From: Desulfobacteraceae bacterium
GTDB taxonomy: Bacteria; Desulfobacterota; Desulfobacteria; Desulfobacterales; Desulfobacteraceae
Length of the DNA: 64,000 bases
Direction of reading: 5' to 3'
Assembly (NCBI GenBank): GCA_024226935.1
Contig: JAAELK010000394.1
Coordinates: 1-64,000 of the forward strand
Shown here: one piece after another, positions 1 through 64,000 of the stretch
Layout: every line of letters begins with the position of its first letter
Position numbering within the stretch: the first letter of the stretch is position 1
Position numbers and translations under genes: made by a program
The notes under the pieces: model-generated
The model's database searches: none
What the model was told of the DNA's origin: nothing
What the model saw: only the letters and a program-made list of their open reading frames with translations

Positions 1-75
1 TATTTCATAATGGGGTTTGTTTCCCTGTAATACCTTTTTTAACACGGCTTCTTTTAATTGGATAGAATATCCCAT
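1..75 (-). CDS. Transposase OrfA-like protein, N-terminal 25 codons
   Basis: A reverse-strand frame starts with ATG at 75 and runs off the window edge. A good ribosome binding site (GAGGTGAT) sits just upstream. The 25 visible residues start MGYSIQLKEAVLKKVLQGNK, which resembles the first helix of helix-turn-helix transposase subunits (IS3/IS911-type OrfA); the family call is from this short stretch only. It abuts a truncated permease copy, which fits an insertion sequence that landed in that copy. Confidence 0.5.
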   Translation of the reverse strand, partial: MGYSIQLKEAVLKKVLQGNKPHYEI

Positions 76-140
76 ATTTATCACCTCAATGCCCCAAATT
101 TAATTTTTAATTGAGACGACATCTATCCTGACACAGGGGG
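1..140 (-). mobile_element. Insertion sequence end, cut by the window edge
   Basis: The segment carries the start of a transposase-like gene and its leader. Homology to the downstream permease gene begins abruptly at about 143, so the element boundary should lie near 120-142. The terminal repeat cannot be fixed because the other end lies outside the window. Confidence 0.45.
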
Positions 141-141
141 C

Positions 142-411
142 TTGGCAGTCACCCTTATCTACCCTGATCTATTTCTAAAAACCCTTGCTATTGTGGGTGG
201 TGTAGGGATAACTATTTTGTTTATAATCCTTCCGGGATTAATTATAGTTAAAATTTCCCATTCAAAAACAATCCAGAATCATCTTATTTTAAAAATCATA
301 GGTTATATAATGACCTTTATAGGCATCGGAGTTATGTGTTTTGTCCTTGGGCAGAACTTTGGATTTTTTACCTTAAATCCGCCACCATTACAATTAGGAG
401 TCTTTTCATGA
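142..411 (+). pseudogene. Truncated duplicate of the aromatic amino acid permease (3' end only)
   Basis: This frame matches the last 84 or so residues of the intact permease at 559-1791 with few differences (both have IVGGVG, VKISHSK and IIGYIMTFIGIGVMCFVLGQ). The nucleotide similarity extends about 20 bases past the stop (TCTTTTCATGAAG). It starts in mid-protein, right after the insertion-sequence edge, and has no plausible start signal. It is a gene remnant left after a tandem duplication; the missing 5' part was probably displaced or removed by the insertion. Confidence 0.8.
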
Positions 412-430
412 AGCGCCGGCGCGCTACAGC

Positions 431-483
431 AGACCTACTACCGGCGACCGCCCAAATGTTTAAACCTTGGGCCTTGGCTTTTA
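431..483 (-). pseudogene. 53-bp scar of the exported nuclease gene
   Basis: Positions 431-480 match 3101-3150, an internal part of the nuclease gene at 2918-3568, in the same orientation with nine mismatches in 50 bases, mostly transitions. Nothing of the gene flanks it on either side. The scar follows the truncated permease copy just as the nuclease follows the intact permease, so a permease-to-nuclease block was probably duplicated and this copy has decayed. Confidence 0.65.
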
Positions 484-558
484 ATTACAACAATAAAGAT
501 ATATCGTGTATATTATTATCAATCACATTTAAACTTAAAAGATGAACTGAGAAATTAT

Positions 559-1791
559 ATGAACGGAAAAACCATACCTTCAAAAATGGCAATTTTCCTG
601 GCATCTCTTCTCGTCTTGGGGAATGTATTAGGAGTCGGGGTACTTGCCTTACCTATTTCAGCAGGCCTCGGAGGATTTTTCCCTGCCCTTATCGGAATTT
701 TTGCAATGTGGCTGTTGATGCTTTTCTCCGCTTTCCTCATTGCCTACAGAATCGACGGGTCAAAAAAGAACTTTGACCTACCCTCTTTTTACCAAGCGGA
801 GCTTGGTAACAGCGGCAAGTGGATCGCAATCATCTGCAACCTGATCATTCTCTATGGCGTGTTGGTTGCTTATCTGAGCGGTATGGCTACAATGCTGGCA
901 AATCTGTTTCCCTCCCTTGTCAACTATCTGCACCTGATTATAATCATCTATTGTTCCATCCTTGTGGCCCTTATTGTGTTTGGACTTAAAGTTCTTCACA
1001 AAGGAATGTCATTTGTTATGATAATCCTGTGGATATGCTTTATAATCATGCTTATAACGAGTGCAGAAAAGTTCCATCCTAAACTGCTCACTTTCACGGA
1101 CTGGAAATATCTTCCTGTCTGCCTGCCCATAGCGATTTCTACATTTCATTTTCACAATATCATCCCCACGGTATGCAGCTCTTTAAATTTCGATAAACCC
1201 GCCACTTACAAGGCAATATTTATCGGGGTTTTTCTCGGACTCATTATAAACCTTTTGTGGGTTATTGTTGTCCTGGGATCTCTGCCTGAAAACCATGCAG
1301 GAACCCACAGCATAATCTATGCACAGATACACAACCTTACCGCAAATGTCCCTTTATCAAAGGTGTTGCATAATCAATATTTTACCATATCAGCGTTGAT
1401 CTTTGCAGTTTTTGCTGTCACTTCATCCTTTATGACAAACGGAGCCGGGTTATTGGGTTTTATCAAAGATCTTTGTTTCAAGTATGCAAAGACAGATAAT
1501 AAACTCCTTGTGGGAACACTTTCTTTCCTTCCTCCCCTGGCAGTTACTCTTATCTACCCTAACCTCTTTCTAAAAGCCCTTGCCATTGTAGGTGGTGTAG
1601 GGGAAACTATTTTGTTTGCAATCCTTCCGGGATTAATTATGGTTAAAATCTCCCATTCAAAAACAACTTCTAACCATCTTATTTTAAAGATCATAGGTTA
1701 TATAATGACCTTTATAGGTATCGGAGTTATGTGTTTTGTCCTCGGGCAGAAATTTGGATTTTTTATCTTAAATCCGCCACTATTACAATGA
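559..1791 (+). CDS. Aromatic amino acid permease (TyrP/Mtr-like)
   Basis: A 410-residue integral membrane protein with about eleven hydrophobic segments. The N-terminal segment has the pattern of the hydroxy/aromatic amino acid permease family (TyrP, Mtr, TnaB): a glycine-rich first helix (GNVLGVGVLALP) followed by SAGLGGFFPA. Family members import tryptophan or tyrosine by proton symport; the exact substrate cannot be read here. Length is normal for the family. No strong ribosome binding site precedes the chosen ATG, and an internal ATG at 586 is an alternative. Its 3' end is duplicated at 142-411. Confidence 0.85.
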   Translation: MNGKTIPSKMAIFLASLLVLGNVLGVGVLALPISAGLGGFFPALIGIFAMWLLMLFSAFLIAYRIDGSKKNFDLPSFYQAELGNSGKWIAIICNLIILYGVLVAYLSGMATMLANLFPSLVNYLHLIIIIYCSILVALIVFGLKVLHKGMSFVMIILWICFIIMLITSAEKFHPKLLTFTDWKYLPVCLPIAISTFHFHNIIPTVCSSLNFDKPATYKAIFIGVFLGLIINLLWVIVVLGSLPENHAGTHSIIYAQIHNLTANVPLSKVLHNQYFTISALIFAVFAVTSSFMTNGAGLLGFIKDLCFKYAKTDNKLLVGTLSFLPPLAVTLIYPNLFLKALAIVGGVGETILFAILPGLIMVKISHSKTTSNHLILKIIGYIMTFIGIGVMCFVLGQKFGFFILNPPLLQ

Positions 1792-1834
1792 GGGGTCTTT
1801 TCATGAAGTACCGGCACACTACAGAAACAAAAAA

Positions 1835-1886
1835 AGGGGTCTTTTTTCCCTCCTGGCTAAGTCCGGATCCAGAACAAAAGACCCCT
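1835..1886. repeat. Copy 1 of a 51-52 bp hairpin element
   Basis: The outer arms AGGGGTCTTTT and AAAAGACCCCT form a perfect 11-bp inverted repeat around TCCTGG..AAGTCCGGAT. A near-identical element lies at 2859-2909. Copy 1 sits just after the permease gene and could act as a terminator, but recurrence with a conserved interior suggests a dispersed repeat. Confidence 0.75.
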
Positions 1887-2105
1887 ATATGGCTTGCTCT
1901 GGATAAAATTTTGCAAAAAATATCTGGAAAATTGGATGGAAACGGTGTTAATATATATGATCTGCCTAAAAAAATGATCAGTTATGGGAACATAAGATAG
2001 GCACAGGAAGTCAGGATGGCAGCCGGCCATTGTTGGTAATTGGTTATATTCTTAAATTCTGCCGGCCTTGTTTTATTAATAATAATTAATATTAAAGGAG
2101 AAACC

Positions 2106-2423
2106 ATGTCTGAAGAATTAGCATTTCGCATCCAGCTTGGCATTATTTTACCAAAACTTAAAGAAAAAATTGCTTCCAGTACAAGTGAAATTCTTGGAGA
2201 CCTTGTAACCGTCCTTCGAGCAGGCACAAGGGAGGGCGAAGAACTTGAGATTGAGTCCATCAAAGAGATGTTCATGAAGGATTTTGAAATTTTCCTTAAT
2301 GATGTGATTTTGCCTGATATTGAAAAGCAGATTCATCCTTCGGTTGAAGAAGAACCTGCCCCGGAAGAAGCTGCTGAAGAACCCGAAGTCGAAGAAGCCG
2401 GTGAAGAAGAACCTGAAGAATAG
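2106..2423 (+). CDS. Small acidic protein of unknown function
   Basis: A 105-residue protein. The ATG at 2106 is preceded by AAAGGAGAAACC, a good ribosome binding site, so an upstream in-frame extension is not used. Residues 1-80 are a soluble, amphipathic, mostly helical region (starting MSEELAFRIQLGIILPKLKE). The last 30 residues are almost all Glu, Pro and Ala. No signal peptide or membrane segment is visible. I do not recognise the family. It lies between the two copies of the 51-bp hairpin element. Confidence 0.65.
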   Translation: MSEELAFRIQLGIILPKLKEKIASSTSEILGDLVTVLRAGTREGEELEIESIKEMFMKDFEIFLNDVILPDIEKQIHPSVEEEPAPEEAAEEPEVEEAGEEEPEE

Positions 2424-2858
2424 AGCATGATTTTTTTCCGGAATATCCGTTTTCTAAAGCTTTTTTAAAATGTATGTTAAACCATTATTTGGGGTTCCAT
2501 TAAATAAATAGGGTAAATTCTCCACGGCGTTTGCTGTAATCCTTTGATGGGGTTATTTAAGTATTCGTCTATGAGAGTTTTCGTACCGTTGTTGGAATAA
2601 GGCCCATCTTGTCCGATTTTTCAGACATATGTTTAATTAATTGTTACATTAAAATGTTATCCTTTCTGATCGATATCTTCATTACAACAATAAAACTATT
2701 CACTGTCAATTTGTGCACACCTAAAATCTTGCCAAGCGCACTGATTGAAACTTTTTTTGCGTGTCATCACTCGTGGCCGATCTTATGATCAACCCCTTTT
2801 TTCACTTCCTTTATTCATAATTTTGGCTATAAGATCAGATCAATGATAAAAATAAATT
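2424..2858. other. Intergenic region with a possible coding remnant
   Basis: No intact gene. On the reverse strand a stretch of about 48 codons without stops (roughly 2478-2620) reads as plausible protein (contains DGPYSNNGTKTLIDEYL) and may be a gene fragment of unknown origin, but it has no start signal. The segment TTGTTGGAATAAGGCC near 2590 is similar to TTGTTGGAATAAGACC near 3945, hinting at shared decayed sequence. Confidence 0.3.
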
Positions 2859-2909
2859 AGGGGTCTTTTTCCATCCTGGACAAGTCCGGATTCAGAATAA
2901 AAGACCCCT
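2859..2909. repeat. Copy 2 of the 51-52 bp hairpin element
   Basis: It has the same AGGGGTCTTTT and AAAAGACCCCT arms as copy 1 and nearly the same interior. Here the interior can pair further (TGGAC-AA-GTCCG). It lies immediately past the stop codon of the reverse-strand nuclease gene and would fold as a strong terminator for it. Confidence 0.75.
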
Positions 2910-2917
2910 TTTCAATA

Positions 2918-3568
2918 TCACGGTTTGCAAACCTCACAAGGCACATATCCGGCATGAATGGCAGCACGTCTATTCTCAAATTTAACAGTACATTTGCTAC
3001 AATTGTAATACTTGCAACCAGACCTGTGAAACTTCAAACTCTTAACATTTCCAGAATAACCTTTTGCTGTTATCGTTTTAGTTATTGCAGGAGAATTGGC
3101 AGATTTACTATTGGCCACTGCCCAAATATTTAAACCCTGGGCCTTGGCGTTTTGTTCGGCTGCTACAAATTGGGCATGATATTTTTTGTTTATCCCATAT
3201 TTTGTATAATATGGGGACCAGCCTCTTCGGACGAGTTCAATGTTAAAATTTACCCCGTCAACGATCACATAAGCCAGCAACCGACCATACCGTCTCCTGG
3301 GTTTGGAGTCAAATTCCAAATCAACTGATTTATTATCTAATCGCTTTTTTGTGTACGCAGAAGCCTTTTTACCCATAAGAGTATTTCTTGATTGATCCAG
3401 ATGAACCGATTCTGGAGTATTAACATTTAATAATCTGATCCGTTCTTTGGTACCCATATAAAGAATGTCAATGGTGTCACCATCCACAACCTTCAACACT
3501 TTATATTGATCAGCAAAGCAGGGTAAAGCCAGGAGCAATATAATCAATATAATAAGGGCTTTTTTCAT
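2918..3568 (-). CDS. Exported thermonuclease-like protein with C-terminal Cys-rich domain
   Basis: A 216-residue protein. The ATG at 3568 is chosen because GGAGG lies eight bases upstream; a TTG at 3574 is too close to it. Residues 1-19 are a signal peptide (cleavage after CFA). Residues 21-150 are a staphylococcal-nuclease fold: YKVLKVVDGDTIDI, RIRLLNVNTPE, the catalytic-type RRRYGRLLAYV and LVRRGW. Residues 170-216 hold cysteines and a HxxGC...CEVCKP pattern as in Ada-type metal-binding domains that follow some bacterial nucleases. It should cut DNA or RNA in the periplasm or outside. It is transcribed with the zinc-finger gene upstream (13-base gap). A scar of this gene lies at 431-483. 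Confidence 0.85.
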   Translation of the reverse strand: MKKALIILIILLLALPCFADQYKVLKVVDGDTIDILYMGTKERIRLLNVNTPESVHLDQSRNTLMGKKASAYTKKRLDNKSVDLEFDSKPRRRYGRLLAYVIVDGVNFNIELVRRGWSPYYTKYGINKKYHAQFVAAEQNAKAQGLNIWAVANSKSANSPAITKTITAKGYSGNVKSLKFHRSGCKYYNCSKCTVKFENRRAAIHAGYVPCEVCKP

Positions 3569-3580
3569 GAACAATACCTC

Positions 3581-3766
3581 CTATTTTTTAAGCGCAACTT
3601 TGACTTCCTGATCTTGTCGAAGTTGGCTTCCATCGATTGTCATCAATCTATGACAATGAGGACACGCCATTTTCAATTTCTGAACCTTTCCCCTGAAAAG
3701 AAACTTGTTGCAATGGGGACAATGAAAAGAGCTTAAACTGTAATCGCTTTGTATCTTTTCCAACAT
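3581..3766 (-). CDS. Com-like zinc-finger protein
   Basis: A 61-residue protein with two CPHC-type knuckles (CPHCNKFLFRG and CPHCHRLM), spaced as in the Com family. Com of phage Mu is a small zinc-finger protein that binds mom mRNA and activates its translation; many bacteria and prophages have relatives of unknown role. GGAGGG ten bases upstream supports the ATG. The gene precedes the exported nuclease and is probably cotranscribed with it. Whether it controls nuclease translation is only a possibility. Confidence 0.75.
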   Translation of the reverse strand: MLEKIQSDYSLSSFHCPHCNKFLFRGKVQKLKMACPHCHRLMTIDGSQLRQDQEVKVALKK

Positions 3767-3794
3767 GACTATTTCACCCTCCTGATAATTGGTA

Positions 3795-3831
3795 CCCCCG
3801 GTTCATTACCAATATTTACCGAAACCGGGGG
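3795..3831. promoter_or_regulatory. 9-bp inverted repeat upstream of the Com-nuclease pair
   Basis: CCCCCGGTT at 3795-3803 pairs perfectly with AACCGGGGG at 3823-3831 across a 19-base spacer. It lies about 30 bases upstream of the zinc-finger gene, so it could be an operator, an mRNA hairpin or a terminator of the decayed sequence beyond. Confidence 0.4.
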
Positions 3832-4090
3832 AGTAAGCTTTAAAATTTTCCTAGGAATGATACTATATTTTAGTTAACGGTATGTCCATATAAGAGAATT
3901 AGTTTTACAGTTTTTTTAAGATATTGGAGTCGTTAGACTCCTTCCTTTGTTGGAATAAGACCAACACCAGGGACTTATCGCACTTTTCGGGGGGCAAAAA
4001 ACCCCTATCCTTTTTTAAAAGCTGATTCATGCATGCCCACCGCAAGGACACGTTACATGCAGTCATCATTGGTTATGATCGTAGCCATAT
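3832..4090. other. Intergenic region without an intact gene
   Basis: I see no usable reading frame or RNA gene. The stretch is likely decayed sequence; it includes the GGAATAAGACC segment similar to one near 2595 and a G6/C4 weak hairpin near 3988. Confidence 0.3.
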
Positions 4091-4520
4091 CTACTGAAAT
4101 GAGCTCAAGTCGATGGCATCACACATCGCTTCCACAGATGTGTGATCACCAGTAGTGGAGATATACAGCGGTCTGAAGTTGTTCCATAAGTGAAATGTCG
4201 ATGGTGTTATTGTTCCTTCCAGGTAAAGGCTAATGGCCAGTGTTTCTCCGTCAGCAATAGTAAGGCTGGCTGCGTCACTATAAACTTTCCCTCTGCGAGA
4301 TATCGTAATACTATTGCTTCCAGAAAAAGTCAGTGTCCTGAGTGTGCTCTGTCATAACAGCGCCGGGTGTGCTTGAATCGTTGATACCAATGCTGGCAGA
4401 GGTGATTTTCATCAGTTCGTCGCCAAAGGCGTTTGAGACTTGAATTCGAACTTGATCTCCTCCTTTAGTAAGCTTGACTGTATGAAAGGCAACAAAAAAT
4501 GATTGAGCTTTCAGATGCAT
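4091..4520 (-). pseudogene. Frameshifted fragment of an SGNH/GDSL-type hydrolase
   Basis: Reading in reverse, one frame (about 4485 down to 4340) gives VKLTKGGDQVRIQVSNAFGD. After a shift near 4335 the next frame gives LTFSGSNSITISRRG and ETLAISLYLEG, then ends at a TAG at 4091. This order matches the N-terminal beta-rich part of large secreted SGNH/GDSL hydrolases, in which a Val-Arg-Ile/Val-Arg-Leu-Ser-Asn strand is followed by a phenylalanine-glycine-rich strand and a Leu-Tyr-Leu strand. The catalytic domain is missing, so this is a remnant. Confidence 0.65.
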
Positions 4521-4864
4521 TTATCGCGCTTCCGGGTGGTATAGGAACGTTTGAGGAAATGTTGGAAATAATGACATTGAACCAGTTGAGATTCATCCAT
4601 AAACCTACAGATTTCCTGAATTCAAACGGTTTTTATGATAAACTTAAAGAATCTTTTGGGTGTGTTCAAAATTTCTGATTCCAGATCGACCACAGGCCCG
4701 GCGGAAGTAAAAGTCAGGTCCGGGAAGGGGCCTTTAAATTGCCATGGCTTCACCCTGCCCATGTCAGTATTGATCAAGGATATAGCGTTCCTCGACCCGA
4801 TTATATCTGGTTTTTTATGGCATGGGTGGAAAAGCATAATTTGTTCCCGGAAAGAAAAGTGTGA
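4499..4864 (+). pseudogene. LOG-family fragment joined to an unidentified C-terminal fragment
   Basis: From ATG 4499 the frame reads IELSDAFIALPGGIGTFEE, the signature of the LOG family (cytokinin riboside 5'-monophosphate phosphoribohydrolase, often misnamed lysine decarboxylase), then KPTDFLNSNGFYD, and stops at TGA 4676. The same frame continues past the stop with HRPGGSKSQVREGAFKLPWL and PDYIWFFMAWVEKHNLFP up to a TGA at 4862; that second piece is not LOG-like and I cannot name it. The N-terminal half of LOG is absent. It overlaps the hydrolase remnant on the other strand at its start. Confidence 0.6.
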
Positions 4865-5118
4865 ATTTCTCTTGACTTGTCTTTTTTTGAATTTTATAAA
4901 TAACTACTATTCATCAAGAGTGCAAATGTTCGTTCGATATTCGTTAAAGACGATGGTGTTGGTTGTTTAGAAAATAATCCTTAGTTTATCCAGCTTTTGA
5001 ATATATTTTTTCATAGATCCAAAGGCCGGGCGGATCCCAGATATTTTATTACAAATTGTACTAGGTAAATTTTGATTTTAGGTAAAATGATCAAACATAA
5101 CTAATAAAAGGTGATTTC

Positions 5119-5544
5119 ATGACAGCAACGATTTTTGAATTTTTGAGCAAGATCGGCTTTACTCATCCCCTTCATCCCGGGTTTACCCACATTCCCATGG
5201 GCATGGCAATAGGTGCTGTGATCTTCAGGCTTGTCTCTTTTTTGCCCAAGTTGAAGTTTTTGGCAAAAACCGGGTACCATTGTGTTGTTCTTGGGCTTTT
5301 GGGAATAGCTCCGACCGTTTTTACAGGATATCTGGATTGGCAGCACACCTATGACGGGGTATGGCAATTTTTAATCATATTAAAAATGGTTCTTGCAGCG
5401 ATCCTGACCATTGGTTTTATTGCTATCCTGATTATAGATGATCCCGGTAATCCCAAGCTGGATAAGAAAACGGCCCTTTATATTTTGATTGTTTTGTTGG
5501 CGATTGGTCTGGGTTTTTCCGGTGGAGAACTTCAATATGGCTAA
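5119..5544 (+). CDS. DUF2231 membrane protein
   Basis: A 141-residue protein with four hydrophobic segments and an N-terminal LHPGFTHIPMGMAIGA motif. The His-Pro...His-Pro/Ile pattern at the start of the first helix is typical of DUF2231, a four-helix membrane family often found beside cytochrome and copper genes; its function is unproven. AAAGGTGATTTC supports the ATG. It leads the oxidase gene cluster, so a role in respiration or heme/copper handling is an inference from context. Confidence 0.75.
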   Translation: MTATIFEFLSKIGFTHPLHPGFTHIPMGMAIGAVIFRLVSFLPKLKFLAKTGYHCVVLGLLGIAPTVFTGYLDWQHTYDGVWQFLIILKMVLAAILTIGFIAILIIDDPGNPKLDKKTALYILIVLLAIGLGFSGGELQYG

Positions 5545-5556
5545 AGGAATGATTTC

Positions 5557-6095
5557 ATGGTGAAAAAATATGTTTTAATATGGGTGGCAATCTGTGTTTT
5601 CTTTCCAGCATACGCTTTTGCAATGGATTATCAGCATAAGCTTGAAGCAAAAAATATGGATCTGTTCTGGAGTATTGATAAGGATCAGATCCATGTCAAG
5701 CTTGTGGCCAGGACAACCGGGTGGGTAGCCATCGGGTTTGGTCCTGAAAAGGCCATGCAGGGCGCCAATATCATAATTGGTGCCGTGAAAAAAGGAAAGG
5801 TCAGGATTGAAGATCACTATGGAGATCGGAAACGGGGTCATTCCAATGATAAAAAGCTGGGGGGGAGAATAATGTTCTTGATCCAGCGGGCGGGGAGGTG
5901 GATGGGGTGACAACAATTTCTTTTTCCCTTGCCCTTGATAACAATAATAAATGGGACAAACCCATCCGTCCTGAAGGAACCAGCCGGGTAATGATAGCCT
6001 ATGGAGCCGGGCAGGATTCTTTCATATCAAGACATAAATACCGGGCCGTCTATGATATTAACTATTCAACCGGTGAAACAAATAAAATAAAATAA
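5557..6095 (+). CDS. DOMON-domain exported protein, frameshifted at a G7 run
   Basis: Residues 1-22 are a signal peptide (cleavage near AFA). The next region has the DOMON pattern DLFWSIDKDQIHVKLVARTTGWVAIGFGP, then HYGDRKRGHSNDKKLGG. The frame then breaks: as written it ends at 5910, but adding one G in the run at 5859-5865 joins it to the downstream frame (GGEVDGVTTISFSLALDNN) up to 6095. DOMON domains bind heme or sugar and often serve in periplasmic electron transfer. The gene lies between DUF2231 and SCO and touches SCO at 6095. Either the run is a sequence error or the gene is off; a length-switching G run is a third option. Confidence 0.75.
5859..5865 (+). repeat. G7 run at the DOMON frameshift
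   Basis: Seven consecutive G bases mark exactly the point where the DOMON reading frame is lost. One more G would restore it. Confidence 0.8.
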
Positions 6096-7042
6096 TGCGA
6101 TTTTTGCCTGTGATAGTGTTGTGCTGCCTGTTGACGGTTTGTGCACCGTCGGCAGGAAGAGCCACGAATGGAACCACAGATGGAACCACAGATGGAACCA
6201 TAGAAGAGCCCGTTAAAGATCATGGCCCTGAGATCATGGAGCAAAATTCGAAAAATACAGCACCGGACCATGGTGGGCATTCAGGCATGATCATGGCTTT
6301 TAAAAAGGAAGAACCAGCCCTGTCGGACCAGGTGAAATTGGAAGAACAATTGGGAGGGTTTATTGAGTTTGACACATCCTTTGTGGATGAAAATAGCCAG
6401 GTTGTAGATCTTAAAACTATTTTTGATAAACCGGTCCTTTTGTTGCCGGTCTATTTTATGTGTGCTTCTGTGTGTACTTTTCTCCAGGCAGATCTTGCCA
6501 ATGTATTAAATCTTGTGGGCCAGACCCCGGGCAAAGATTTTAATATCATCACCTTAAGTTTTGCCGATGATGAAAATGCCGGCCATGCCAAGGCATCTAA
6601 GAAAAATTATGCCAATTTGCTCAAACGTGAATTTCCCATGGAAAATTGGTATTATCTGACTTCCGACAATGAAAATATCCGGAAACTTACAGATTCCCTG
6701 GGGTATTATTTTATAAAAAAGAAGAAACATTTTTATATCCACCCTAATGCCATGGTTGTCCTGGGAAAAGATGGCAAGATTATCCGGTATATTTATGGTC
6801 CCGGCTTTCTTCCCTTTGATGTGGGAATGGCTTTGAGTGAAGCCACAAAGGGTGAACCCGGAATTTCCATCAAAAGGGGGGTCCTCTCCTTTTGCTTTGA
6901 TTATGATCCGGAGAATAAAACCTATGTGTTTAAAATGTTTCGGGTTGTTGGAACGGCCATCCTGATTCTTCTGGTGGCTTTTGTTCTTTTTCTTATCTAC
7001 CCGTCAAAGCGCAGGCGGGAAAAAAGAGCAGACCGAAAGTGA
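6095..7042 (+). CDS. SCO1/SenC-type copper chaperone
   Basis: A 315-residue protein with an N-terminal signal peptide, a thioredoxin-like domain (about 85-265) and a C-terminal membrane helix (about 277-298). The copper-binding CxxxC is C123 and C127 (MCASVC) and the conserved histidine is H216 (FYIHPNAM). SCO proteins deliver copper to the CuA site of cytochrome c oxidase subunit II, which fits the oxidase genes that follow at once. A three-fold 12-bp repeat encodes Gly-Thr-Thr-Asp near residues 26-36. The C-terminal anchor is less usual than the standard N-terminal one, and a His/Met-rich stretch (HGGHSGMIM) lies near 59-67. Confidence 0.85.
   Translation: MRFLPVIVLCCLLTVCAPSAGRATNGTTDGTTDGTIEEPVKDHGPEIMEQNSKNTAPDHGGHSGMIMAFKKEEPALSDQVKLEEQLGGFIEFDTSFVDENSQVVDLKTIFDKPVLLLPVYFMCASVCTFLQADLANVLNLVGQTPGKDFNIITLSFADDENAGHAKASKKNYANLLKREFPMENWYYLTSDNENIRKLTDSLGYYFIKKKKHFYIHPNAMVVLGKDGKIIRYIYGPGFLPFDVGMALSEATKGEPGISIKRGVLSFCFDYDPENKTYVFKMFRVVGTAILILLVAFVLFLIYPSKRRREKRADRK
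6168..6203 (+). repeat. Three tandem 12-bp units in the SCO gene
   Basis: ATGGAACCACAG occurs twice and ATGGAACCATAG once, head to tail and in frame, giving a short Gly-Thr-Thr-Asp linker between the signal peptide and the SCO domain. Confidence 0.8.
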
Positions 7043-7068
7043 ATCGTGTTAAATTGTGTGGAGCTAAA

Positions 7069-8703
7069 ATGGACTTTGAAAAATCATTTTTTGAAACTCC
7101 TTCATCTGCCAGGCTTACGGGTATTTGGTCCTGGCTTTTAACAACTGACCATAAACGTATCGGCCTGATGTATCTGTTTGCCACCGGGTTCTGGTTCTTG
7201 CTTGCGGTACTTCTGGGCGGGTTGCTCCGGCTTGAACTCATGTTTCCAGGACAAACGCTGTTAAGTTCTCATTTGTATAACTCCATTTTTACCCTTCACG
7301 GGGTGATCATGATTTTTTTGTTCATTATTCCGGCATTGCCCGCTGTGTTTGGTAATTTTTTCTTGCCCATGCAGATCGGCACAGATGATGTCTTTTTCCC
7401 CAAACTCAATTTAATGTCCTGGTATTTGTATATGCTTGGCGGAGTAATTGCCATTTTTTCGCTGTTTTCCGATGGGTTCCCGGATACGGGCTGGACTTTT
7501 TATGTGCCCTTTTCCATCTCCACCAATACAAATGTGTCCACGGCTGTATTTGCAGCTTTTGTCCTGGGATTTGCTTCCATGCTGACGGGTTTGAATTTTA
7601 TCACCACCATTCACAGGATGCGCCACCCGAAGATGGGCTGGCTTCAAATTCCTTTGTTTACCTGGAGCCTCTACGCCACTTCCTGGGTGCAGTTGCTGGC
7701 CACTCCCATTATCTCAGTTACCCTGGTTCTGGTGATGGTGGAACGGTATTTTAATGTGGGGCTTTTTGATCCTGCCAGGGGGGGGGGCCCCATCTTGTAT
7801 CAGCATCTGTTTTGGATGTATTCCCATCCGGCGGTTTATATCATGATTTTACCGGGTATGGGGGTTATTTCCGAGATCATTCCTGTTTTTGCCAGAAAAT
7901 CAATTTTTGGTTATAAGGCCATTGTGGCCTCTTCCATGGCTATTGCCGTGGCAGGTTCCCTGGTGTGGGCCCACCACATGTATACCAGCGGCATGAGCGA
8001 TACTGCGGTCTTTGTATTTTCTTTTTTAACCTTTGTGGTGGCCATTCCTTCGGCCATTAAGGTTTTTTCATGGGTGGCTACCCTATATAAGGGAGCCATT
8101 GAAATGACCCCGCCTTTGTTTTTATCTCTTTGCTTTATCTATCTATTTTCGGTGGGAGGACTTACAGGTCTGGTGTTGGGAGGGGCCGGTACGGATATCC
8201 ATGTCCACGACACCCATTTTGTGGTCTCCCATTTTCATTTTACCATGTTCGGAGGGACTGGATTTGCCTTTTTTGCGGCCCTTCATTATTGGTGGCCCAA
8301 GATGTTTGGGCGGATGTATAATTTTAAATGGGCTTATATCGCATCTGTGTTGGTGACGGGTGGGTTTATCTTCCACTATGTGCCCATGTTTATTCTGGGA
8401 CTGCAGGGTATGCCAAGGCGGTACTATGATTATCTTCCCCAGTATGCCAATGGCAATTTTATGGCGGGTTTTGGCGGTTTGTTCATGATCGTTGGTATAT
8501 TTATGATGATGACAAATTTGATCCTTTCTTTGAAAAGAGAAAGGAATGCCCCGGCCGATCCCTGGGGAGGGGTAACCCTGGAATGGATGACTCCGTCGCC
8601 GCCCCCCCTTCATAATTTTACAGGCGAACCCGAGGTGTTGGATTACCCCTATGATTTTTCCAAGGTGATTGAAAAATTTGCCCGGAAACCAAAGGAATCT
8701 TGA
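7069..8703 (+). CDS. ctaD: Cytochrome c oxidase subunit I, A2-type
   Basis: A 544-residue, twelve-helix heme-copper oxidase core subunit. The ATG at 7069 has GGAG five bases upstream; an earlier ATG at 7039 overlaps SCO. Ligands are all present (numbered from 7069): H77 and H390 for heme a, H388 for heme a3, H253, H302 and H303 for CuB, and Y257 for the cross-linked tyrosine. Helix VI reads WMYSHPAVY: the glutamate of A1-type HPEVY is absent and the Tyr-Ser of A2-type oxidases is present. It reduces oxygen to water at the cytoplasmic membrane and pumps protons. A G10 run at 7778-7787 is in frame here. Followed directly by subunit III. Confidence 0.95.
   Translation: MDFEKSFFETPSSARLTGIWSWLLTTDHKRIGLMYLFATGFWFLLAVLLGGLLRLELMFPGQTLLSSHLYNSIFTLHGVIMIFLFIIPALPAVFGNFFLPMQIGTDDVFFPKLNLMSWYLYMLGGVIAIFSLFSDGFPDTGWTFYVPFSISTNTNVSTAVFAAFVLGFASMLTGLNFITTIHRMRHPKMGWLQIPLFTWSLYATSWVQLLATPIISVTLVLVMVERYFNVGLFDPARGGGPILYQHLFWMYSHPAVYIMILPGMGVISEIIPVFARKSIFGYKAIVASSMAIAVAGSLVWAHHMYTSGMSDTAVFVFSFLTFVVAIPSAIKVFSWVATLYKGAIEMTPPLFLSLCFIYLFSVGGLTGLVLGGAGTDIHVHDTHFVVSHFHFTMFGGTGFAFFAALHYWWPKMFGRMYNFKWAYIASVLVTGGFIFHYVPMFILGLQGMPRRYYDYLPQYANGNFMAGFGGLFMIVGIFMMMTNLILSLKRERNAPADPWGGVTLEWMTPSPPPLHNFTGEPEVLDYPYDFSKVIEKFARKPKES
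7778..7787 (+). repeat. G10 run inside ctaD
   Basis: Ten consecutive G bases encode Arg-Gly-Gly-Gly before PILYQHLFW. A length change by one base would cut the protein near residue 240. Confidence 0.85.
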
Positions 8704-9300
8704 ATGTCTTCCCATGCCGATGAATCGGGGAAAAAGATGGGGATGTGGCTTTTTCTTTATACGGAAATTATTCTGTTTGGCGGACTTTTTGTTCTCTATG
8801 CCGTTTATTTTTCCCGGTATACCTCGGATTTTATTGAAGGTGGCAAGGGGCTGAGTCTGATATTCGGGGTGGTAAATACCATAATTTTGCTCATATCCAG
8901 TTTTGCTGTGGCAGCAGCTATTACTGCCATACAAAGGGGGCAAAAAAAAATTGTCCTGTCAGCCATTGCCGGCTGTCTTGGTTGTGGGGCTATTTTTTTG
9001 GTGAATAAGTATTTTGAATGGGGACATAAGATTGCCCTGGGGATCTATCCTAATTCAGATCGATTATTGGACGGACCCGATGGGCTGAATATGTTTTTTG
9101 GCCTCTATTATATTATCACGGGGCTCCACGGGCTCCACATAGTTATCGGTATGACCTTTCTGGCGGTTAGTTTTGGTTTTGTCCTGGTCGGCAGGGTTAC
9201 GGCCAAACGGTTTGCCCTGTTGGAAAATGCAGGGCTCTATTGGCATTTGGTGGATTTGATCTGGATTTTTATTTTTCCTCTTTTTTATCTGGTTGTCTAA
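8704..9300 (+). CDS. ctaE: Cytochrome c oxidase subunit III
   Basis: A 198-residue protein that starts at the base after the ctaD stop. It has five predicted membrane helices, the short form found in many bacteria. The family pattern is clear: GMWLFLYTEIILFGGLF near the N-terminus, YFEWGHKI in the middle, FGLYYIITGLHGLHIVIG and YWHLVDLIWIFIFPLFYL at the C-terminus. Subunit III stabilises subunit I and its proton uptake path. Confidence 0.93.
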   Translation: MSSHADESGKKMGMWLFLYTEIILFGGLFVLYAVYFSRYTSDFIEGGKGLSLIFGVVNTIILLISSFAVAAAITAIQRGQKKIVLSAIAGCLGCGAIFLVNKYFEWGHKIALGIYPNSDRLLDGPDGLNMFFGLYYIITGLHGLHIVIGMTFLAVSFGFVLVGRVTAKRFALLENAGLYWHLVDLIWIFIFPLFYLVV

Positions 9301-9336
9301 TTTTCTTGTATAAATTGAGCTAACGGGAGATTGACC

Positions 9337-9618
9337 ATGGAAAACAAGGATCATATTTTTGCCTATAAAACTCTTTTTTATGTGCTTTTAGTATTATTGA
9401 TCCTGACCAGCATCACCGTTGGAATTTCTCTGGTTGATATGGGTAAATTGAATGTGTGGCTGGCTTTGGGTATTGCTTCGGTGAAAGCCTCTCTGGTATT
9501 GATGGTTTTCATGCATTTGAAATTTGAGGGCAGGGTATTGATCATCTCTTTTCTATCGACCATATTTTTTCTGGCTATTATGATTGGTTTTACATTCTGG
9601 GACATTGGGTTCAGATAA
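9337..9618 (+). CDS. ctaF: Cytochrome c oxidase subunit IV
   Basis: A 93-residue protein with three membrane helices and the pattern of prokaryotic subunit IV (VWLALGIASVKASLVLMVFM, then HLKFEGR). The ATG at 9337 has CGGGAGA six bases upstream, better than a TTG six bases earlier. It lies between subunits III and II and is probably part of the assembled oxidase, with an accessory role. Confidence 0.85.
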   Translation: MENKDHIFAYKTLFYVLLVLLILTSITVGISLVDMGKLNVWLALGIASVKASLVLMVFMHLKFEGRVLIISFLSTIFFLAIMIGFTFWDIGFR

Positions 9619-9627
9619 GGTGTAAAT

Positions 9628-10239
9628 ATGAATGATATAATAAATCCCGTAGCCCTGGTGGATCGATCCTTTTATTTTATCATCGGGTTTTCCTTTGTTT
9701 TTTTGTTTGCCATTATCTTTGTGATGATTTTTTTTGTGATCCGGTATCGACGCAGTATACATCCCGTTCCTGCGGATATCCGTGGAAATGTGTGGCTTGA
9801 AATTGCCTGGATATTTATTTCTGCCTTCATTGCTCTTGCTATGTTTGTATCGGGGTGGCAGGCCTACACCGGATTGAGAGATGTGCCCGAAGGGGCCATG
9901 GAGATCGAGGTCATGGGTCAGTCGTTTTCCTGGATTGTTCTCTATGCCAACGGCAAGGAGGTTGAAAACGAAATTGTGGTGCCGGTGAACACACCTGTGA
10001 AGTTGAATATCACCTCTTTGGATGTGATTCACAGCCTTTTTATTCCGGCTTTCCGGGTCAAGGTGGATGCGGTACAGGGATTGAATACCTATGCCTGGTT
10101 TATTGCCGAAAAAAAGGGAGAATATTTTTTTCAATGCACGGAGTTTTGCGGTATCGGGCATGCAGACATGACGGGTGTGGTAAGGGTGGTTTCCCGGGAA
10201 AAATATGATGAATGGATCAATAAAGAAGATGACTGGTAA
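9628..10239 (+). CDS. ctaC: Cytochrome c oxidase subunit II
   Basis: A 203-residue protein with two N-terminal membrane helices (about 14-38 and 56-77) and a periplasmic cupredoxin domain. The CuA ligands are complete: H135, C170, E172 (backbone), C174, H178 and M181 in CTEFCGIGHADM. There is no C-terminal heme c domain, so the electron donor must be a separate cytochrome or cupredoxin, which is not encoded nearby. The N-terminus lacks a lipobox. Confidence 0.95.
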   Translation: MNDIINPVALVDRSFYFIIGFSFVFLFAIIFVMIFFVIRYRRSIHPVPADIRGNVWLEIAWIFISAFIALAMFVSGWQAYTGLRDVPEGAMEIEVMGQSFSWIVLYANGKEVENEIVVPVNTPVKLNITSLDVIHSLFIPAFRVKVDAVQGLNTYAWFIAEKKGEYFFQCTEFCGIGHADMTGVVRVVSREKYDEWINKEDDW

Positions 10240-11152
10240 TCCAGGATGGGTGTTGGACCAAAAGTTGTCCCCGGGACACCATTGGTCGGGTGATTTTTTT
10301 GAATTGACAAAAATTCGTCTAAGCCTGTATATCGCCCTTTCTTCTGTCTTTGGTCATGTTTTGTCCCAAAATAGATTTACCATGGACTCCCTTGGTTTGG
10401 GTGGTATTGTTTTGCTTCTTACGGCCGGGGTTGCCACCATGAACCATGTCCAGGACAGGCATTTTGATCTTTGGTTTGCCAGGACCCGGCATAGATCTCT
10501 TGTGCAAAAAAGAATTTCACCTCTGGTGGCAGGCTTTATCGCTTTAAGTTTGATTTTCGCAGGTCTTGGTGGATTGTTTGTCTGTTTTTCAGGCCTGGGT
10601 CCGGTGGGGCTGGGACTTTTGGCTTTGCTTTGTTACAATGGGTTTTATACTCCTTTGAAAAAGAGATCTCTTGGGGCCATTGTACCAGGTGGTCTGTGCG
10701 GCATGCTGCCTCCGGCCATTGGTTGGATGGCGGTCCCGGGACCCGTTGCCGATGCCAGCGGTATTTTCATTGTCATGCTCATTTTTGGGTTGTGGCAGAT
10801 CCCCCATGTTTTTATTATTCTGCTTAAACAATTGCCGGGGGAGTTGGAAGCCGCTCCCTATCCTTTTTTTACCAGCATTCTTTCCCGAAAAGCTATTAAA
10901 TGCCAGGTTGTGATATGGACAAGTTTGTACAGCCTTGGGATTCTTCTTTTTCTCCTCAAGGGCTGGGTTCATTCCCTGGGTCTTTCCTTGTTTCTGGGCG
11001 CCCTTGCCCTGGTTCTTCCTTTGTCAATTGCTGCTCTTCTTGGATGGAAACGCAGCCCCCATTCCCTTGTTTTCAGTCTTTTAGTTATTAATTTGTTTAT
11101 GCTTTTTTTCATGGGCGTGGGCATATTGGACCGAATATGGTTAATCAAATAA
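10229..11152 (+). CDS. ctaB: Protoheme IX farnesyltransferase (heme o synthase)
   Basis: About 307 residues with eight or nine membrane helices and the UbiA prenyltransferase motif [20 protein letters not shown] near residue 80. The second loop motif ([19 protein letters not shown]) also fits. It adds a farnesyl group to heme b for the oxidase. The start is uncertain: ATG 10229 and ATG 10205 both lie inside the end of ctaC. The gene ends the oxidase cluster and overlaps the last bases of msrB tail to tail. No heme a synthase (CtaA) is present in the window. Confidence 0.9.
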
Positions 11153-11632
11153 ATATGACAGGTTGGAATATCCTTGTTTTTCCAAATTTTCCTTTGGTAT
11201 AAATTTAAGGGAAGCTGAATTGATGCAATATCTTAAATTTGTGGGGGCAGGACCATCATTAAAGATATGTCCCAGGTGGGCATCGGTGGTTTTGCTTCTT
11301 ACCTCTACTCTTTTCATGAAAAATGAATTATCTTCAATCTCCACGATTTCATTCTCGTCGATGGGCTTGGTGAAACTTGGCCAGCCGGTTCCGGAATCAA
11401 ATTTATCCGTGGATGAAAATAGAGCTTTATTTGAAATAATATCCACATAGATTCCCTGTTTTTTATTATCCCAGTAGGCGTTGTCGAAGGCGGGTTCTGT
11501 TTTGTTTTGCCGGGTTACACGGTATTGGAGTGGGGTGAGCCTTTTTTTTAAGGCTTTCTTGTCGGCGGATATTAAAATCTGTGCAAAGAAAATAAAGGCC
11601 GAGGATAATAAAAAAATAAGGAAAAGTTTCAT
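11141..11632 (-). CDS. msrB: Exported peptide methionine-(R)-S-oxide reductase
   Basis: About 163 residues; ATG 11632 is preferred because GGGG lies six bases upstream. Residues 1-23 are a signal peptide or membrane anchor. The MsrB domain is clear: [58 protein letters not shown], with the catalytic Cys in RYCINSAS. The usual zinc CxxC pairs are absent ([13 protein letters not shown] replaces the first). It should repair oxidised methionines outside the cytoplasm, fitting the neighbouring oxidase. Confidence 0.92.
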
Positions 11633-11717
11633 TGCTTGCCCCATCATAATAAGTTAAGCCTAACTTTAGGATAGCCATTAAAGAGAGGATAGCAAGTGCC
11701 GTATCTAAAAATATTGG

Positions 11718-12734
11718 TTATAAAGAGGTGGAGTTACAGGTTTTTTCAGCCTGGATAATTGCGGCAATACCCGCGTGGAGATTTTGGATGATCCGGGTGC
11801 CGGAAATTCCCAGGCGTCGTTTATTGGAGATATCAAAAATACCTTTATCAACCGATGTCTTTTCACCACCGGTACCCCGGATTTGGAGGTGGTATTGGTT
11901 TGCTATGCTTCTTAAAAGACTTTGATTTTTTTCAAGTTTTTTTAAACGAATATGGACGCTTGCCCGCATGGCAGTTCCGATATTGGTGGGGCAGGAGGTT
12001 AAAAATCCGTATTTTTTGTCAAAGGCAAATTCAAGCTTTTTGCCCAAATGATTTAAACCAAGGCAGAGTCGATTAAATACCCCACAAATATCACAAGATG
12101 ATTCCAGGGAGATGATTCTTAAATGATCCTCTTCATTGACCCAGATCATAAATTTTTTATCCCGGCTTAAAAAAATTCCCCTGGAATTGGGGAAATCCCG
12201 ATTTATACCGGCAGTGTCCTGGAATCGGTCTCCTTTGGGGAAAGCCAGTTTTTTTGTTAAAAGATTTTCCATTTGGGAAGGGGGCATATCCTGAAAAGGA
12301 ATATATTGACCTTTTAGATTTTGGGGCATATTTTTGACCGCATCGGACACAAGGAACTCGACCCGCCTTCGGTCCCGGGCAGAGATGTGGCAGGGAAAGC
12401 AAATATCTTTAAGATTCCGGGCTACCCGGATTCTGGTGGACAAGATGAACTCATTGTCCGGATCTACCAGGTCAAGCTTGTTGCCGGTAAGATCTGGTCC
12501 ATGCTTAAAGTCTTCTCCCACAGCATGGTAGGCATGGATAATGGGATCCAGTATACTGGAAAATATGAAATAGGATTGGCAATCGCCTGCATAGATTCCG
12601 ATACTGCTGTCTGGATTTTTAAGACCTGATTGAATGGCAGCATCAAGGGTGAATCCGGTCTTTGTTTTCAGGGGGGCTAATATCTCATATAAAGCCGGGG
12701 TCAGATATTTTTTTATCAGTGCGCCGGAATCCAT
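11718..12734 (-). CDS. Phagen (arginine) kinase
   Basis: A 338-residue ATP:guanido phosphotransferase with both the small N-terminal domain and the catalytic domain, so it is the phosphagen-kinase type and not McsB, which lacks the N-terminal domain. Diagnostic residues are present: STRIRVARNL, NEEDHLRIISLE, the catalytic Cys in LTSCPTNIGT, and IRGTGGE. Such kinases buffer ATP by reversible arginine phosphorylation; bacterial examples are known but sparse, including sulfate reducers such as Desulfotalea. ATG 12734 or TTG 12755 may be the start; neither has a clear ribosome site. It follows the small Cys-rich gene. Confidence 0.88.
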   Translation of the reverse strand: MDSGALIKKYLTPALYEILAPLKTKTGFTLDAAIQSGLKNPDSSIGIYAGDCQSYFIFSSILDPIIHAYHAVGEDFKHGPDLTGNKLDLVDPDNEFILSTRIRVARNLKDICFPCHISARDRRRVEFLVSDAVKNMPQNLKGQYIPFQDMPPSQMENLLTKKLAFPKGDRFQDTAGINRDFPNSRGIFLSRDKKFMIWVNEEDHLRIISLESSCDICGVFNRLCLGLNHLGKKLEFAFDKKYGFLTSCPTNIGTAMRASVHIRLKKLEKNQSLLRSIANQYHLQIRGTGGEKTSVDKGIFDISNKRRLGISGTRIIQNLHAGIAAIIQAEKTCNSTSL

Positions 12735-12773
12735 ATGAAACCCAGGAAATACCAAAGGCTTCAGGCTCTATTT

Positions 12774-12965
12774 CTAATTTTCATAGGATGTGGCCTGGGA
12801 GGAGATCCCCCGGGCAAGGGTTGTCTGAATTTTATCAAGAACCACACATTGGGCGTGGCACTTGGGCAGATCATTTTTGTCTTCGCAGTTAAGACATGGG
12901 CTTTTGACTAAATAACCGATCTCAAAATCAAACAAATCTCTTTTTATTGAATTATTCATAAGCAT
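12774..12965 (-). CDS. Small Cys-rich protein upstream of the arginine kinase
   Basis: A 63-residue protein with four cysteines in CLNCEDKNDLPKCHAQC, a possible metal site. The rest is charged and helical. It ends about 40 bases before the kinase start and in the same direction, so the two are probably cotranscribed. I do not recognise the family. No strong ribosome binding site is visible, and a second ATG lies six bases in. Confidence 0.6.
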   Translation of the reverse strand: MLMNNSIKRDLFDFEIGYLVKSPCLNCEDKNDLPKCHAQCVVLDKIQTTLARGISSQATSYEN

Positions 12966-13127
12966 TTATAACTTTAAATTAAAAACCCGATTATATATCA
13001 AGTTTCTGAAAATCACAATATTTTGTTGAGGCAATCACATTGCAGTTATATTCTTGTTTTTGATTAATACTTGTGTTAACGATGATCAGGTTAAAAGGGC
13101 TTACTTGGGAAAGGATTTTGATCCTGG

Positions 13128-13157
13128 TAAGTTTGTAACAATGTTATAAGTTTGTAA
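13128..13157. promoter_or_regulatory. Direct repeat TAAGTTTGTAA
   Basis: The 11-base word occurs at 13128-13138 and again at 13147-13157, a 19-base step, about 75 bases upstream of the lipoprotein gene. The spacing of nearly two helix turns fits a protein-binding site, but no regulator is known. Confidence 0.3.
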
Positions 13158-13230
13158 TAACGTCGGGTTTTGTATGCTGAAAATTAAATCAAAAAATAAA
13201 TAGAGATTAAAATCATCCAAGGAGATTATT

Positions 13231-13713
13231 TTGAAACAGATCACAATGATTATTGCATTTTTATTAGTAGGTTGTTTTACAATGTCTTGTAATTCTAATA
13301 TCGCAAATAAAGAAACCAGGTATTCAATCATAACAATGACAAATGAGGGGGCTGTTGTACCAATGCCCATTAAAACCAGTACAACAATTAAAGGTGATCT
13401 CTCAATTTTAACCTATAAAAATAATGAACCGTTTTGGAGTAATAAAATTACTGAAATTGAATTTAAGAATCTCGAAGATATTTGTAATAAAAATAATATT
13501 CTCTCCCAGGGTGATATCAAATTAAAAGAAGGGGAAAAGCCTATTATGGGTTCAAGGGGAATGGAATTTCACATTAAATCCAGTAATGATCAAGAAAATA
13601 TATTCAGAATAACCGGAAATGCCATGGGTAATATCCCGGGTAATGTGAAAGAGTTGATACAAGCAATTAAGACCCTATCAGAAAAATATAAAAAAGAAGA
13701 CATTGTTCAGTAA
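13231..13713 (+). CDS. Predicted lipoprotein of unknown function
   Basis: A 160-residue protein. The TTG start at 13231 has GGAG six bases upstream; an ATG at 13246 is the alternative. The N-terminus is a lipoprotein signal (FLLVGCF, Cys15). The rest is a soluble domain that includes DLSILTYKNNEPFWSNKITE and ends in a Lys-rich helix. I do not recognise the family. A pyroglutamyl peptidase gene follows 23 bases on and may be cotranscribed. Confidence 0.65.
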   Translation: MKQITMIIAFLLVGCFTMSCNSNIANKETRYSIITMTNEGAVVPMPIKTSTTIKGDLSILTYKNNEPFWSNKITEIEFKNLEDICNKNNILSQGDIKLKEGEKPIMGSRGMEFHIKSSNDQENIFRITGNAMGNIPGNVKELIQAIKTLSEKYKKEDIVQ

Positions 13714-13736
13714 AAAAATGCATTGGAGGTCAATTT

Positions 13737-14405
13737 ATGGGAAAGGTATTGGTAACTGGATTCGAAGCATTTGGGAATACGCCTGTCAATCCTGCGGAAT
13801 TGGTGGCAAGGGCCCTGGATGGAATGCAGGTGAGCAGTTCGCAGATTATCAGTCGGATTGTTCCCAACGTATTTTTCGAATGTATTGACCACGTAAGTGC
13901 GTTGATTCGGCAAATTCGGCCGGAGCTTGTTATTATGATGGGAGAGTATGGGGGGCGCGCTACCATCACCGTTGAACGAATTGCTCAAAACTTGAACGAC
14001 TCGACTAGGTACAAGTTAGCTGACAATAGTGGAACGGTGTTACAGGGGCAACTGACTGTGCCCGATGGTCCCGTTGCGTATTATTCCACTCTTCCGATGC
14101 GAGCCATGGTGAAGGCAATGCGACAATCCGGAATTCCTTCCGATATTTCGGATGCGCCCGGTACATTCTGTTGTAATCATCTGCTATATGGTATTCTCCA
14201 TTATATCTCAACGAATGTTTTGTCGATTCCAGCGGGGTGGATTCACCTTCCCCATCTTCCGAGTGTCGCAGCGATGCCGGAAAATCTTGGTGCACCTAGT
14301 ATGTCTGTGGAAACAGCGGTGAAAGGGGTTCTGGTCGGTATACGTGCAGCCCTGGAAAATCCTGAAGATATTGAGGAACCGATAGTATCCCGCCTGCAAA
14401 TATAG
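13737..14405 (+). CDS. pcp: Pyroglutamyl peptidase I
   Basis: A 222-residue cysteine peptidase of family C15. The catalytic triad is visible: E80 in ITVERIAQN, C146 in GTFCCNHLLYG, and H170 in WIHLPHLP. It starts with the family pattern VLVTGFEAFGNTPVNP. It removes N-terminal pyroglutamate from peptides in the cytoplasm. TTGGAGGTCAATTT gives a strong ribosome binding site. Confidence 0.92.
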   Translation: MGKVLVTGFEAFGNTPVNPAELVARALDGMQVSSSQIISRIVPNVFFECIDHVSALIRQIRPELVIMMGEYGGRATITVERIAQNLNDSTRYKLADNSGTVLQGQLTVPDGPVAYYSTLPMRAMVKAMRQSGIPSDISDAPGTFCCNHLLYGILHYISTNVLSIPAGWIHLPHLPSVAAMPENLGAPSMSVETAVKGVLVGIRAALENPEDIEEPIVSRLQI

Positions 14406-14852
14406 TTTGTTAATATACAAAAATAAAATTTTATTTTTTTTGTAATCAATATAGCTTATCTAAATAATTCGTCGGTCCTGGGATTAATTTGACGGGCTTG
14501 CCATCTGGATTATTCGCAGAACCTTGTGTAAAAAAACAGGAAAAATTAAGAGGACAAAATTATATGTTTGTGGGTAGTGGATCAAAATTTTTTTTGGATG
14601 AAATTTTTTTACCCGGGTGTTGAATTGTACGTTGAATTGTAAGTTTTTCAAGTTAAAATATTTATGTGGAAAAATCTATCCAATCCCGGGGTGATTGGTT
14701 TTTATTTTTATTTTACTGGGGGTTAGCTTGATTAGTTTTGGCTTTTATCTTGTAAGATCTAAGAACAAATGATAGATTAGGGGAAGTGAAAGACTAAATT
14801 AATGATGTACTTGAACTTAAAAAAAAATAAAAAATAAAGAAGGGTAAATATT
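14406..14852. other. AT-rich intergenic region
   Basis: No gene is seen. An AT-rich palindrome (AAAATAAAATTTTATTTT near 14421) follows the peptidase gene and may end transcription. The middle holds the direct repeat at 14619-14642. Near 14730 TTGATT and TGTAAG with a 17-base gap make a weak promoter candidate for the TetR gene. Confidence 0.35.
14619..14642. promoter_or_regulatory. Tandem 12-bp repeat upstream of the TetR gene
   Basis: GTTGAATTGTAC is followed at once by GTTGAATTGTAA. It lies about 210 bases upstream of the TetR-family gene and could be an operator, though it is not palindromic as TetR sites usually are. Confidence 0.3.
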
Positions 14853-15470
14853 GTGAATGAATCAAGGTTTGCGGAACTTAAAGAAAAGGAAAAACAGGCA
14901 AGAAAACAGATCGTAATAGAATCTGCGTTGGCATTATTTGCGAAAAAGCCTTTTTACGAAGTGGGAATGCGGGAGGTGGCCGATGAAGCCGGTATCTCTC
15001 CTGCCACCATATACAGGTATTTTCCAAGCCAGGAAGAGCTGTTCAATGAAGCCTTTATTCAAGAAATCTCTTCTGCCAGCGAAGGTTTTAAGAAGATGGT
15101 GGACAATGAGGACCCGGTGAGTATTCAAGATTTCGCTATAAAATTTGTGGACCACCTCATTGAAAATGAAACTACTTTTCAAATGATGGCTTATCTGATG
15201 TTAAAGGATAATCTGGCCTATCCGGTTAAGGGACAGTTTGATTCCGTTACAAAGATTTTTTTTGATCTGTTTGCCCTTCTTTTAGAACGCCATGGTATGG
15301 CGCCTGAAAAAGCAAGGGTTTTTTCCCATTCATTTGTGGCATCCATCACCGGTATTTTAATGACCTTTAGAAATAATCCGTCAAAAGACAGTGAATCTGC
15401 CCGGGATCATATCATAAAGATTGTTCAAATAACGTCTTCCTTATACTCATATCATCTTTTGGGCAAATAG
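14853..15470 (+). CDS. TetR-family transcriptional regulator
   Basis: A 205-residue regulator. Residues 15-65 form the TetR helix-turn-helix (ALALFAKKPFYEVGMREVAD, then EAGISPATIYRYFPSQEELF). The C-terminal part is an all-helical ligand-binding domain with no recognisable specificity. The start is GTG at 14853 with AGAAGGG upstream. It sits just before the Bat operon, in the same direction, but a separate promoter lies between them. Its target could be itself or the Bat operon; the sequence does not decide. Confidence 0.88.
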   Translation: MNESRFAELKEKEKQARKQIVIESALALFAKKPFYEVGMREVADEAGISPATIYRYFPSQEELFNEAFIQEISSASEGFKKMVDNEDPVSIQDFAIKFVDHLIENETTFQMMAYLMLKDNLAYPVKGQFDSVTKIFFDLFALLLERHGMAPEKARVFSHSFVASITGILMTFRNNPSKDSESARDHIIKIVQITSSLYSYHLLGK

Positions 15471-15505
15471 GAGATCTCGCAAAATTTCTTACCATTGTCC
15501 CCTCC

Positions 15506-15533
15506 TTGACACTTTTCAAAGTTTTGTTATAGT
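15506..15533 (+). promoter_or_regulatory. Sigma70-type promoter of the Bat operon
   Basis: TTGACA at 15506-15511 and TATAGT at 15528-15533 are 16 bases apart. The site lies 66 bases before the MoxR gene. Confidence 0.7.
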
Positions 15534-15599
15534 ATTTCAAACTTGTTGGTTGTCTAGTAGAATGAATGTTGTAATTTATAGTTTGTTGTATGGGGATAT

Positions 15600-16574
15600 A
15601 TGGAAGAAATTAAAGAACTTATTGAGCAGAGTCATCTGTTTATCAGTCGGATTAGAAGTGAAGTTTCAAAACGGCTTGTAGGTCAGGAAAGGCTGGTGGA
15701 TAGTCTTTTGACAGGCTTTTTGACCGGGGGGCATGTTTTGATTGAAGGGGTGCCGGGTCTTGCTAAGACCAGTGCTGTAAAAGCTCTTGCTGCTGCGGTT
15801 CAGGCAGATTTTAAACGGATTCAGTTTACTCCTGACTTGTTGCCTGCTGATCTTACCGGTACCGAGATTTACCGGCCCAAAACAGCTGATTTTATTACAC
15901 GAAAAGGGCCTCTGTTTAATCATATCATTTTGGCTGATGAGATTAATCGGGCCCCATCCAAGGTTCAGTCAGCTCTATTGGAAGCCATGGAAGAAAAACA
16001 GGTGACCATTGGAGATGAGACCTATGCTTTGCCTTCTCCCTTCCTGGTACTTGCTACCCAGAATCCCATTGAGCAGGAAGGCACATATCCTTTGCCCGAA
16101 GCCCAGGTGGACAGGTTTATGCTTAAGGTGCTTGTCGATTATCCGAACAAGGCCCAGGAACTTGAAATCCTGAAAAAGAATAGTTTTCATCAAGAAGAAG
16201 AGATCCGTCCAGTGATCAATTGTGATCAATTGGCTTCCATAGTGGGGCTTATGGATCAGATCTATGTGGATGAAAAGCTCAAGGAATATATTGTGGACCT
16301 GGTTTTTGCCACCAGAAATCCTTTGGAATACGGTATGGATCTGGGTCAATATATTGAATTTGGAGCCTCTCCCAGGGCCACTATTTTTCTTGCAAAGGCT
16401 GCCAGGATTAATGCTTTTCTGGCGGGGCGAGCCTATGTTACCCCCCAGGATATCAAGGTGGTGGGACTGGATGTGCTCAGGCATAGAATTTTGCTTTCCT
16501 TTGAGGCCGAGGCCGAAGATATCTCTCCGGATCAGATTATTACTACTCTTTTTGACTCAGTTGAGGTTCCCTGA
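15600..16574 (+). CDS. MoxR-family AAA+ ATPase
   Basis: A 324-residue ATPase. Walker A is GVPGLAKT (50-57), Walker B is IILADEINRAP, and the sensor region ATQNPIEQEGTYPLPEAQ is typical of MoxR. A lid domain follows. MoxR ATPases act as chaperones for partner proteins with VWA domains, and several of these follow in the same operon. It is the first gene after the promoter at 15506. Confidence 0.93.
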   Translation: MEEIKELIEQSHLFISRIRSEVSKRLVGQERLVDSLLTGFLTGGHVLIEGVPGLAKTSAVKALAAAVQADFKRIQFTPDLLPADLTGTEIYRPKTADFITRKGPLFNHIILADEINRAPSKVQSALLEAMEEKQVTIGDETYALPSPFLVLATQNPIEQEGTYPLPEAQVDRFMLKVLVDYPNKAQELEILKKNSFHQEEEIRPVINCDQLASIVGLMDQIYVDEKLKEYIVDLVFATRNPLEYGMDLGQYIEFGASPRATIFLAKAARINAFLAGRAYVTPQDIKVVGLDVLRHRILLSFEAEAEDISPDQIITTLFDSVEVP

Positions 16575-16580
16575 TCTTCT

Positions 16581-17459
16581 ATGATTCCAGCTGAAATAAT
16601 TAAAAAAATAAAACGGGTTCACATTAAATCCCGTAGAACCGTGAATAACCTCATGGCTGGGCAGTACCGATCCGTGTTCCGGGGGGCTGGTATAGAATTT
16701 GAGGAAGTCAGGGAATATTGTCCGGGAGATGAGGTTAAATCCATCGACTGGAAAGTATCTGCCAGGCTTGGCAAGCCCTTTATCAAGCGCTATCGGGAAG
16801 AGCGTGAGTCCATTCTCATGCTTTTGGTTGATATGAGTGCCTCCTTAAAATTTGGAACTTTTTCAGGGCAGAAGTTGGAAGTAGCTGCTGAACTGGCATC
16901 GGTTCTGGCTTTTAATGCCATCAAAAATAATGATAAGGTAGGGGTTATCTTTTTCACGGACCAGGTGGAAAAATATATCCCTCCCAAAAAGGGTTCCTCT
17001 CATATATGGCGGGTTATCAAGGAAATATTTACCTTTGTACCCAAGGGGCAGGGAACTGATATCGGCTGTGCGGTGGAATTTATGTCAAGGATATCTAAAA
17101 AACGATCCTTTGTCTTTATCTTGTCTGATTTTCTGGGAAAAGGATATGAAAAGCCACTGAAAATTGCCCGGCAAAAGCATGAAATCATTGGTATTCGGAT
17201 CTATGATGAGGGAGCCTTTAATCTTCCTTGGAAAGGTATTGTCAGGTTTTCAGATTTTGAAACAGGATTATCCCTTGTCTTTGATGCCTTTAACCGAAAA
17301 ACAAAGGATAAGTTTTTCCAGGAAAAACAAAGATCCTACCAGGAGACTCTGGATATTTTTTCCAAGGCAAAAACAGATTTAATTAATTTGAAAACCAGTG
17401 ATTCCATATCCGATACCCTGACACAGTATTTTAGACTCAGGGAGAGGCGGTTTCGATAA
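16581..17459 (+). CDS. DUF58 protein of the MoxR-VWA operon
   Basis: A 292-residue soluble protein. The core motif YCPGDEVKSIDWKVSARLG and the following YREERE define DUF58. A VWA-like fold follows (LLVDMSASLKFG). DUF58 proteins are steady partners of MoxR ATPases, but their biochemical role is not settled. Six bases separate it from the MoxR gene and it abuts the next gene directly. Confidence 0.9.
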   Translation: MIPAEIIKKIKRVHIKSRRTVNNLMAGQYRSVFRGAGIEFEEVREYCPGDEVKSIDWKVSARLGKPFIKRYREERESILMLLVDMSASLKFGTFSGQKLEVAAELASVLAFNAIKNNDKVGVIFFTDQVEKYIPPKKGSSHIWRVIKEIFTFVPKGQGTDIGCAVEFMSRISKKRSFVFILSDFLGKGYEKPLKIARQKHEIIGIRIYDEGAFNLPWKGIVRFSDFETGLSLVFDAFNRKTKDKFFQEKQRSYQETLDIFSKAKTDLINLKTSDSISDTLTQYFRLRERRFR

Positions 17460-17996
17460 ATGCAGGATATCCACAATATAAAATCGCCTGTCATGGTGGG
17501 GCTGGACCCGGGTTTTATCAAAATGATCTTGCTCATTGCGGGAGGTTTTAGCTGTTTGGTTCTGGGGATTTTTTTGATTAAACGATTTTGGAAGTTTAAA
17601 TCCAAACAGCCCCAAACGAAGTTGATTCAAGCCATATTGCCCTATGAAGCAGCCCTGGGGGAATTGGATTGTCTTTGCCGAAAAACCGTGATCGATCCCA
17701 GGGCTTTTTACTTTGATCTGGGTGGTCTTGTAAAGCGCTATGTCGGCGGATCATATTCCATGAATGCCGTTGAAATGACTACCCAGGAACTGGTAAGGCA
17801 GATCCGGCTTACCGGGATGAATACTGTGCTTATTATGGAGGTTTCCCAGTTTTTAAATATTTCCGATCCCTTTCGGTATGGTCCGGTGGTACCGGACAGT
17901 TCCCAGGTGAAAAAGGATCTGGTGTCGGTCCGGCAATTGATCATGGGAATGGAAGAGGATCTTGAATCCAAAAGGTGTAAACAGGAGGCCCCATGA
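17460..17996 (+). CDS. Small membrane-anchored Bat-operon protein
   Basis: A 178-residue protein. One membrane helix lies at about 19-41 and a basic segment follows it (IKRFWKFKSKQ). The remaining cytoplasmic part has a pattern like DUF4381 proteins, which occupy this place in many MoxR-DUF58-VWA operons; the family call comes partly from context. It begins at the base after the DUF58 stop and overlaps the next gene by four bases (ATGA). Confidence 0.65.
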   Translation: MQDIHNIKSPVMVGLDPGFIKMILLIAGGFSCLVLGIFLIKRFWKFKSKQPQTKLIQAILPYEAALGELDCLCRKTVIDPRAFYFDLGGLVKRYVGGSYSMNAVEMTTQELVRQIRLTGMNTVLIMEVSQFLNISDPFRYGPVVPDSSQVKKDLVSVRQLIMGMEEDLESKRCKQEAP

Positions 17997-18991
17997 TATT
18001 TCGTTTTGCCAGTCCCTGGTGTCTTTTAATGCTGATTCCTGCCTGGGGATTTTTGGTTTATACCCTTAAAAAAGAGAAGGCTGATGTCATTAAGGTTTCC
18101 GGGTTGGATGGTCTTTCAAAGGTTCCTGTTACCCTTGGGGTGAGAGTTTCCTCTTTTATGCCCCCCTTAAAGATTTTTGCCATAACTCTTATGATTGTGG
18201 CTTTGGCCCGACCCCAGTCCGGGGAGCAAAAAATTAATGTCATGACCGAAGGGGTGAATATCATCCTGGCCCTGGATCTGTCCGAATCCATGAGAGCCCT
18301 TGATTTTAAACGGGACAATGAGATTATTACCCGGCTTGATGCGGTGCGGGGTGTGGTGTCCGATTTTATTATGAAGCGACAGGGGGATCGCATCGGGATG
18401 GTGGTTTTTGGATCCAATGCCTTCACCCAATTACCCTTGACCCGGGATTATAATACCATTGCCTTTATGCTGGATCGGCTAAAAATTGGTGCCGCAGGTC
18501 CCAGGACCGCTATTGGAGACGCCATTGGCATCTCTTTAAAACGGCTTGAAGATGTAAAGAGTGCTTCCAATATCATTATCTTGCTCACCGATGGCAAAAG
18601 TAATTCAGGACAACTTTCCTGGAAGGATGCCATTGAGATTGCCGCCCGAAGGAAGGTGAAAATTTATACTATCGGGGTGGGGACGACAGGAGAGGCCCCC
18701 TTTCTGGTGGACGGGGTCTTTGGACAGCGGTATGTGTACCAGCAGGTGGATATGGACTGGGATGCCCTGAGAACCATTGCTAAAAAAACTTCTGGCAGCT
18801 TTTTTCAGGCAACTGATCTTGCTTCCCTTGAAAAAATTTACCAGATGATCAATACACTTGAAAAAACAAAGGTAGAGGTTGAAAAATGGGTGGAGTACAA
18901 AGAATTATACCGACAATTTCTGGTGGCAGGTCTTGTGATGTTTTTAGCATATCTGGTATTGACCAATACCCGGTTTATCAGGATTCCTTAA
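17993..18991 (+). CDS. BatA-like VWA protein
   Basis: A 332-residue protein with two N-terminal membrane segments (residues 6-23 and 56-74), a VWA domain (about 90-280) and a C-terminal helix (about 305-325). The metal-binding MIDAS motif is intact (LALDLSESM), with TDG in LLTDGKSNSG. In Bacteroides, Bat proteins support survival in oxygen; their direct action is unknown. It overlaps the gene upstream by four bases. Confidence 0.9.
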   Translation: MIFRFASPWCLLMLIPAWGFLVYTLKKEKADVIKVSGLDGLSKVPVTLGVRVSSFMPPLKIFAITLMIVALARPQSGEQKINVMTEGVNIILALDLSESMRALDFKRDNEIITRLDAVRGVVSDFIMKRQGDRIGMVVFGSNAFTQLPLTRDYNTIAFMLDRLKIGAAGPRTAIGDAIGISLKRLEDVKSASNIIILLTDGKSNSGQLSWKDAIEIAARRKVKIYTIGVGTTGEAPFLVDGVFGQRYVYQQVDMDWDALRTIAKKTSGSFFQATDLASLEKIYQMINTLEKTKVEVEKWVEYKELYRQFLVAGLVMFLAYLVLTNTRFIRIP

Positions 18992-19003
18992 GGTGAACAT
19001 TAA

Positions 19004-20920
19004 ATGAAATTTACGGATCCCGATGTATTGTATCTGCTTTGGGCAATAATCTTTGTTGCCGGACTGTTGTGGTATGGAATCAGAAAACGAAAAATTATTT
19101 TTAGTTTATTTGCAGATCCCGGGATTTATCCGGCAATTTTGCCGGGGGTTGATCATAAAATCAGGTGGGTAAAATCAGGCTTGATTATGGTGGCACTGAT
19201 ATTGGCTGTTTTTGCCCTGGCCGGTCCCCAGGCAGGATTTCGGTGGGAAAAGACCTATCAAAAAGGGGTGGATATCATGATTGCCCTTGATTGTTCAAAA
19301 AGTATGCTGGCACAAGATATTAAACCCAATCGCCTGGAGCGGGCAAAAAGGGAGATTATAGACCTGATCCGATTGATGAAGTCTGATCGGGCAGGGCTTG
19401 TGGCCTTTTCCGGTCAGGCTATTCTCCAATGCCCCCTGACCTTGGATCATGATACGTTTAATATTTTTTTACGGGTATTGACCCCGGACTATCTGCCCGT
19501 TGGCGGTACCAATTTGGCCGCAGCCATAGAAACTTGTTATTCTGGGTTTGAAAAAGACTCTGATACTGATAAGGCCATTGTTTTGATCACCGATGGGGAA
19601 AATACCGCAGGATCTGATGTGGAAGAGATTGCCAAGAAAATGGCAGCAGAAGGAATAAAGATTTTTACTATCGGGGTAGGAGATCCGGCCGGCGCTCCCA
19701 TACCGGATTTGTCCGGAGGATTTAAAAAGGATGATACTGGCAATATTATTTTGTCCCGGGTGGATGATAAGGGACTTGAAAAAATTGCGGCCATCACCAA
19801 TGGGCACTATGTCAGATCCGTGGCCGGCAATATGGATCTGGATCAGATCTATTATAAACAAATCTTAAATACCATGGAACGTAAAGCATTGACCCAGGGT
19901 AAAAAAAAGGTGTGGGAACAGCGTTTCCAATGGTTCTTGCTTCCCTGTGTATTGTTATTACTTCTGGAAGTAATATTACCCCTGCAAAAAAAATCCGGTA
20001 GGATTGGAGTCGTTTTACTGGTTTTGGCATTGGGTATGGGAAGTCAGGTAAGACCTGCGGCAGCCCAGATTTTTTCTTCCCACGTAACCAAGGGGCTTGA
20101 GGCCTATGATGCTAAGTCTTTTGAACAGGCTAAAACACATTTTATTGATGCCCAGCTTGAAAATCCGGATGACCTGAGGCTTTATTATGATATTGGTACG
20201 GCGGCTTATATGAACGAGGAGTATGGCCCGGCTGAAAAAAATTTTTCCCAGGCGGTTGAATCCAAGGATCCGGATTTGCGCCATAAAGCCATGTATAATC
20301 TTGCTAATACAAAATATCGTCTAGGAAAATTATCCCAGGCCATTGGGGGGTATGAGGCAATTTTGAAATCTTTTCCCGATGACAGCCAAGCCCGTGAAAA
20401 TCTTGAATTTGTGAAACAAAAACAAGAAGAGCAAAAGAAAAACGATTCCAAAGAGGACCAGAAGGACCAAAAAGATCAGAAGGACCAAAAAGACCAGAAG
20501 GACAAAAAGGACCAGAAGGACAAAAAGGACCAGAAGGACAAAAAGGACCAGAAGGACCAAAAAGATCAGAAGGACCAAAAAGATCAGAAGGACCAAAAAG
20601 GGCAAAAAAATTCCGACCAGGGAAAACAGGATTCTAATCAAAATCAAGGTTCGAAAAATAGGAAGTCCGATCAGGAGAATCAAAATAATCAGGGATCTTC
20701 TCCAAAGAAGCAAAAACGGGGAGATTCGAATGGGGATGAATCCCGGGGGGACTCCCAGGGTAAGGTCACAGACAAGGGGCCAGAAGAGAAAAACCGGGCA
20801 GGGAAAGAAAATCAGGTTGAATCGGCACGTTTGGAAAATCGGTTGAATCGGCTGGAGGATAAACCGGGCATGGGGATGATGCCCTTGATCCGACAACAAA
20901 ATATTGAAAAAGACTGGTGA
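19004..20920 (+). CDS. BatB-BatC-like fusion: VWA plus TPR plus Lys-Asp-Gln repeat
   Basis: A 638-residue protein. Membrane helices lie at about 8-24, 56-74 and 306-324, with a VWA domain between the last two (MIDAS in IALDCSKSM, TDG in LITDGENTAG). A TPR region follows (about 365-475; YYDIGTAAYMNEEYGPAEKN and AMYNLANTKYRLGKLSQAIG). Residues 484-535 are a run of Lys-Asp-Gln and Lys-Asp-Lys triplets, and the tail to residue 638 is highly charged. In other bacteria BatB and BatC are separate genes, so this is a fusion. The charged region probably faces the periplasm; that is an inference from topology. Confidence 0.9.
   Translation: MKFTDPDVLYLLWAIIFVAGLLWYGIRKRKIIFSLFADPGIYPAILPGVDHKIRWVKSGLIMVALILAVFALAGPQAGFRWEKTYQKGVDIMIALDCSKSMLAQDIKPNRLERAKREIIDLIRLMKSDRAGLVAFSGQAILQCPLTLDHDTFNIFLRVLTPDYLPVGGTNLAAAIETCYSGFEKDSDTDKAIVLITDGENTAGSDVEEIAKKMAAEGIKIFTIGVGDPAGAPIPDLSGGFKKDDTGNIILSRVDDKGLEKIAAITNGHYVRSVAGNMDLDQIYYKQILNTMERKALTQGKKKVWEQRFQWFLLPCVLLLLLEVILPLQKKSGRIGVVLLVLALGMGSQVRPAAAQIFSSHVTKGLEAYDAKSFEQAKTHFIDAQLENPDDLRLYYDIGTAAYMNEEYGPAEKNFSQAVESKDPDLRHKAMYNLANTKYRLGKLSQAIGGYEAILKSFPDDSQARENLEFVKQKQEEQKKNDSKEDQKDQKDQKDQKDQKDKKDQKDKKDQKDKKDQKDQKDQKDQKDQKDQKGQKNSDQGKQDSNQNQGSKNRKSDQENQNNQGSSPKKQKRGDSNGDESRGDSQGKVTDKGPEEKNRAGKENQVESARLENRLNRLEDKPGMGMMPLIRQQNIEKDW
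20455..20610 (+). repeat. Tandem 9/18-bp repeat coding for Lys-Asp-Gln units
   Basis: About 17 units close to AAGGACCAA or AAGGACCAG follow one another in frame, with some AAGGACAAA units. The near identity at the DNA level (not just the protein level) shows recent expansion or gene conversion, and unit number may vary between strains. Confidence 0.85.
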
Positions 20921-20924
20921 TGGC

Positions 20925-23462
20925 ATGAAAGAAAAATTGATCTTAACAAAGATTCCTTTGTTTGCCATGATTATCCTGATCATGGGGGCAACTTTGCTTC
21001 TGCCCGCAACGGGGAGTTGTTTCCAGGTGACGGCCCGGGTGGATAAAACACGAATTGCCCCAGGAGACAGGATCTCTCTCCAGGTTGTAGTGGACGGGGG
21101 GAAAGCCATGGTTGATCTGTCCCCCATTCTTGATTTTAAGATCCTTTCCTCCGGTACTTCCAGCAGTCAGAGTTATAGTAATGGTCAATGGCAGCGTCAG
21201 GTTATTTATCGGTACCTGCTGGTACCGGAAAAAACAGGGCTTCTTAAAATTCCACCCTTGCCGGTTTCCCGGGAAAAACAAACTTTTAAGACAAAGCAAA
21301 TTCAGATAACAGTGTCTAAAATGCCCTTGCCGGAAACTAAATCCAGGCAGTTGTTTGTCCAGGCCCATGTCGTATCTTCGGATCTGATGGTGGGTCAGCA
21401 GACCGTTTACACCGTTAAATTATTTGCTGCTGCCAGGTTTGCCAACGCCTCTCTTAAAGCTCCAGTCTTTGATCCCTTTGCGGCTCAGGAATTGAAGGAA
21501 CGTAAAAATTACACTCAAACCATCAATGGAATTTCCTACCTGGTAAACGAGATATCCTATATTCTCCAGGCGGAAAAGCCGGGTCGTTTCAAGATTGGCC
21601 CGGCCGTTATTATGGCTGATCTGATACAGCAGTCCGGCAGTAATCCCATGGATTCCTTTTTTAATGATTCTTTTTTTCCATCCGCCCGGACAAAATCGGT
21701 ACAGGTTGCTTCCAGCTCGGTAACTCTTGGGGTGAGACCTTTGCCCCCCTACACCGGAGGTACTCCATTTTCAGGTCTTGTGGGACAATTTACCATGGGG
21801 GCAGGTGTCGATAAACCTAAGCTTTTGCTCGGTGAATCTGCCACTTTGACCCTTATTATCCAGGGGAAGGGTAATATCATGGATGCGGGTCCTCCTCCAT
21901 TGAATCTGGACCCGGGATTGGTAAAAGTTTACGATGACACTCCCACAGAAGAGATGACGGCTAGCTCAATTGGTTTTTCAGGCAAAAAGATATTCAAGCG
22001 TGCCCTGGTGCCCAGGCAAGCCGGTGCTCTTGTTATTCCTGCTTTTGCTTTGACCTATTTTGATGTGGAGGCTCGTAAATACAAGACAATTAAAACCGAT
22101 GAAATTGATCTTGATGTCATTGGTGGAGCTTCAGTTCTGACAACAGATTCCAGGGTAGGTGATAATCCTGCTTCCAAGGAGTTTTTCAAGACCGATGCCG
22201 GGATTGGATTGGTTGGTCAAAAACAGGAAGTTGCGATGGTGAACAAGGATATATTGGATATTAAAGACAGTTTTTCTATTTTATCCAGCCCCTTCCAATT
22301 TAAATTTTCACTCTTTGTTTTATTGGTGCTTGCCCCGGGGCTGTTGTACGGATGCATTGCCTTTATCTTTCGTTTTTACACCCGGGAAAGATCCAATGAA
22401 ACCTTGATGACCCAAAGGTCCGGGCAATCGTTGAAAACCGCTGCAAAACTTGCAGCGCTGGATAAACCTTTTTTAAATCATGTCCAGGCAGGACTTGTTG
22501 CCGCTATCCTGGCAAAGGCAGATAAACAGGCAGAAAATTTGACCTGTGATGAAGCAAGACAGATTCTTCAACAAAACGGGACAGAACCAGGTGTTATAGA
22601 TGAGGTGGTGTCCATGCTTGAAACACTGGATGCTACCAGATTTGGAGGACAGATAATGGATAATTCAAAGGTTGAACTTTCTTTTGTCAGGGTCAAACGT
22701 CTGATCAAGATGCTTTGTATCACCCTTTGTTGTTTGGGCGTTTTTAGTCACTATTGCTCTTTTGCCTTTGCAAAGGATGGGGTGGGGACCAATGAGCTTT
22801 TTCTTGACGGTATTAAATCTTACCAGGCCGGTGAATTTAAAGATGCGGCGAATAACTTTGAAAGTATTGCTGCATCCGGTGTTATAAATCCGGATCTGTT
22901 TTATAATATTGGGAATGCTTATTTAAAAGCCAAGGACCTGGGTAACGCCATTTTATGGTACGAGCGGGCAAAGCGTCTTTCCCCCGGCAACCCTGATCTG
23001 CTCTTTAATCTGGCCTATGCCAATACCCTTGTCAAAGATAAGATAGACTCTTCTTTGACCTTGAGGGATATCCTTTTTTTCTGGCAGGGGGTTGTGCCTT
23101 TAAAATGGATACAGACGGGAACCATTGTTTTCTCCTGTCTTTTTTTTCTCTGGGCCGGGGTAAAAACTTTCCGGCGAAAACGCATTTTTTCAGGGGTGGG
23201 TTGGGTACTTATTTCCTTGCTGGTTGGGTCGTTTATTGCCGCTGGCATGGAAGAATACAGGGTTCAGGTCGAGAATTCGGCTGTGATTGTACAGACTGCG
23301 GCAGCTGTGCGGTCAGGTATTATGGAATCTTCCACTAAATTGTTTGAACTTCATGCCGGCACCCGGGTCCAGGTTGAGGCAAAAAAGAAAGGATATCTAA
23401 AAATCAGATTGCCCAAGGGCCGTGTCGGATGGGTGAGACCAGGAGATGCCAAGGTGATATGA
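20925..23462 (+). CDS. BatD-BatE-like fusion: oxygen-tolerance domain plus TPR plus SH3
   Basis: An 845-residue protein from ATG 20925 (GGTGATGGC upstream), overlapping none of batB in the preferred start. Residues 1-30 are a signal peptide. Residues 31-420 show the repeated beta-domain pattern of BatD (VTARVDKTRIAPGDRISLQV, VGQQTVYTVKLFA). A membrane helix lies near 460-480. A second hydrophobic segment near 590 precedes a TPR pair (FLDGIKSYQAGEFKDAANNF, YNIGNAYLKAKDLGNAILW), a further two helices, and a C-terminal bacterial SH3 domain (GYLKIRLPKGRVGWVRPGD). BatD and BatE are usually separate genes. Confidence 0.88.
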   Translation: MKEKLILTKIPLFAMIILIMGATLLLPATGSCFQVTARVDKTRIAPGDRISLQVVVDGGKAMVDLSPILDFKILSSGTSSSQSYSNGQWQRQVIYRYLLVPEKTGLLKIPPLPVSREKQTFKTKQIQITVSKMPLPETKSRQLFVQAHVVSSDLMVGQQTVYTVKLFAAARFANASLKAPVFDPFAAQELKERKNYTQTINGISYLVNEISYILQAEKPGRFKIGPAVIMADLIQQSGSNPMDSFFNDSFFPSARTKSVQVASSSVTLGVRPLPPYTGGTPFSGLVGQFTMGAGVDKPKLLLGESATLTLIIQGKGNIMDAGPPPLNLDPGLVKVYDDTPTEEMTASSIGFSGKKIFKRALVPRQAGALVIPAFALTYFDVEARKYKTIKTDEIDLDVIGGASVLTTDSRVGDNPASKEFFKTDAGIGLVGQKQEVAMVNKDILDIKDSFSILSSPFQFKFSLFVLLVLAPGLLYGCIAFIFRFYTRERSNETLMTQRSGQSLKTAAKLAALDKPFLNHVQAGLVAAILAKADKQAENLTCDEARQILQQNGTEPGVIDEVVSMLETLDATRFGGQIMDNSKVELSFVRVKRLIKMLCITLCCLGVFSHYCSFAFAKDGVGTNELFLDGIKSYQAGEFKDAANNFESIAASGVINPDLFYNIGNAYLKAKDLGNAILWYERAKRLSPGNPDLLFNLAYANTLVKDKIDSSLTLRDILFFWQGVVPLKWIQTGTIVFSCLFFLWAGVKTFRRKRIFSGVGWVLISLLVGSFIAAGMEEYRVQVENSAVIVQTAAAVRSGIMESSTKLFELHAGTRVQVEAKKKGYLKIRLPKGRVGWVRPGDAKVI

Positions 23463-23983
23463 TCCTTAAAAAACCTCGCTTTAAAAAAAAAACAGGACAG
23501 AGATTGTTACAGGCGGGGATGGGGATTGGATTGATTTTTCTGGCATTCTTATTGGAAATGGTGGCTATTGAGCCTCCGGGTATTTATTCTTATTCCAGCT
23601 ACGGATATAAGGGATTTAAAATCGGATTGTCCAGGGAAGATCTGCTTGATCAGATCAATAAACAAATCTCCATTAGACAGATTATGACCTGTGATCCATC
23701 CACGGACTTAAAATTAACTTCCCGGCGCTCCTTTGAAATGACAGATGGTCTGGTCCAGTCCGATGTCTGGATTTGTCAGGGCAAAAAAAATGTGGGATTT
23801 TTGTTTCAATTTCGGGGGGATCGCCTTGTCAGGGTTCTTCGTTTTAAAAACAGCTCCTTTAATGAGGATGATTTTTCCCTGTTGGGCCAGTGTCAACCTG
23901 TGATTTACAAGCAGATGGATGACTATCTTAATCGTCAGACAATCCATGGAGTTTTTTACGAAGATGGACAGCAATTAGAATAA
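23459..23983 (+). CDS. Membrane-anchored protein at the end of the Bat operon
   Basis: A 174-residue protein. The ATG at 23459 overlaps the BatD stop by four bases (ATGA). One membrane helix lies at about 18-37 after a basic start (LKKPRFKKKTGQR). The exported part has two cysteines (TCDPSTD and WICQGKK) that could pair. Translational coupling ties it to the Bat system, but I do not recognise the family. Confidence 0.65.
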   Translation: MILKKPRFKKKTGQRLLQAGMGIGLIFLAFLLEMVAIEPPGIYSYSSYGYKGFKIGLSREDLLDQINKQISIRQIMTCDPSTDLKLTSRRSFEMTDGLVQSDVWICQGKKNVGFLFQFRGDRLVRVLRFKNSSFNEDDFSLLGQCQPVIYKQMDDYLNRQTIHGVFYEDGQQLE

Positions 23984-24117
23984 GATTGAACCGAGTGGCA
24001 ATTTGATGTATAGCTAATCTTTGTGTTCGGGTTTTGTGTTATGGTTATGCAAACTCTGATATTATTTTATAAAGATTTTAAGGTATTGCCAGGTTTGGCC
24101 GGTACTGGGAAGGTTTG

Positions 24118-25146
24118 ATGATAGATATTGCAAAAACGCGTATTGGAGTTGTGGGGGCGGGCAGTTGGGGAACTGCTTTGGCTAAATTGCTTGCTGATAA
24201 AGGGTTCGCGCTGGATCTGTGGGTATTTGAACAGGAGGTAAAAGGGCAGATTGAAAATGAGCGGGAAAATAAAATTTTTCTTCCCGGGTTTATTCTGCCA
24301 AAAAACCTGGTCCCCTCCAATGATCTGGGAAAAGTCGTGAAAAACAAGGATTTGGTCCTTGTGGTGGTCCCTTCCCATTGTATGAGAAAAGTCTCCCTGG
24401 AAATGAAAGCATTTATTAATCCTGACACCATTGTTGTCACAGCTTCCAAGGGTATTGAAAATACAACTTACCAGATCATGACAGATATTTTATCCGAAAA
24501 TATCGATTTTATCCCAAAGGAAAATTTTGCTGTCCTGTCCGGCCCCAGTTTTGCCAAAGAAGTGGCTGCAAAGGTTCCAACGGTTGTGGCAGCGGCTTCT
24601 AAAAGCCGTAGAGTGGGTGAGTATGTTCAGGAGGTATTTTCCTGTCCCACCTTCCGGGTCTATGTCAACGATGATCCAGTTGGAACCCAGATCGGGGGGG
24701 CAATGAAAAATGTATTAGCCATTGCCGCCGGTATTTGCGACGGTATGAATATGGGTTTGAATTCCAGGGCTGCTCTGATTACCCGGGGGCTGACGGAGAT
24801 GAATCGTCTTGGTACCAGGATGGGTGGTGATCCCTTAACCCTGTCCGGTCTGGCAGGAGTGGGAGACCTTTTGTTGACCTGCACCGGAGCCTTAAGTCGG
24901 AATTATACCGTGGGCAAGCAGATCGGTGAAGGTAAAAAACTGGATGCTATTACCTCTGAGATGAGGATGGTGGCCGAAGGAGTAAAGACGACCCATTCGG
25001 TGTACAATTTGTCTAAAAAACTGGGCGTGGATCTTCCCATCTGCAATGAGGTGTATGCGGTTTTGTTTGAAAACAGGCCGGTGGCCGAAACAGTGGCGCG
25101 GTTGATGAATCGGTCTTTAAAGCATGAACTGGACGGGCTGCTCTGA
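24118..25146 (+). CDS. gpsA: Glycerol-3-phosphate dehydrogenase [NAD(P)+]
   Basis: About 342 residues. The Rossmann motif is GVVGAGSWGTALA and the family signature GPSFAKEVA and GGAMKNVLAIAAGICDGM includes the catalytic lysine region. It reduces dihydroxyacetone phosphate to sn-glycerol 3-phosphate for phospholipid synthesis in the cytoplasm. GGGAAGG upstream fits ATG 24118 better than the TTG just before it. Confidence 0.95.
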   Translation: MIDIAKTRIGVVGAGSWGTALAKLLADKGFALDLWVFEQEVKGQIENERENKIFLPGFILPKNLVPSNDLGKVVKNKDLVLVVVPSHCMRKVSLEMKAFINPDTIVVTASKGIENTTYQIMTDILSENIDFIPKENFAVLSGPSFAKEVAAKVPTVVAAASKSRRVGEYVQEVFSCPTFRVYVNDDPVGTQIGGAMKNVLAIAAGICDGMNMGLNSRAALITRGLTEMNRLGTRMGGDPLTLSGLAGVGDLLLTCTGALSRNYTVGKQIGEGKKLDAITSEMRMVAEGVKTTHSVYNLSKKLGVDLPICNEVYAVLFENRPVAETVARLMNRSLKHELDGLL

Positions 25147-25241
25147 CTTATTCATTTTATTTTCTTTTTCCGGCAGGATATGGAATCTTTGTACCGGAAA
25201 TCTCATATTTATTAAACTAGGATTTAACTGATTATTTAATA

Positions 25242-26600
25242 ATGGAGCAAAATTTGGAAGACCTTAAGAAAAAATATGGTTTTTGGACTGCAACGGCTAT
25301 GGTGGTGGGTATTGTTATCGGGTCCGGTGTGTTTTTTAAGGCGGATGATGTGCTGGTTGCCTCGGGGGGCAGCTTGCCTAAAGCATTGTTGGCATGGCTG
25401 ATTGGCGGTGGTATCATGATGGTTACAGTCTATGTTTTTTCAAATATTGCTACACGAATCGAAAAGGTTAACGGGCTGGTTGACTATTTTGAAGTAGCCT
25501 ATGGCCAGCGGGCAGGTTATCTGGTTGCCTGGTTTATGACCTTTATCTATTATCCCACCCTGGGTGCCGTACTGGCCTGGGTATCTGCCAAGTATACGGT
25601 AGGTCTTATTGGGGTTCCCCAAGCTCTATGGGCAGTGGCCGCCATTTATTTGATTGCTTTTTTTCTGCTTAATTGTTTGTCTCCGGTACTGGCAGGAAAG
25701 TGGCAGGTAACTACCACGGTTATAAAAATGATTCCCCTGGCGCTTGTGGCTATTGTGGGAATTATCTTGGGTATTATGAACGGCCAGACTGTTCAGAGTT
25801 TTGCCGAAAGCGCCCGAACCGTTTCCGCCGGCGGTGGATTGGCCTTGGCCACTTTATCAACTGTCTTTGCCTATGAGGGGTGGATCATTGCTACTTCCAT
25901 TAATGCTGAATTAAAAGACGCAAAAAAGACCTTGCCCAGAGCTCTGGTGGTTGGTTCCTTTGTCGTTGTCATTATTTATATGTTATACTATCTTGGTATT
26001 TCGGGTGTTTTATCAAATGATCAGATTATAGCAGCGGGTGATAATGCTCCGGTTCAAGTCATTGAACTTATTTTTGGTAATATCGGTGGAACTTTGCTCT
26101 ATGTATTTGTTATTCTCTCCTGCCTGGGAACTTTGAACGGTCTTGTTATGGGAGCTTGTCGGGGGATGTATTCCATTGCTTCCCGGGATCTGGGGCCTAA
26201 TCCCGGTTTTTTTAAGAAGGTCAATACCCAGGCAAATTCCACCGTGAATTCCGCCCTTATGGGATTTGTATTGTCAGCTTTCTGGTTGGTTATCTGGTAC
26301 GGTAATTTTGCTGGCTGGTGGGGTGCCTTTATGGATATTTCTGAATTGCCCATTGCCTTTTTGTATGTTGTTTATATTTCTCTTTATGTCTGGGTGATCA
26401 GGACTTTTGATGATTTGGGTGCCATGGGAAGGATACTATCCCCTGTACTGGCGACTGCGGGTTCTTTGTATATTATTTGGGGTGCTGTACAAAAGGATAT
26501 GTTTTTGTGGTTTTTAGTTATTGTTCTGGGTATTGAAGTTCTCGGACTCTTGCTTATGAATGCTAAAAAAGCAAAACGAATCGATTCGGTTGTGCTTTAA
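25242..26600 (+). CDS. APC-family amino acid permease
   Basis: A 452-residue membrane protein with twelve hydrophobic segments. The first helix has GIVIGSGVFFKADDVL, the substrate-binding Gly-Ser-Gly of the amino acid-polyamine-organocation family, and FAYEGWIIATSINAELKDA marks the sixth helix. It resembles L-type exchangers more than lysine or GABA permeases, but the substrate is open. It stands alone between gpsA and the convergent rubrerythrin-like gene. Confidence 0.85.
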   Translation: MEQNLEDLKKKYGFWTATAMVVGIVIGSGVFFKADDVLVASGGSLPKALLAWLIGGGIMMVTVYVFSNIATRIEKVNGLVDYFEVAYGQRAGYLVAWFMTFIYYPTLGAVLAWVSAKYTVGLIGVPQALWAVAAIYLIAFFLLNCLSPVLAGKWQVTTTVIKMIPLALVAIVGIILGIMNGQTVQSFAESARTVSAGGGLALATLSTVFAYEGWIIATSINAELKDAKKTLPRALVVGSFVVVIIYMLYYLGISGVLSNDQIIAAGDNAPVQVIELIFGNIGGTLLYVFVILSCLGTLNGLVMGACRGMYSIASRDLGPNPGFFKKVNTQANSTVNSALMGFVLSAFWLVIWYGNFAGWWGAFMDISELPIAFLYVVYISLYVWVIRTFDDLGAMGRILSPVLATAGSLYIIWGAVQKDMFLWFLVIVLGIEVLGLLLMNAKKAKRIDSVVL

Positions 26601-26642
26601 ATTCAGGGTATCATGTGAATTTTTTTGTCCTGGCGGCCTTTT

Positions 26643-27101
26643 TTACCAATTTTCCGGATAGGCAACGTCGATAAAGCTATTTTCCATTTTGAATTTATGG
26701 TCTCGTTCCATGGCTGCAAGGTCCAGGAAAACCTTTTTTAGTTGTGGGTCATTACAATTTTCAGCAAGGGCCGTGTATTTTTTCATGGCAAATTCTTCAT
26801 TTTTCATGGCAATACCAATGGCAGCTTTAAGATCCATATCATCATTGACTTCAGGCATCTTGATGGTTTCAGATATCTTGAAATCCTTTTTAAAATTGAA
26901 AAAGGAAGTGTCTATTTGCTCTTTGTCTAAAATGGCGGTCAGAATGATTTCGTGTTTTGCTTCTTCCCTGGCAAATTTTTCAAACAATTGCGTTAGAAAA
27001 GCATTCTTGACTCTATGAGCAATTTTTTCATAGAATTGTTTTGCCTCAATTTCACTCTTAACAGCATCTGAAACTACCTGTTTATATTTTTCTAAATCCA
27101 T
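26643..27101 (-). CDS. Rubrerythrin-like di-iron protein without rubredoxin domain
   Basis: A 152-residue four-helix ferritin-like protein. The di-iron ligands are in place: Glu in KSEIEAKQFYEKIA, ExxH in FAREEAKHEII, Glu in MKNEEFAMKKY and ExxH in LAAMERDHKF. There is no rubredoxin iron site at either end. Rubrerythrin relatives reduce peroxide in anaerobes. ATG 27101 has GGAGG six bases upstream. It probably adds to oxidative-stress defence with the nearby oxidase and Bat genes. Confidence 0.88.
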   Translation of the reverse strand: MDLEKYKQVVSDAVKSEIEAKQFYEKIAHRVKNAFLTQLFEKFAREEAKHEIILTAILDKEQIDTSFFNFKKDFKISETIKMPEVNDDMDLKAAIGIAMKNEEFAMKKYTALAENCNDPQLKKVFLDLAAMERDHKFKMENSFIDVAYPENW

Positions 27102-27286
27102 GATCAACCTCCATTGGCATTCAAGTGGTGTTCAAAAATGATTGCCATGCTTCTGGTGTTTTAAAAAAAATGCATAGTGCTTATCTTAGTTCATAAAAAA
27201 AATGATCGCAAGAAAAACCCATGGCTATACTTTGATTTTTTTTAAAGGAAGGTTTGGGGGTCTTTATCAACAAAAATAGATTGTGA

Positions 27287-27323
27287 TAAAAAAAAAGCCC
27301 CCGCAGAATGCGGGGGCTTTTTA
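27287..27323 (-). terminator. Rho-independent terminator of the cold-shock gene
   Basis: Read in reverse, AAAAAGCCCCCGCATTCTGCGGGGGCTTTTTTTTT forms a strong GC stem with a six-base loop and a U run. It lies 17 bases past the cold-shock gene stop. Confidence 0.9.
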
Positions 27324-27339
27324 ATGGGTGCTTTTGTGT

Positions 27340-27540
27340 TTATTGTTGGACAACATTTTCTGCTGCCGGTCCCTTGGGACCATCGACAACATCAAAAGTT
27401 ACCCGGGCACCTTCAGCCAGGGATTTGAATCCATCCGCCTGAATTGCTGAATGATGGACAAATAAATCCTTGCCACCATCTTGCTCAATAAAACCAAAAC
27501 CTTTTGAATCATTAAACCATTTTACTGTACCTTCAGCCAT
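27340..27540 (-). CDS. Cold-shock protein, CspA family
   Basis: A 66-residue single cold-shock domain with both RNA-binding motifs ([10 protein letters not shown] and DLFVHHSAI). It binds single-stranded nucleic acid and melts RNA structure. AAAGGAG lies upstream of the ATG. It is flanked by a terminator and lies just downstream of the DEAD-box helicase gene in the same direction, a pairing that fits RNA remodelling in the cold. Confidence 0.95.
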
Positions 27541-27562
27541 GTTGTATTACTCCTTTGCGATG

Positions 27563-27579
27563 GGTTCCTCGAAGGAACC
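27563..27579 (-). promoter_or_regulatory. Leader hairpin of the cold-shock gene
   Basis: GGTTCCTtcgAGGAACC (reverse strand) is a perfect 7-bp stem with a three-base loop, about 20 bases upstream of the ATG, just before the ribosome binding site. Cold-shock leaders often carry such structures to control translation. Confidence 0.5.
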
Positions 27580-27647
27580 GCTGTTTATATAGCCGAGGTA
27601 TCATTTGATCTCTCGACTGGAAGTCCGGGATATCCGGACAAAATTAA

Positions 27648-28928
27648 CTATCGTTGTGTTCTTCGGTTACTGCTGCTTCTGCTGGCAGAAGCCAGGGAAA
27701 AAACACTGCCATGCCGGTTTTTTTGTCGTCCGGACGTGGCGGTTTTTTTTCTTCTCGGCATCTGCCGTGAATAATCTTTCTTTTTCTCTTCATTCAGGGC
27801 TGGTGTCGGCTCCCAGGCAAAACCAGGAGTTATCTCTCTTTCCATCTTTTTTCCCAGGTTACGCTCAATGAGAGAAATAATCTTGCTGTCTTCCTGGTCG
27901 GCAAAGATGAATGCCTGGCCTGTACGTGTCGCTCGACCCGTCCGTCCGATGCGGTGGGTATAGGTTTCGGCTGTATCCGGTACATCGTAGTTTATGACAT
28001 GGGAAATACCCTGGACATCAATGCCCCTGGCTGCGATATCAGTAGCAACCAGGATTTTGAAGGTGCCATCTTTGAAACCGTTCAGAGCCTGCTGACGTTT
28101 TTGCTGGGAGAGATTGCCCTGGATTGCTGCTGCACTATAGCCAGCCTTTTGTAATTGAAGGGCCAGGCTTTTTGCCTTGTGTTTGGTGCGTGTGAAGACA
28201 AGAGTGCTGGCCATCTCTTTTTCTTGGATGATCGTCTTGAGTAAAGAGGTCTTCCGTGCTTTGGCCACCTGGAACAAAACATGGGAGATCGAAAGGACCG
28301 GCTGGTCGTGATTGATTTGCACGGTTGCCGGGTTCTTTAATATGTTTTCCGCCAGGTGGCGTATTTCCCTGGGCATGGTGGCGGAAAAAACCAGAGACTG
28401 ACGTTTTGTGGGTAGCAGCTTGACGATCCGGCGGATGTCCGGAAGAAATCCCTTGTCAAACATGTGATCCGCCTCATCAAGAACCAGTACTTCCACGGCA
28501 TTAAGGGAAAAAGCCTTATCATTAATAAGGTCAAGCAGACGACCGGGGCAGGCAACAATGATTTCCACTCCATTGCGGATTGCTCTGATCTGGGGTTGTT
28601 TGCCCACGCCTCCATAAATGGAAATGCTGCGCAGGCCGGTCTGTTTTGCTAACTTGCTTATGTCGTTATTGATCTGCTCGGCTAACTCCCTTGTGGGGGC
28701 TACAATCAAGGCCCGTGTTTTTTTGCGGGGACCGTCCAGTAGTCGCTGGAGGAGGGGCAGAACAAAGGCAGCGGTTTTTCCGGTGCCGGTCTGGGCTAAA
28801 CCAAGAATATCCCGACCTTCGAGGATCGGGGGAATTGCTTGTTTTTGTATCGGGGTAGGGGTGGTATAGCCGCAGGCTTCAATGCCAGCGGTTATTTTAG
28901 GGTGAAACTTAAAATCTTGAAAACTCAT
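27648..28928 (-). CDS. rhlE: DEAD-box RNA helicase, RhlE-like
   Basis: About 426 residues from ATG 28928, which has AGGAG eight bases upstream; an upstream in-frame extension lacks one. Helicase motifs are complete: Q motif (TPTPIQKQAIP), Walker A (AQTGTGKTAAF), DEAD (VLDEADHMF), SAT (FSATMP), and HRIGRTGRATRTG. The tail is rich in Arg and Ser. It unwinds structured RNA, in ribosome assembly or decay. It probably works beside the cold-shock protein downstream. Confidence 0.93.
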   Translation of the reverse strand: MSFQDFKFHPKITAGIEACGYTTPTPIQKQAIPPILEGRDILGLAQTGTGKTAAFVLPLLQRLLDGPRKKTRALIVAPTRELAEQINNDISKLAKQTGLRSISIYGGVGKQPQIRAIRNGVEIIVACPGRLLDLINDKAFSLNAVEVLVLDEADHMFDKGFLPDIRRIVKLLPTKRQSLVFSATMPREIRHLAENILKNPATVQINHDQPVLSISHVLFQVAKARKTSLLKTIIQEKEMASTLVFTRTKHKAKSLALQLQKAGYSAAAIQGNLSQQKRQQALNGFKDGTFKILVATDIAARGIDVQGISHVINYDVPDTAETYTHRIGRTGRATRTGQAFIFADQEDSKIISLIERNLGKKMEREITPGFAWEPTPALNEEKKKDYSRQMPRRKKTATSGRQKNRHGSVFSLASASRSSSNRRTQR

Positions 28929-29283
28929 TAATACTCCTATGTATTTCATAATGATCGGCCAGGATGTGGTCCCGGGTTTTCCGATCTGCGGATTCATTAA
29001 AATCCGTTGGTAATTTATCTATTCGTTTGATGAAAAGGTCGAACAGGTTATGTTGAAGGCATCTAAGGATATTTGGTTATGGTCCTGGTTAATCTTGGTT
29101 GCAGTATGATAAAGGGTTATGACGTACGGCGTCATATAATTTCTCCTGTTTTATTGAATCAGCAGAAACTTCGAGTGCAATGAGCGATGTTTGGTAAAAC
29201 AACGATCTTAACGAGGACAACCTTGAAGGAAAATTTGATTCTACTTAAAATATAAAGTCAGCATATAGAATACACTATTGTGT
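28929..29283. other. Upstream region of rhlE
   Basis: No gene is seen. It should hold the rhlE promoter and 5' leader. The only clear structure is the palindrome at 29119-29135. Confidence 0.35.
29119..29135. promoter_or_regulatory. Palindrome ATGACG-n5-CGTCAT
   Basis: A perfect 6-bp dyad with a five-base centre (tacgg), flanked by further AT matches. It is about 190 bases upstream of rhlE and could be an operator. Confidence 0.35.
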
Positions 29284-30537
29284 CTAAATTGCAAGGAAAT
29301 AAATTATAAATATATAATATACGAATAAATTTATAATCGTTAATGGAATTCCAATTTTTGCAAAATCAATAAAGCCGAAGGGTTCAACCTTTCTTCTTTC
29401 TGCATTCTGTATTATTATTATGGTGCTTGCAGCGCCTATTATGAACAGGTTGCCCGCAATTGTGCTGCCGGCCGCCAGGGCTATATATTGCGCATGGGAG
29501 GCTCCAAGGTGATCTAATACAGGCAGATATAATGCCACCAGGGGGACATTTGAAATCAACTGGCTGAGCAGCACGCTTACAATAAGTATGATCGGTATCT
29601 CTCCAATATTAATATTAAATTCCTTGATCAAATTTTGAAAAAATTCACTATCCCATACGCTTTGCATTAATATGAACATGGCAACAAAGAAAATCAGTGT
29701 TCCCCAGTCCAGATCTTTTAGTGTTTTATATCTCTGACGACTGAATAAAAGGATCGGAATTGACGCAAATAATGCTATAAAACAAAATTGAAAATATTGG
29801 AGTTGTATATTTAAAATGCTTAGTGTCACTTTTGCCAGTATAAGAAAAATAAAAATTATCACTGAAATTCGAACCATTTTTACGGTTCTTGTACATTTTA
29901 TTTCCATTACCTCGATTTTTGTGACATTTTCATTCAAAATTTTTCTATAGTAAATTGCAAGGAATATAAAAGTGATTAACAGGTTGATAAGTGTGGGTAT
30001 TATCAGTTTGGAAAATTGTATGAAAGGATAATGCAGATTGCTGTCAAGGGCAATTAACAGGTTTTGTGGGTTGCCTAAAGGACTGAACACACTTCCAAGT
30101 GTTATTGCATATGCAAGGGCAAGCAATAATGGTTTTAACAGTTCTTTTCTTTTGCTGCATAGTTGAATAATAATGGGAGTGCCCATTATGGCAACTGTAT
30201 CATTCATGAGAAGTGCGGCCATGAGGCCAAGGACAAAAATAATAATAAACATAGCCTGTTTTTCAGTCTTGGCCCTTGAAAAGAGTTTGTCCGTCAGGTT
30301 TTCAAGATATCCCGATGATTCTGCGGCCTGGGCTACAACAAAAATACCGAATAGATACAATATTACATCTAAGTTGATTGACTCAATCGCTTTTTGGATA
30401 GATATCTGTCCTGTCAATATAACGGCCAAGCCACCCAAGGCCATTATTACCCAGATGGGCAGGTTCTGGCTTATCATTTTTCTTGTGGCAATACCGATTA
30501 AAACTAGAAATAAGATTATTATTGATAAAGGGGGCAT
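29284..30537 (-). CDS. ArsB/NhaD-superfamily anion or cation permease
   Basis: A 417-residue membrane protein with ten to twelve helices. The two inverted halves each have the ion-transporter superfamily hairpin: LMNDTVAIMGTPIIIQL and TLGSVFSPLGNPQNLL in the first, SNVPLVALYLP and AAGSTIAGNLFIIGAAST in the second. These resemble ArsB/CitM-type permeases for oxyanions or carboxylates. No arsenic genes are nearby, so the substrate is unknown. It begins seven bases after the upstream MFS gene and is probably cotranscribed. Confidence 0.8.
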   Translation of the reverse strand: MPPLSIIILFLVLIGIATRKMISQNLPIWVIMALGGLAVILTGQISIQKAIESINLDVILYLFGIFVVAQAAESSGYLENLTDKLFSRAKTEKQAMFIIIFVLGLMAALLMNDTVAIMGTPIIIQLCSKRKELLKPLLLALAYAITLGSVFSPLGNPQNLLIALDSNLHYPFIQFSKLIIPTLINLLITFIFLAIYYRKILNENVTKIEVMEIKCTRTVKMVRISVIIFIFLILAKVTLSILNIQLQYFQFCFIALFASIPILLFSRQRYKTLKDLDWGTLIFFVAMFILMQSVWDSEFFQNLIKEFNINIGEIPIILIVSVLLSQLISNVPLVALYLPVLDHLGASHAQYIALAAGSTIAGNLFIIGAASTIIIIQNAERRKVEPFGFIDFAKIGIPLTIINLFVYYIFIIYFLAI

Positions 30538-30543
30538 TTAATT

Positions 30544-31794
30544 TTAATCCGTTTTTGTAGCTTTTTTTTGAAAAACATAATCTTTTGTTTCCGGCATAAA
30601 AAATAAAAAGATAATAAAGGCTAAAAGCGCTACAATCGAAAGAAATAGAAAGGAATAAAAATAGCTTGACCCCACAACAATCGCTCCTGCAACAGCAGTA
30701 CTCATTGATGCTCCAACCCCCATAATAGTGGTAACCACTCCCTGGCTGACGTTGAATCTTCCCGTGGATTTTGTCAAATCAGCAATTATTATCAGGAGTA
30801 GTGCACCAAAAATTCCATTTGCAATGCCGTCAAGTACCTGGACGGATACAAGGAAAACAATGTTGTCAGACAGGGCAAACAGCATTCCCCTTATGGGTAA
30901 AATGCCAAAGCCCACCAAAAATATTTTTTTTCTTCCCCACACGTCTGCCTTTTTGCCCACTAAAATCGCCATCGGTACCATTGTTAGTTGTGCAACAACT
31001 ACGCACGATGAGATGAATACGGCGCCAAAGTGTGGATTTGATTCCGTCAATTTTTCCGCCACCATGGGCAGCATGGCTGCATTTGCAAAATGAAATAGTA
31101 CAATGGTTATTGTGAAAATTAATAAAGGAGGACATTCAATCAACACCATGTACCATGGTATGGCAATATCTTCCGACGTATCTTCGGTAAATCCCCGTGC
31201 AGCCCTGTGGTCTATATCTGAGCTTTTTAAAAATAATAGTGATGTCAGGGCTAAAACGCCCATTATGGGGACAGTATAAAAAGATGCTTTCATTGAGATG
31301 AAATAACCTGCCAGTCCTGCTAATGCGGCCGCAAAAACATTGCCGGCATGATTAAACGCCTCATTTCGTCCAACCATCCGGGTGAATTGTTTAGGGCCGG
31401 TGAGGCCAAGGGTTATACCGGCAATTGCCGGGGCGAAAAATGCAGTTGTGGCGCCCATAATAACTTTGAGCATCAAGATCAGGGAGTATGACTTAACCCA
31501 TACCACGGCAACCGTTACTATTGATACTATTATTATGCATACAACCAAGACGGTTCTTTTTCTTTTTGTGTAATCGATAAAAGCTCCGGCAGGTATTTGA
31601 ACTAGAAGAGTTGATATTCCCATGACGGTTAAAACTACACCTATCTTTGCCTGGTCCCAGTGGTATGTGGTTAATAAAAAAATTGCCAGGAAAGGTCCCA
31701 GTCCATCCCGCACATCCGAAAGAAAAAAGTTCAACCAGTTGATCGCTCTGCATGACCGCTTCTTTGTTTCTAAAAAGTCTATTTCTTTTGTCAT
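30544..31794 (-). CDS. Major facilitator superfamily transporter
   Basis: A 416-residue protein with twelve predicted helices. The loop 2-3 region (FIDYTKRKRTVLVV) is a degenerate form of the MFS D-R-x-G-R-R motif, and KKADVWGRKKIFL repeats it in the second half. GGAGG lies 11 bases upstream of the ATG. Substrate is unknown. Paired with the ArsB-like permease downstream. Confidence 0.85.
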   Translation of the reverse strand: MTKEIDFLETKKRSCRAINWLNFFLSDVRDGLGPFLAIFLLTTYHWDQAKIGVVLTVMGISTLLVQIPAGAFIDYTKRKRTVLVVCIIIVSIVTVAVVWVKSYSLILMLKVIMGATTAFFAPAIAGITLGLTGPKQFTRMVGRNEAFNHAGNVFAAALAGLAGYFISMKASFYTVPIMGVLALTSLLFLKSSDIDHRAARGFTEDTSEDIAIPWYMVLIECPPLLIFTITIVLFHFANAAMLPMVAEKLTESNPHFGAVFISSCVVVAQLTMVPMAILVGKKADVWGRKKIFLVGFGILPIRGMLFALSDNIVFLVSVQVLDGIANGIFGALLLIIIADLTKSTGRFNVSQGVVTTIMGVGASMSTAVAGAIVVGSSYFYSFLFLSIVALLAFIIFLFFMPETKDYVFQKKATKTD

Positions 31795-32110
31795 TTTGAC
31801 TATAGCCTCCGCACAAATAGTTTATCATTAAACTTTGCCTGCATGGACAACCATCGGTTTATTTAATTTTTATTTATTTTCAGAATATTTTTTTACTCAT
31901 TAAGACTTTTGTTTTTGTTGGACGAAGTTGAGATGGTTATGGAAAAAACCTCCGGGATGAGAGCAGGACTTTAATGATCGTCCATTCTTGAGCGTATAAA
32001 GGTCGAGCGTATAAAGTATAAGGAGGAGTATACCATAAAATCAAGTGAAGTAAACTTAAATTTAATGAATTCAACTCCCCCACCGGGTGTTTTTTACGAG
32101 GCTTTTGATA
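31795..32110. other. Intergenic region with a short tandem repeat
   Basis: No gene is seen. GAGCGTATAAAG occurs twice, 15 bases apart, at about 31990-32016. TAAGGAGGAGTAT near 32018 looks like a ribosome binding site but no frame follows it. Confidence 0.35.
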
Positions 32111-33400
32111 TTATTCCAATGGGCGGTTGTGTTTTAATCTTTCTAAAATCATCTGGCAGGCCATCCGGGTGCCCCCTTGTTTTTTTTGAATATAATCCTG
32201 GGCCCTTTGTTTCAGCTTAAATCTTTCAATGGGTGTTTTAAGATGGCGGATCATGGTTTGGGCGACGCACTGGCTGTCCTTGCATCTGGTAACAATTTTC
32301 TGGTTGAAGATATCTTCTCCCACCCAGGTGAAATCATCCAGATGGGGACCGGTTACCGTGGGGGTGCCCAGGACTGTCGGTTCAATGAAATTTTGTCCGC
32401 CCAGGGGTTGCAGACTCCCTCCCACAAATACGGTGCAGGCAATTCCATAGGCGGATCTTAATTCTCCGAAGGTATCCCAGAGGATGATGCCTGCAGTTGC
32501 GATGGGAGATGATAGTTTTGATCTTAAACGGAAGGGGAGTCCATTTTGTTCAAGTCTTTTTTTCCAGGCATCAATCCTATGCATGTGACGGGGGAAAACG
32601 GCAATTATCTGGTGGGGGTATCCGGCTAACAGGTGTTTTATGATCTCCATACCCTGTGTCTCTTCTTGTCTTCGAATTGAGGCCAGGATGGACAGGGGAA
32701 TATTTCGGGGTATTATTTTTTCCATGGCAGCTACCAATGAATTGTCACCGGAATCTGATATCATGAGATCAAATTTGATGTTGGGCATGGTGGTAATTTG
32801 GGCTTTGTCAAAGACCCTGGCATATTTTTTTGCATCCGGGGGTGAAATGGCAAGAATATTGTCTGGCGATAGCTTGGACCATAAAAATTTTGTCCATTTA
32901 TAATGCCGGGCGCTTTTTTTGGACAATCTGGCATTAATAATGAAAATTTGGGTATGATTTTTCTTCAAATAGTAGAGCAGAGCCGGCCAGATCTCGGTTT
33001 CAAGCAGGATCATGACCTTGGGGTTGACCCGGCTGACAGCCCCGTAAATGGTTTGGGGGATGTCAAAGGGGAAATATTCAAGGTAGCAGTCTATGTTGGG
33101 ATGGACTTTTTTTTGAGTTGTGCCCGATTCTAAAATTTCAATGCCCTGGGAAGTGGTGGCAGTGATCAAGATTTTGATTTTTTGTGTTGGCTTAAGGGAG
33201 GATAGCAGTGATAGAGCAAGGAATGCCTCGCCGGCCGATGCCGCCTGGATCCAGATATCAGCCTTTTTAAGGTGGTCGGTTGTGGTCCTTTTTTTAAAGG
33301 AGGGTCCAAGCTGTTTGTTCTTTTTTAAAAAAGGCAGGGCAGTTTGCCACAGGATATTGTAAATTTTGAAAAAATTGGGTATAAAGGCAGACGTTTTCAT
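32111..33400 (-). CDS. waaA: 3-deoxy-D-manno-octulosonic acid transferase
   Basis: A 429-residue inner-membrane glycosyltransferase with an N-terminal anchor region. Family motifs are present: IQAASAGEAFLALSLL, MILLETEIWPALL, and the acceptor-donor signature GGSLQPLGGQNFIEP with TVTGPHLDDF. It adds Kdo from CMP-Kdo to lipid IVA in lipopolysaccharide synthesis. It faces msbA across a 75-base gap, consistent with joint lipid A assembly and export. Confidence 0.93.
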   Translation of the reverse strand: MKTSAFIPNFFKIYNILWQTALPFLKKNKQLGPSFKKRTTTDHLKKADIWIQAASAGEAFLALSLLSSLKPTQKIKILITATTSQGIEILESGTTQKKVHPNIDCYLEYFPFDIPQTIYGAVSRVNPKVMILLETEIWPALLYYLKKNHTQIFIINARLSKKSARHYKWTKFLWSKLSPDNILAISPPDAKKYARVFDKAQITTMPNIKFDLMISDSGDNSLVAAMEKIIPRNIPLSILASIRRQEETQGMEIIKHLLAGYPHQIIAVFPRHMHRIDAWKKRLEQNGLPFRLRSKLSSPIATAGIILWDTFGELRSAYGIACTVFVGGSLQPLGGQNFIEPTVLGTPTVTGPHLDDFTWVGEDIFNQKIVTRCKDSQCVAQTMIRHLKTPIERFKLKQRAQDYIQKKQGGTRMACQMILERLKHNRPLE

Positions 33401-33422
33401 GGGGACCTATGCTCTCATGTTT

Positions 33423-33451
33423 TTTGATGATTGACAATACTTCGTTATAAT
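33423..33451 (+). promoter_or_regulatory. Candidate promoter of the msbA run
   Basis: TTTGAT at 33423-33428 and TATAAT at 33446-33451 are 17 bases apart, 25 bases before the msbA ATG. A TTGACA at 33430-33435 is too close to the same -10 to pair with it. Confidence 0.5.
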
Positions 33452-33475
33452 TATGGTGGATAAAAATTAGAGTTT

Positions 33476-35240
33476 ATGGAAAATAAAAAAGCTAGTTTAT
33501 CTAAAAGCCGGCGAAAAGTGATTTTGGGTGTTGTATTACAATACCGGAAACGTCTTATTCTTGCAGCTTTGTGTATGATTATAGTGGCCGGGGCAAATGG
33601 TGCCATGGCCTTTTTGGTAAAGCCTGTGATGGATGATATTTTTATTGGTAAAAACAGGGAGATGCTCCTGCTCATACCTGGGCTGACGGTTCTGGTTTTT
33701 TTGCTCAAGGGATTAGGATCCTATGGGGCTGAATATTTGATGAGCTATATCGGGGAAAAGATTATCCGGCATTTCAGGGATTCCCTCTATGACAAAATAA
33801 CCGACCTGCCCATCTCCTTCATACATAAGGAAAAAACCGGAACCCTTATGGCCAGGATTACCAATGATGTCAATATTGTCAAGGGTATGGTGTCTACGTC
33901 GGTGATCAATGTATTTCGGGATTGTTTCAGTGTGATCGCTTTCTTGTTTGTGATTTTTTACAGGGATTGGCAACTGGCCTGCGGGGCATTTCTCGTGTTG
34001 CCCCTGGCATTTTATCCCATTCTTGTCTTTGGTCGACGGGTGAGACACTATTCAACCGGTTCCCAGGAAACCATGGCAGATTTAAATTCTTTTCTCCATG
34101 AAACTTTTTCTGGAGCTAAGATTATTAAAATCTTCAGTCTGGGAGCCTTTGAAAAAAAACGATTTAAGCAAAAGACAGGAGAACTGTTCTTGCTTGAGAT
34201 GAAAAAGGTGGTTGCCAAGGCCCTGTCTTCACCAATTATGGAATTTTTAGGGGGGCTTGGTATTGCCTTTATTATCTGGTTTGGTGGTCTACGGGTAATT
34301 CATGGGACTTCCACGCCTGGTATCTTTTTTTCATTTTTAACGGCGGTTATGATGCTCTATGATCCTGTTAAAAAATTGTCTCAGCTTAACAATACGGTTC
34401 AAGAAGGGGTGGCAGCTGCCTCCAGAATTTTTGATGTTTTGGATCAGGAACAAACTATCCAGGAAAAAAAGGACCCGCAAATTCTTGAAGGAACTGCTTT
34501 CGATCTGGTATTTGATGATGTGAGTTTTGCTTATGATCCGGGTGAGGAACCGGCCTTGACCAATATTAATCTTCAGGTGGCCCCGGGTGAAGTTCTGGCC
34601 CTGGTGGGAATGAGCGGGGGGGGGGAAAACAAGTCTTGTAAATCTCATACCCCGACTCTATGATGTCAGTTCAGGCCAAGTAAGAATTGGCGGTAAGGAT
34701 GTTCGGGATCTTTCTATCAAGTCCCTTCGGGACCATATTTCCATTGTGACCCAGGAACCTATTTTGTTTAATGAATCGGTGAGGGAAAATATCAGGTACG
34801 GGAAGATGGATGCCACGGACGAACAGATTACCCAGGCGGCAAAGGCCGCTTTTGCCCATGATTTTATTATGGGATTCCCCAATGGGTATGATACTGTGAT
34901 AGGGGAACTTGGTTCCAGGTTGTCCGGCGGAGAAAAACAGCGCCTTTGTATTGCAAGAGCCCTTATCAAGGATGCGCCGGTGCTGATTCTGGATGAAGCC
35001 ACCTCGGCTTTGGATTCCCAGGCAGAACGGGTGGTGCAAAAAGCTTTGGAAAATTTAATGAAGGGCAGAACTTCCTTTGTCATTGCCCACAGGCTTTCTA
35101 CCATTGACTATGCCTCCAGGGTGATTCTGCTCAAAAATGGTTCCATAGCCGAACAGGGTACGCATCAGGAGTTGATGGCCCTAAAAGGCTTATATTATAA
35201 TTTGCAATCCATGCAGGCCGCAAAGACAGTTAAAGAATAA
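33476..35240 (+). CDS. msbA: MsbA-type lipid A flippase, frameshifted at a G10 run
   Basis: An ABC exporter with six N-terminal membrane helices and a C-terminal ATPase. The frame breaks at the Walker A motif: as written the first part ends at 34663, but removing one G from the run at 34616-34625 gives GMSGGGKTSLVNLIPRLYD and joins it to the frame that runs to 35240. That frame has the Q-loop (SIVTQEPILFN), signature LSGGEKQRLC, Walker B ILDEATSAL and the H-loop IAHRLS. Joined, the protein has about 587 residues, normal for MsbA. It flips lipid A across the inner membrane, which is usually essential, so a true null is unlikely. Sequence error is the first explanation, with run-length switching or slippage next. 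Confidence 0.88.
34616..34625 (+). repeat. G10 run at the msbA Walker A motif
   Basis: Ten consecutive G bases code for the Gly-Gly-Gly before the Walker A lysine. Nine would keep the frame open. Confidence 0.85.
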
Positions 35241-35294
35241 AAACTAAATAATAAAATCAAACCATAAAAAATGGTCCATAAAAGGAGAAGCATC

Positions 35295-35462
35295 ATGGCA
35301 GTTTCTAAAGAATTATTAGAGATACTGGTCTGTCCCAAATGCAAGGGTGAGGTCGTTTTGACCCAGAAACAGGATGGGCTTGTGTGTGATGCCTGTTCTT
35401 TGTGTTATGAAATCAAGGAGGATATTCCCATTATGCTCATTGAAGAAGCAAAGCCCATATAG
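35295..35462 (+). CDS. Trm112-like zinc-ribbon protein (UPF0434/YcaR)
   Basis: A 55-residue protein with the ATG at 35295 after AAAGGAGAAG. It has two Cys pairs (CPKCKGEV and CDACSLCYE) and the family ending YEIKEDIPIMLIEEA. Bacterial relatives are often next to lipid A genes, as here, but the role is unknown. Confidence 0.88.
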   Translation: MAVSKELLEILVCPKCKGEVVLTQKQDGLVCDACSLCYEIKEDIPIMLIEEAKPI

Positions 35463-35464
35463 GG

Positions 35465-35998
35465 ATGAGTACTCCGAAAGTACCGGACCCGGCAAAACTG
35501 GTTATTTCTGTATTTATGAAGGATAAACAGGTTTTTGATCAGATTTTTGATGGGCTTGAAAGAATTGCAGGGCCTGTGGATATTATTTCAAAATGGCTTG
35601 ATTTTGATTTTACAGACTACTATTATAAGGAAATGGGATCTCCTCTGTACCGGCGGATGATTGCCTTTAAGCCTCTTATTGACCAAGAAAAGCTTGCTTC
35701 CATTAAAATAGCTACCAATGCCTTGGAAAAGGCTTATTTATCCGGGGGAGGTCGGCGGGTTAATATTGATCCTGGATATCTTTTATCCTCCCGGTTTGTT
35801 CTTGCAACGGGAAAAGAATATTCCCATAGGATTTATATCGGCAAAAATATTTATGCGGATCTGACCCTGATATATACTAAAAAGGGGTTTAAAATTCTGG
35901 AATGGACCTATCCGGACTACGCTTCGGATGAGGTGACAGGTTTTCTTGGGAAGGTCAGGAACAAATATCTTCTGGATTTAAAGGAAAGGAAAAAATAA
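35465..35998 (+). CDS. DUF4416 family protein
   Basis: A 177-residue soluble protein. The pattern DFDFTDYYYKEMGSPLYRR, then NIDPGYLLSSRFVLATGK and YADLTLIY is that of DUF4416, a family of unknown function frequent in Desulfobacterota and some thermophiles. It overlaps the yicC start by one base (TAATG). Confidence 0.82.
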   Translation: MSTPKVPDPAKLVISVFMKDKQVFDQIFDGLERIAGPVDIISKWLDFDFTDYYYKEMGSPLYRRMIAFKPLIDQEKLASIKIATNALEKAYLSGGGRRVNIDPGYLLSSRFVLATGKEYSHRIYIGKNIYADLTLIYTKKGFKILEWTYPDYASDEVTGFLGKVRNKYLLDLKERKK

Positions 35999-36879
35999 TG
36001 ATAAAAAGCATGACGGCTTTTGCAAAAGCATCCCATACAAAAAATTGTATTACAGCGGATGTAACCATTCGTTCTTATAATTCCAGGCATTTGGATTTTG
36101 CTATACACCTGCCCGAGGTTTGTCAGTCCTTTGAAGAACAAATTAAGAAAATGATCAGCAAAACCCATGACCGAGGAAGGGTTGAGATCCGGCTGAATGT
36201 TGCGGATGAATCCCAGGAACCGGATCTGTTTGAGGTGGATGAGGTAAAGGCCGGGGGCTATTATCTGGCCTTAAAAAAGGTTAAGGATACTTTGAAGCTG
36301 TCTTCTGATATCTCCCTGGATAATATTCTGGCTGCAAGAAATGTTATTATACCTGTCCAAAGGCAGATTGATACCGATTTGCTGGGGGAGGTGGTATTGG
36401 CGGTCATTGAAACAGCGGCTAAAGAACTGGATCTCATGCGGCGCCGTGAGGGGGAAAATCTTTTCCAGGATTTGCGGTCCCGTATGGATTATATTGAAGA
36501 GAATATGGAGGCTTTAGGCAAAGAGGCCGGTAAGATTCCAGAGATTTATCGGAACCGACTCAGGGAGCGGATTGCCAAGCTGACAACGGATGCAGACGGC
36601 ATTGATCCGGTGCGTCTGGCCCAGGAAGTTGCAGTCTTAAGTGATAAGAGTGATGTGTCCGAGGAGATCGTTCGCCTTGGCAGTCATATCAGTTTGTTTC
36701 GGGAAGTCATGGACAATGATGAATCCCAGGGAAGAAAACTTAATTTTCTGATCCAGGAATTTAACAGAGAATTTAATACCATTGGGTCAAAGGCCGGTAA
36801 TGCCGTTTTGTCCCACATGGTGGTGGATCTTAAGTCTGAACTGGAAAAGATCAGGGAACAGGTTCAAAATATCGAATAA
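35998..36879 (+). CDS. yicC: YicC/YloC family endoribonuclease
   Basis: A 293-residue protein. It starts MIKSMTAFAKAS and continues SYNSRHLDFAIHLPE, the YicC N-terminal signature; the C-terminal DUF1732 ends with FLIQEFNREFNTIGSKAG. E. coli YicC is an endoribonuclease that affects small RNA decay. Position before remA and gmk is conserved in many bacteria. Confidence 0.93.
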   Translation: MIKSMTAFAKASHTKNCITADVTIRSYNSRHLDFAIHLPEVCQSFEEQIKKMISKTHDRGRVEIRLNVADESQEPDLFEVDEVKAGGYYLALKKVKDTLKLSSDISLDNILAARNVIIPVQRQIDTDLLGEVVLAVIETAAKELDLMRRREGENLFQDLRSRMDYIEENMEALGKEAGKIPEIYRNRLRERIAKLTTDADGIDPVRLAQEVAVLSDKSDVSEEIVRLGSHISLFREVMDNDESQGRKLNFLIQEFNREFNTIGSKAGNAVLSHMVVDLKSELEKIREQVQNIE

Positions 36880-36906
36880 CCATTAACCGTAACACAAGGA
36901 AATTAT

Positions 36907-37188
36907 ATGGAACAGCTCCTTTTAAATATTGGTTTCGGGAATACTGTGGTGGCAGAACGGGTGGTGGCTATTTTATCTCCTAATTCTTCGCCCATGAAAC
37001 GGGTTAAAGATGAAGCAAAGGATGCCCGCAGTCTTATTGATGTCACCCACGGCAGGAAGACCAGGGCTATTATTATTACGGACAGCAACCACGTTATTTT
37101 GTCTGCAATCCAGGCGGAAACTGTGGCTTCCCGTTTTGAAGCTCTTATGAAAGATCAGGAAGAAAAAGTTAAAGAGTCGGTCAAGTAA
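36907..37188 (+). CDS. remA: RemA/DUF370 DNA-binding protein
   Basis: A 93-residue protein with the family pattern [30 protein letters not shown] and [18 protein letters not shown]. In Bacillus, RemA is a ring-forming activator of matrix and osmoprotection genes. The place between yicC and gmk is typical. AAGGAAATTAT precedes the ATG. Confidence 0.93.
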
Positions 37189-37218
37189 GGTAAACAGATT
37201 TAAGTCAGGGCAGATAAA

Positions 37219-37788
37219 ATGGAAAAAAAAGGAAAATTATTTGTAATTTCCGCTCCTTCGGGAGCAGGGAAAACCACATTGGTCCGCCGGGCGTTGGAAC
37301 AATTTCCCCAATTGTCCTATTCGGTTTCCCATACCACCCGTAATCCTCGAAATGGGGAAATTAATGGGAAAGATTATTTTTTTATAAACGAAAAAGAGTT
37401 TCAAACTCTGGTTGATCAGGATCAATGGATTGAATGGGCAAAGGTCCATGGAAATTTTTACGGTACTTCCAGAGATTTTTTAGAAAAAAAATTGATAAAG
37501 GGCGACAGTCTTCTTCTGGATATTGATATCCAGGGGGCAAAACAGATAATGGAAGCAGGATTTACACTTGTATCTATTTTTATTTTGCCTCCATCCATTG
37601 AGATTCTTCAACAGCGTCTTGAAAATCGGGGCACGGATTGCCGTGCTGTCATTTTACAGCGTATGGAAAATGCGCTGGTGGAAATTGATCAGCAGTCGGT
37701 TTATGACCACGTGATTGTTAATGATGATATAGATCAGGCCATAGCTGACCTGCATCTGATTCTTGAAAATGAAATGAGATTCTTGTAA
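37219..37788 (+). CDS. gmk: Guanylate kinase
   Basis: A 189-residue enzyme with the P-loop SAPSGAGKTTL, the GMP-binding pattern VSHTTRNPRNGEINGKDYFF, and YGTSRDFLE. It phosphorylates GMP to GDP. The end overlaps the rlmB start by one base. Confidence 0.96.
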   Translation: MEKKGKLFVISAPSGAGKTTLVRRALEQFPQLSYSVSHTTRNPRNGEINGKDYFFINEKEFQTLVDQDQWIEWAKVHGNFYGTSRDFLEKKLIKGDSLLLDIDIQGAKQIMEAGFTLVSIFILPPSIEILQQRLENRGTDCRAVILQRMENALVEIDQQSVYDHVIVNDDIDQAIADLHLILENEMRFL

Positions 37789-38558
37789 TGGCTAAACAAA
37801 AGACAGAGGTGTTGTTCGGTTTTCATTCCGTTTATGAGGCTTTGCGTGCTGCAAAACGGCAGTTTGAAGTTGTTCTTATTTCCAGTAAAAGGGGATCTGG
37901 CAGAGCAGACAAGGTGATTAAGCTTGCAGAAAAAAATGGGATTGCTATTGAATACACAGATCCCAAGGAATTGGACAAGTTGACTCAATTTGCTCCCCAC
38001 CAGGGTATTGTGGCCCGGGCTTCTTTTTTCCCTACAAAAAATGCCAGGGAAATATTGTCCGAGATCCAAAAAAGAGAAACCCCTTATTTTATTCTGATCA
38101 CCGAAAGTATTGAAGATCCCCACAACCTGGGGGCATTGATCAGGACAGCTCTTTGTGCTGATGTGGATTATATCATGATTCCCAAGGACAGATCGTGTCT
38201 GCCTTCCTCCACGGTTTCCCGGAGTTCTGCCGGGGCCATGGAGCATGCAAAAATTTTTATGATCACAAATACTGCGTCCATTTTAAGAGATTTAAAGGAA
38301 AACGGCGCCTGGGTTTTTGGATTGGATGCCGATGGGTCAAAGGGTTTGTACGAATCCGATCTTACCGGTAATATTGCCCTTGTTATCGGCGGGGAGCATA
38401 AAGGTATTCGTCCCGGGGTAAAAAAGGAGTGTGATTTTATTTTATCCATTCCTATTTCAGGAAAAATCAACTCCTTAAATGCCTCGGTGGCAGGTGGGGT
38501 TGCCATGTATGAAGCCAAACGTCAACGTATTGTGCAATTTATACCTAAAGGAAAATAA
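37788..38558 (+). CDS. rlmB: 23S rRNA 2'-O-methyltransferase, RlmB-like
   Basis: A 256-residue SpoU/TrmH-type methyltransferase. An N-terminal substrate-binding domain (GFHSVYEALRAAKRQFEVVL) is followed by the knotted SPOUT domain with NLGALIRTA, VIGGEHKGIRP and IPISGKINSLNASVAG. It probably methylates G2251 of 23S rRNA. Translationally coupled to gmk. Confidence 0.92.
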   Translation: MAKQKTEVLFGFHSVYEALRAAKRQFEVVLISSKRGSGRADKVIKLAEKNGIAIEYTDPKELDKLTQFAPHQGIVARASFFPTKNAREILSEIQKRETPYFILITESIEDPHNLGALIRTALCADVDYIMIPKDRSCLPSSTVSRSSAGAMEHAKIFMITNTASILRDLKENGAWVFGLDADGSKGLYESDLTGNIALVIGGEHKGIRPGVKKECDFILSIPISGKINSLNASVAGGVAMYEAKRQRIVQFIPKGK

Positions 38559-38560
38559 AA

Positions 38561-39781
38561 ATGCCAAAACCTGTAACGTTAGATGATACCCACCGACTGA
38601 ATGTACCGGATAGACCTATTATTCCCTTTATTGAAGGGGATGGTATAGGACAAGATATCTGGCCCGCAGCAAAAATGGTATTTGACGCCGCTGTGCAGGC
38701 TGCATTTGGATCGAAAAAAAAGGTAGAATGGCTGGAGGTAGCAGCCGGTGAAAAAGGATTTGCAAAGACCGGGAAATATTTGTCAGATGAAGCTTTAAAT
38801 ATCTTAATGACTCATCGAGTGGCCATTAAAGGTCCTTTGGCAACCCCGGTTGGAAAGGGGATGCGCAGTCTTAATGTAAAAATTCGGCAACAGCTGGATC
38901 TATATGCCTGCATCCGCCCCATTCGTTATTATCCGCCGGTTTCAAGTCCCGTTTGTCACCCCCAGCGGGTGGATATGGTGGTATTCCGGGAAAATACTGA
39001 AGATCTGTATGCCGGTATTGAATGGGACTCGGGGTCCCGGGAGGCAACAAAACTTTTGAAGCTTTTAAAAAGTGAACTTAATTGTGATCTGCCTGCTTCA
39101 AGTTCCATTGGTATTAAGCCCATGTCACCGGAGAAAACTAAACGTCTTGTGATCAGAGCCTTTGAATATGCCTTTAAAAACAATAGGAAAAGCGTTACCT
39201 TAATGCACAAGGGTAATATCATGAAGTTCACCGAAGGGGGTTTTCGAAAATGGGGATATGAAGCAGCCTTTGAAACCTTTGGAGATCGGGTGATTACCGA
39301 GGAAACCTTGTTTGAAGTTTATGAGGGTATTGTACCCGACGGCCGGGTGGTGATCAAGGACAGGATTGCAGACATGGTATTTGCTGAAGTTTTGTTGAGG
39401 CCTGAAAATTTTGATATTATTGCTTGTCCCAACCTGAATGGAGATTATATTTCCGATGCCCTGGCAGCCCAGGTCGGGGGGTTGGGTATGGCACCGGGGG
39501 CTAATATAGGTGATGATTGTGCTGTGTTCGAAGCCACCCATGGAACAGCTCCTGATATCGCAGGTAAAGACATGGCAAATCCCTGTTCCCTTATTTTATC
39601 CGGTGCCATGATGTTTGATCACATGGGTTGGCAAAAAGCCGGGGATCTTATCCGGGAAGGTGTCACAAAGGCGTTGGCATCGGGCAGGGTCACAAGTGAT
39701 TTGGCTTCTCAAATCACCGGGGGAGAAGAGGTGACATGTTCCAGATTTTCAAGGATTATAGTAGAGAATATCCTTTTTTAG
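38561..39781 (+). CDS. icd: Isocitrate dehydrogenase with NAD-type cofactor site
   Basis: A 406-residue dimeric-type enzyme of the citrate cycle. Substrate-binding residues are conserved (ENTEDLYAGIEW, LMHKGNIMKFTEG). E. coli Icd binds NADP with K344, Y345, Y391 and R395 (THGTAPKYAG and TYDFER). Here the same places read THGTAPDIAG and TSDLAS, so all four contacts to the 2'-phosphate are lost and the Asp-Ile pair of NAD enzymes is present. NAD specificity is inferred from this. AGGA precedes the ATG three bases past rlmB. Confidence 0.9.
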   Translation: MPKPVTLDDTHRLNVPDRPIIPFIEGDGIGQDIWPAAKMVFDAAVQAAFGSKKKVEWLEVAAGEKGFAKTGKYLSDEALNILMTHRVAIKGPLATPVGKGMRSLNVKIRQQLDLYACIRPIRYYPPVSSPVCHPQRVDMVVFRENTEDLYAGIEWDSGSREATKLLKLLKSELNCDLPASSSIGIKPMSPEKTKRLVIRAFEYAFKNNRKSVTLMHKGNIMKFTEGGFRKWGYEAAFETFGDRVITEETLFEVYEGIVPDGRVVIKDRIADMVFAEVLLRPENFDIIACPNLNGDYISDALAAQVGGLGMAPGANIGDDCAVFEATHGTAPDIAGKDMANPCSLILSGAMMFDHMGWQKAGDLIREGVTKALASGRVTSDLASQITGGEEVTCSRFSRIIVENILF

Positions 39782-40554
39782 TAATAAAAAGATTTTTGCT
39801 TGCATTTCAGGCCCTGGTGTTTCCCTGTCAATGTCTGAAATGTAGGGCCTATATTGATATTGACAGATCGATCAGTCTTTCTGATTGTTTTTGTAATCAA
39901 TGCCTTCCCTGGGAACCTCTTTTGTTCAAGTCTCCTTTTTGTCCCAGGTGTGGCCATCTTTTTGAGGGTACTTTTGCCCTGGAAAATGGTGAAAATCATC
40001 TTTGCCAAGCCTGCCTTACCAACTCTTCTTCTATTAATCAAGTTCGAGCTGCCTTTCAATATCAGGGGATTATAAGAGAGGCTATACCATTATTTAAGTA
40101 CCAATCAAAACTTTGTCTTGCCCGGGTGTTTGAAAATAATCTTTTTGACGCCTTTGAAGGTTTTTTTGCAGATTCATCCATTGATCGGATACTGCCCATC
40201 CCTTTGCATAAAAAAAAGATGAAACAGCGGGGATTTAATCAATCATTTCTTTTGATCCGTAATTTTAAGAAAAAATATAGATCAATTTATGGGCAAAAGC
40301 CTTCCTGGCAGATTGATACTGCAACTCTTACGAGGATCAAATTTACAAGTCCCCAAACTGGGTTCGATATTAAGCAGCGAAAAAATAATCTTAAAGGAGC
40401 TTTTCGCATCGCAAAAAAAACAAAAATTGCAGGGCAAAATCTATTGCTGGTGGATGACGTATATACCACGGGGGCTACCTGTGATGAGGCCGCAAGGGTA
40501 TTATTGAAAGCCGGGGCAAACCGGGTGGATGTTCTTGTTCTTGCCAGAGCTTGA
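39736..40554 (+). CDS. ComF-family phosphoribosyltransferase-like protein
   Basis: A 272-residue protein overlapping the icd end by 46 bases; GAGGTGAC just before the ATG supports this start. The N-terminus has paired cysteines of a zinc site (CQCLKC, CNQC, CPRC, CQAC). The PRPP loop is LLLVDDVYTTGATCDEAA. ComF helps take up and process transforming DNA in competent bacteria, but many relatives occur in species not known to be competent. Confidence 0.88.
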   Translation: MFQIFKDYSREYPFLVIKRFLLAFQALVFPCQCLKCRAYIDIDRSISLSDCFCNQCLPWEPLLFKSPFCPRCGHLFEGTFALENGENHLCQACLTNSSSINQVRAAFQYQGIIREAIPLFKYQSKLCLARVFENNLFDAFEGFFADSSIDRILPIPLHKKKMKQRGFNQSFLLIRNFKKKYRSIYGQKPSWQIDTATLTRIKFTSPQTGFDIKQRKNNLKGAFRIAKKTKIAGQNLLLVDDVYTTGATCDEAARVLLKAGANRVDVLVLARA

Positions 40555-40632
40555 CACTGGGGTCCACTAGATGATATCGGGAAACAATTATTGTGAATAA
40601 ACCTCAAACAATATGAAATCAAAAAGGATATC

Positions 40633-41559
40633 ATGAAATTTAATAACTCTTTGGGATTAATAGAAAATACTCCATTGATTGAGCTGCAAAATATTTTAAA
40701 GTGTCCAGGGAAAATATATGTAAAAGCGGAGTTTGTCCAGCCTGGCGGCAGTATAAAGGACAGGGCGGCCCTTCATATAATCAAGGATGCCTATGCCAGA
40801 GGAAAGCTTAAAGAAGGTCAGCCAGTTGTTGAAATGACAAGTGGCAACATGGGGGCAGGTCTTGCCGTTGTGTGCAATTTATACCGCAATCCATTCACCG
40901 CCGTCATGTCCGAGGGTAACAGCCCTGCCCGGGCTAAAATGTTGGAGTCACTTGGTGCCAATGTTGTGCTGGTTCCCCAGATTGATGGGGCTGCAGGCCA
41001 GGTAACAGGGAACGATATTAAGGCTGCAACAAGAAGAGCAATCTCTTTGACCGAAGAATTAAATGCTTTCTACGTGGATCAATTTAATAACCCTTCCAGT
41101 GTTTCTGCCCATTTCAAGGGTACTGGTCCGGAGCTATGGCAGGAACTGGGAAATGAATTAACTGCATTTGTAGCTGGGGTGGGCAGCGGGGGAACCTATG
41201 TCGGTACAAGTAAATTTTTAAAGGGAAAAAACCGGAGTATAGTTTGTGCTGCCGTTGAGCCTGAGGGTGCACAGATTCTGGCTGGAAAACCGATTATCAA
41301 TCCCCGGCACAATATGCAGGGCATAGGTTATTGCATTAAGGTGCCGCACTGGGAACCGAAACTTGTTGACCATTACTTGATGGTTAATAGTGATGAGGCC
41401 GCTTATTACCGCAGGCTCCTTGCCCAAAAAGAAGGACTGTATGTTGGGTTTTCAGCCGCCGCAAATGTTTGCGCGGCAGTGAAATTCATTGAGAAGGGTC
41501 TTGGGGGGGCATCACCGATTGTAGCCACAATATTGTGTGATACGGGATTAAAGTATTAA
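40633..41559 (+). CDS. Cysteine synthase-like PLP enzyme with altered substrate loop
   Basis: A 308-residue fold-type II PLP enzyme. The PLP lysine is in GGSIKDRAA and the phosphate cup is GSGGTYVGTS. The Asn loop reads TSGNMG where cysteine synthases have TSGNTG, the helix after it (MSEGNSPARAKM) differs from METMSIER, and the C-terminal GERYLS motif is replaced by CDTGLKY. It is a relative of O-acetylserine sulfhydrylase, but the substrate may differ. It stands alone after comF. Confidence 0.85.
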   Translation: MKFNNSLGLIENTPLIELQNILKCPGKIYVKAEFVQPGGSIKDRAALHIIKDAYARGKLKEGQPVVEMTSGNMGAGLAVVCNLYRNPFTAVMSEGNSPARAKMLESLGANVVLVPQIDGAAGQVTGNDIKAATRRAISLTEELNAFYVDQFNNPSSVSAHFKGTGPELWQELGNELTAFVAGVGSGGTYVGTSKFLKGKNRSIVCAAVEPEGAQILAGKPIINPRHNMQGIGYCIKVPHWEPKLVDHYLMVNSDEAAYYRRLLAQKEGLYVGFSAAANVCAAVKFIEKGLGGASPIVATILCDTGLKY

Positions 41560-41622
41560 AATTCGGAATGTTCATTATAATCTCAACCTTCGGAGAAGAG
41601 TAAAAATTTAAGGAAACGGAAA

Positions 41623-41647
41623 GTTCGGCACCGAATCGGTGCCGAAC
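41623..41647. terminator. Perfect 11-bp hairpin after the PLP enzyme
   Basis: GTTCGGCACCG-aat-CGGTGCCGAAC lies between two convergent genes. No U run follows at once on the forward strand (TTTTTT comes 13 bases later), so it may act in both directions or be a repeat. Confidence 0.6.
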
Positions 41648-41685
41648 ATCTAATCATCATTTTTTCACAGAAATTCTAAATTGAA

Positions 41686-42948
41686 CTAGCGAAAGAACAT
41701 GAATAGTTTCTTAAATTTGCTCCTGAATGTTTCAGGAAGTTCTTGTAATTTTTCTTTCCAAGTCATATCCTTACCCATTGCTTCGGCTAATTGATCTTCA
41801 TAGCTTAAAGCACTTTCTCTATTCACTTCACCCCAAAATTTAGTAAAACTTTCATCATGCCATTTGACATCATATTGGACAGATTCAGTTCCCTCAGCAC
41901 GACCCAATAAAGCCCAATTCAGATGGGTAAATAAAGAAAAAGCTCTGTCATGAACAAATTCATCAGGTTTGGTTTGATAACCTGCAACCTGTGGGATTAG
42001 AAGTTTTGCAATAACGAATGGGAAATGTTCATAACGAGAGGTAAATGCCATATTCCATGTTACATATAAATTTATCCACGGAATTGATAATGGCATGGTA
42101 ACCAGAACTGCATCCTGGTCGTCAGACCAACGTGATTCACATATTCCTTCTACTTCTTTACAAGCTCTTCCACCGGGAGGGTTAACAGCAAGAGTAAAAC
42201 CAGCCTTGGCATTATCGCGGTGTCTCAATTTTAAATCAACTAGTGTTGCTTCCATAACATTGGCTGACATCATTACTCTACAAAAATTTTCTTCCACCTC
42301 GCCAGACTTGTAAAATTCAATGATTTTTTTGACAGGATATTCAACAGATACCAGCTTGGCGAAATCAAAAAGTTCCATATTCTCACTAACATTAGCTTCT
42401 TTTCTTTGTTCCTCCCAAATTGCCACACACTTTTCGGCAATCCTCCAGTCGTTGCGTTCTGCCTTTGTTAAACGTTCTAAAACAAAGGCATAAGCGACTA
42501 CACTAGGATACATCTGTCGGCCTTCAGTCTCTATCTTATAAGATAGATTCTCAAAATCATTATTAATAGCCTGGTTTACAAAATTATTAAGGTAGGTGTT
42601 TTCTACAGCCAGATCAGCCATTTGATCAATGAATGCTGCCACTATTTCAGGGTTCAGATCATCGGGTAGTAGAAAATCTGCGATCTCCTCTAATTCAGGA
42701 GCCTGCCAATTATCTTGATCATCAATTAAACGCAACTGTCTCAGGTGCACCTTCATAAGCTCCTGCATCTCCATGCTGCTGATATCTTTGACAGCACTTT
42801 TGACCTCTTGGGCAATCAATTTTATAGCTGAACTCTTTTGATCATCCCTGGCTATATCTTCAGTATAACCACTCACACTTCCGGCAAATAAGATAAAAGA
42901 AAGAACGATTATCGTTTGGATACTTTGTTTAAATTGTCTTATTTTCAT
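41686..42948 (-). CDS. Exported protein of unknown family, tandem paralogue A
   Basis: A 420-residue protein. AAGGAATTAAA precedes the ATG. Residues 1-28 are a signal peptide (after MKIRQFKQ; cleavage near SVSG). The mature part is soluble, mostly helical and acidic. Shared blocks with the gene upstream are NVSENMELFDFAK, FTLAVNPPGGR, INLYVTWNMAF and AKLLIPQV, so the two arose by duplication. One block holds three cysteines (RACKEVEGIC). I do not recognise a domain. It follows paralogue B by one base and is surely cotranscribed with it. Confidence 0.75.
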   Translation of the reverse strand: MKIRQFKQSIQTIIVLSFILFAGSVSGYTEDIARDDQKSSAIKLIAQEVKSAVKDISSMEMQELMKVHLRQLRLIDDQDNWQAPELEEIADFLLPDDLNPEIVAAFIDQMADLAVENTYLNNFVNQAINNDFENLSYKIETEGRQMYPSVVAYAFVLERLTKAERNDWRIAEKCVAIWEEQRKEANVSENMELFDFAKLVSVEYPVKKIIEFYKSGEVEENFCRVMMSANVMEATLVDLKLRHRDNAKAGFTLAVNPPGGRACKEVEGICESRWSDDQDAVLVTMPLSIPWINLYVTWNMAFTSRYEHFPFVIAKLLIPQVAGYQTKPDEFVHDRAFSLFTHLNWALLGRAEGTESVQYDVKWHDESFTKFWGEVNRESALSYEDQLAEAMGKDMTWKEKLQELPETFRSKFKKLFMFFR

Positions 42949-42949
42949 T

Positions 42950-44155
42950 TTAATTCCTTATTTTACTAAAAAAATTAACGTCATTAAAAAAGTTTTCTAC
43001 ATCTTTTCCGAATTCGTTTAACAGGGCTTTAACTCGAAAAAAAGAGCGCAACAGCCCGAATTTATTATGATCTTTGATGTATTGTTTTGCATGCTTTACG
43101 TTTGCCTCACCTAATTTTTGTGAAATAGCTTCGGCATTGGGCATCTCGACATCCGGTCTATTGTCTGCCTTGGCCAAAAGGATGAAGTCTATGGTAAGTC
43201 CGAGGGCGAGAACACGATTAAATAGGTATTCATGATGATCTACATCAATGACTTCTGGGATGATCATTTTGGGGTAGAGAAGATGTAGATTTGGCACATT
43301 TCCCGTTAGAAAGGTTAACATCCACGCCTGGTATACCTCCATCCATTCTTGATTTACCACATATTCTATAGCGTTATTGTCGCCTGTGATTATCAGATGC
43401 TCAGGTGGATTTATAGCCAAAGCCCTACCTGTGACTGCGTTGTCTTCAAAGCCATGCAAATTATCAGCTGTAACAACCTCCATCACGTTTATTATTACTC
43501 CCCGGCGTCGAGAATCTGAATCCTTTTTTGAAATTTCCCCTTCGGTACGAAATTTTACAAAGTCACCAAGAGCCCAGTCAATGGTTTTGGTTTTAATTGG
43601 TTCAAAGACCCCTCCGGTCAATCTGTAAATATCAAATAATGATTTCACAAAATTGTCACTTACCCCAGCTTCTCTTCTCTTATCGTACATGTGATTTAAA
43701 ATATCGATCATAAAATCCGTGTCGGCAGCCATTTCCCCCACGATTTTGTTAAGCAGGAACATGTGGTGGATCATACGATTGATGACTGGATCATTTTTTT
43801 TATCGAATGGAATGAGTTCTTCTTGAAGAAGTGCACACAAACCTTCTCTGACAGGGGCATGCCTATTATTAATACCATTACGAATACGTTCCAACATGGG
43901 CCACAAGGATACTTCATAGGTGAGTTCATAACTTAACAATTCTTGTACTGGCTGGAAATCATCCAGAAACATGTCATTACGTAAAATGTCGTTAAGAAGG
44001 TCCACATTGGTTTCCATGTCCATATCGATACCAAGGTTCTCCATGAACAGGTCAAAGCATTGGCCCTCCTGATTTGTTTCCGATTGAACAGTACACACAG
44101 TTAGAAAAACAAATAAAAGAGCTATCATGCCTTGCTTAAATTGTCTTTTTACCAT
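42950..44155 (-). CDS. Exported protein of unknown family, tandem paralogue B
   Basis: A 401-residue protein. The ATG at 44155 is chosen because AAGGAATAAAA lies just upstream; an upstream in-frame extension has no such site. Residues 1-26 are a signal peptide (MVKRQFKQGM onward). The mature part matches paralogue A in GVSDNFVKSLFDI, RALAINPPEH, VYQAWMLTFLTG and KMIIPEV, with the rest diverged. No known catalytic pattern is visible. The two genes form an isolated reverse unit between the PLP enzyme and the alanine symporter. Confidence 0.75.
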   Translation of the reverse strand: MVKRQFKQGMIALLFVFLTVCTVQSETNQEGQCFDLFMENLGIDMDMETNVDLLNDILRNDMFLDDFQPVQELLSYELTYEVSLWPMLERIRNGINNRHAPVREGLCALLQEELIPFDKKNDPVINRMIHHMFLLNKIVGEMAADTDFMIDILNHMYDKRREAGVSDNFVKSLFDIYRLTGGVFEPIKTKTIDWALGDFVKFRTEGEISKKDSDSRRRGVIINVMEVVTADNLHGFEDNAVTGRALAINPPEHLIITGDNNAIEYVVNQEWMEVYQAWMLTFLTGNVPNLHLLYPKMIIPEVIDVDHHEYLFNRVLALGLTIDFILLAKADNRPDVEMPNAEAISQKLGEANVKHAKQYIKDHNKFGLLRSFFRVKALLNEFGKDVENFFNDVNFFSKIRN

Positions 44156-44329
44156 TTTTATTCCTTGCGAAAATATTTTATAGTAAAACAAGCCGGACTA
44201 CGTCTTAGGATAGTAATTTACTTTTTGTCAACAAAAATCATGAAAAAATATCCGGCCGGCCTTTCAATGTTTTTGAATCCGGCCACGGGGCTTTAATAGT
44301 ATTTTTTGTATTTTTTGTTAACAACAGTA

Positions 44330-44358
44330 TTGACAAATAAACACTATACTCATACAAA
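44330..44358 (+). promoter_or_regulatory. Candidate promoter of the alanine symporter
   Basis: TTGACA at 44330-44335 and TACAAA at 44353-44358 are 17 bases apart, 60 bases before the gene. The -10 is weak. Confidence 0.45.
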
Positions 44359-44417
44359 GAGTGGGTGGATTTATAGAATAGCGATTACTTGAATAACTTA
44401 TTGAGGAAGGAGCCAAA

Positions 44418-45869
44418 ATGACGGAAGTGGTTAATTTTTTAAATGATATCATTTGGAGCAAGCCCCTAGTGTATCTTTGCCTTGGTGTTGGACTGTATTT
44501 TTCGGTTATTTCAAGATTTTTACAGGTACGTCATATAAAGGAAATGGTAAAGTTGCTGTTTAGTCGCGAAACATCTGATCAAGGGATCAGTTCTTTCCAG
44601 GCACTGGCAGTATCGGTATCAGGCCGTGTTGGTACGGGAAACATTGCAGGGGTTGCTACTGCCATTGCACTTGGAGGTCCCGGAGCTGTTTTCTGGATGT
44701 GGACCATCGCATTTTTAGGAGCAGGTTCTGCCTACGTAGAATCCGTTCTGGCACAGATTTACAAAGTAGAACAGGACGGCGAATATCGTGGTGGGCCTGC
44801 ATACTATATTGAAAAAGGATTGGGTATGAAGTGGTATGCTGTCCTTTTTGCGGTGTCTACTATTATTGGCCTGGGATTTTTTCTGCCCGGAGTTCAATCC
44901 AACAGTATTGCAGCCGGGCTTAAGAACGCCTTTGGTATCAGTTCAACTATGACCGGAGTTGGAGTCGTCATTTTCCTGGGACTTATTATTTTTGGTGGTG
45001 TAAGAAGGATCAGTAAATTTGCCGAAATTGTCGTTCCTTTCATGGCTCTTGCCTACGTTTTAGTGGCAGTTTTGATCATTGGTATGAATATTTCTGAATT
45101 ACCGAGGGTTATTGCCTTGATTTTTAAAAGTGCCTTTGCCTTTGAACCCGCCTTTGCAGGAATGCTAGGACTTGCAATCGCCTGGGGAGTAAAGCGGGGT
45201 ATTTATTCAAACGAAGCCGGCCAGGGAACAGGTCCCCAGGCTGCTGCTGCTGCTGAAGTATCCCATCCGGTGAAGCAGGGTCTGGTCCAGGCGTTTTCAG
45301 TTTATATCGATACACTTTTTATCTGTTCGGCCACAGCCTTCATGATCTTGATCACTGGAATGTACAATGTCGAACATCCGGTCAGCGGTTTTATTGTGGA
45401 AAATATGAAAGGTATTCCAATTGGTCCTGAATATACCCAGGCGGCGGTTGAAGCTGTGCTGCCGGGGTTTGGGAACGCCTTTGTTGCTATTTCCCTTTTG
45501 TTTTTTGCCTTTACAACAGTGCTTGCCTACTATTATATCGCTGAAACCAATGTGGCCTATTTGACCCAGAATGGAAAAAATAAATGGCTTATCCCGGCCC
45601 TTCGTGTCTTGATAATGGGAGCAACTTTCTATGGTGCCATAAAACCTGCTAAGCTTGCATGGGCAATGGGTGATGTGGGAGTAGGACTTATGGCATGGCT
45701 CAATATTATCGCCATTATCTTTTTGCACAGGGTAGCAATGAAAGCGCTGAAAGACTATGAAGTGCAGAAGGCAAAGGGGCTCGACCCTGTCTTTAATCCC
45801 AAAAAGCTTGGCATCAAAAATGCTGATTTCTGGGAAAAGAAAATTGAAAAAGAAAAAATAAAGCTCTGA
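44418..45869 (+). CDS. Sodium:alanine symporter, AgcS/AlsT family
   Basis: A 483-residue protein with about eleven helices. Family motifs are GRVGTGNIAGVATAIALGGP, GGPAYYIEKGLG and KRGIYSNEAGQGTGPQAAA. It imports alanine or glycine with sodium. AGGAAGGAGCC upstream is a strong ribosome site. Confidence 0.92.
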   Translation: MTEVVNFLNDIIWSKPLVYLCLGVGLYFSVISRFLQVRHIKEMVKLLFSRETSDQGISSFQALAVSVSGRVGTGNIAGVATAIALGGPGAVFWMWTIAFLGAGSAYVESVLAQIYKVEQDGEYRGGPAYYIEKGLGMKWYAVLFAVSTIIGLGFFLPGVQSNSIAAGLKNAFGISSTMTGVGVVIFLGLIIFGGVRRISKFAEIVVPFMALAYVLVAVLIIGMNISELPRVIALIFKSAFAFEPAFAGMLGLAIAWGVKRGIYSNEAGQGTGPQAAAAAEVSHPVKQGLVQAFSVYIDTLFICSATAFMILITGMYNVEHPVSGFIVENMKGIPIGPEYTQAAVEAVLPGFGNAFVAISLLFFAFTTVLAYYYIAETNVAYLTQNGKNKWLIPALRVLIMGATFYGAIKPAKLAWAMGDVGVGLMAWLNIIAIIFLHRVAMKALKDYEVQKAKGLDPVFNPKKLGIKNADFWEKKIEKEKIKL

Positions 45870-45918
45870 TATTGCAGGTAAAATATTTAGAATAGTATTA
45901 TTGTTATACAACATAAAA

Positions 45919-45967
45919 AAACAAGATATTGTATGGTCCAGAATCGGGATCATACAATATCTTGTTT
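45919..45967. terminator. 17-bp AT-rich inverted repeat after the alanine symporter
   Basis: AAACAAGATATTGTATG at 45919-45935 is a perfect reverse complement of 45951-45967, around a 15-base loop. It starts 50 bases past the stop codon. It may be a terminator or a mobile-element end; the low GC content makes it unlike the other terminators here. Confidence 0.5.
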
Positions 45968-46010
45968 GTTGGGATGGTGTGGACCAATTGCCACCTTACC
46001 AGGGTTATCT

Positions 46011-46170
46011 AGTGCTTGAACGACAACTCACCCATCTGCCGCGTTGCTGCAAAAGTCTGCCAAATTATAGAATCGGGCCTCATGTACTGGAGTACATTCC
46101 GGTTTCAAACTTTCTTGTGCCTTGCATATGGGCAAGTTTGCATCCAAGAACGGGTTTTCGTTCAGGCACT
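46011..46170. mobile_element. 160-bp palindromic MITE-like element
   Basis: The ends are imperfect terminal inverted repeats: AGTGCTTGAACGACAACTC at 46011-46029 and the complement of AGTGCCTGAACGAAAACCC at 46152-46170, 16 of 19 matching. A perfect hairpin ATGTACTggAGTACAT (46082-46097) sits at the exact centre, and the flanks between can pair in part, so the whole element could fold as a long cruciform. It has no gene. Its right end supplies two bases of the TAG stop of the GlmS-like gene. Such elements usually occur in many copies per genome; I see one in the window. Confidence 0.65.
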
Positions 46171-49100
46171 ATTTAATTTTTTGAATGATGGTTTTTACCA
46201 CTTGTTCAGCCGTGGCGCCAAACAGGGTTTCAATTTCAACCAGATTTAAAAATTTATCATCCCATTGTATATTTTCACTCTCAAGAACCCAGTCTTTTAA
46301 CCTTGTATATTTCCCACCCAAAGCCTTTATCTTCTTCAAAAGTGATACTTCCCTGGATGTTTTAAATGTCACATTTAAAGATAGAATATGCTCAATAATA
46401 TTCGGGGTTGAGGGAGATTTTGAAAAAACCGGAATTACTAATATGCTTTTATTGTCTTTTCTTCCCTTTCCTATATAAACATTTCCTTCCCTGACAATGA
46501 TATTTTTGGTTCCCTTGAGTCGGTGATCGTTTTCCACCCGGGAGGTTTCCTGGGTTAGAGATCCTGTCTTGGCGACCACTGTAATTTTTGTTTCCGGGGT
46601 CACATTTCCCAGGAGGCTCAGGCCGGAAAGCCGGTATAAAAGTCCGCCCCTAACGGTGGAAATTACTTCCTGGAGGTTTTTGATGACCAATACATTTTTA
46701 TTGGTCAGTTGGGATATCTGGATATCATTGGCCGTCAGTTCATCAAATATTATTCCGTCAAAGGATTCACTGATCCGGCTGGTACCCACGGTAACGGTTT
46801 TTGCCTGGTGCTTGATGGCATCCACCGGTCTTGCCAGTGTATTAATGGCATGGCCCATATTTTTAAAAAAGGTGTTCAGCATGTTGGATGGAGTCCCTTT
46901 TATTTCAAAATCAATTTCAAAATCGGAGACCGGTAATCTGCCGGACAAATATTTTAACAGCAGGGTTATATTTGTTACCCTGTCAAGGCCCATGGCCGCC
47001 GGAAAATAATGTTCCCGCCTTTTTTGGGAGAACCTATTGTAAACCCCGGCGATTTTTTCCCGGAAATTTTTTTCAAGTAATACCTCATATTCGTCATGGC
47101 CCATGGCAGTATGCTCATCTAAGACATCCCGGATCTCTTCTCTACAGGTGTACATAAATTGTGAGCCTTCATTGATGGCAAGGGCTGCATAGTACCCCCA
47201 GATGTGACCCACCAGGGTGTTCAGGACCGGGGCCAGATGCTCGCTTATGGCAGGTATTTTAAAGACATCTTTTGCGTAGAGGTCAAACCGGTTTTCTCCA
47301 ATAGTTGTGATGACCACGGGCCAGGCTTTATGGGCATGGAAAATAGCGGTATCTTTGATAATATCGCCCAAAACACTTTCCCTGGTGCCGGCGGCACAGA
47401 CGATGATCAAAGGTTCCGAGGAAAGATCAATATGTTTTTTGTCTTCCACAAAGTCCGAAGAAATGGTTTTATAGCATAGTTCTGATAGTTTGATCCGGAT
47501 TTCATCGGCAGAGGTTTTGTTGGCTCCAGACCCAACTGTTGCCCAATAATCTTTTGCTACTGCCAGCCGGGAAGCAGAAGCTTTGATTTCGTCTTTCATA
47601 TTAAGGATGGTGTGCATTTTTTCAGGAAGCAAGGTAAGTTCCTGGATATTTCTGGTAATAAATTCACTGGATTTTATTCCAAAAATTTTTGAAAGATGCA
47701 GGCCCAGAATGGCTCCGGCCGTGAGTTGGGAATAAAAAGCCTTGGTGGAGGCTACAGACATTTCAATGTCCCGACCGGAACTGGTATATAAAACTCCGTC
47801 GGTTTTAAAGGTCAGATCGGAATCTCTCCGGTTTACAATGGCAATGGTCCTGGCACCGCAGGCTTTTACCATATCAACGGTCCTATTGGTATCTGTGGTG
47901 GTGCCGGACTGGCTCATGGCCACTACCAGGGTGTTGTCCATGGCATTTTGGCTGGTTCCATTGCCAATGATGCTGAATCCCGATAGTTCCGATGATTTGA
48001 GGGCTCTTATGTCCATATCCTTGTTACCAAGATAATAGCTTAAAAGATCGGCACATCCCTGGGCAGCAATTCCGGCAGTTCCCTGGCCGATAAAATAGAT
48101 TTTTTTGATCTTTCCCTGTTTGAGTTCCCTTTCAAGGTTCGCTGGAATCACCTGTTCGCCGAGGCAGGTCTCAAGCATTCCGGTTTTGTCAAGCCGCTTA
48201 AATTTGTTTTCAAGGGTCTTTTGAACAGATCGGGGGGATTCTGAAATTTCCTTGAGAAAATAATGGGGGAAGTCCTGGCGGTCAATATCCCTGGAGGTTA
48301 TTTGGCTTGTTAATACGTCTGTATCATCTATTTTTATGGGTTTTTTATCATAAAAATAGGAACGGATACCATCAACCCCACCTGTGGAGTGCTGGTCAAG
48401 GATAACAATTTGACCTTTTTGCTCTCCATTGAGTTTTATATAGGTCTGGGTTTCTTCGATAATTCCATAGAGTTCCGAGGCCGCAATATAATGATCCGGG
48501 GCAATTCCCACAAAAATGGCCTGGCCGCTGCCTTTTTGTGCAAGAAAAAGTTTTCCCGGAGCCAGATCCGTATGCATGCTTATGGCATGGGAACCTTGAA
48601 AATCATTGACAGCAAGTCTGAAGGCTTCTTCTATTTGAGCTCCTTGTTTCAGGTGGTGTTCAATTTGAAGGGGGATCAGCTTTGTATCGGTATTGATGGC
48701 TTTGTGTATCTTGTCATACCGGGCTTCATATTCGGTTTTGAGTTCCAGGTAATTGTCAATATCACCATTGAGACAAATATGGATAATACCGGTTTTTTCG
48801 ATTTCTTTGTCCGTGGGGGTATTATCAACCGGATGACAGTTGGCAACCGTGATATCTCCCACCGAGGCCCACCTGGTATGGGCGGATACTGAGTTTGACT
48901 TTATTTTGTAATTTGTCAGAAGCTGGAGCAGGTGGTCATTTTTTATCTGGCTTCTGATAAATGTTATATTATCCCCCAAAGCGCCGATTTCTGCTGCAAA
49001 TTTATAAGCAAAAGCGATGCTGACCAGATGCTGTTGGGTTTTGTCTTCAATTGTGTCATTGATACTGATGCTGTTGTTGGACAGGATCAGATGATTTGTC

Positions 49101-49879
49101 CTGGTTTTCAAGGCATCGGAAAGTCCATCCTGGATAAGTTTTTTGCGAAAGTTTTCAAATTCATCCTTTGTAAGGGTAAAGGCAACAGAGATCCCGGCAG
49201 AATCTCTTCCCCTGACTTCAAGTCGATCGATACTGTTTAAAACCGCATTGATTCGTTTGAAAATTATCAATCCCTGGGGGTTGGCTTCGGTGGTAAGCCC
49301 CCTGGCAAGATCTTTTATGGCACTTATATTGTCCAAAATTTCTTTTTTCAGGCACCAGAAAATATCCCTGAATTTTCCCAGACGCCGGGAAATGATATCC
49401 ATATCCGAAGAACTAAGATGAGATACCATGGTTTTTAATTTATTTTCCTGATCATCAATTATGTGGTTGACCATGGCAACTATGTCGGTAAGCTGCAAGA
49501 GATTGGCATTGTTAAAGGCCAGCTTGCTGAAAACCGATTCCAATTTTAAGGCCTGGGCAGTCTTAAATAATTGCTCAAGGGTAAGATCTCCGCCAAGATA
49601 TTCTTTTTCAATGGAAAGACAATTGGTTTTTGTTGATGAAAGAATCTTTTTTTTCAACCCTGCGATCTCTTTTGAAAATCTAATCAGGTCAATTTCTGCA
49701 TCGGTTTGTTCTCCCTTGAAGGCCACAAAGGCCGAAATACCACAGGCAAGAAGGTTGGGTTGGTATGGGAAAAAAATCAGGCTGTTATTTTTTGCCTGGT
49801 GAAGGGTTTTTCCCAGCTCGATATGCAGGTTGAATGTCTTATGAATCAGGCTTAAAAGGCGTTTTTTAATTAATATCAT
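46169..49879 (-). CDS. Giant GlmS-like protein (glutaminase-like plus two SIS domains)
   Basis: A 1236-residue protein, twice the length of GlmS. The glutaminase-like part has all family landmarks, but spread out: C46 in LLACGISAF as the putative nucleophile, RGRDSAG (223-229), SAHTRWASVG (332-341), LNGDIDN (370-376) and NTDTK (396-400). A 165-residue helical insert separates the first two. Two SIS domains follow (IYFIGQGTAGIAAQG near 595; MSQSGTTTDTN near 655; TVGSGANKTS near 781). The last 320 residues have no GlmS counterpart and contain DAIKHQAKTVTVGTSR. In GlmS the Cys must be N-terminal, so residues 1-45 would have to be removed. Hexosamine synthesis is possible but unproven. Follows the penicillin-binding protein gene. 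Confidence 0.8.
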   Translation of the reverse strand: MILIKKRLLSLIHKTFNLHIELGKTLHQAKNNSLIFFPYQPNLLACGISAFVAFKGEQTDAEIDLIRFSKEIAGLKKKILSSTKTNCLSIEKEYLGGDLTLEQLFKTAQALKLESVFSKLAFNNANLLQLTDIVAMVNHIIDDQENKLKTMVSHLSSSDMDIISRRLGKFRDIFWCLKKEILDNISAIKDLARGLTTEANPQGLIIFKRINAVLNSIDRLEVRGRDSAGISVAFTLTKDEFENFRKKLIQDGLSDALKTRTNHLILSNNSISINDTIEDKTQQHLVSIAFAYKFAAEIGALGDNITFIRSQIKNDHLLQLLTNYKIKSNSVSAHTRWASVGDITVANCHPVDNTPTDKEIEKTGIIHICLNGDIDNYLELKTEYEARYDKIHKAINTDTKLIPLQIEHHLKQGAQIEEAFRLAVNDFQGSHAISMHTDLAPGKLFLAQKGSGQAIFVGIAPDHYIAASELYGIIEETQTYIKLNGEQKGQIVILDQHSTGGVDGIRSYFYDKKPIKIDDTDVLTSQITSRDIDRQDFPHYFLKEISESPRSVQKTLENKFKRLDKTGMLETCLGEQVIPANLERELKQGKIKKIYFIGQGTAGIAAQGCADLLSYYLGNKDMDIRALKSSELSGFSIIGNGTSQNAMDNTLVVAMSQSGTTTDTNRTVDMVKACGARTIAIVNRRDSDLTFKTDGVLYTSSGRDIEMSVASTKAFYSQLTAGAILGLHLSKIFGIKSSEFITRNIQELTLLPEKMHTILNMKDEIKASASRLAVAKDYWATVGSGANKTSADEIRIKLSELCYKTISSDFVEDKKHIDLSSEPLIIVCAAGTRESVLGDIIKDTAIFHAHKAWPVVITTIGENRFDLYAKDVFKIPAISEHLAPVLNTLVGHIWGYYAALAINEGSQFMYTCREEIRDVLDEHTAMGHDEYEVLLEKNFREKIAGVYNRFSQKRREHYFPAAMGLDRVTNITLLLKYLSGRLPVSDFEIDFEIKGTPSNMLNTFFKNMGHAINTLARPVDAIKHQAKTVTVGTSRISESFDGIIFDELTANDIQISQLTNKNVLVIKNLQEVISTVRGGLLYRLSGLSLLGNVTPETKITVVAKTGSLTQETSRVENDHRLKGTKNIIVREGNVYIGKGRKDNKSILVIPVFSKSPSTPNIIEHILSLNVTFKTSREVSLLKKIKALGGKYTRLKDWVLESENIQWDDKFLNLVEIETLFGATAEQVVKTIIQKIK

Positions 49880-49981
49880 TTTTTCCTCACTTATTTATGT
49901 GAAAGAGCCGATCAACTGGTTGGATTCTTTCATGTTTTGTTGTGGGCAAGCCGATGGAACTTCCCGGGCGGCCCATGGCCG

Positions 49982-51346
49982 TTATTGCAACTGGGCTATT
50001 GTCTTGGGTGTTTCTTTAAAATAGGTTTTCAAAATTAGTTTGGCGTAGGTACTGGCACGGGTACCAATATATTTTTTGTGTCCCACAACAATGGCAACCG
50101 CCAGGGCTTTGCCTCCAGTCTTTTGTTTGCCAAATCCGATAAACCAGTCATATTTGACGGTTCTTTCCCGATTATACAGGGAACCTGTTTTTCCACCAAT
50201 GATTAATTTTGATAATATGCGATCCCTTGAAAAACCACGGAAAGATTTTTTGGCAGTTCCCTTGGAAACGGTTGTTCGCATAAGTTGAATCATTGTATCC
50301 GCTGTTTTGGGTGTTATTGCGGTTTTATAGGTTTCTTTTTTGCGTTTGTAAACGATTTGTCCATTTTGGGTTTTTACCTGGTTCACAATGTGGGGAACAA
50401 GGGAGGTGCCGGAGTTTAGAATTGTTGTGACCAGCATGGCTCCAAACACAGGAGATATCATTGTTTCTCTGTTAAAGCCGCAGCCAAGCTCTGCCAGGTG
50501 ATACTCGCTTCCTGTAACGCTGAAGCTGCCTGATTTAAATTCAAGTTCCGAGTCTGGCGTTTGGTTAAATCCAAAGGCCTGGGCATATTGATCCAGTCTT
50601 TTTCTTCCCAGATAGTTTTTTCCTAATTTACCAAAGACCGGATTTATGGATTCGGCAAATGCCCTTGCAAGGGAGATTTTTGTGGTATATTTGTTTTTGA
50701 TCTCACTGAGTTGGCGTTTATAAAGGGTGTATTTATTTCCGTTAAAATACATGGGTGTCTGGGCAGTGTATCCCAGGGAATCTATCGCCGCAGATGCGGT
50801 GATAAGTTTGAATATACTGGCTGCCGGATAATTGGATGCCATGCAGGGATTGGTTTGGGAATCACTTAAATCAAAACCTGCCATTCCCACTAAACTTCCG
50901 GTTGCAGGATCCATGGCAACGATGGCAATTCGTTGGGGTTTTCCCCGATTAAGGGTTTTTAATCGATTCATGGAGGACACTAAGGTTTTTTGTAATCTTA
51001 CGTCCAGACTTGTGGTAATGGTGTAACTCTTATCTTTGGTATCCATAAAAAAAGTATTTTTATCTGCATTGAGAAATACCGTTTTACTGGTCAAAAGTTT
51101 TAAGCTGTCTTTTGACAGGGTGCTTTTGTAAATAGATTGTTTTTCAGTTGAGGGTGGGGGAAAAGCCTTTTGTTTGAAAAAATTTTCTATACCTAAAAAA
51201 TGCCAGGCGCCAAGGAGTAAAAGGCTTGGTATTAGAATCATCAATGATAGCCTGACAATTTTTTGAAGAAATTGTTTTTTTCTTTTCTTTAAAATAAAGT
51301 CAGATTGATGGGCTTGCCAGGATTTTTCTTTTCTATGTATATACAA
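49982..51346 (-). CDS. Penicillin-binding protein, transpeptidase only
   Basis: A 454-residue protein with an N-terminal membrane anchor (about 30-50) and a transpeptidase domain. The active-site motifs are present in order: Ser-x-x-Lys in AASIFKL, Ser-x-Asn in ESINPVF, and KTG in IGGKTGSLYN. The long dimerisation domain of PBP2 or FtsI is missing, so it is a short class B-like or class D-like enzyme that crosslinks peptidoglycan. It lies between metG and the GlmS-like gene. Confidence 0.85.
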   Translation of the reverse strand: MYIHRKEKSWQAHQSDFILKKRKKQFLQKIVRLSLMILIPSLLLLGAWHFLGIENFFKQKAFPPPSTEKQSIYKSTLSKDSLKLLTSKTVFLNADKNTFFMDTKDKSYTITTSLDVRLQKTLVSSMNRLKTLNRGKPQRIAIVAMDPATGSLVGMAGFDLSDSQTNPCMASNYPAASIFKLITASAAIDSLGYTAQTPMYFNGNKYTLYKRQLSEIKNKYTTKISLARAFAESINPVFGKLGKNYLGRKRLDQYAQAFGFNQTPDSELEFKSGSFSVTGSEYHLAELGCGFNRETMISPVFGAMLVTTILNSGTSLVPHIVNQVKTQNGQIVYKRKKETYKTAITPKTADTMIQLMRTTVSKGTAKKSFRGFSRDRILSKLIIGGKTGSLYNRERTVKYDWFIGFGKQKTGGKALAVAIVVGHKKYIGTRASTYAKLILKTYFKETPKTIAQLQ

Positions 51347-51367
51347 ATAATTATCCGAAGGGATTGT

Positions 51368-51391
51368 GCCTGGAAGAACAATCTTCCAGGC
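51368..51391. terminator. 10-bp perfect hairpin between metG and the penicillin-binding protein gene
   Basis: GCCTGGAAGA-acaa-TCTTCCAGGC. AGTTTTTG follows it on the forward strand, so the U run faces away from the reverse genes; for metG it is only a GC hairpin with an A run on its 5' side. It still suggests that metG and the gene below are separately expressed. Confidence 0.55.
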
Positions 51392-51419
51392 AGTTTTTGT
51401 CTGGGAGTACTAATTAATA

Positions 51420-53342
51420 TTATTTAACCGGATTTCCAGGGGAAAGTTCCTTGTCAAATCCGGTTAGAATCAATTGTTTTTTATGGTTGGCGGCAAGAAT
51501 CATTCCCTGGGATATTTCTCCCATAATCTGAGCTTCTTTTAAATTGGCCACCACAATGACCTGTTTGCCCACTAACTCTTCCGGGGCGTAATTTTTTCCA
51601 ATACCTGCAATTACCTGCCGGGTCTGGGGTCCCAGGTCTACAATGATTTTCAATAGCTTGTTGGATTTTTCAATTTTTTCGGCTGAAAGAATTGTCCCCG
51701 CCCTTAAATCCAGTTTGGAGAAATCCTCCAGGGTAATTTCTTCTTTTAATGCCGGTTTAAAGGGTTTTTCCTTTTTAACAGCTGTCTTTGATTCCTTGTT
51801 TTTGGTTTCAATCCTGGGAAACAAAATGTCAGGTTTATCGAGACATATTTCATTTTGTATCTGGGCCCAGGGTAAAATATGGTCCAGGTCAAAAAATCCC
51901 CTGGTTGGTATATCCAGCCCAAGGGCCAGCTGCATTTTGCGACTGGTTGCCGGCATCACAGGATAGATAAGACAGGAAACCACCCGGAGTCCCTCTATCA
52001 GGTTATATAATACAGTTCCCAGGGCTTCATTTTTTGATTCATCCTTGGCAAGAGCCCAAGGCTCTTGGGTGTCAATATATTTGTTCATGGTACTGATAAA
52101 GGTCCAGATGGATGCCATGCCCTTTTGAAATTGACAAATCTCCATGGCTTTTTTGAAACCATCAATGGCTTTTGCAGCATCGAGTTCCAGGCAATATTCC
52201 GGATTAAAGGCCGTATCAGCCCCCATTACTTTTCCATTAAAATACCGATGATTCATGGAAAGGACCCTGGAAAACAGGTTACCAAGGTCATTGGCAAGGT
52301 CGGAATTGATGCGGGATATAATGGCATCCTCGGTAAAATTTGCATCCAGGCCAAAGACCATTTCACGCATGAGAAAATACCTGAATTGATCCACACCAAA
52401 TTCTTGTGTCACCTTGACGGGGTCGGTTACATTTCCGATGCTTTTGGACATCTTGCTGCCCTTTACATTCCAGAAACCGTGGACATTGAGTCCGTCATAG
52501 GGATCAATTCCAGCCGCCTTGAGTATGATGGGCCAGTAAATACCATGGGGTTTGATGATATCCTTTGCTACAAAATGCCGTGTTGTGGGCCAGAATTTTT
52601 TAAACAGCTCCTGGTCGGGATAGCCCAGGGCGGAAAGATAGTTTACCAGTGCATCAAACCAGACATAGGTCACATAGTTCTCGTCAAATGGCAGGGTAAT
52701 TCCCCAGGTAAGCCGGGATTTGGGCCGGGAAATACATAAATCCTCCAAGGGTTCTTTTAAAAAGGAAAGAATTTCATTCTTATATTGTTTAGGTTGAATA
52801 AAATCCGGATGGGTGTTGATGTGATCGATGAGCCATTCCTGGTATTTACTCATTTTAAAGAAATAGTTGGATTCCTTTATAACCTGGGGGGCAATCCCAT
52901 GGTCGGGGCATTTTCCGTCGGTAAGTTCCCTTTCCTGGTAAAATCGTTCACATCCAAAACAGTATAAACCTTCATAACTGGAAAAATAAATATCTCCGGA
53001 ATCATGGATCTTGGTTAAAAGAGCTGTTACCACTTTTATGTGATCTTCATCGGTTGTCCTGATAAAATGATCATTTTTGATATGCAACTGGGGTAAAAGA
53101 TCCTGAAAAAGTTGGCTGATTTGGTCTACATAGGCCTTGGGAGAGGAGTTTTCTTTTTGGGCAGCCTGGACAATTTTATCCCCGTGTTCGTCTGTTCCGG
53201 TCAAAAAAAATGTGTCGTGGTTATCCATCTGCTTATATCTTGTTGCTACATCCGCGGCAATGGAGGTATAGGCATGCCCCAGATGGGGTTTGGCATTGAC
53301 ATAATATATGGGAGTTGTAAAGAATTGACTCTTTTTTTCCAT
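51420..53342 (-). CDS. metG: Methionyl-tRNA synthetase
   Basis: A 640-residue enzyme. HIGH-type motif is HLGHAYT, KMSKS is intact (KMSKSIGN), and the zinc knuckle includes CFGCERFY and CPDHG. Residues 535-640 form the C-terminal tRNA-binding domain (LDLRAGTILSAEKIEKS). The catalytic domain matches the MetG2 type. AGGA lies upstream of the ATG. Order lptD-nusG-like-HU-holB-ricT-metG reads in one direction. Confidence 0.96.
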   Translation of the reverse strand: MEKKSQFFTTPIYYVNAKPHLGHAYTSIAADVATRYKQMDNHDTFFLTGTDEHGDKIVQAAQKENSSPKAYVDQISQLFQDLLPQLHIKNDHFIRTTDEDHIKVVTALLTKIHDSGDIYFSSYEGLYCFGCERFYQERELTDGKCPDHGIAPQVIKESNYFFKMSKYQEWLIDHINTHPDFIQPKQYKNEILSFLKEPLEDLCISRPKSRLTWGITLPFDENYVTYVWFDALVNYLSALGYPDQELFKKFWPTTRHFVAKDIIKPHGIYWPIILKAAGIDPYDGLNVHGFWNVKGSKMSKSIGNVTDPVKVTQEFGVDQFRYFLMREMVFGLDANFTEDAIISRINSDLANDLGNLFSRVLSMNHRYFNGKVMGADTAFNPEYCLELDAAKAIDGFKKAMEICQFQKGMASIWTFISTMNKYIDTQEPWALAKDESKNEALGTVLYNLIEGLRVVSCLIYPVMPATSRKMQLALGLDIPTRGFFDLDHILPWAQIQNEICLDKPDILFPRIETKNKESKTAVKKEKPFKPALKEEITLEDFSKLDLRAGTILSAEKIEKSNKLLKIIVDLGPQTRQVIAGIGKNYAPEELVGKQVIVVANLKEAQIMGEISQGMILAANHKKQLILTGFDKELSPGNPVK

Positions 53343-53359
53343 GTTTTCTGGGTCCTGTA

Positions 53360-54151
53360 TTATTTTTTTTCTAATTCACTGATTTTTTTTTCAATTTCCG
53401 TTCTATCTTCCAGGCGCACCGTAATACTTTCTTTCAGCACATTTTGTCTGACTACTTTTCCCTGGCCTTCTTTAATGGTGATGATCTTTCCTAATTTGGG
53501 CATTTTTTTTTTCAAATGTTTGTAGGTGCTGTTCTCGAAGGTCAGGCAACACATGAGTCTACCACAGACCCCGGAGATTTTTGTGGGATTCAAGGACAAT
53601 CCCTGTTCTTTGGCCATTTTTATGGAGACAGGTTCAAAGGTGTGCATGAATGAAGAACAGCAAATTTGTCTTCCGCATTTTCCAAGGCCACCGCAGTGTT
53701 TTGATAAATTCCGTATACCAACCTGCCGCATTTCAATTCGAATACTGTATTCTTTGACCAGTAATTTGATTAATTCCCTGAAATCAATTCTGCCGTCTGC
53801 GGTATAAAAAAAGGTTAGTTTGTGTCTGTCAAAGGTACTTTCAACACTGAATAAGTTCATCAAAAGACCCAGGTCATTGATACAATCCATGCAAAATTTT
53901 TGTGCCCGGGTTTCAAGCTGTTTTAGTTCCTCTCTTTTGATGAAATCTTCTTGGGTTGCCACACGGACAATCTGCTTGAGTTTTTTTGTTGGTTTTTCCA
54001 TTTCGACAGGTGGCTTGGCAATAGTTCCAAAGCCGAGTCCCTGCTCGGTTTCAACAATGACATGATCCCCTTGTTTCAGGACAAAGGCATCACTCTTAAA
54101 ATCATATATTTTACCCGCTGTTTTAAATTTTACACCAGCCACTTTGATCAT
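53360..54151 (-). CDS. ricT: RicT/YaaT (PSP1 domain) protein
   Basis: A 263-residue protein with the PSP1 domain and a Cys-rich core: CGGLGKCGRQICCSSFMHTF and GVCGRLMCCLTFE. In Bacillus this family (YaaT) joins a complex with iron-sulfur clusters that guides RNase Y and mRNA maturation. The place between metG and holB is conserved in many bacteria. It ends 18 bases before metG. Confidence 0.93.
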   Translation of the reverse strand: MIKVAGVKFKTAGKIYDFKSDAFVLKQGDHVIVETEQGLGFGTIAKPPVEMEKPTKKLKQIVRVATQEDFIKREELKQLETRAQKFCMDCINDLGLLMNLFSVESTFDRHKLTFFYTADGRIDFRELIKLLVKEYSIRIEMRQVGIRNLSKHCGGLGKCGRQICCSSFMHTFEPVSIKMAKEQGLSLNPTKISGVCGRLMCCLTFENSTYKHLKKKMPKLGKIITIKEGQGKVVRQNVLKESITVRLEDRTEIEKKISELEKK

Positions 54152-54164
54152 AGTATCAGATTTC

Positions 54165-55205
54165 CTATAATATTGACAATTTCAGGAAAAAACGATCCAG
54201 AGTCAACCGGATTGAACTGTTTGACCTCAGTCTTTTTTCGGTTTCATGAAGATCTTTTATCCATTCAAGAAATTTATTGTAAGCATGCATCTGACTAATA
54301 TCTTTAAATGCATCAAAAAAATCAAGGTTAACTATTTTTTCAGGGCTGTATTTAAATATACAAAGATCCCTGAGGACCATCTTGATGATTGTTATTGCAT
54401 CGAAAATATTATCGGGAGCCATACTTAATTTTTGTGAAAGCATAAGTGCTTTTTGGATATTTGTCCCGCTGGAGGTGGAAATAAGACCGATGATCTCTTT
54501 TATAATCCAGATGCGCTGTTTTTGCCAGTCTACTTTCCCCTCTTCATTCTTATCCAAATTCAGGTTTAAGAGCGTCAGGGCTTTTTCCAGGTCGGAATCT
54601 GCCGTCCGGACTGCAATGTAAGCTTTTTGGGGATCAATTTTGTATTGGTTAATAATAGTTTGTTGGATTTCATGGCAGGAAGGGGTAGAAAATCGGACCT
54701 GTCGACATCTGGAAATGATAGTGGGTAAAAGAGGAGGAATCTGGGTGGCTGTCAGGATAAAAAATGTATTTTTTGGAGGTTCTTCCAACACTTTCAGTAA
54801 TGCGTTTTGGGCCTGGATATTCATTTTGTCTGAATCCATGATCAGGACCATACGCTTAAGCGCTTCATTTGGTTTTACAGATATCAAAAGTCCAATTTCC
54901 CGGATTTGGGAAATTGAGATCATTTTTTTTTTTTCGGGCAGACAAATCTTGATGATATCCGGATGCATTCCCGTATCTATCTTTTTACAGGACGGGCAAA
55001 TATTGCAAGGCCTTTTAACATCAGCCTTGCAATTACAGGTCTTTGCAAATTCAAATGCTGTCTCTTTTTTTCCGGTGTTTTTATCCCCGAAAAAAAGAAG
55101 GGCATTGGGAATTTTGTCTGCTTTAATGATACAATTTAATTCAGATATAGTTTGGGATATGGCGGTTTTTTGATCAAAATCCGACATCTTTTGATCGGTG
55201 AACAT
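54165..55205 (-). CDS. holB: DNA polymerase III delta prime subunit
   Basis: A 346-residue clamp-loader subunit. The P-loop is FFGDKNTGKKE, the zinc site is CNCKADVKRPCNICPSCK, and the family SRC motif appears in ISRCRQVRF. The long acidic C-terminal part fits delta prime. It opens the sliding clamp with the other loader subunits. ATG 55205 or ATG 55187 may be the start; neither has a clear ribosome site, and HU ends four bases upstream. Confidence 0.92.
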   Translation of the reverse strand: MFTDQKMSDFDQKTAISQTISELNCIIKADKIPNALLFFGDKNTGKKETAFEFAKTCNCKADVKRPCNICPSCKKIDTGMHPDIIKICLPEKKKMISISQIREIGLLISVKPNEALKRMVLIMDSDKMNIQAQNALLKVLEEPPKNTFFILTATQIPPLLPTIISRCRQVRFSTPSCHEIQQTIINQYKIDPQKAYIAVRTADSDLEKALTLLNLNLDKNEEGKVDWQKQRIWIIKEIIGLISTSSGTNIQKALMLSQKLSMAPDNIFDAITIIKMVLRDLCIFKYSPEKIVNLDFFDAFKDISQMHAYNKFLEWIKDLHETEKRLRSNSSIRLTLDRFFLKLSIL

Positions 55206-55208
55206 CGG

Positions 55209-55484
55209 TTAGTAATCTACCCGCTCCTTTAACTCTTTTCCACATTTGAAAAAGGGCAATCGTTTGGGAGGTATCTGTACCTTTTGTCCGGTTTTGGGAT
55301 TTCTTCCGACATAACTTTTGTATTCTTTGATATGAAAACTGCATAATCCTCTTATTTCGACTCTTTCCCCTTTGATAAATGATTCAGCCAGGGAATCAAA
55401 AAAAAGTCTAATTACTTCTGCGGCCTCGGCCTTGGTCAGGTTTGCCCGTTCCTTCAACGTGGAAATCAATTCAAGTTTATTCAT
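55209..55484 (-). CDS. HU/IHF family DNA-binding protein
   Basis: A 91-residue protein with the HU fold: N-terminal helices (LTKAEAAEVIRLFFDSLAES), the beta arm (GRNPKTGQKVQIPPKRLPFF) and a basic tail. It bends and packages DNA. GAGGATCT lies just upstream of the ATG. Between holB and the NusG-like gene. Confidence 0.92.
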   Translation of the reverse strand: MNKLELISTLKERANLTKAEAAEVIRLFFDSLAESFIKGERVEIRGLCSFHIKEYKSYVGRNPKTGQKVQIPPKRLPFFKCGKELKERVDY

Positions 55485-55560
55485 AGATCCTCAATTTACA
55501 ATTATAAAAGCTTTTTATTTTGTTTGACTTTTAATTAAAATTTAATAAAAAGTCAAGGGG

Positions 55561-56085
55561 TTATGGTAAGAAGTCGGAAAGTTTTTCAACATTTTTACTA
55601 TTCATCTCCACTCCGGCGTATTGACCGAGAAGGTCAATTTTAATGATGACGCGGCCTTTTCCTTTATGTCGGATGAACTCTCCTTTCAATCCCGACATGG
55701 GGCCTTCTAAAATCATTACAGGATCACCTTTTTCAAGTGTAATTGAACTTCCTGTAATCAGGTCCATGTCGGCATTGGTCATAAGCTGTAAAGATTCTAT
55801 CTGGGAATCGGGAATTGGAACCGGCCCCTGGTTATTTCCCAATAATCTGACAGCCCCCATTGTCTTGAGAATATTGAGTTGATCGGAAGCTTCAAGGGTG
55901 GCCCGGACAAATAAATAACCGGGAAATAATGGGGTCTCGATCATTAAATTTCTGTCTTTTCTTTTGCTTTTCTTTCTCATCCTGGGTAGAAAAACATCTA
56001 TTTTTTTCCCGGCAACGGCATTATAGACTGTTTGTTCAAAATTGCTTCGGGTCAAAAGTGCGAACCAGTTCAGGGGCTTGTTCAT
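55561..56085 (-). CDS. NusG-like transcription antiterminator
   Basis: A 174-residue NusG paralogue. Residues 8-105 are the NGN domain (WFALLTRSNFEQTVYNAV, TPLFPGYLFVRATLE), and residues 120-170 carry the KOW motif (EKGDPVMILEGPMSGLKGE). This is the RfaH/UpxY/LoaP type, shorter than NusG. Such proteins load onto RNA polymerase at special operons and prevent early termination. It overlaps the lptD stop by four bases (ATGA), so it is translated with lptD. Confidence 0.87.
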   Translation of the reverse strand: MNKPLNWFALLTRSNFEQTVYNAVAGKKIDVFLPRMRKKSKRKDRNLMIETPLFPGYLFVRATLEASDQLNILKTMGAVRLLGNNQGPVPIPDSQIESLQLMTNADMDLITGSSITLEKGDPVMILEGPMSGLKGEFIRHKGKGRVIIKIDLLGQYAGVEMNSKNVEKLSDFLP

Positions 56086-58358
56086 AGAGTACCAAATCCT
56101 CCAATTCCTTTAAGGATGATTAAAAAGGCTATGCTCTTGTCTGCTGAAGCTTCTTTGTATTCCAGGCCCATTCCCCAGCAGTCCTGATCGATGGTGATGC
56201 CGACACGGCTTTCAATGGTTTTATTTGTTGCCAGGTCGCTTTCCAGTGAAAAATAGGTTGTCAGGTAGCGGGTAAGCTTGATATCAATTTTGCTGTACCA
56301 GGTTTCCAAAGAGTCATCGCTATTATATAGGTAGTAGGTGCCGATGGAATCTCCCCGTTTGTCACTTATGCTTGTCCCTACTTTGCTGTTGGTGAACTGA
56401 GCTGTGTAGGGAGACCAGGAAAGGTCTGCGGTCATGGAAAGATATTTAAAGAAGTTAAATTCACTTTCAAGGGTGATATCCGACCATGATTTTAATTGAG
56501 TATCATCTCTTTCAGTCGTGACATTATAACTTTGATAAAGTTTTAACCAGATAAATTCCTTATATTGATTTGATGTAGTTCCATCGGGGTTTGTGATGGG
56601 ATTTCTGGCAATAAAGCTGTTGGTCAGGGACCAGGTAACCTGATTTTCTTCTGCAATATTATCGATACTGTCAAATTGTGGAAAATCATCCTGGTCTATA
56701 TTGGGCTGATAACTGTATTCAAGCTTTGGCACCATGGTGTGCTTGATCTTGTCTGCAAAACTATTGTTCGGGGTGAATACCCGGCTTATGGATGTGGATA
56801 ATTGAGCACCCAGGTCATAGGTGGCCCTGGTCCTGAAATCGTCGCTGTCTCCATGGGGGTCTGTAAAGCTTTGTGTATGCCAGGCAGTTCCCCTTGTGCC
56901 TATAAAGGGTTCAAAGAAAAAGGATTTACCAAGCTTTGTGGGAAGATAAAACTTAGGATATAGATCAATTCTTTGGCCGTTAACAAGGGTGTCTGTGGTA
57001 TCTTGACGGTAAAAGGATCTAAATTCTGAGTCCATGGTGTAATAAAGGCTGGATTTTCCAATTTCTTGTCTGGAACTATCAAGTTCCATGCTGGGAAGGG
57101 TTTGCAGGGTGGTGTCAGCTGTGTCGTCTTGTCGCGCTACAACATTGTCATACCAGAGTGTCTGGGCATTAAAACTATAATTAGACCAGGATTTACTGAC
57201 GATTAAGCTGTTTGTACGGGTGGTGTCATCATATTCATCCAGGCTTCTTCCGAAGGCAGAGTCAAAATACTGGTTGGTTGCATCGTAACCTGTAAACCCG
57301 TCCTTGAATTCGAGCAGATAATCGGCATCACTGACTATATCTAAATCCAGTTTGGCTGAAAACCCGTTGCCAAGATCCTGGTCGTGTTTCATTCGGAACC
57401 AGTACCGGTCTTTGTTGGTGCGCGGGGAGGTGCTGTCATAACTGTAATTTTCATTGGCTTCTGTACCATCACCTATCTTTGAGTCATCCAGATAGTCTAA
57501 GAATACGGAACCCTTGGATTTATTATCCAGGACATATCGGAATTCACCGGCAACTTTTGTGCCGCGTTCCGACATGTAATCGGTGTAAAGAGTTGCATCC
57601 ATATTTCTGGAAATTGCAATAAACAGGGGTTGTTCATATTCAAAGCCTTTTCTGTCGGAAGAAGTTAGTCTGGGGGCTAAAAGACCGGTCTGGCGTTTGG
57701 CTTTTACGGGAAAGGAAAGAAAGGGGGAATAGAGAACGGGAACTTTTCTAGCCCACAGGACCGTGTCATTGGCATATCCATAACCTTCAATGGTGACCCT
57801 GATCTTTTTACCTGTAATCTTCCAGTCCGGGTTTTCTCCGTTACAGGAGGTGATGGAACCCTTGTCGGCGCTATAGGTAAATTTCCCGGTTTTTTGAATA
57901 TTTTCTCCATTAATATAAAAATTATTTTCCTGGATGAAGATGGTTCCTTTCTTGATGGTTCCTTGCTCCGTCAAAAGATTGATATGCATCTCATCACAGG
58001 TGATGGAATCCTGTCCTGAAATAAGCAGGACATTTCCCTTTGCAAAGGCATCTTTTGTCTTGTTGGAAAATTCGACATAATCTGCTTCCAGCCGTGTCAG
58101 GCCGCCGGTGATCACCACATTATCTTGGGCAATATACAGTTCCCGTTTGTCGTCATATGTCACCTTGAGGGCGGAAATGTTCCAGATGACGTCTTTGGGG
58201 TCTTGGGTGAGGGGACCTGCGATTACAGTCCTGGCGGAAATTAAACAACACAACAGAGTAATTGCCACCATCAGCGGCAATCTTATTTGAGAGAGTAAAC
58301 AAAACATAGCCGTCCAGTAATAAATTGTGTATCGATTAAAATTACTGTATAAAGCCAT
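56082..58358 (-). CDS. lptD: LPS-assembly outer membrane protein
   Basis: About 758 residues. The N-terminal part has a signal peptide and an OstA-type beta-jellyroll (VTYDDKRELYIAQDNVVITG, EADYVEFSN). The C-terminal 500 residues alternate as in a beta barrel and hold the LptD pattern ARKVPVLYSPFLSFPVKAKRQTG. It inserts lipopolysaccharide into the outer membrane. ATG 58307 is a possible later start, because the long upstream part of the reading frame has no ribosome site and lacks a usual signal peptide. Confidence 0.9.
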   Translation of the reverse strand: MALYSNFNRYTIYYWTAMFCLLSQIRLPLMVAITLLCCLISARTVIAGPLTQDPKDVIWNISALKVTYDDKRELYIAQDNVVITGGLTRLEADYVEFSNKTKDAFAKGNVLLISGQDSITCDEMHINLLTEQGTIKKGTIFIQENNFYINGENIQKTGKFTYSADKGSITSCNGENPDWKITGKKIRVTIEGYGYANDTVLWARKVPVLYSPFLSFPVKAKRQTGLLAPRLTSSDRKGFEYEQPLFIAISRNMDATLYTDYMSERGTKVAGEFRYVLDNKSKGSVFLDYLDDSKIGDGTEANENYSYDSTSPRTNKDRYWFRMKHDQDLGNGFSAKLDLDIVSDADYLLEFKDGFTGYDATNQYFDSAFGRSLDEYDDTTRTNSLIVSKSWSNYSFNAQTLWYDNVVARQDDTADTTLQTLPSMELDSSRQEIGKSSLYYTMDSEFRSFYRQDTTDTLVNGQRIDLYPKFYLPTKLGKSFFFEPFIGTRGTAWHTQSFTDPHGDSDDFRTRATYDLGAQLSTSISRVFTPNNSFADKIKHTMVPKLEYSYQPNIDQDDFPQFDSIDNIAEENQVTWSLTNSFIARNPITNPDGTTSNQYKEFIWLKLYQSYNVTTERDDTQLKSWSDITLESEFNFFKYLSMTADLSWSPYTAQFTNSKVGTSISDKRGDSIGTYYLYNSDDSLETWYSKIDIKLTRYLTTYFSLESDLATNKTIESRVGITIDQDCWGMGLEYKEASADKSIAFLIILKGIGGFGTL

Positions 58359-58460
58359 TTTATAGTAGAAAAGTCAAGTCAGAATAAGCTTATAAATATT
58401 TAGCAGTGAATTTAATCGATCGGGTAATCGATTTGGATTGCCTGGGTTGAAAGGACGTTT

Positions 58461-60812
58461 ATGACAGCTTCCATAATAAACTTGATTGGTAATACTCCCA
58501 TAGTTGAAATAAAGAGTATAAATCCTGTGCCCGGTGTGAAAATTTTTGCCAAACTTGAGTATATGAATTCGGGGGGGTCTATTAAAGACCGGGCCGCTTT
58601 GTACATGATTACGGCAGCCGAGGCCGCAGGTCATCTTTCTTCTGATAAAATAGTGATAGAAGCCACCAGCGGTAATACCGGCATAGGTCTTGCCATGATC
58701 TGTGCAGTAAAGGGGTATAAGATTGCTTTGACCATGGCACAAAATGCCAGTGAGGAAAGAAAGCAGATTCTACAGGCCCGGGGGGCTCAGATTATCCTGA
58801 CCCCCAAACATCTGGGATCCGACGGAGCCATCGAAGAGGCCTATCGTCTGGCAAGGGAAAATCCGGATCAATATTTTCTTGCAGATCAATATAATAATGA
58901 GGCAAACTGGAAAGCCCACTATCATACCACAGGTCCGGAAATCATGGACCAGACCAACGGAAAGGTCACAAGTATTGTGGCAAGCATCGGCACTTCCGGA
59001 ACCCTCATGGGCCTGTCCCGGTATTTTAAGCAGGTTGATCCAAAAATCAATATTGTTTGCGCCGAACCCTATCTGGGTCACAAAATCCAGGGTTTGAAAA
59101 ATATGAAGGAATCCTATGTTCCCGAAATATTTGATAAAAAACGGTTGGATGCTACCATTCGTGTGGATGATGACAGAGCTTTTGAAACGGCAAGGCAACT
59201 GGCAAGAGTTGAGGGTTTGTTTGTGGGCATGAGCAGTGGTGCTGCCATGGCTGCTGCCATTGAACATGCCCAAAATATTCAAGAGGGCGTTGTGGTGGTT
59301 ATTTTTCCAGATGGTGGTGAACGCTACCTTTCCACCCAGCTTTTTTCGGTGGAAAAAAAGATTGATCTGAAGGTGTACAATAGTTTTACCAAACAAAAAG
59401 AGCTGTTTGTGCCCATTGAAAAAGATAAGATCGGTATATATACCTGCGGCCCCACTGTGGATCAACGCCTGCATATAGGGTTGTTCAGGCGCTTTGTCTT
59501 TACTGATCTTTTGATACGCTTTCTTGAATTTCACCAATTTATTGTTAACCATATCATTAATATAACAGATTACGATGATAAAACCATTGAGGGGGCTGGG
59601 AAAACAGGCCAATCCGTTGATGCCTTTGTCCTTCCCAATATTGCAGCTTTTAAAGCGGATCTTGCAACTTTGGGTTTGCGCCCGGCCCAGACTTACCCCA
59701 GGGTCTCCGATCATTTTACTGAAATGACGGATTTATCAAGGACTTTGCTGGACCGCCACCATGCCTATGAAAAATTGCATTCGGTGTACTTTGATATTGC
59801 AAGCCAGCCGGAGTATGGTGATTTTTCAAAGGTGGATCTCAATAAGATACGCCTTGGGGCGACCGTTGATCTGGATGGGTATGAAAAACGTAATCCCAAG
59901 GATTTCACTCTCTTAAAGCGGGTTCGTCTTTCGGAGTTGAAAAGAGGGGTGGGGATAAAGACAGAGTGGGGCAATGTCAGGCCCTCTCTTCATTTGCAGT
60001 GTTCCGCCATTGCCATGAGATATCTGGGCAAGCAGTTTGATATTCATACCGGAAGCAGGGATCTTTTATTTCCCCACCATGAAAATGAAATTGCAATTGC
60101 CAGGGCCGCCACCGGATCAAGTCTTGCTAATGTATGGATGCATTGTGATCCGGTCCAGTATGATGGGTCATTAGGAAAAGGTGATATAGAAGAGATAAAT
60201 CTTGATACTCTTATTCACCAGGGGTGGGATGCCAAAACCATCAGATTCTGGCTGATCTTTGGGCATTATAGAAAACAATTGGTCTTGTCAATCAAGGGAT
60301 TGCGGGATGCAAAATATACCCTTGTCAAAATTAACAGATGTATTGAAACCCTGGGTGCCATCACCATGGGGGGGACATTTGAAGCGGGTGATACTTTGGA
60401 AGAGGATGATACCTTGGAAGTGGGGCAAGCGTTGGATGATATCGATAAATTTGAAAATAATGATCAATTGATTTATGATATTCGTCAGGGAGTCCTGTCT
60501 GCAATGGCAGATGACCTGAAGGTTTCAGATGTCATTTCCTGCCTTCTTCTGGGGGTAAAAAAAATAAATCGTTTGATAAACTTGAATCAAATCAATGCTG
60601 TTGGTGCCAAGGGCCTGCTTTCATGTTTCAGGGAAGTGGACTCCATATTAAAAATATTTGATTTTAATTCAAAAATGGAATATTCCAAGGCTGCCCAGTC
60701 TCTTATGAAGGAACGCGATGAGGCCAGGCTCAAAAATGACTGGATTCTGGCCGACAAGATTCGGAACAAGCTTGTGGCCATGGGCGTTTGTGTTCATGAT
60801 AAAAAGGTGTGA
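58461..60812 (+). CDS. Cysteine synthase fused to a cysteinyl-tRNA synthetase-like domain
   Basis: A 783-residue fusion. Residues 1-297 are a complete cysteine synthase: PLP lysine K42 in GGSIKDRAA, TSGNTG, GTSGTLMG, GERYLST. Residues 305-783 follow cysteinyl-tRNA synthetase to the end: TCGPTV, HIGLFRRF for HIGH, zinc ligands C329, C514, H539 and E543, ITDYDDK, and the C-terminal ADKIRNKL helix. The KMSKS loop is lost: residues 566-576 read QYDGSLGKGDI. So the adenylation step may be changed or absent. One frame spans both domains with no linker. A related enzyme, MshC, uses a CysRS fold to attach cysteine to a sugar. AGGACGTTT precedes the ATG. Divergent from lptD; followed by an unknown gene. 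Confidence 0.88.
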   Translation: MTASIINLIGNTPIVEIKSINPVPGVKIFAKLEYMNSGGSIKDRAALYMITAAEAAGHLSSDKIVIEATSGNTGIGLAMICAVKGYKIALTMAQNASEERKQILQARGAQIILTPKHLGSDGAIEEAYRLARENPDQYFLADQYNNEANWKAHYHTTGPEIMDQTNGKVTSIVASIGTSGTLMGLSRYFKQVDPKINIVCAEPYLGHKIQGLKNMKESYVPEIFDKKRLDATIRVDDDRAFETARQLARVEGLFVGMSSGAAMAAAIEHAQNIQEGVVVVIFPDGGERYLSTQLFSVEKKIDLKVYNSFTKQKELFVPIEKDKIGIYTCGPTVDQRLHIGLFRRFVFTDLLIRFLEFHQFIVNHIINITDYDDKTIEGAGKTGQSVDAFVLPNIAAFKADLATLGLRPAQTYPRVSDHFTEMTDLSRTLLDRHHAYEKLHSVYFDIASQPEYGDFSKVDLNKIRLGATVDLDGYEKRNPKDFTLLKRVRLSELKRGVGIKTEWGNVRPSLHLQCSAIAMRYLGKQFDIHTGSRDLLFPHHENEIAIARAATGSSLANVWMHCDPVQYDGSLGKGDIEEINLDTLIHQGWDAKTIRFWLIFGHYRKQLVLSIKGLRDAKYTLVKINRCIETLGAITMGGTFEAGDTLEEDDTLEVGQALDDIDKFENNDQLIYDIRQGVLSAMADDLKVSDVISCLLLGVKKINRLINLNQINAVGAKGLLSCFREVDSILKIFDFNSKMEYSKAAQSLMKERDEARLKNDWILADKIRNKLVAMGVCVHDKKV

Positions 60813-60817
60813 CCATT

Positions 60818-61789
60818 ATGATAAAAACTTTATTTTTTCCATTTTCCCATATCAGTAAAGATCAATTGAAAACAATAACAACATTTTTTCCGAAGGTTGG
60901 TTTTTTGCCCCCGGCAGCAGATTTTAAATCTGACCCGATTCTGGCTTCCCTGGCCCAAAAAGATATCTTACAACCGGTATTTGCTTCGGTCCTGGATCTT
61001 GGGTTGGTTGAAAAACAGGTGAGTTCCTATATGGACTGGGCGCAGCTTCATCGCGGCAATGAAAAAAATTTTCAATCTTTGCTCAAGGACCAGCCTTATT
61101 TTGTAGATGATACCGGGATTTCCAATATCCAATCCCAAATTAGAAGTGGAATACAAAAAAAACAGGATTCATCCGACCGGAAAAAAGTTGTACCAGATCC
61201 TTTATTGTTATTAAAATTTGCCCAATTGCTGGATTCCCAGAATGAAGGTATAGATGATAGTTTAAAGGCCGTGGAACACAGTCAGGCTTCGCTTTTTTCA
61301 AAATTGTTGGCAACGGGTCCGGAAAAAACAATTGAAAAGCCTGCACCTGGCTCATGTGATTTGCCATCCCTGGATCCAGGTAGAATAATGACCGAAGAAA
61401 GAGTTAAGTCCTGGTTCAGATATGCATCTAAAAAGAAAGTTTTCAACCTGCCGGGTGCCTCTCCTCTTTTGATTACCACGAGTCCGGCTGTGTTGGATTA
61501 TATGGAATCCAAGTCCAAAGGTGTGATAAATGCCCTTGACAAAGATTTCATAAAAGTGCATGAAAATGGATGTGAAAATAAATCCAGATGGCAGCAGGAT
61601 TTTTGCCAATTTTTGGAAGAAGTAATTTTGAGCAAAAATTCTTCCGGGATTATACAGCCTGGAGCAGATGATGGATGTTTTTGTTCCGGCCAGATTAAAT
61701 TGCGTCTTTTCCCGGAAGACGGCATGGAGGAGTTTTTTGATGCATCAGGTCAGTCGATTGCTGTCTGTCTGATACAATTAAAATCATAA
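60818..61789 (+). CDS. Unknown protein after the CysK-CysRS-like fusion
   Basis: A 323-residue protein starting at ATG 60818 with AAGGTG upstream; the frame runs on the stop of the fusion gene. There is no signal peptide or membrane helix. The middle (ASLFSKLLATGPEKTIEKP) is linker-like. Conserved-looking blocks are LPSLDPGRIMTEERVKSWFR, PLLITTSPAVLDYMESK and FCSGQIKLRLFPE. I do not recognise a domain. The tight spacing suggests it works with the fusion enzyme. Confidence 0.65.
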   Translation: MIKTLFFPFSHISKDQLKTITTFFPKVGFLPPAADFKSDPILASLAQKDILQPVFASVLDLGLVEKQVSSYMDWAQLHRGNEKNFQSLLKDQPYFVDDTGISNIQSQIRSGIQKKQDSSDRKKVVPDPLLLLKFAQLLDSQNEGIDDSLKAVEHSQASLFSKLLATGPEKTIEKPAPGSCDLPSLDPGRIMTEERVKSWFRYASKKKVFNLPGASPLLITTSPAVLDYMESKSKGVINALDKDFIKVHENGCENKSRWQQDFCQFLEEVILSKNSSGIIQPGADDGCFCSGQIKLRLFPEDGMEEFFDASGQSIAVCLIQLKS

Positions 61790-61794
61790 AAAAC

Positions 61795-61822
61795 TTGATT
61801 TTACCAAACGACATGTTATAAA
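61795..61822 (+). promoter_or_regulatory. Candidate promoter of the ferredoxin gene
   Basis: TTGATT at 61795-61800 and TATAAA at 61817-61822 are 16 bases apart, 78 bases before the ferredoxin ATG. Confidence 0.5.
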
Positions 61823-61899
61823 AGCTGTTTTTAAAAACAGGTTTATATTTAAAAAAATGATTTTATAATACTATTAATTTATTCAAGGAGATTATCAAG

Positions 61900-62088
61900 A
61901 TGGCGTTTAATCCTATCGTTGACGAAGCAAAATGTGTTGGTTGTGAAGAGTGTGTAGATGTTTGTCCCGTAGAAGTATTCGAGATGGAAGACGAAAAGTC
62001 TGTTGCTGTCAATGCAGAAGAGTGCATGGGCTGTGAAAGCTGTGTTGAAGTTTGTGAAGAAGATGCGATTGTAATTGAAGAAGATTAA
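61900..62088 (+). CDS. Ferredoxin with two [4Fe-4S] clusters
   Basis: A 62-residue ferredoxin. Two CxxCxxCxxxC motifs (CVGCEECVDVCP and CMGCESCVEVC) bind two [4Fe-4S] clusters. The protein is very acidic. AAGGAGATTATCAAG precedes the ATG. It carries low-potential electrons in anaerobic metabolism. It has its own promoter and terminator. Confidence 0.95.
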   Translation: MAFNPIVDEAKCVGCEECVDVCPVEVFEMEDEKSVAVNAEECMGCESCVEVCEEDAIVIEED

Positions 62089-62110
62089 TTTGCGCGTTTT
62101 TGGTTAGATA

Positions 62111-62147
62111 AAAATGCCGGGTCTGTAGAACAGATACCGGCATTTTA
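62111..62147 (+). terminator. Terminator of the ferredoxin gene
   Basis: AAAATGCCGGGTCTGT and ACAGATACCGGCATTTT form a strong stem with one bulge and a three-base loop. It comes 23 bases past the stop codon. Confidence 0.85.
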
Positions 62148-62192
62148 CTTCATAAAAGATCCATTGTCTGAAAATAGTTAAATCCAACCAGA

Positions 62193-62954
62193 TTAAAATC
62201 TCAGGGAAAGACAGCTTAACCCCCCATCCAGTTTTCTAAATTCGGAAACGTCCACTTCTATTATATTAAATCCTTTTTCTTTAATCATTTTCTTTGTTTT
62301 TGGAAAACCCTTGGGCCAAATAACCTGATCATTGATCCATATACAATTGGCAGCATAGGCTTCTTGTTCATCAACGGGCAGAATGGAAAACTTTTGAAAT
62401 TCAGGTAGAGTTAAAAATTTTCCATGGGCCAGAAGATAATTGTTTTCCAGGTAGGATATGCCGGTCTTCAGATGAAGCACTGTGGTAAGGGGAATGGCCG
62501 AGGCGGTCATTTTGTATTTTTTTAATATGGATCTTAGTTGCTCAAATCCTTCCCGGTTGGTGCGCTGTGACAGGCCCACATAATAATGGTTTCCTGCCAT
62601 CATGACATCTCCTCCGTCAAGGGTTCCCGGTGTTTGGATCTCTTCCATGGGCAGACCAAATTCTTCCATGGATGTCCTTACCTTATGGATTTCCCCATTT
62701 CTTGTTTCGGCTCCGGGATTGGTGATGACGGCACAACTGGGGGTCACAAGGCAGGTATCCTCAATAAAGGTGGAGTCGGCAAAGGCCTCGTCAGCTTCCA
62801 GCACGGTTACGTCCAGACCGCAGGATTCAAGGGCTTTAACATATTGTCCGTGCTGTTTAATGGCCAGAAAATAATCAGGCTTTCCCAGGTTTGCCCGGCT
62901 GATACCCTTGACCATGTTTCGGCATGGCCTTTTAACCACAGCTTTTGTAAACAT
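62193..62954 (-). CDS. Dimethylarginine dimethylaminohydrolase-like enzyme
   Basis: A 253-residue amidinotransferase-fold enzyme. Family residues are visible: EDTCLVTPSCAVITNPGAE, GGDVMMAG, the His in VLHLKTGISYLENN, and the catalytic Cys near the C-terminus in LDGGLSCLSLRF. It hydrolyses N-methylated arginines to citrulline and methylamine. Arginine deiminase-like action on other guanidines is possible. It lies a few bases downstream of the EamA gene. Confidence 0.88.
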   Translation of the reverse strand: MFTKAVVKRPCRNMVKGISRANLGKPDYFLAIKQHGQYVKALESCGLDVTVLEADEAFADSTFIEDTCLVTPSCAVITNPGAETRNGEIHKVRTSMEEFGLPMEEIQTPGTLDGGDVMMAGNHYYVGLSQRTNREGFEQLRSILKKYKMTASAIPLTTVLHLKTGISYLENNYLLAHGKFLTLPEFQKFSILPVDEQEAYAANCIWINDQVIWPKGFPKTKKMIKEKGFNIIEVDVSEFRKLDGGLSCLSLRF

Positions 62955-62976
62955 TATTATCTTTCCTATTTATTTG

Positions 62977-63876
62977 TTATTGTTTGCAGGGTGCGACAGT
63001 TGCCTTAAATCCCGATGAATTGGTCAGATAAACTCCGGAAATAACCAGAAACCCGCCTGCCAGAATTTCTCTTGTGACAGGTTCCTTGAGAAAAAAATAG
63101 GACAGGATAATGGCAAAGATCGGTACGAAATTAATAAATACCCCGGCCTTCATGGGGCCGATTTTTTGAATTCCTTCATAATACCAGAAAAATCCCAGAA
63201 CCGTTCCAAAAAATCCCAGGTAAAAAAGGTTAGCCCAATCTGTTAACCCATAGGAGGGTAAGTTGGAAAAAAGGCCGTGGGCCAGGGCCGGAAAAAAGAG
63301 CATGATGGTGCCGGCAATGGCCGCATAACAAACCGATGCCATGGGGGATAAGCTTTTCATAAGAGGCTTTCCCATGAGGGAATAGGCCACCCAGGCGACT
63401 ACACAACCAAAAATTGCCAGCTCCCCTTTTCCAATCCCGGTTTTAAAAATATTTGAAAAATGGCCCGAAGAAATAACCAGTAATGCCCCTCCCACGGATA
63501 AACCAAGGCCGACTATTTTTAAAAAGGACAGTTTGTCTTTGAACAGCAAAACGGAAAATAGACTGATAAAGATGGGATTGGTGGCAATGATCAGGGACGC
63601 TCTGTTGGCATTGATGGAACAAAGTCCTGTAAAAAATAAAATATTGTAGGCAAATACTCCGGAAAGTCCCAGGAAAAAAATATTTACGGCCTGACCTTTG
63701 TTAATGGAAGGTAGGTGCCCATGGGTTTTCCGGGTCAAGAAAATCAAAAATACAGAGGCGATGGCAAACCTTAAAAAAGCTGCACAATAGGGGTCCACGT
63801 TGCCGGCAATCCCTTTTCCTGCGATGAAGGTTCCTCCCCACAAAAAAGTGGTCAAAATCAGTTTGAAATAGGTCAT
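62977..63876 (-). CDS. EamA-family (DMT) transporter
   Basis: A 299-residue protein with ten helices in two EamA halves (TTFLWGGTFIAGKGIAG at the start of the first; GLSVGGALLVISSG closing it; FLKEPVTREILAGGFLVISG ending the second). Substrates of this family are metabolites or amines; this one is not determined. It starts the reverse pair with the dimethylarginine enzyme, so export or uptake of an arginine-derived compound is conceivable, but only from position. Confidence 0.88.
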   Translation of the reverse strand: MTYFKLILTTFLWGGTFIAGKGIAGNVDPYCAAFLRFAIASVFLIFLTRKTHGHLPSINKGQAVNIFFLGLSGVFAYNILFFTGLCSINANRASLIIATNPIFISLFSVLLFKDKLSFLKIVGLGLSVGGALLVISSGHFSNIFKTGIGKGELAIFGCVVAWVAYSLMGKPLMKSLSPMASVCYAAIAGTIMLFFPALAHGLFSNLPSYGLTDWANLFYLGFFGTVLGFFWYYEGIQKIGPMKAGVFINFVPIFAIILSYFFLKEPVTREILAGGFLVISGVYLTNSSGFKATVAPCKQ

Positions 63877-64000
63877 GGAAAGATTCCTATGTCATGGTTT
63901 TTAATAAAAAACTGTATTTGCCTAGACAAACCTGGAAAAGTCAAGTCAAATTGGAAATTTGTTTTATCTCTTTCTTTGAAAAAAATACTTTGGTATAGAC

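Follow-up and report, generated by a model that had tools for sequence, protein, structure and literature searches.

Why should an enzyme that makes cysteine be joined, in one polypeptide, to a copy of the synthetase that uses cysteine? The question is raised by a gene in a 64,000-nucleotide stretch of Desulfobacteraceae DNA, the whole of which we call the window. The initial annotation, made from the sequence alone, described this gene as a cysteine synthase fused to a cysteinyl-tRNA synthetase (CysRS)-like domain that has lost KMSKS, and offered two explanations, a new cysteine-transfer reaction comparable to that of MshC or a weak synthetase. Among the matches listed in our literature search, no paper describing a cysteine synthase-CysRS fusion was found by title or start of abstract.

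The fusion gene, its distribution and its canonical counterpart

The single frame of 783 codons is open throughout, with no internal stop, and encodes an intact PLP cysteine synthase followed by a CysRS-like domain without KMSKS (Table 1). Pfam recognizes in it, in this order, PALP (residues 7-284, E 2.3e-72), tRNA-synt_1e (316-617, 1.2e-70) and the anticodon-binding CysS_C (741-782, 2.7e-5); the fusion is thus real, as had been described, and it recurs in 109 distinct fusions, to which 143 fusion frames were reduced and among which near-copies remain (the contig-end fragments L045, L047 and L048 were excluded). The AlphaFold model of the 783 residues (pLDDT 90.3, pTM 0.78) aligns over residues 1-300 with the structures of Mycobacterium tuberculosis CysM (Z 44.7, rmsd 1.3-1.4) and over residues 302-783 with E. 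coli CysRS in complex with tRNA-Cys (1u0b; Z 45.5, 437 residues, rmsd 3.8).

Table 1. Location of the fusion gene, its functional sites and the adjacent gene in the window
Feature	Position	Strand	Basis
Fusion gene, cysteine synthase + CysRS-like domain, 783 aa	58461..60812	+	ORF, Pfam
CysK/CysM-type PLP cysteine synthase domain, aa 1-296	58461..59348	+	PALP; TIGR01136 above cut-off
Codon of PLP lysine K42	58584..58586	+	K42 in 109/109 fusions
CysRS-like domain, aa 303-783	59367..60809	+	Pfam; alignment to E. coli chain; structure alignment
Zinc ligand Cys329 (others Cys514, His539, Glu543)	59445..59447	+	Alignment
HIGH position, reads HIGL	59472..59483	+	Alignment
KMSKS place, reads DGSLGKG...	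60156..60200	+	Alignment
Anticodon-contact residues R752, R756, W761, D765, R768, D780	60714..60800	+	Alignment to E. coli R423, R427, W432, D436, R439, D451
Next gene, 323 aa from ATG 60818	60818..61789	+	Family adjoining fusion in 60/110 loci

The fusion protein was matched at E <= 1e-100 in 130 of 147 genomes of the class and in 99 of 247 genomes of the phylum; among the latter 99, four are matches to the synthase half only and a fifth, in G234, covers residues 3-344. Contig ends cut some of the matches short. A contig scan, which reached close relatives only, returned 13 loci, their titles being Desulfobacteraceae, Desulfobacula, Desulfobacterales, Deltaproteobacteria and, in one case, 'Proteobacteria'. 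The named relatives carrying the fusion are mostly Desulfobacteraceae and Desulfobacula MAGs.

The second, canonical cysS, for which the initial annotation had advised to search, was found: the window's genome (6.09 Mb, 590 contigs) contains a separate match of the canonical type (C490, 461 bits). Among the 61 phylum genomes with the fusion, another CysRS match was lacking in just two, which are 79% and 82% complete; in one of the 59 others, G192, the match is a contig-end fragment. These matches rule out the fusion as the sole cysS. In the CysRS tree, built by FastTree with the motif columns removed, the 109 distinct fusions and 31 canonical enzymes (the 30 best-scoring loci from the phylum search and the window genome's own CysRS) lie on opposite sides of one branch with a support of 100, several deep forks of the tree being weakly supported. 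A third CysRS match was seen within the long frames G226:C27:36639-38012 (729 aa) and G189:C1:594025-595398 (742 aa), perhaps another CysRS fusion.

Loss of the active site and retention of the anticodon-contact residues

All 31 canonical enzymes keep H338, G340, H341, K571, M572, S573, K574, C329, C514, H539 and E543 (window numbering), HIGH and KMSKS being fixed in this set with the exception of the Ile of HIGH. In the window HIGH has lost its last histidine, KMSKS is absent, its place reading DGSLGKGDIEEIN, and all four zinc ligands (CCHE) are present in the alignment, as had been noted from the sequence. Throughout the 109 fusions the first HIGH histidine is retained in 46 and the last one in 16, while KMS[KR]S is retained in 12, all of them distant, in which cysteine activation may still be possible. 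Close homologues, where a functional KMSKS would have pointed to a sequence error in the window, share its loss; the loss is common to the window's genus and family, which rules such an error out. Both zinc cysteines are found in 93 of the 109 fusions and the full CCHE set in 80, the zinc cysteines being lost in 16. On the tree the least number of changes of state is 12 for KMSKS, 17 for HIGH and 8 for zinc; if only losses are allowed, the counts are 10, 20 and 3, respectively. Not listed in the initial annotation is the replacement of a Trp that lines the cysteine pocket and is fixed in all 31 canonical enzymes; position 510 of the window protein has Leu instead. As a whole, the fusion resembles canonical bacterial CysRS (E. 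coli, 1u0b/1li7; TIGR00435) in the fold over residues 302-783, in the zinc ligands of the window protein and in the anticodon-contact residues; it differs in having neither HIGH nor KMSKS, in being joined to a synthase, in accompanying a second copy in nearly all genomes and in scoring below the TIGR00435 cut-off (306.6 vs 340 bits).

The C-terminal part behaves differently. When residues are numbered by aligning the fusion with the E. coli CysRS chain, the equivalents of R423, D436, R439 and D451 are kept in all 108 fusions that cover the region, that of R427 in 107 (one has Lys), and the position of W432 is aromatic in 108 of 108. The window protein has all six of these residues, and so do all 16 fusions that lack the zinc cysteines. 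L150 (G183) was left out of the C-terminal counts as its frame ends early; the match to its C-terminal part lies in a different frame, which has a TGA, and a frameshift or a split gene is possible there. R439 and D451 of the E. coli enzyme we take to be anticodon contacts of tRNA-Cys. Arg423, Arg427, Trp432 and Asp436 are reported to contact the anticodon base G34 of tRNA-Cys in 1u0b (PMC12684709).

When 101 columns invariant in the canonical enzymes are compared, the mean retention in the 108 fusions is 0.44 for the 22 active-site columns and 0.998 for the 5 anticodon columns. For the 69 other columns of the catalytic part the mean is 0.68, and 20 of them are fully kept; complete conservation is therefore not peculiar to the anticodon residues. 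Within residues 690-783 only seven columns are occupied by the same residue in 104 or more of the 108 fusions, and five of these seven are anticodon columns. Tests of this retention gave p 0.0013 and 0.015, both post hoc, since the conservation was seen first, and the contacts and column groups were assigned afterwards. As judged by these alignments, the contrast between the loss of the active site and the retention of the anticodon residues is strong, though not absolute.

The dN/dS ratios (Nei-Gojobori; the window and four relatives of its genus) are 0.055-0.111 for the synthase and 0.086-0.135 for the catalytic CysRS fold; in the same five sequences they are 0.17-0.29 for the C-terminal part of the fusion. 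Such low values mean that the CysRS-like domain is in use, and the value of about 0.1 in the catalytic fold rules out a decaying pseudogene domain. One might suppose that the domain is used as a structural or assembly module, its anticodon residues being kept for folding or for contacts within the protein. The 20 fully kept residues outside the anticodon site would agree with this supposition, as would the similar dN/dS of the synthase and the catalytic fold. However, the C-terminal residues that are kept include the four reported at the anticodon in 1u0b, and they sit where little else is fixed and dN/dS is higher. We therefore consider a purely structural module unlikely, although it fares better than the other alternatives.

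A true bifunctional enzyme, which would make cysteine and also charge tRNA-Cys weakly in spite of the missing KMSKS, is less probable still. The zinc ligands and anticodon residues of the window protein and the KMS[KR]S of the 12 distant relatives speak for it; yet in the window the last HIGH histidine has gone together with KMSKS, in other fusions the first histidine has gone as well, and a further CysRS match accompanies the fusion in the window's genome and in almost all others. The weak synthetase of the initial annotation is not supported either: the decay goes beyond KMSKS, HIGH histidines having been lost too and 16 of the 109 fusions lacking the zinc cysteines, while the anticodon-contact residues stay.

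The same pattern tells against the other explanation put forward from the sequence, transfer of cysteine in the manner of MshC. MshC (3c8z, TIGR03447) is, like the fusion, derived from CysRS, and its profile does match the fusion (E 8.8e-43), in which the cysteine site is partly retained. The score of 146.6 bits, however, lies below the cut-off of 485.1, the profile covers residues 299-668 and the MshC structure aligns to residues 301-734, so MshC stops short of CysS_C. MshC is reported to adenylate cysteine (PMC2922099), and the anticodon domain lies outside its profile; the fusion is the reverse, with the ATP motifs lost and the anticodon domain kept. The recurrent neighbours of the fusion, judged by eye, do not resemble a sugar or thiol pathway either, and a ligase joining cysteine to a small molecule seems to us very improbable. 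The loss of the ATP motifs and the retention of the anticodon contacts argue, rather, for a domain that binds tRNA and does not charge it, and such a putative tRNA-binding, non-activating role would fit the alignments better than either MshC-like transfer or a weak synthetase.

The cysteine synthase half and the cysteine pathway

The catalytic motifs of the synthase are intact in the fusions, the PLP lysine included. The fusion thus resembles CysM/CysK (3dki, 2bhs; TIGR01136) in having a complete catalytic domain that scores above the TIGR01136 cut-off (362.5 vs 344.15), the narrower CysM and CysK models remaining below theirs; it differs in carrying the C-terminal pseudo-CysRS. The best-scoring synthase structure is CysM of M. 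tuberculosis, O-phosphoserine-dependent by its title, tied with CysM of E. coli. Residue R220 of the M. tuberculosis enzyme presumably serves the phosphate substrate, and K213 occupies its position in 109 of 109 fusions; since E. coli CysM also has arginine there, K213 does not settle the substrate.

CysE (serine acetyltransferase) is the usual feedback point of cysteine synthesis. In a set of 42 fusion genomes and 29 genomes without the fusion, picked by hand and not at random, where absence means no match at the stated E in a possibly incomplete genome, a CysE match (E <= 1e-20) was found in 17 of the 42 and in 23 of the 29 (Fisher p 0.0015). None of the CysE matches reaches the TIGR01172 cut-off; a second CysE model gave strong matches in the same 17 genomes, 14 of them above its cut-off, and weak ones in 13 more (best E 8e-16). 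All 17 genomes have at least one more CysKM match, whereas in 23 of the 25 without CysE the fusion is the only CysKM match at E 1e-50, the two exceptions being G294 with one more CysKM and G296 with a split extra gene. Fusion-less genomes without CysE are represented by G179, G181 and G185, which have CysKM; in G067, G131 and G169 there is no match to the fusion, CysKM or CysE, the genes being perhaps missing from the assembly. SerA, which is needed for O-phosphoserine, is present in 24 of the 25 CysE-less fusion genomes, in 23 of them above the family cut-off. This gene content makes it likely that the fusion synthase uses O-phosphoserine.

The 17 genomes, the window's among them, have CysE and another CysK as well, so that the fusion is not their sole route to cysteine. 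The window's genome contains three further CysKM matches, of which two fall short of the family cut-off. In the window, a CysK-like gene of 308 aa lies at 40633-41559 (+) and scores below the TIGR01136 cut-off (244 bits); the frame upstream of it looks, by eye, like a ComF-type phosphoribosyltransferase.

As for the synthase acting on aminoacyl-tRNA-Cys held by the pseudo-synthetase, so that cysteine would be made on tRNA by a PLP analogue of SepRS/SepCysS, the fusion of a synthase to a fold that keeps the tRNA-Cys contacts and the lack of a CysE match in 25 of the 42 fusion genomes are in its favour. The synthase, however, keeps the TSGNTG motif, which we assume to hold the free carboxylate and which points to a free amino acid as the substrate, and a canonical CysRS is present; we give this possibility as little credence as the MshC-like one. 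The lysine motifs KIIKS and KMSKS are said to hold PLP for the synthesis of cysteine persulfide by CysRS. A CysRS-derived cysteine-persulfide synthase is the least credible of all the readings: persulfide formation by CysRS has been reported (PMC5660078, in which the PLP-holding role of the two motifs was not found), but KMSKS is lost here, and the KIIKS place is KTIEG in the window and KTIQG or KTIEG in 35 of the 109 fusions.

Proposed role of the fusion

Comparison of sequences establishes the fusion, its paralogy, the loss of motifs, selection, the kept contacts and the link to the absence of CysE. From these data we infer the binding of tRNA-Cys, the substrate and the direction of control. 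The reading that we prefer, though we would put its chances of being right no higher than those of being wrong, is that in many related bacteria the fusion acts as a CysE-independent cysteine synthase, probably converting O-phosphoserine and sulfide to cysteine, and that its pseudo-CysRS binds tRNA-Cys and controls or places the synthesis. The pseudo-CysRS would bind tRNA-Cys without charging it, charging being left to the separate canonical CysRS, and its zinc site may still bind cysteine in most lineages, the window's included. Uncharged tRNA-Cys could then serve as the signal of cysteine shortage that controls the synthase; alternatively, the binding of tRNA-Cys might place the synthase beside the charging machinery. 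The narrower version, an O-phosphoserine synthase gated directly by tRNA-Cys, so that the charging state of tRNA-Cys would set the rate of CysE-independent cysteine synthesis in a large phylum of anaerobes, is a tentative proposal that we hold to be distinctly less probable.

HisZ descends from HisRS. Control of this kind would be analogous to the activation of HisG by HisZ and to the sensing of uncharged tRNA by the HisRS-related domain of Gcn2, as both are reported (PMC10795190, PMC10998830, PMC4335047), in that a regulatory part governs another enzyme. In contrast to those systems, the fusion involves a copy of a class I enzyme, CysRS, joined to the synthase of its own amino acid. If the proposal is true, it extends synthetase-like control to a class I synthetase and to an enzyme making the cognate amino acid, and it bears on cysteine synthesis and its control in bacteria without serine acetyltransferase. 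A synthetase copy that has repeatedly lost the ATP motifs and, in 108 members, hardly ever the anticodon residues is also a natural experiment on the retention of paralogues.

The adjacent gene

The 64-kb window contains neither a tRNA nor a match to any Rfam family at the gathering score, and no tRNA-Cys gene was found in 60 loci from relatives. What does accompany the fusion is the gene that follows it, whose possible start ATG is 5 nt past the fusion stop and which the initial annotation had suspected of belonging to the same system. The suspicion gains from its being a conserved neighbour: a member of its family lies next to the fusion in 60 of 110 loci, downstream on the same strand in 56 and upstream in 4, the side varying by lineage (the window and L006 represent the same next gene in this count). 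The 50 other loci are without the family, some of them with too little flank to tell. The gene product has no Pfam or NCBIfam family at E 0.001, and when E values up to 1 are allowed, any one Pfam family matches at most two of the 49 members examined. Its model (pLDDT 82.7) has no Foldseek match at E <= 0.001, and the best Z in a second structure comparison was 4.3. Six residues are invariant across the 49 sequences, and dN/dS in the five sequences of the genus is 0.28-0.345. The constant place of so fast-evolving a gene suggests that it shares a role with the fusion.
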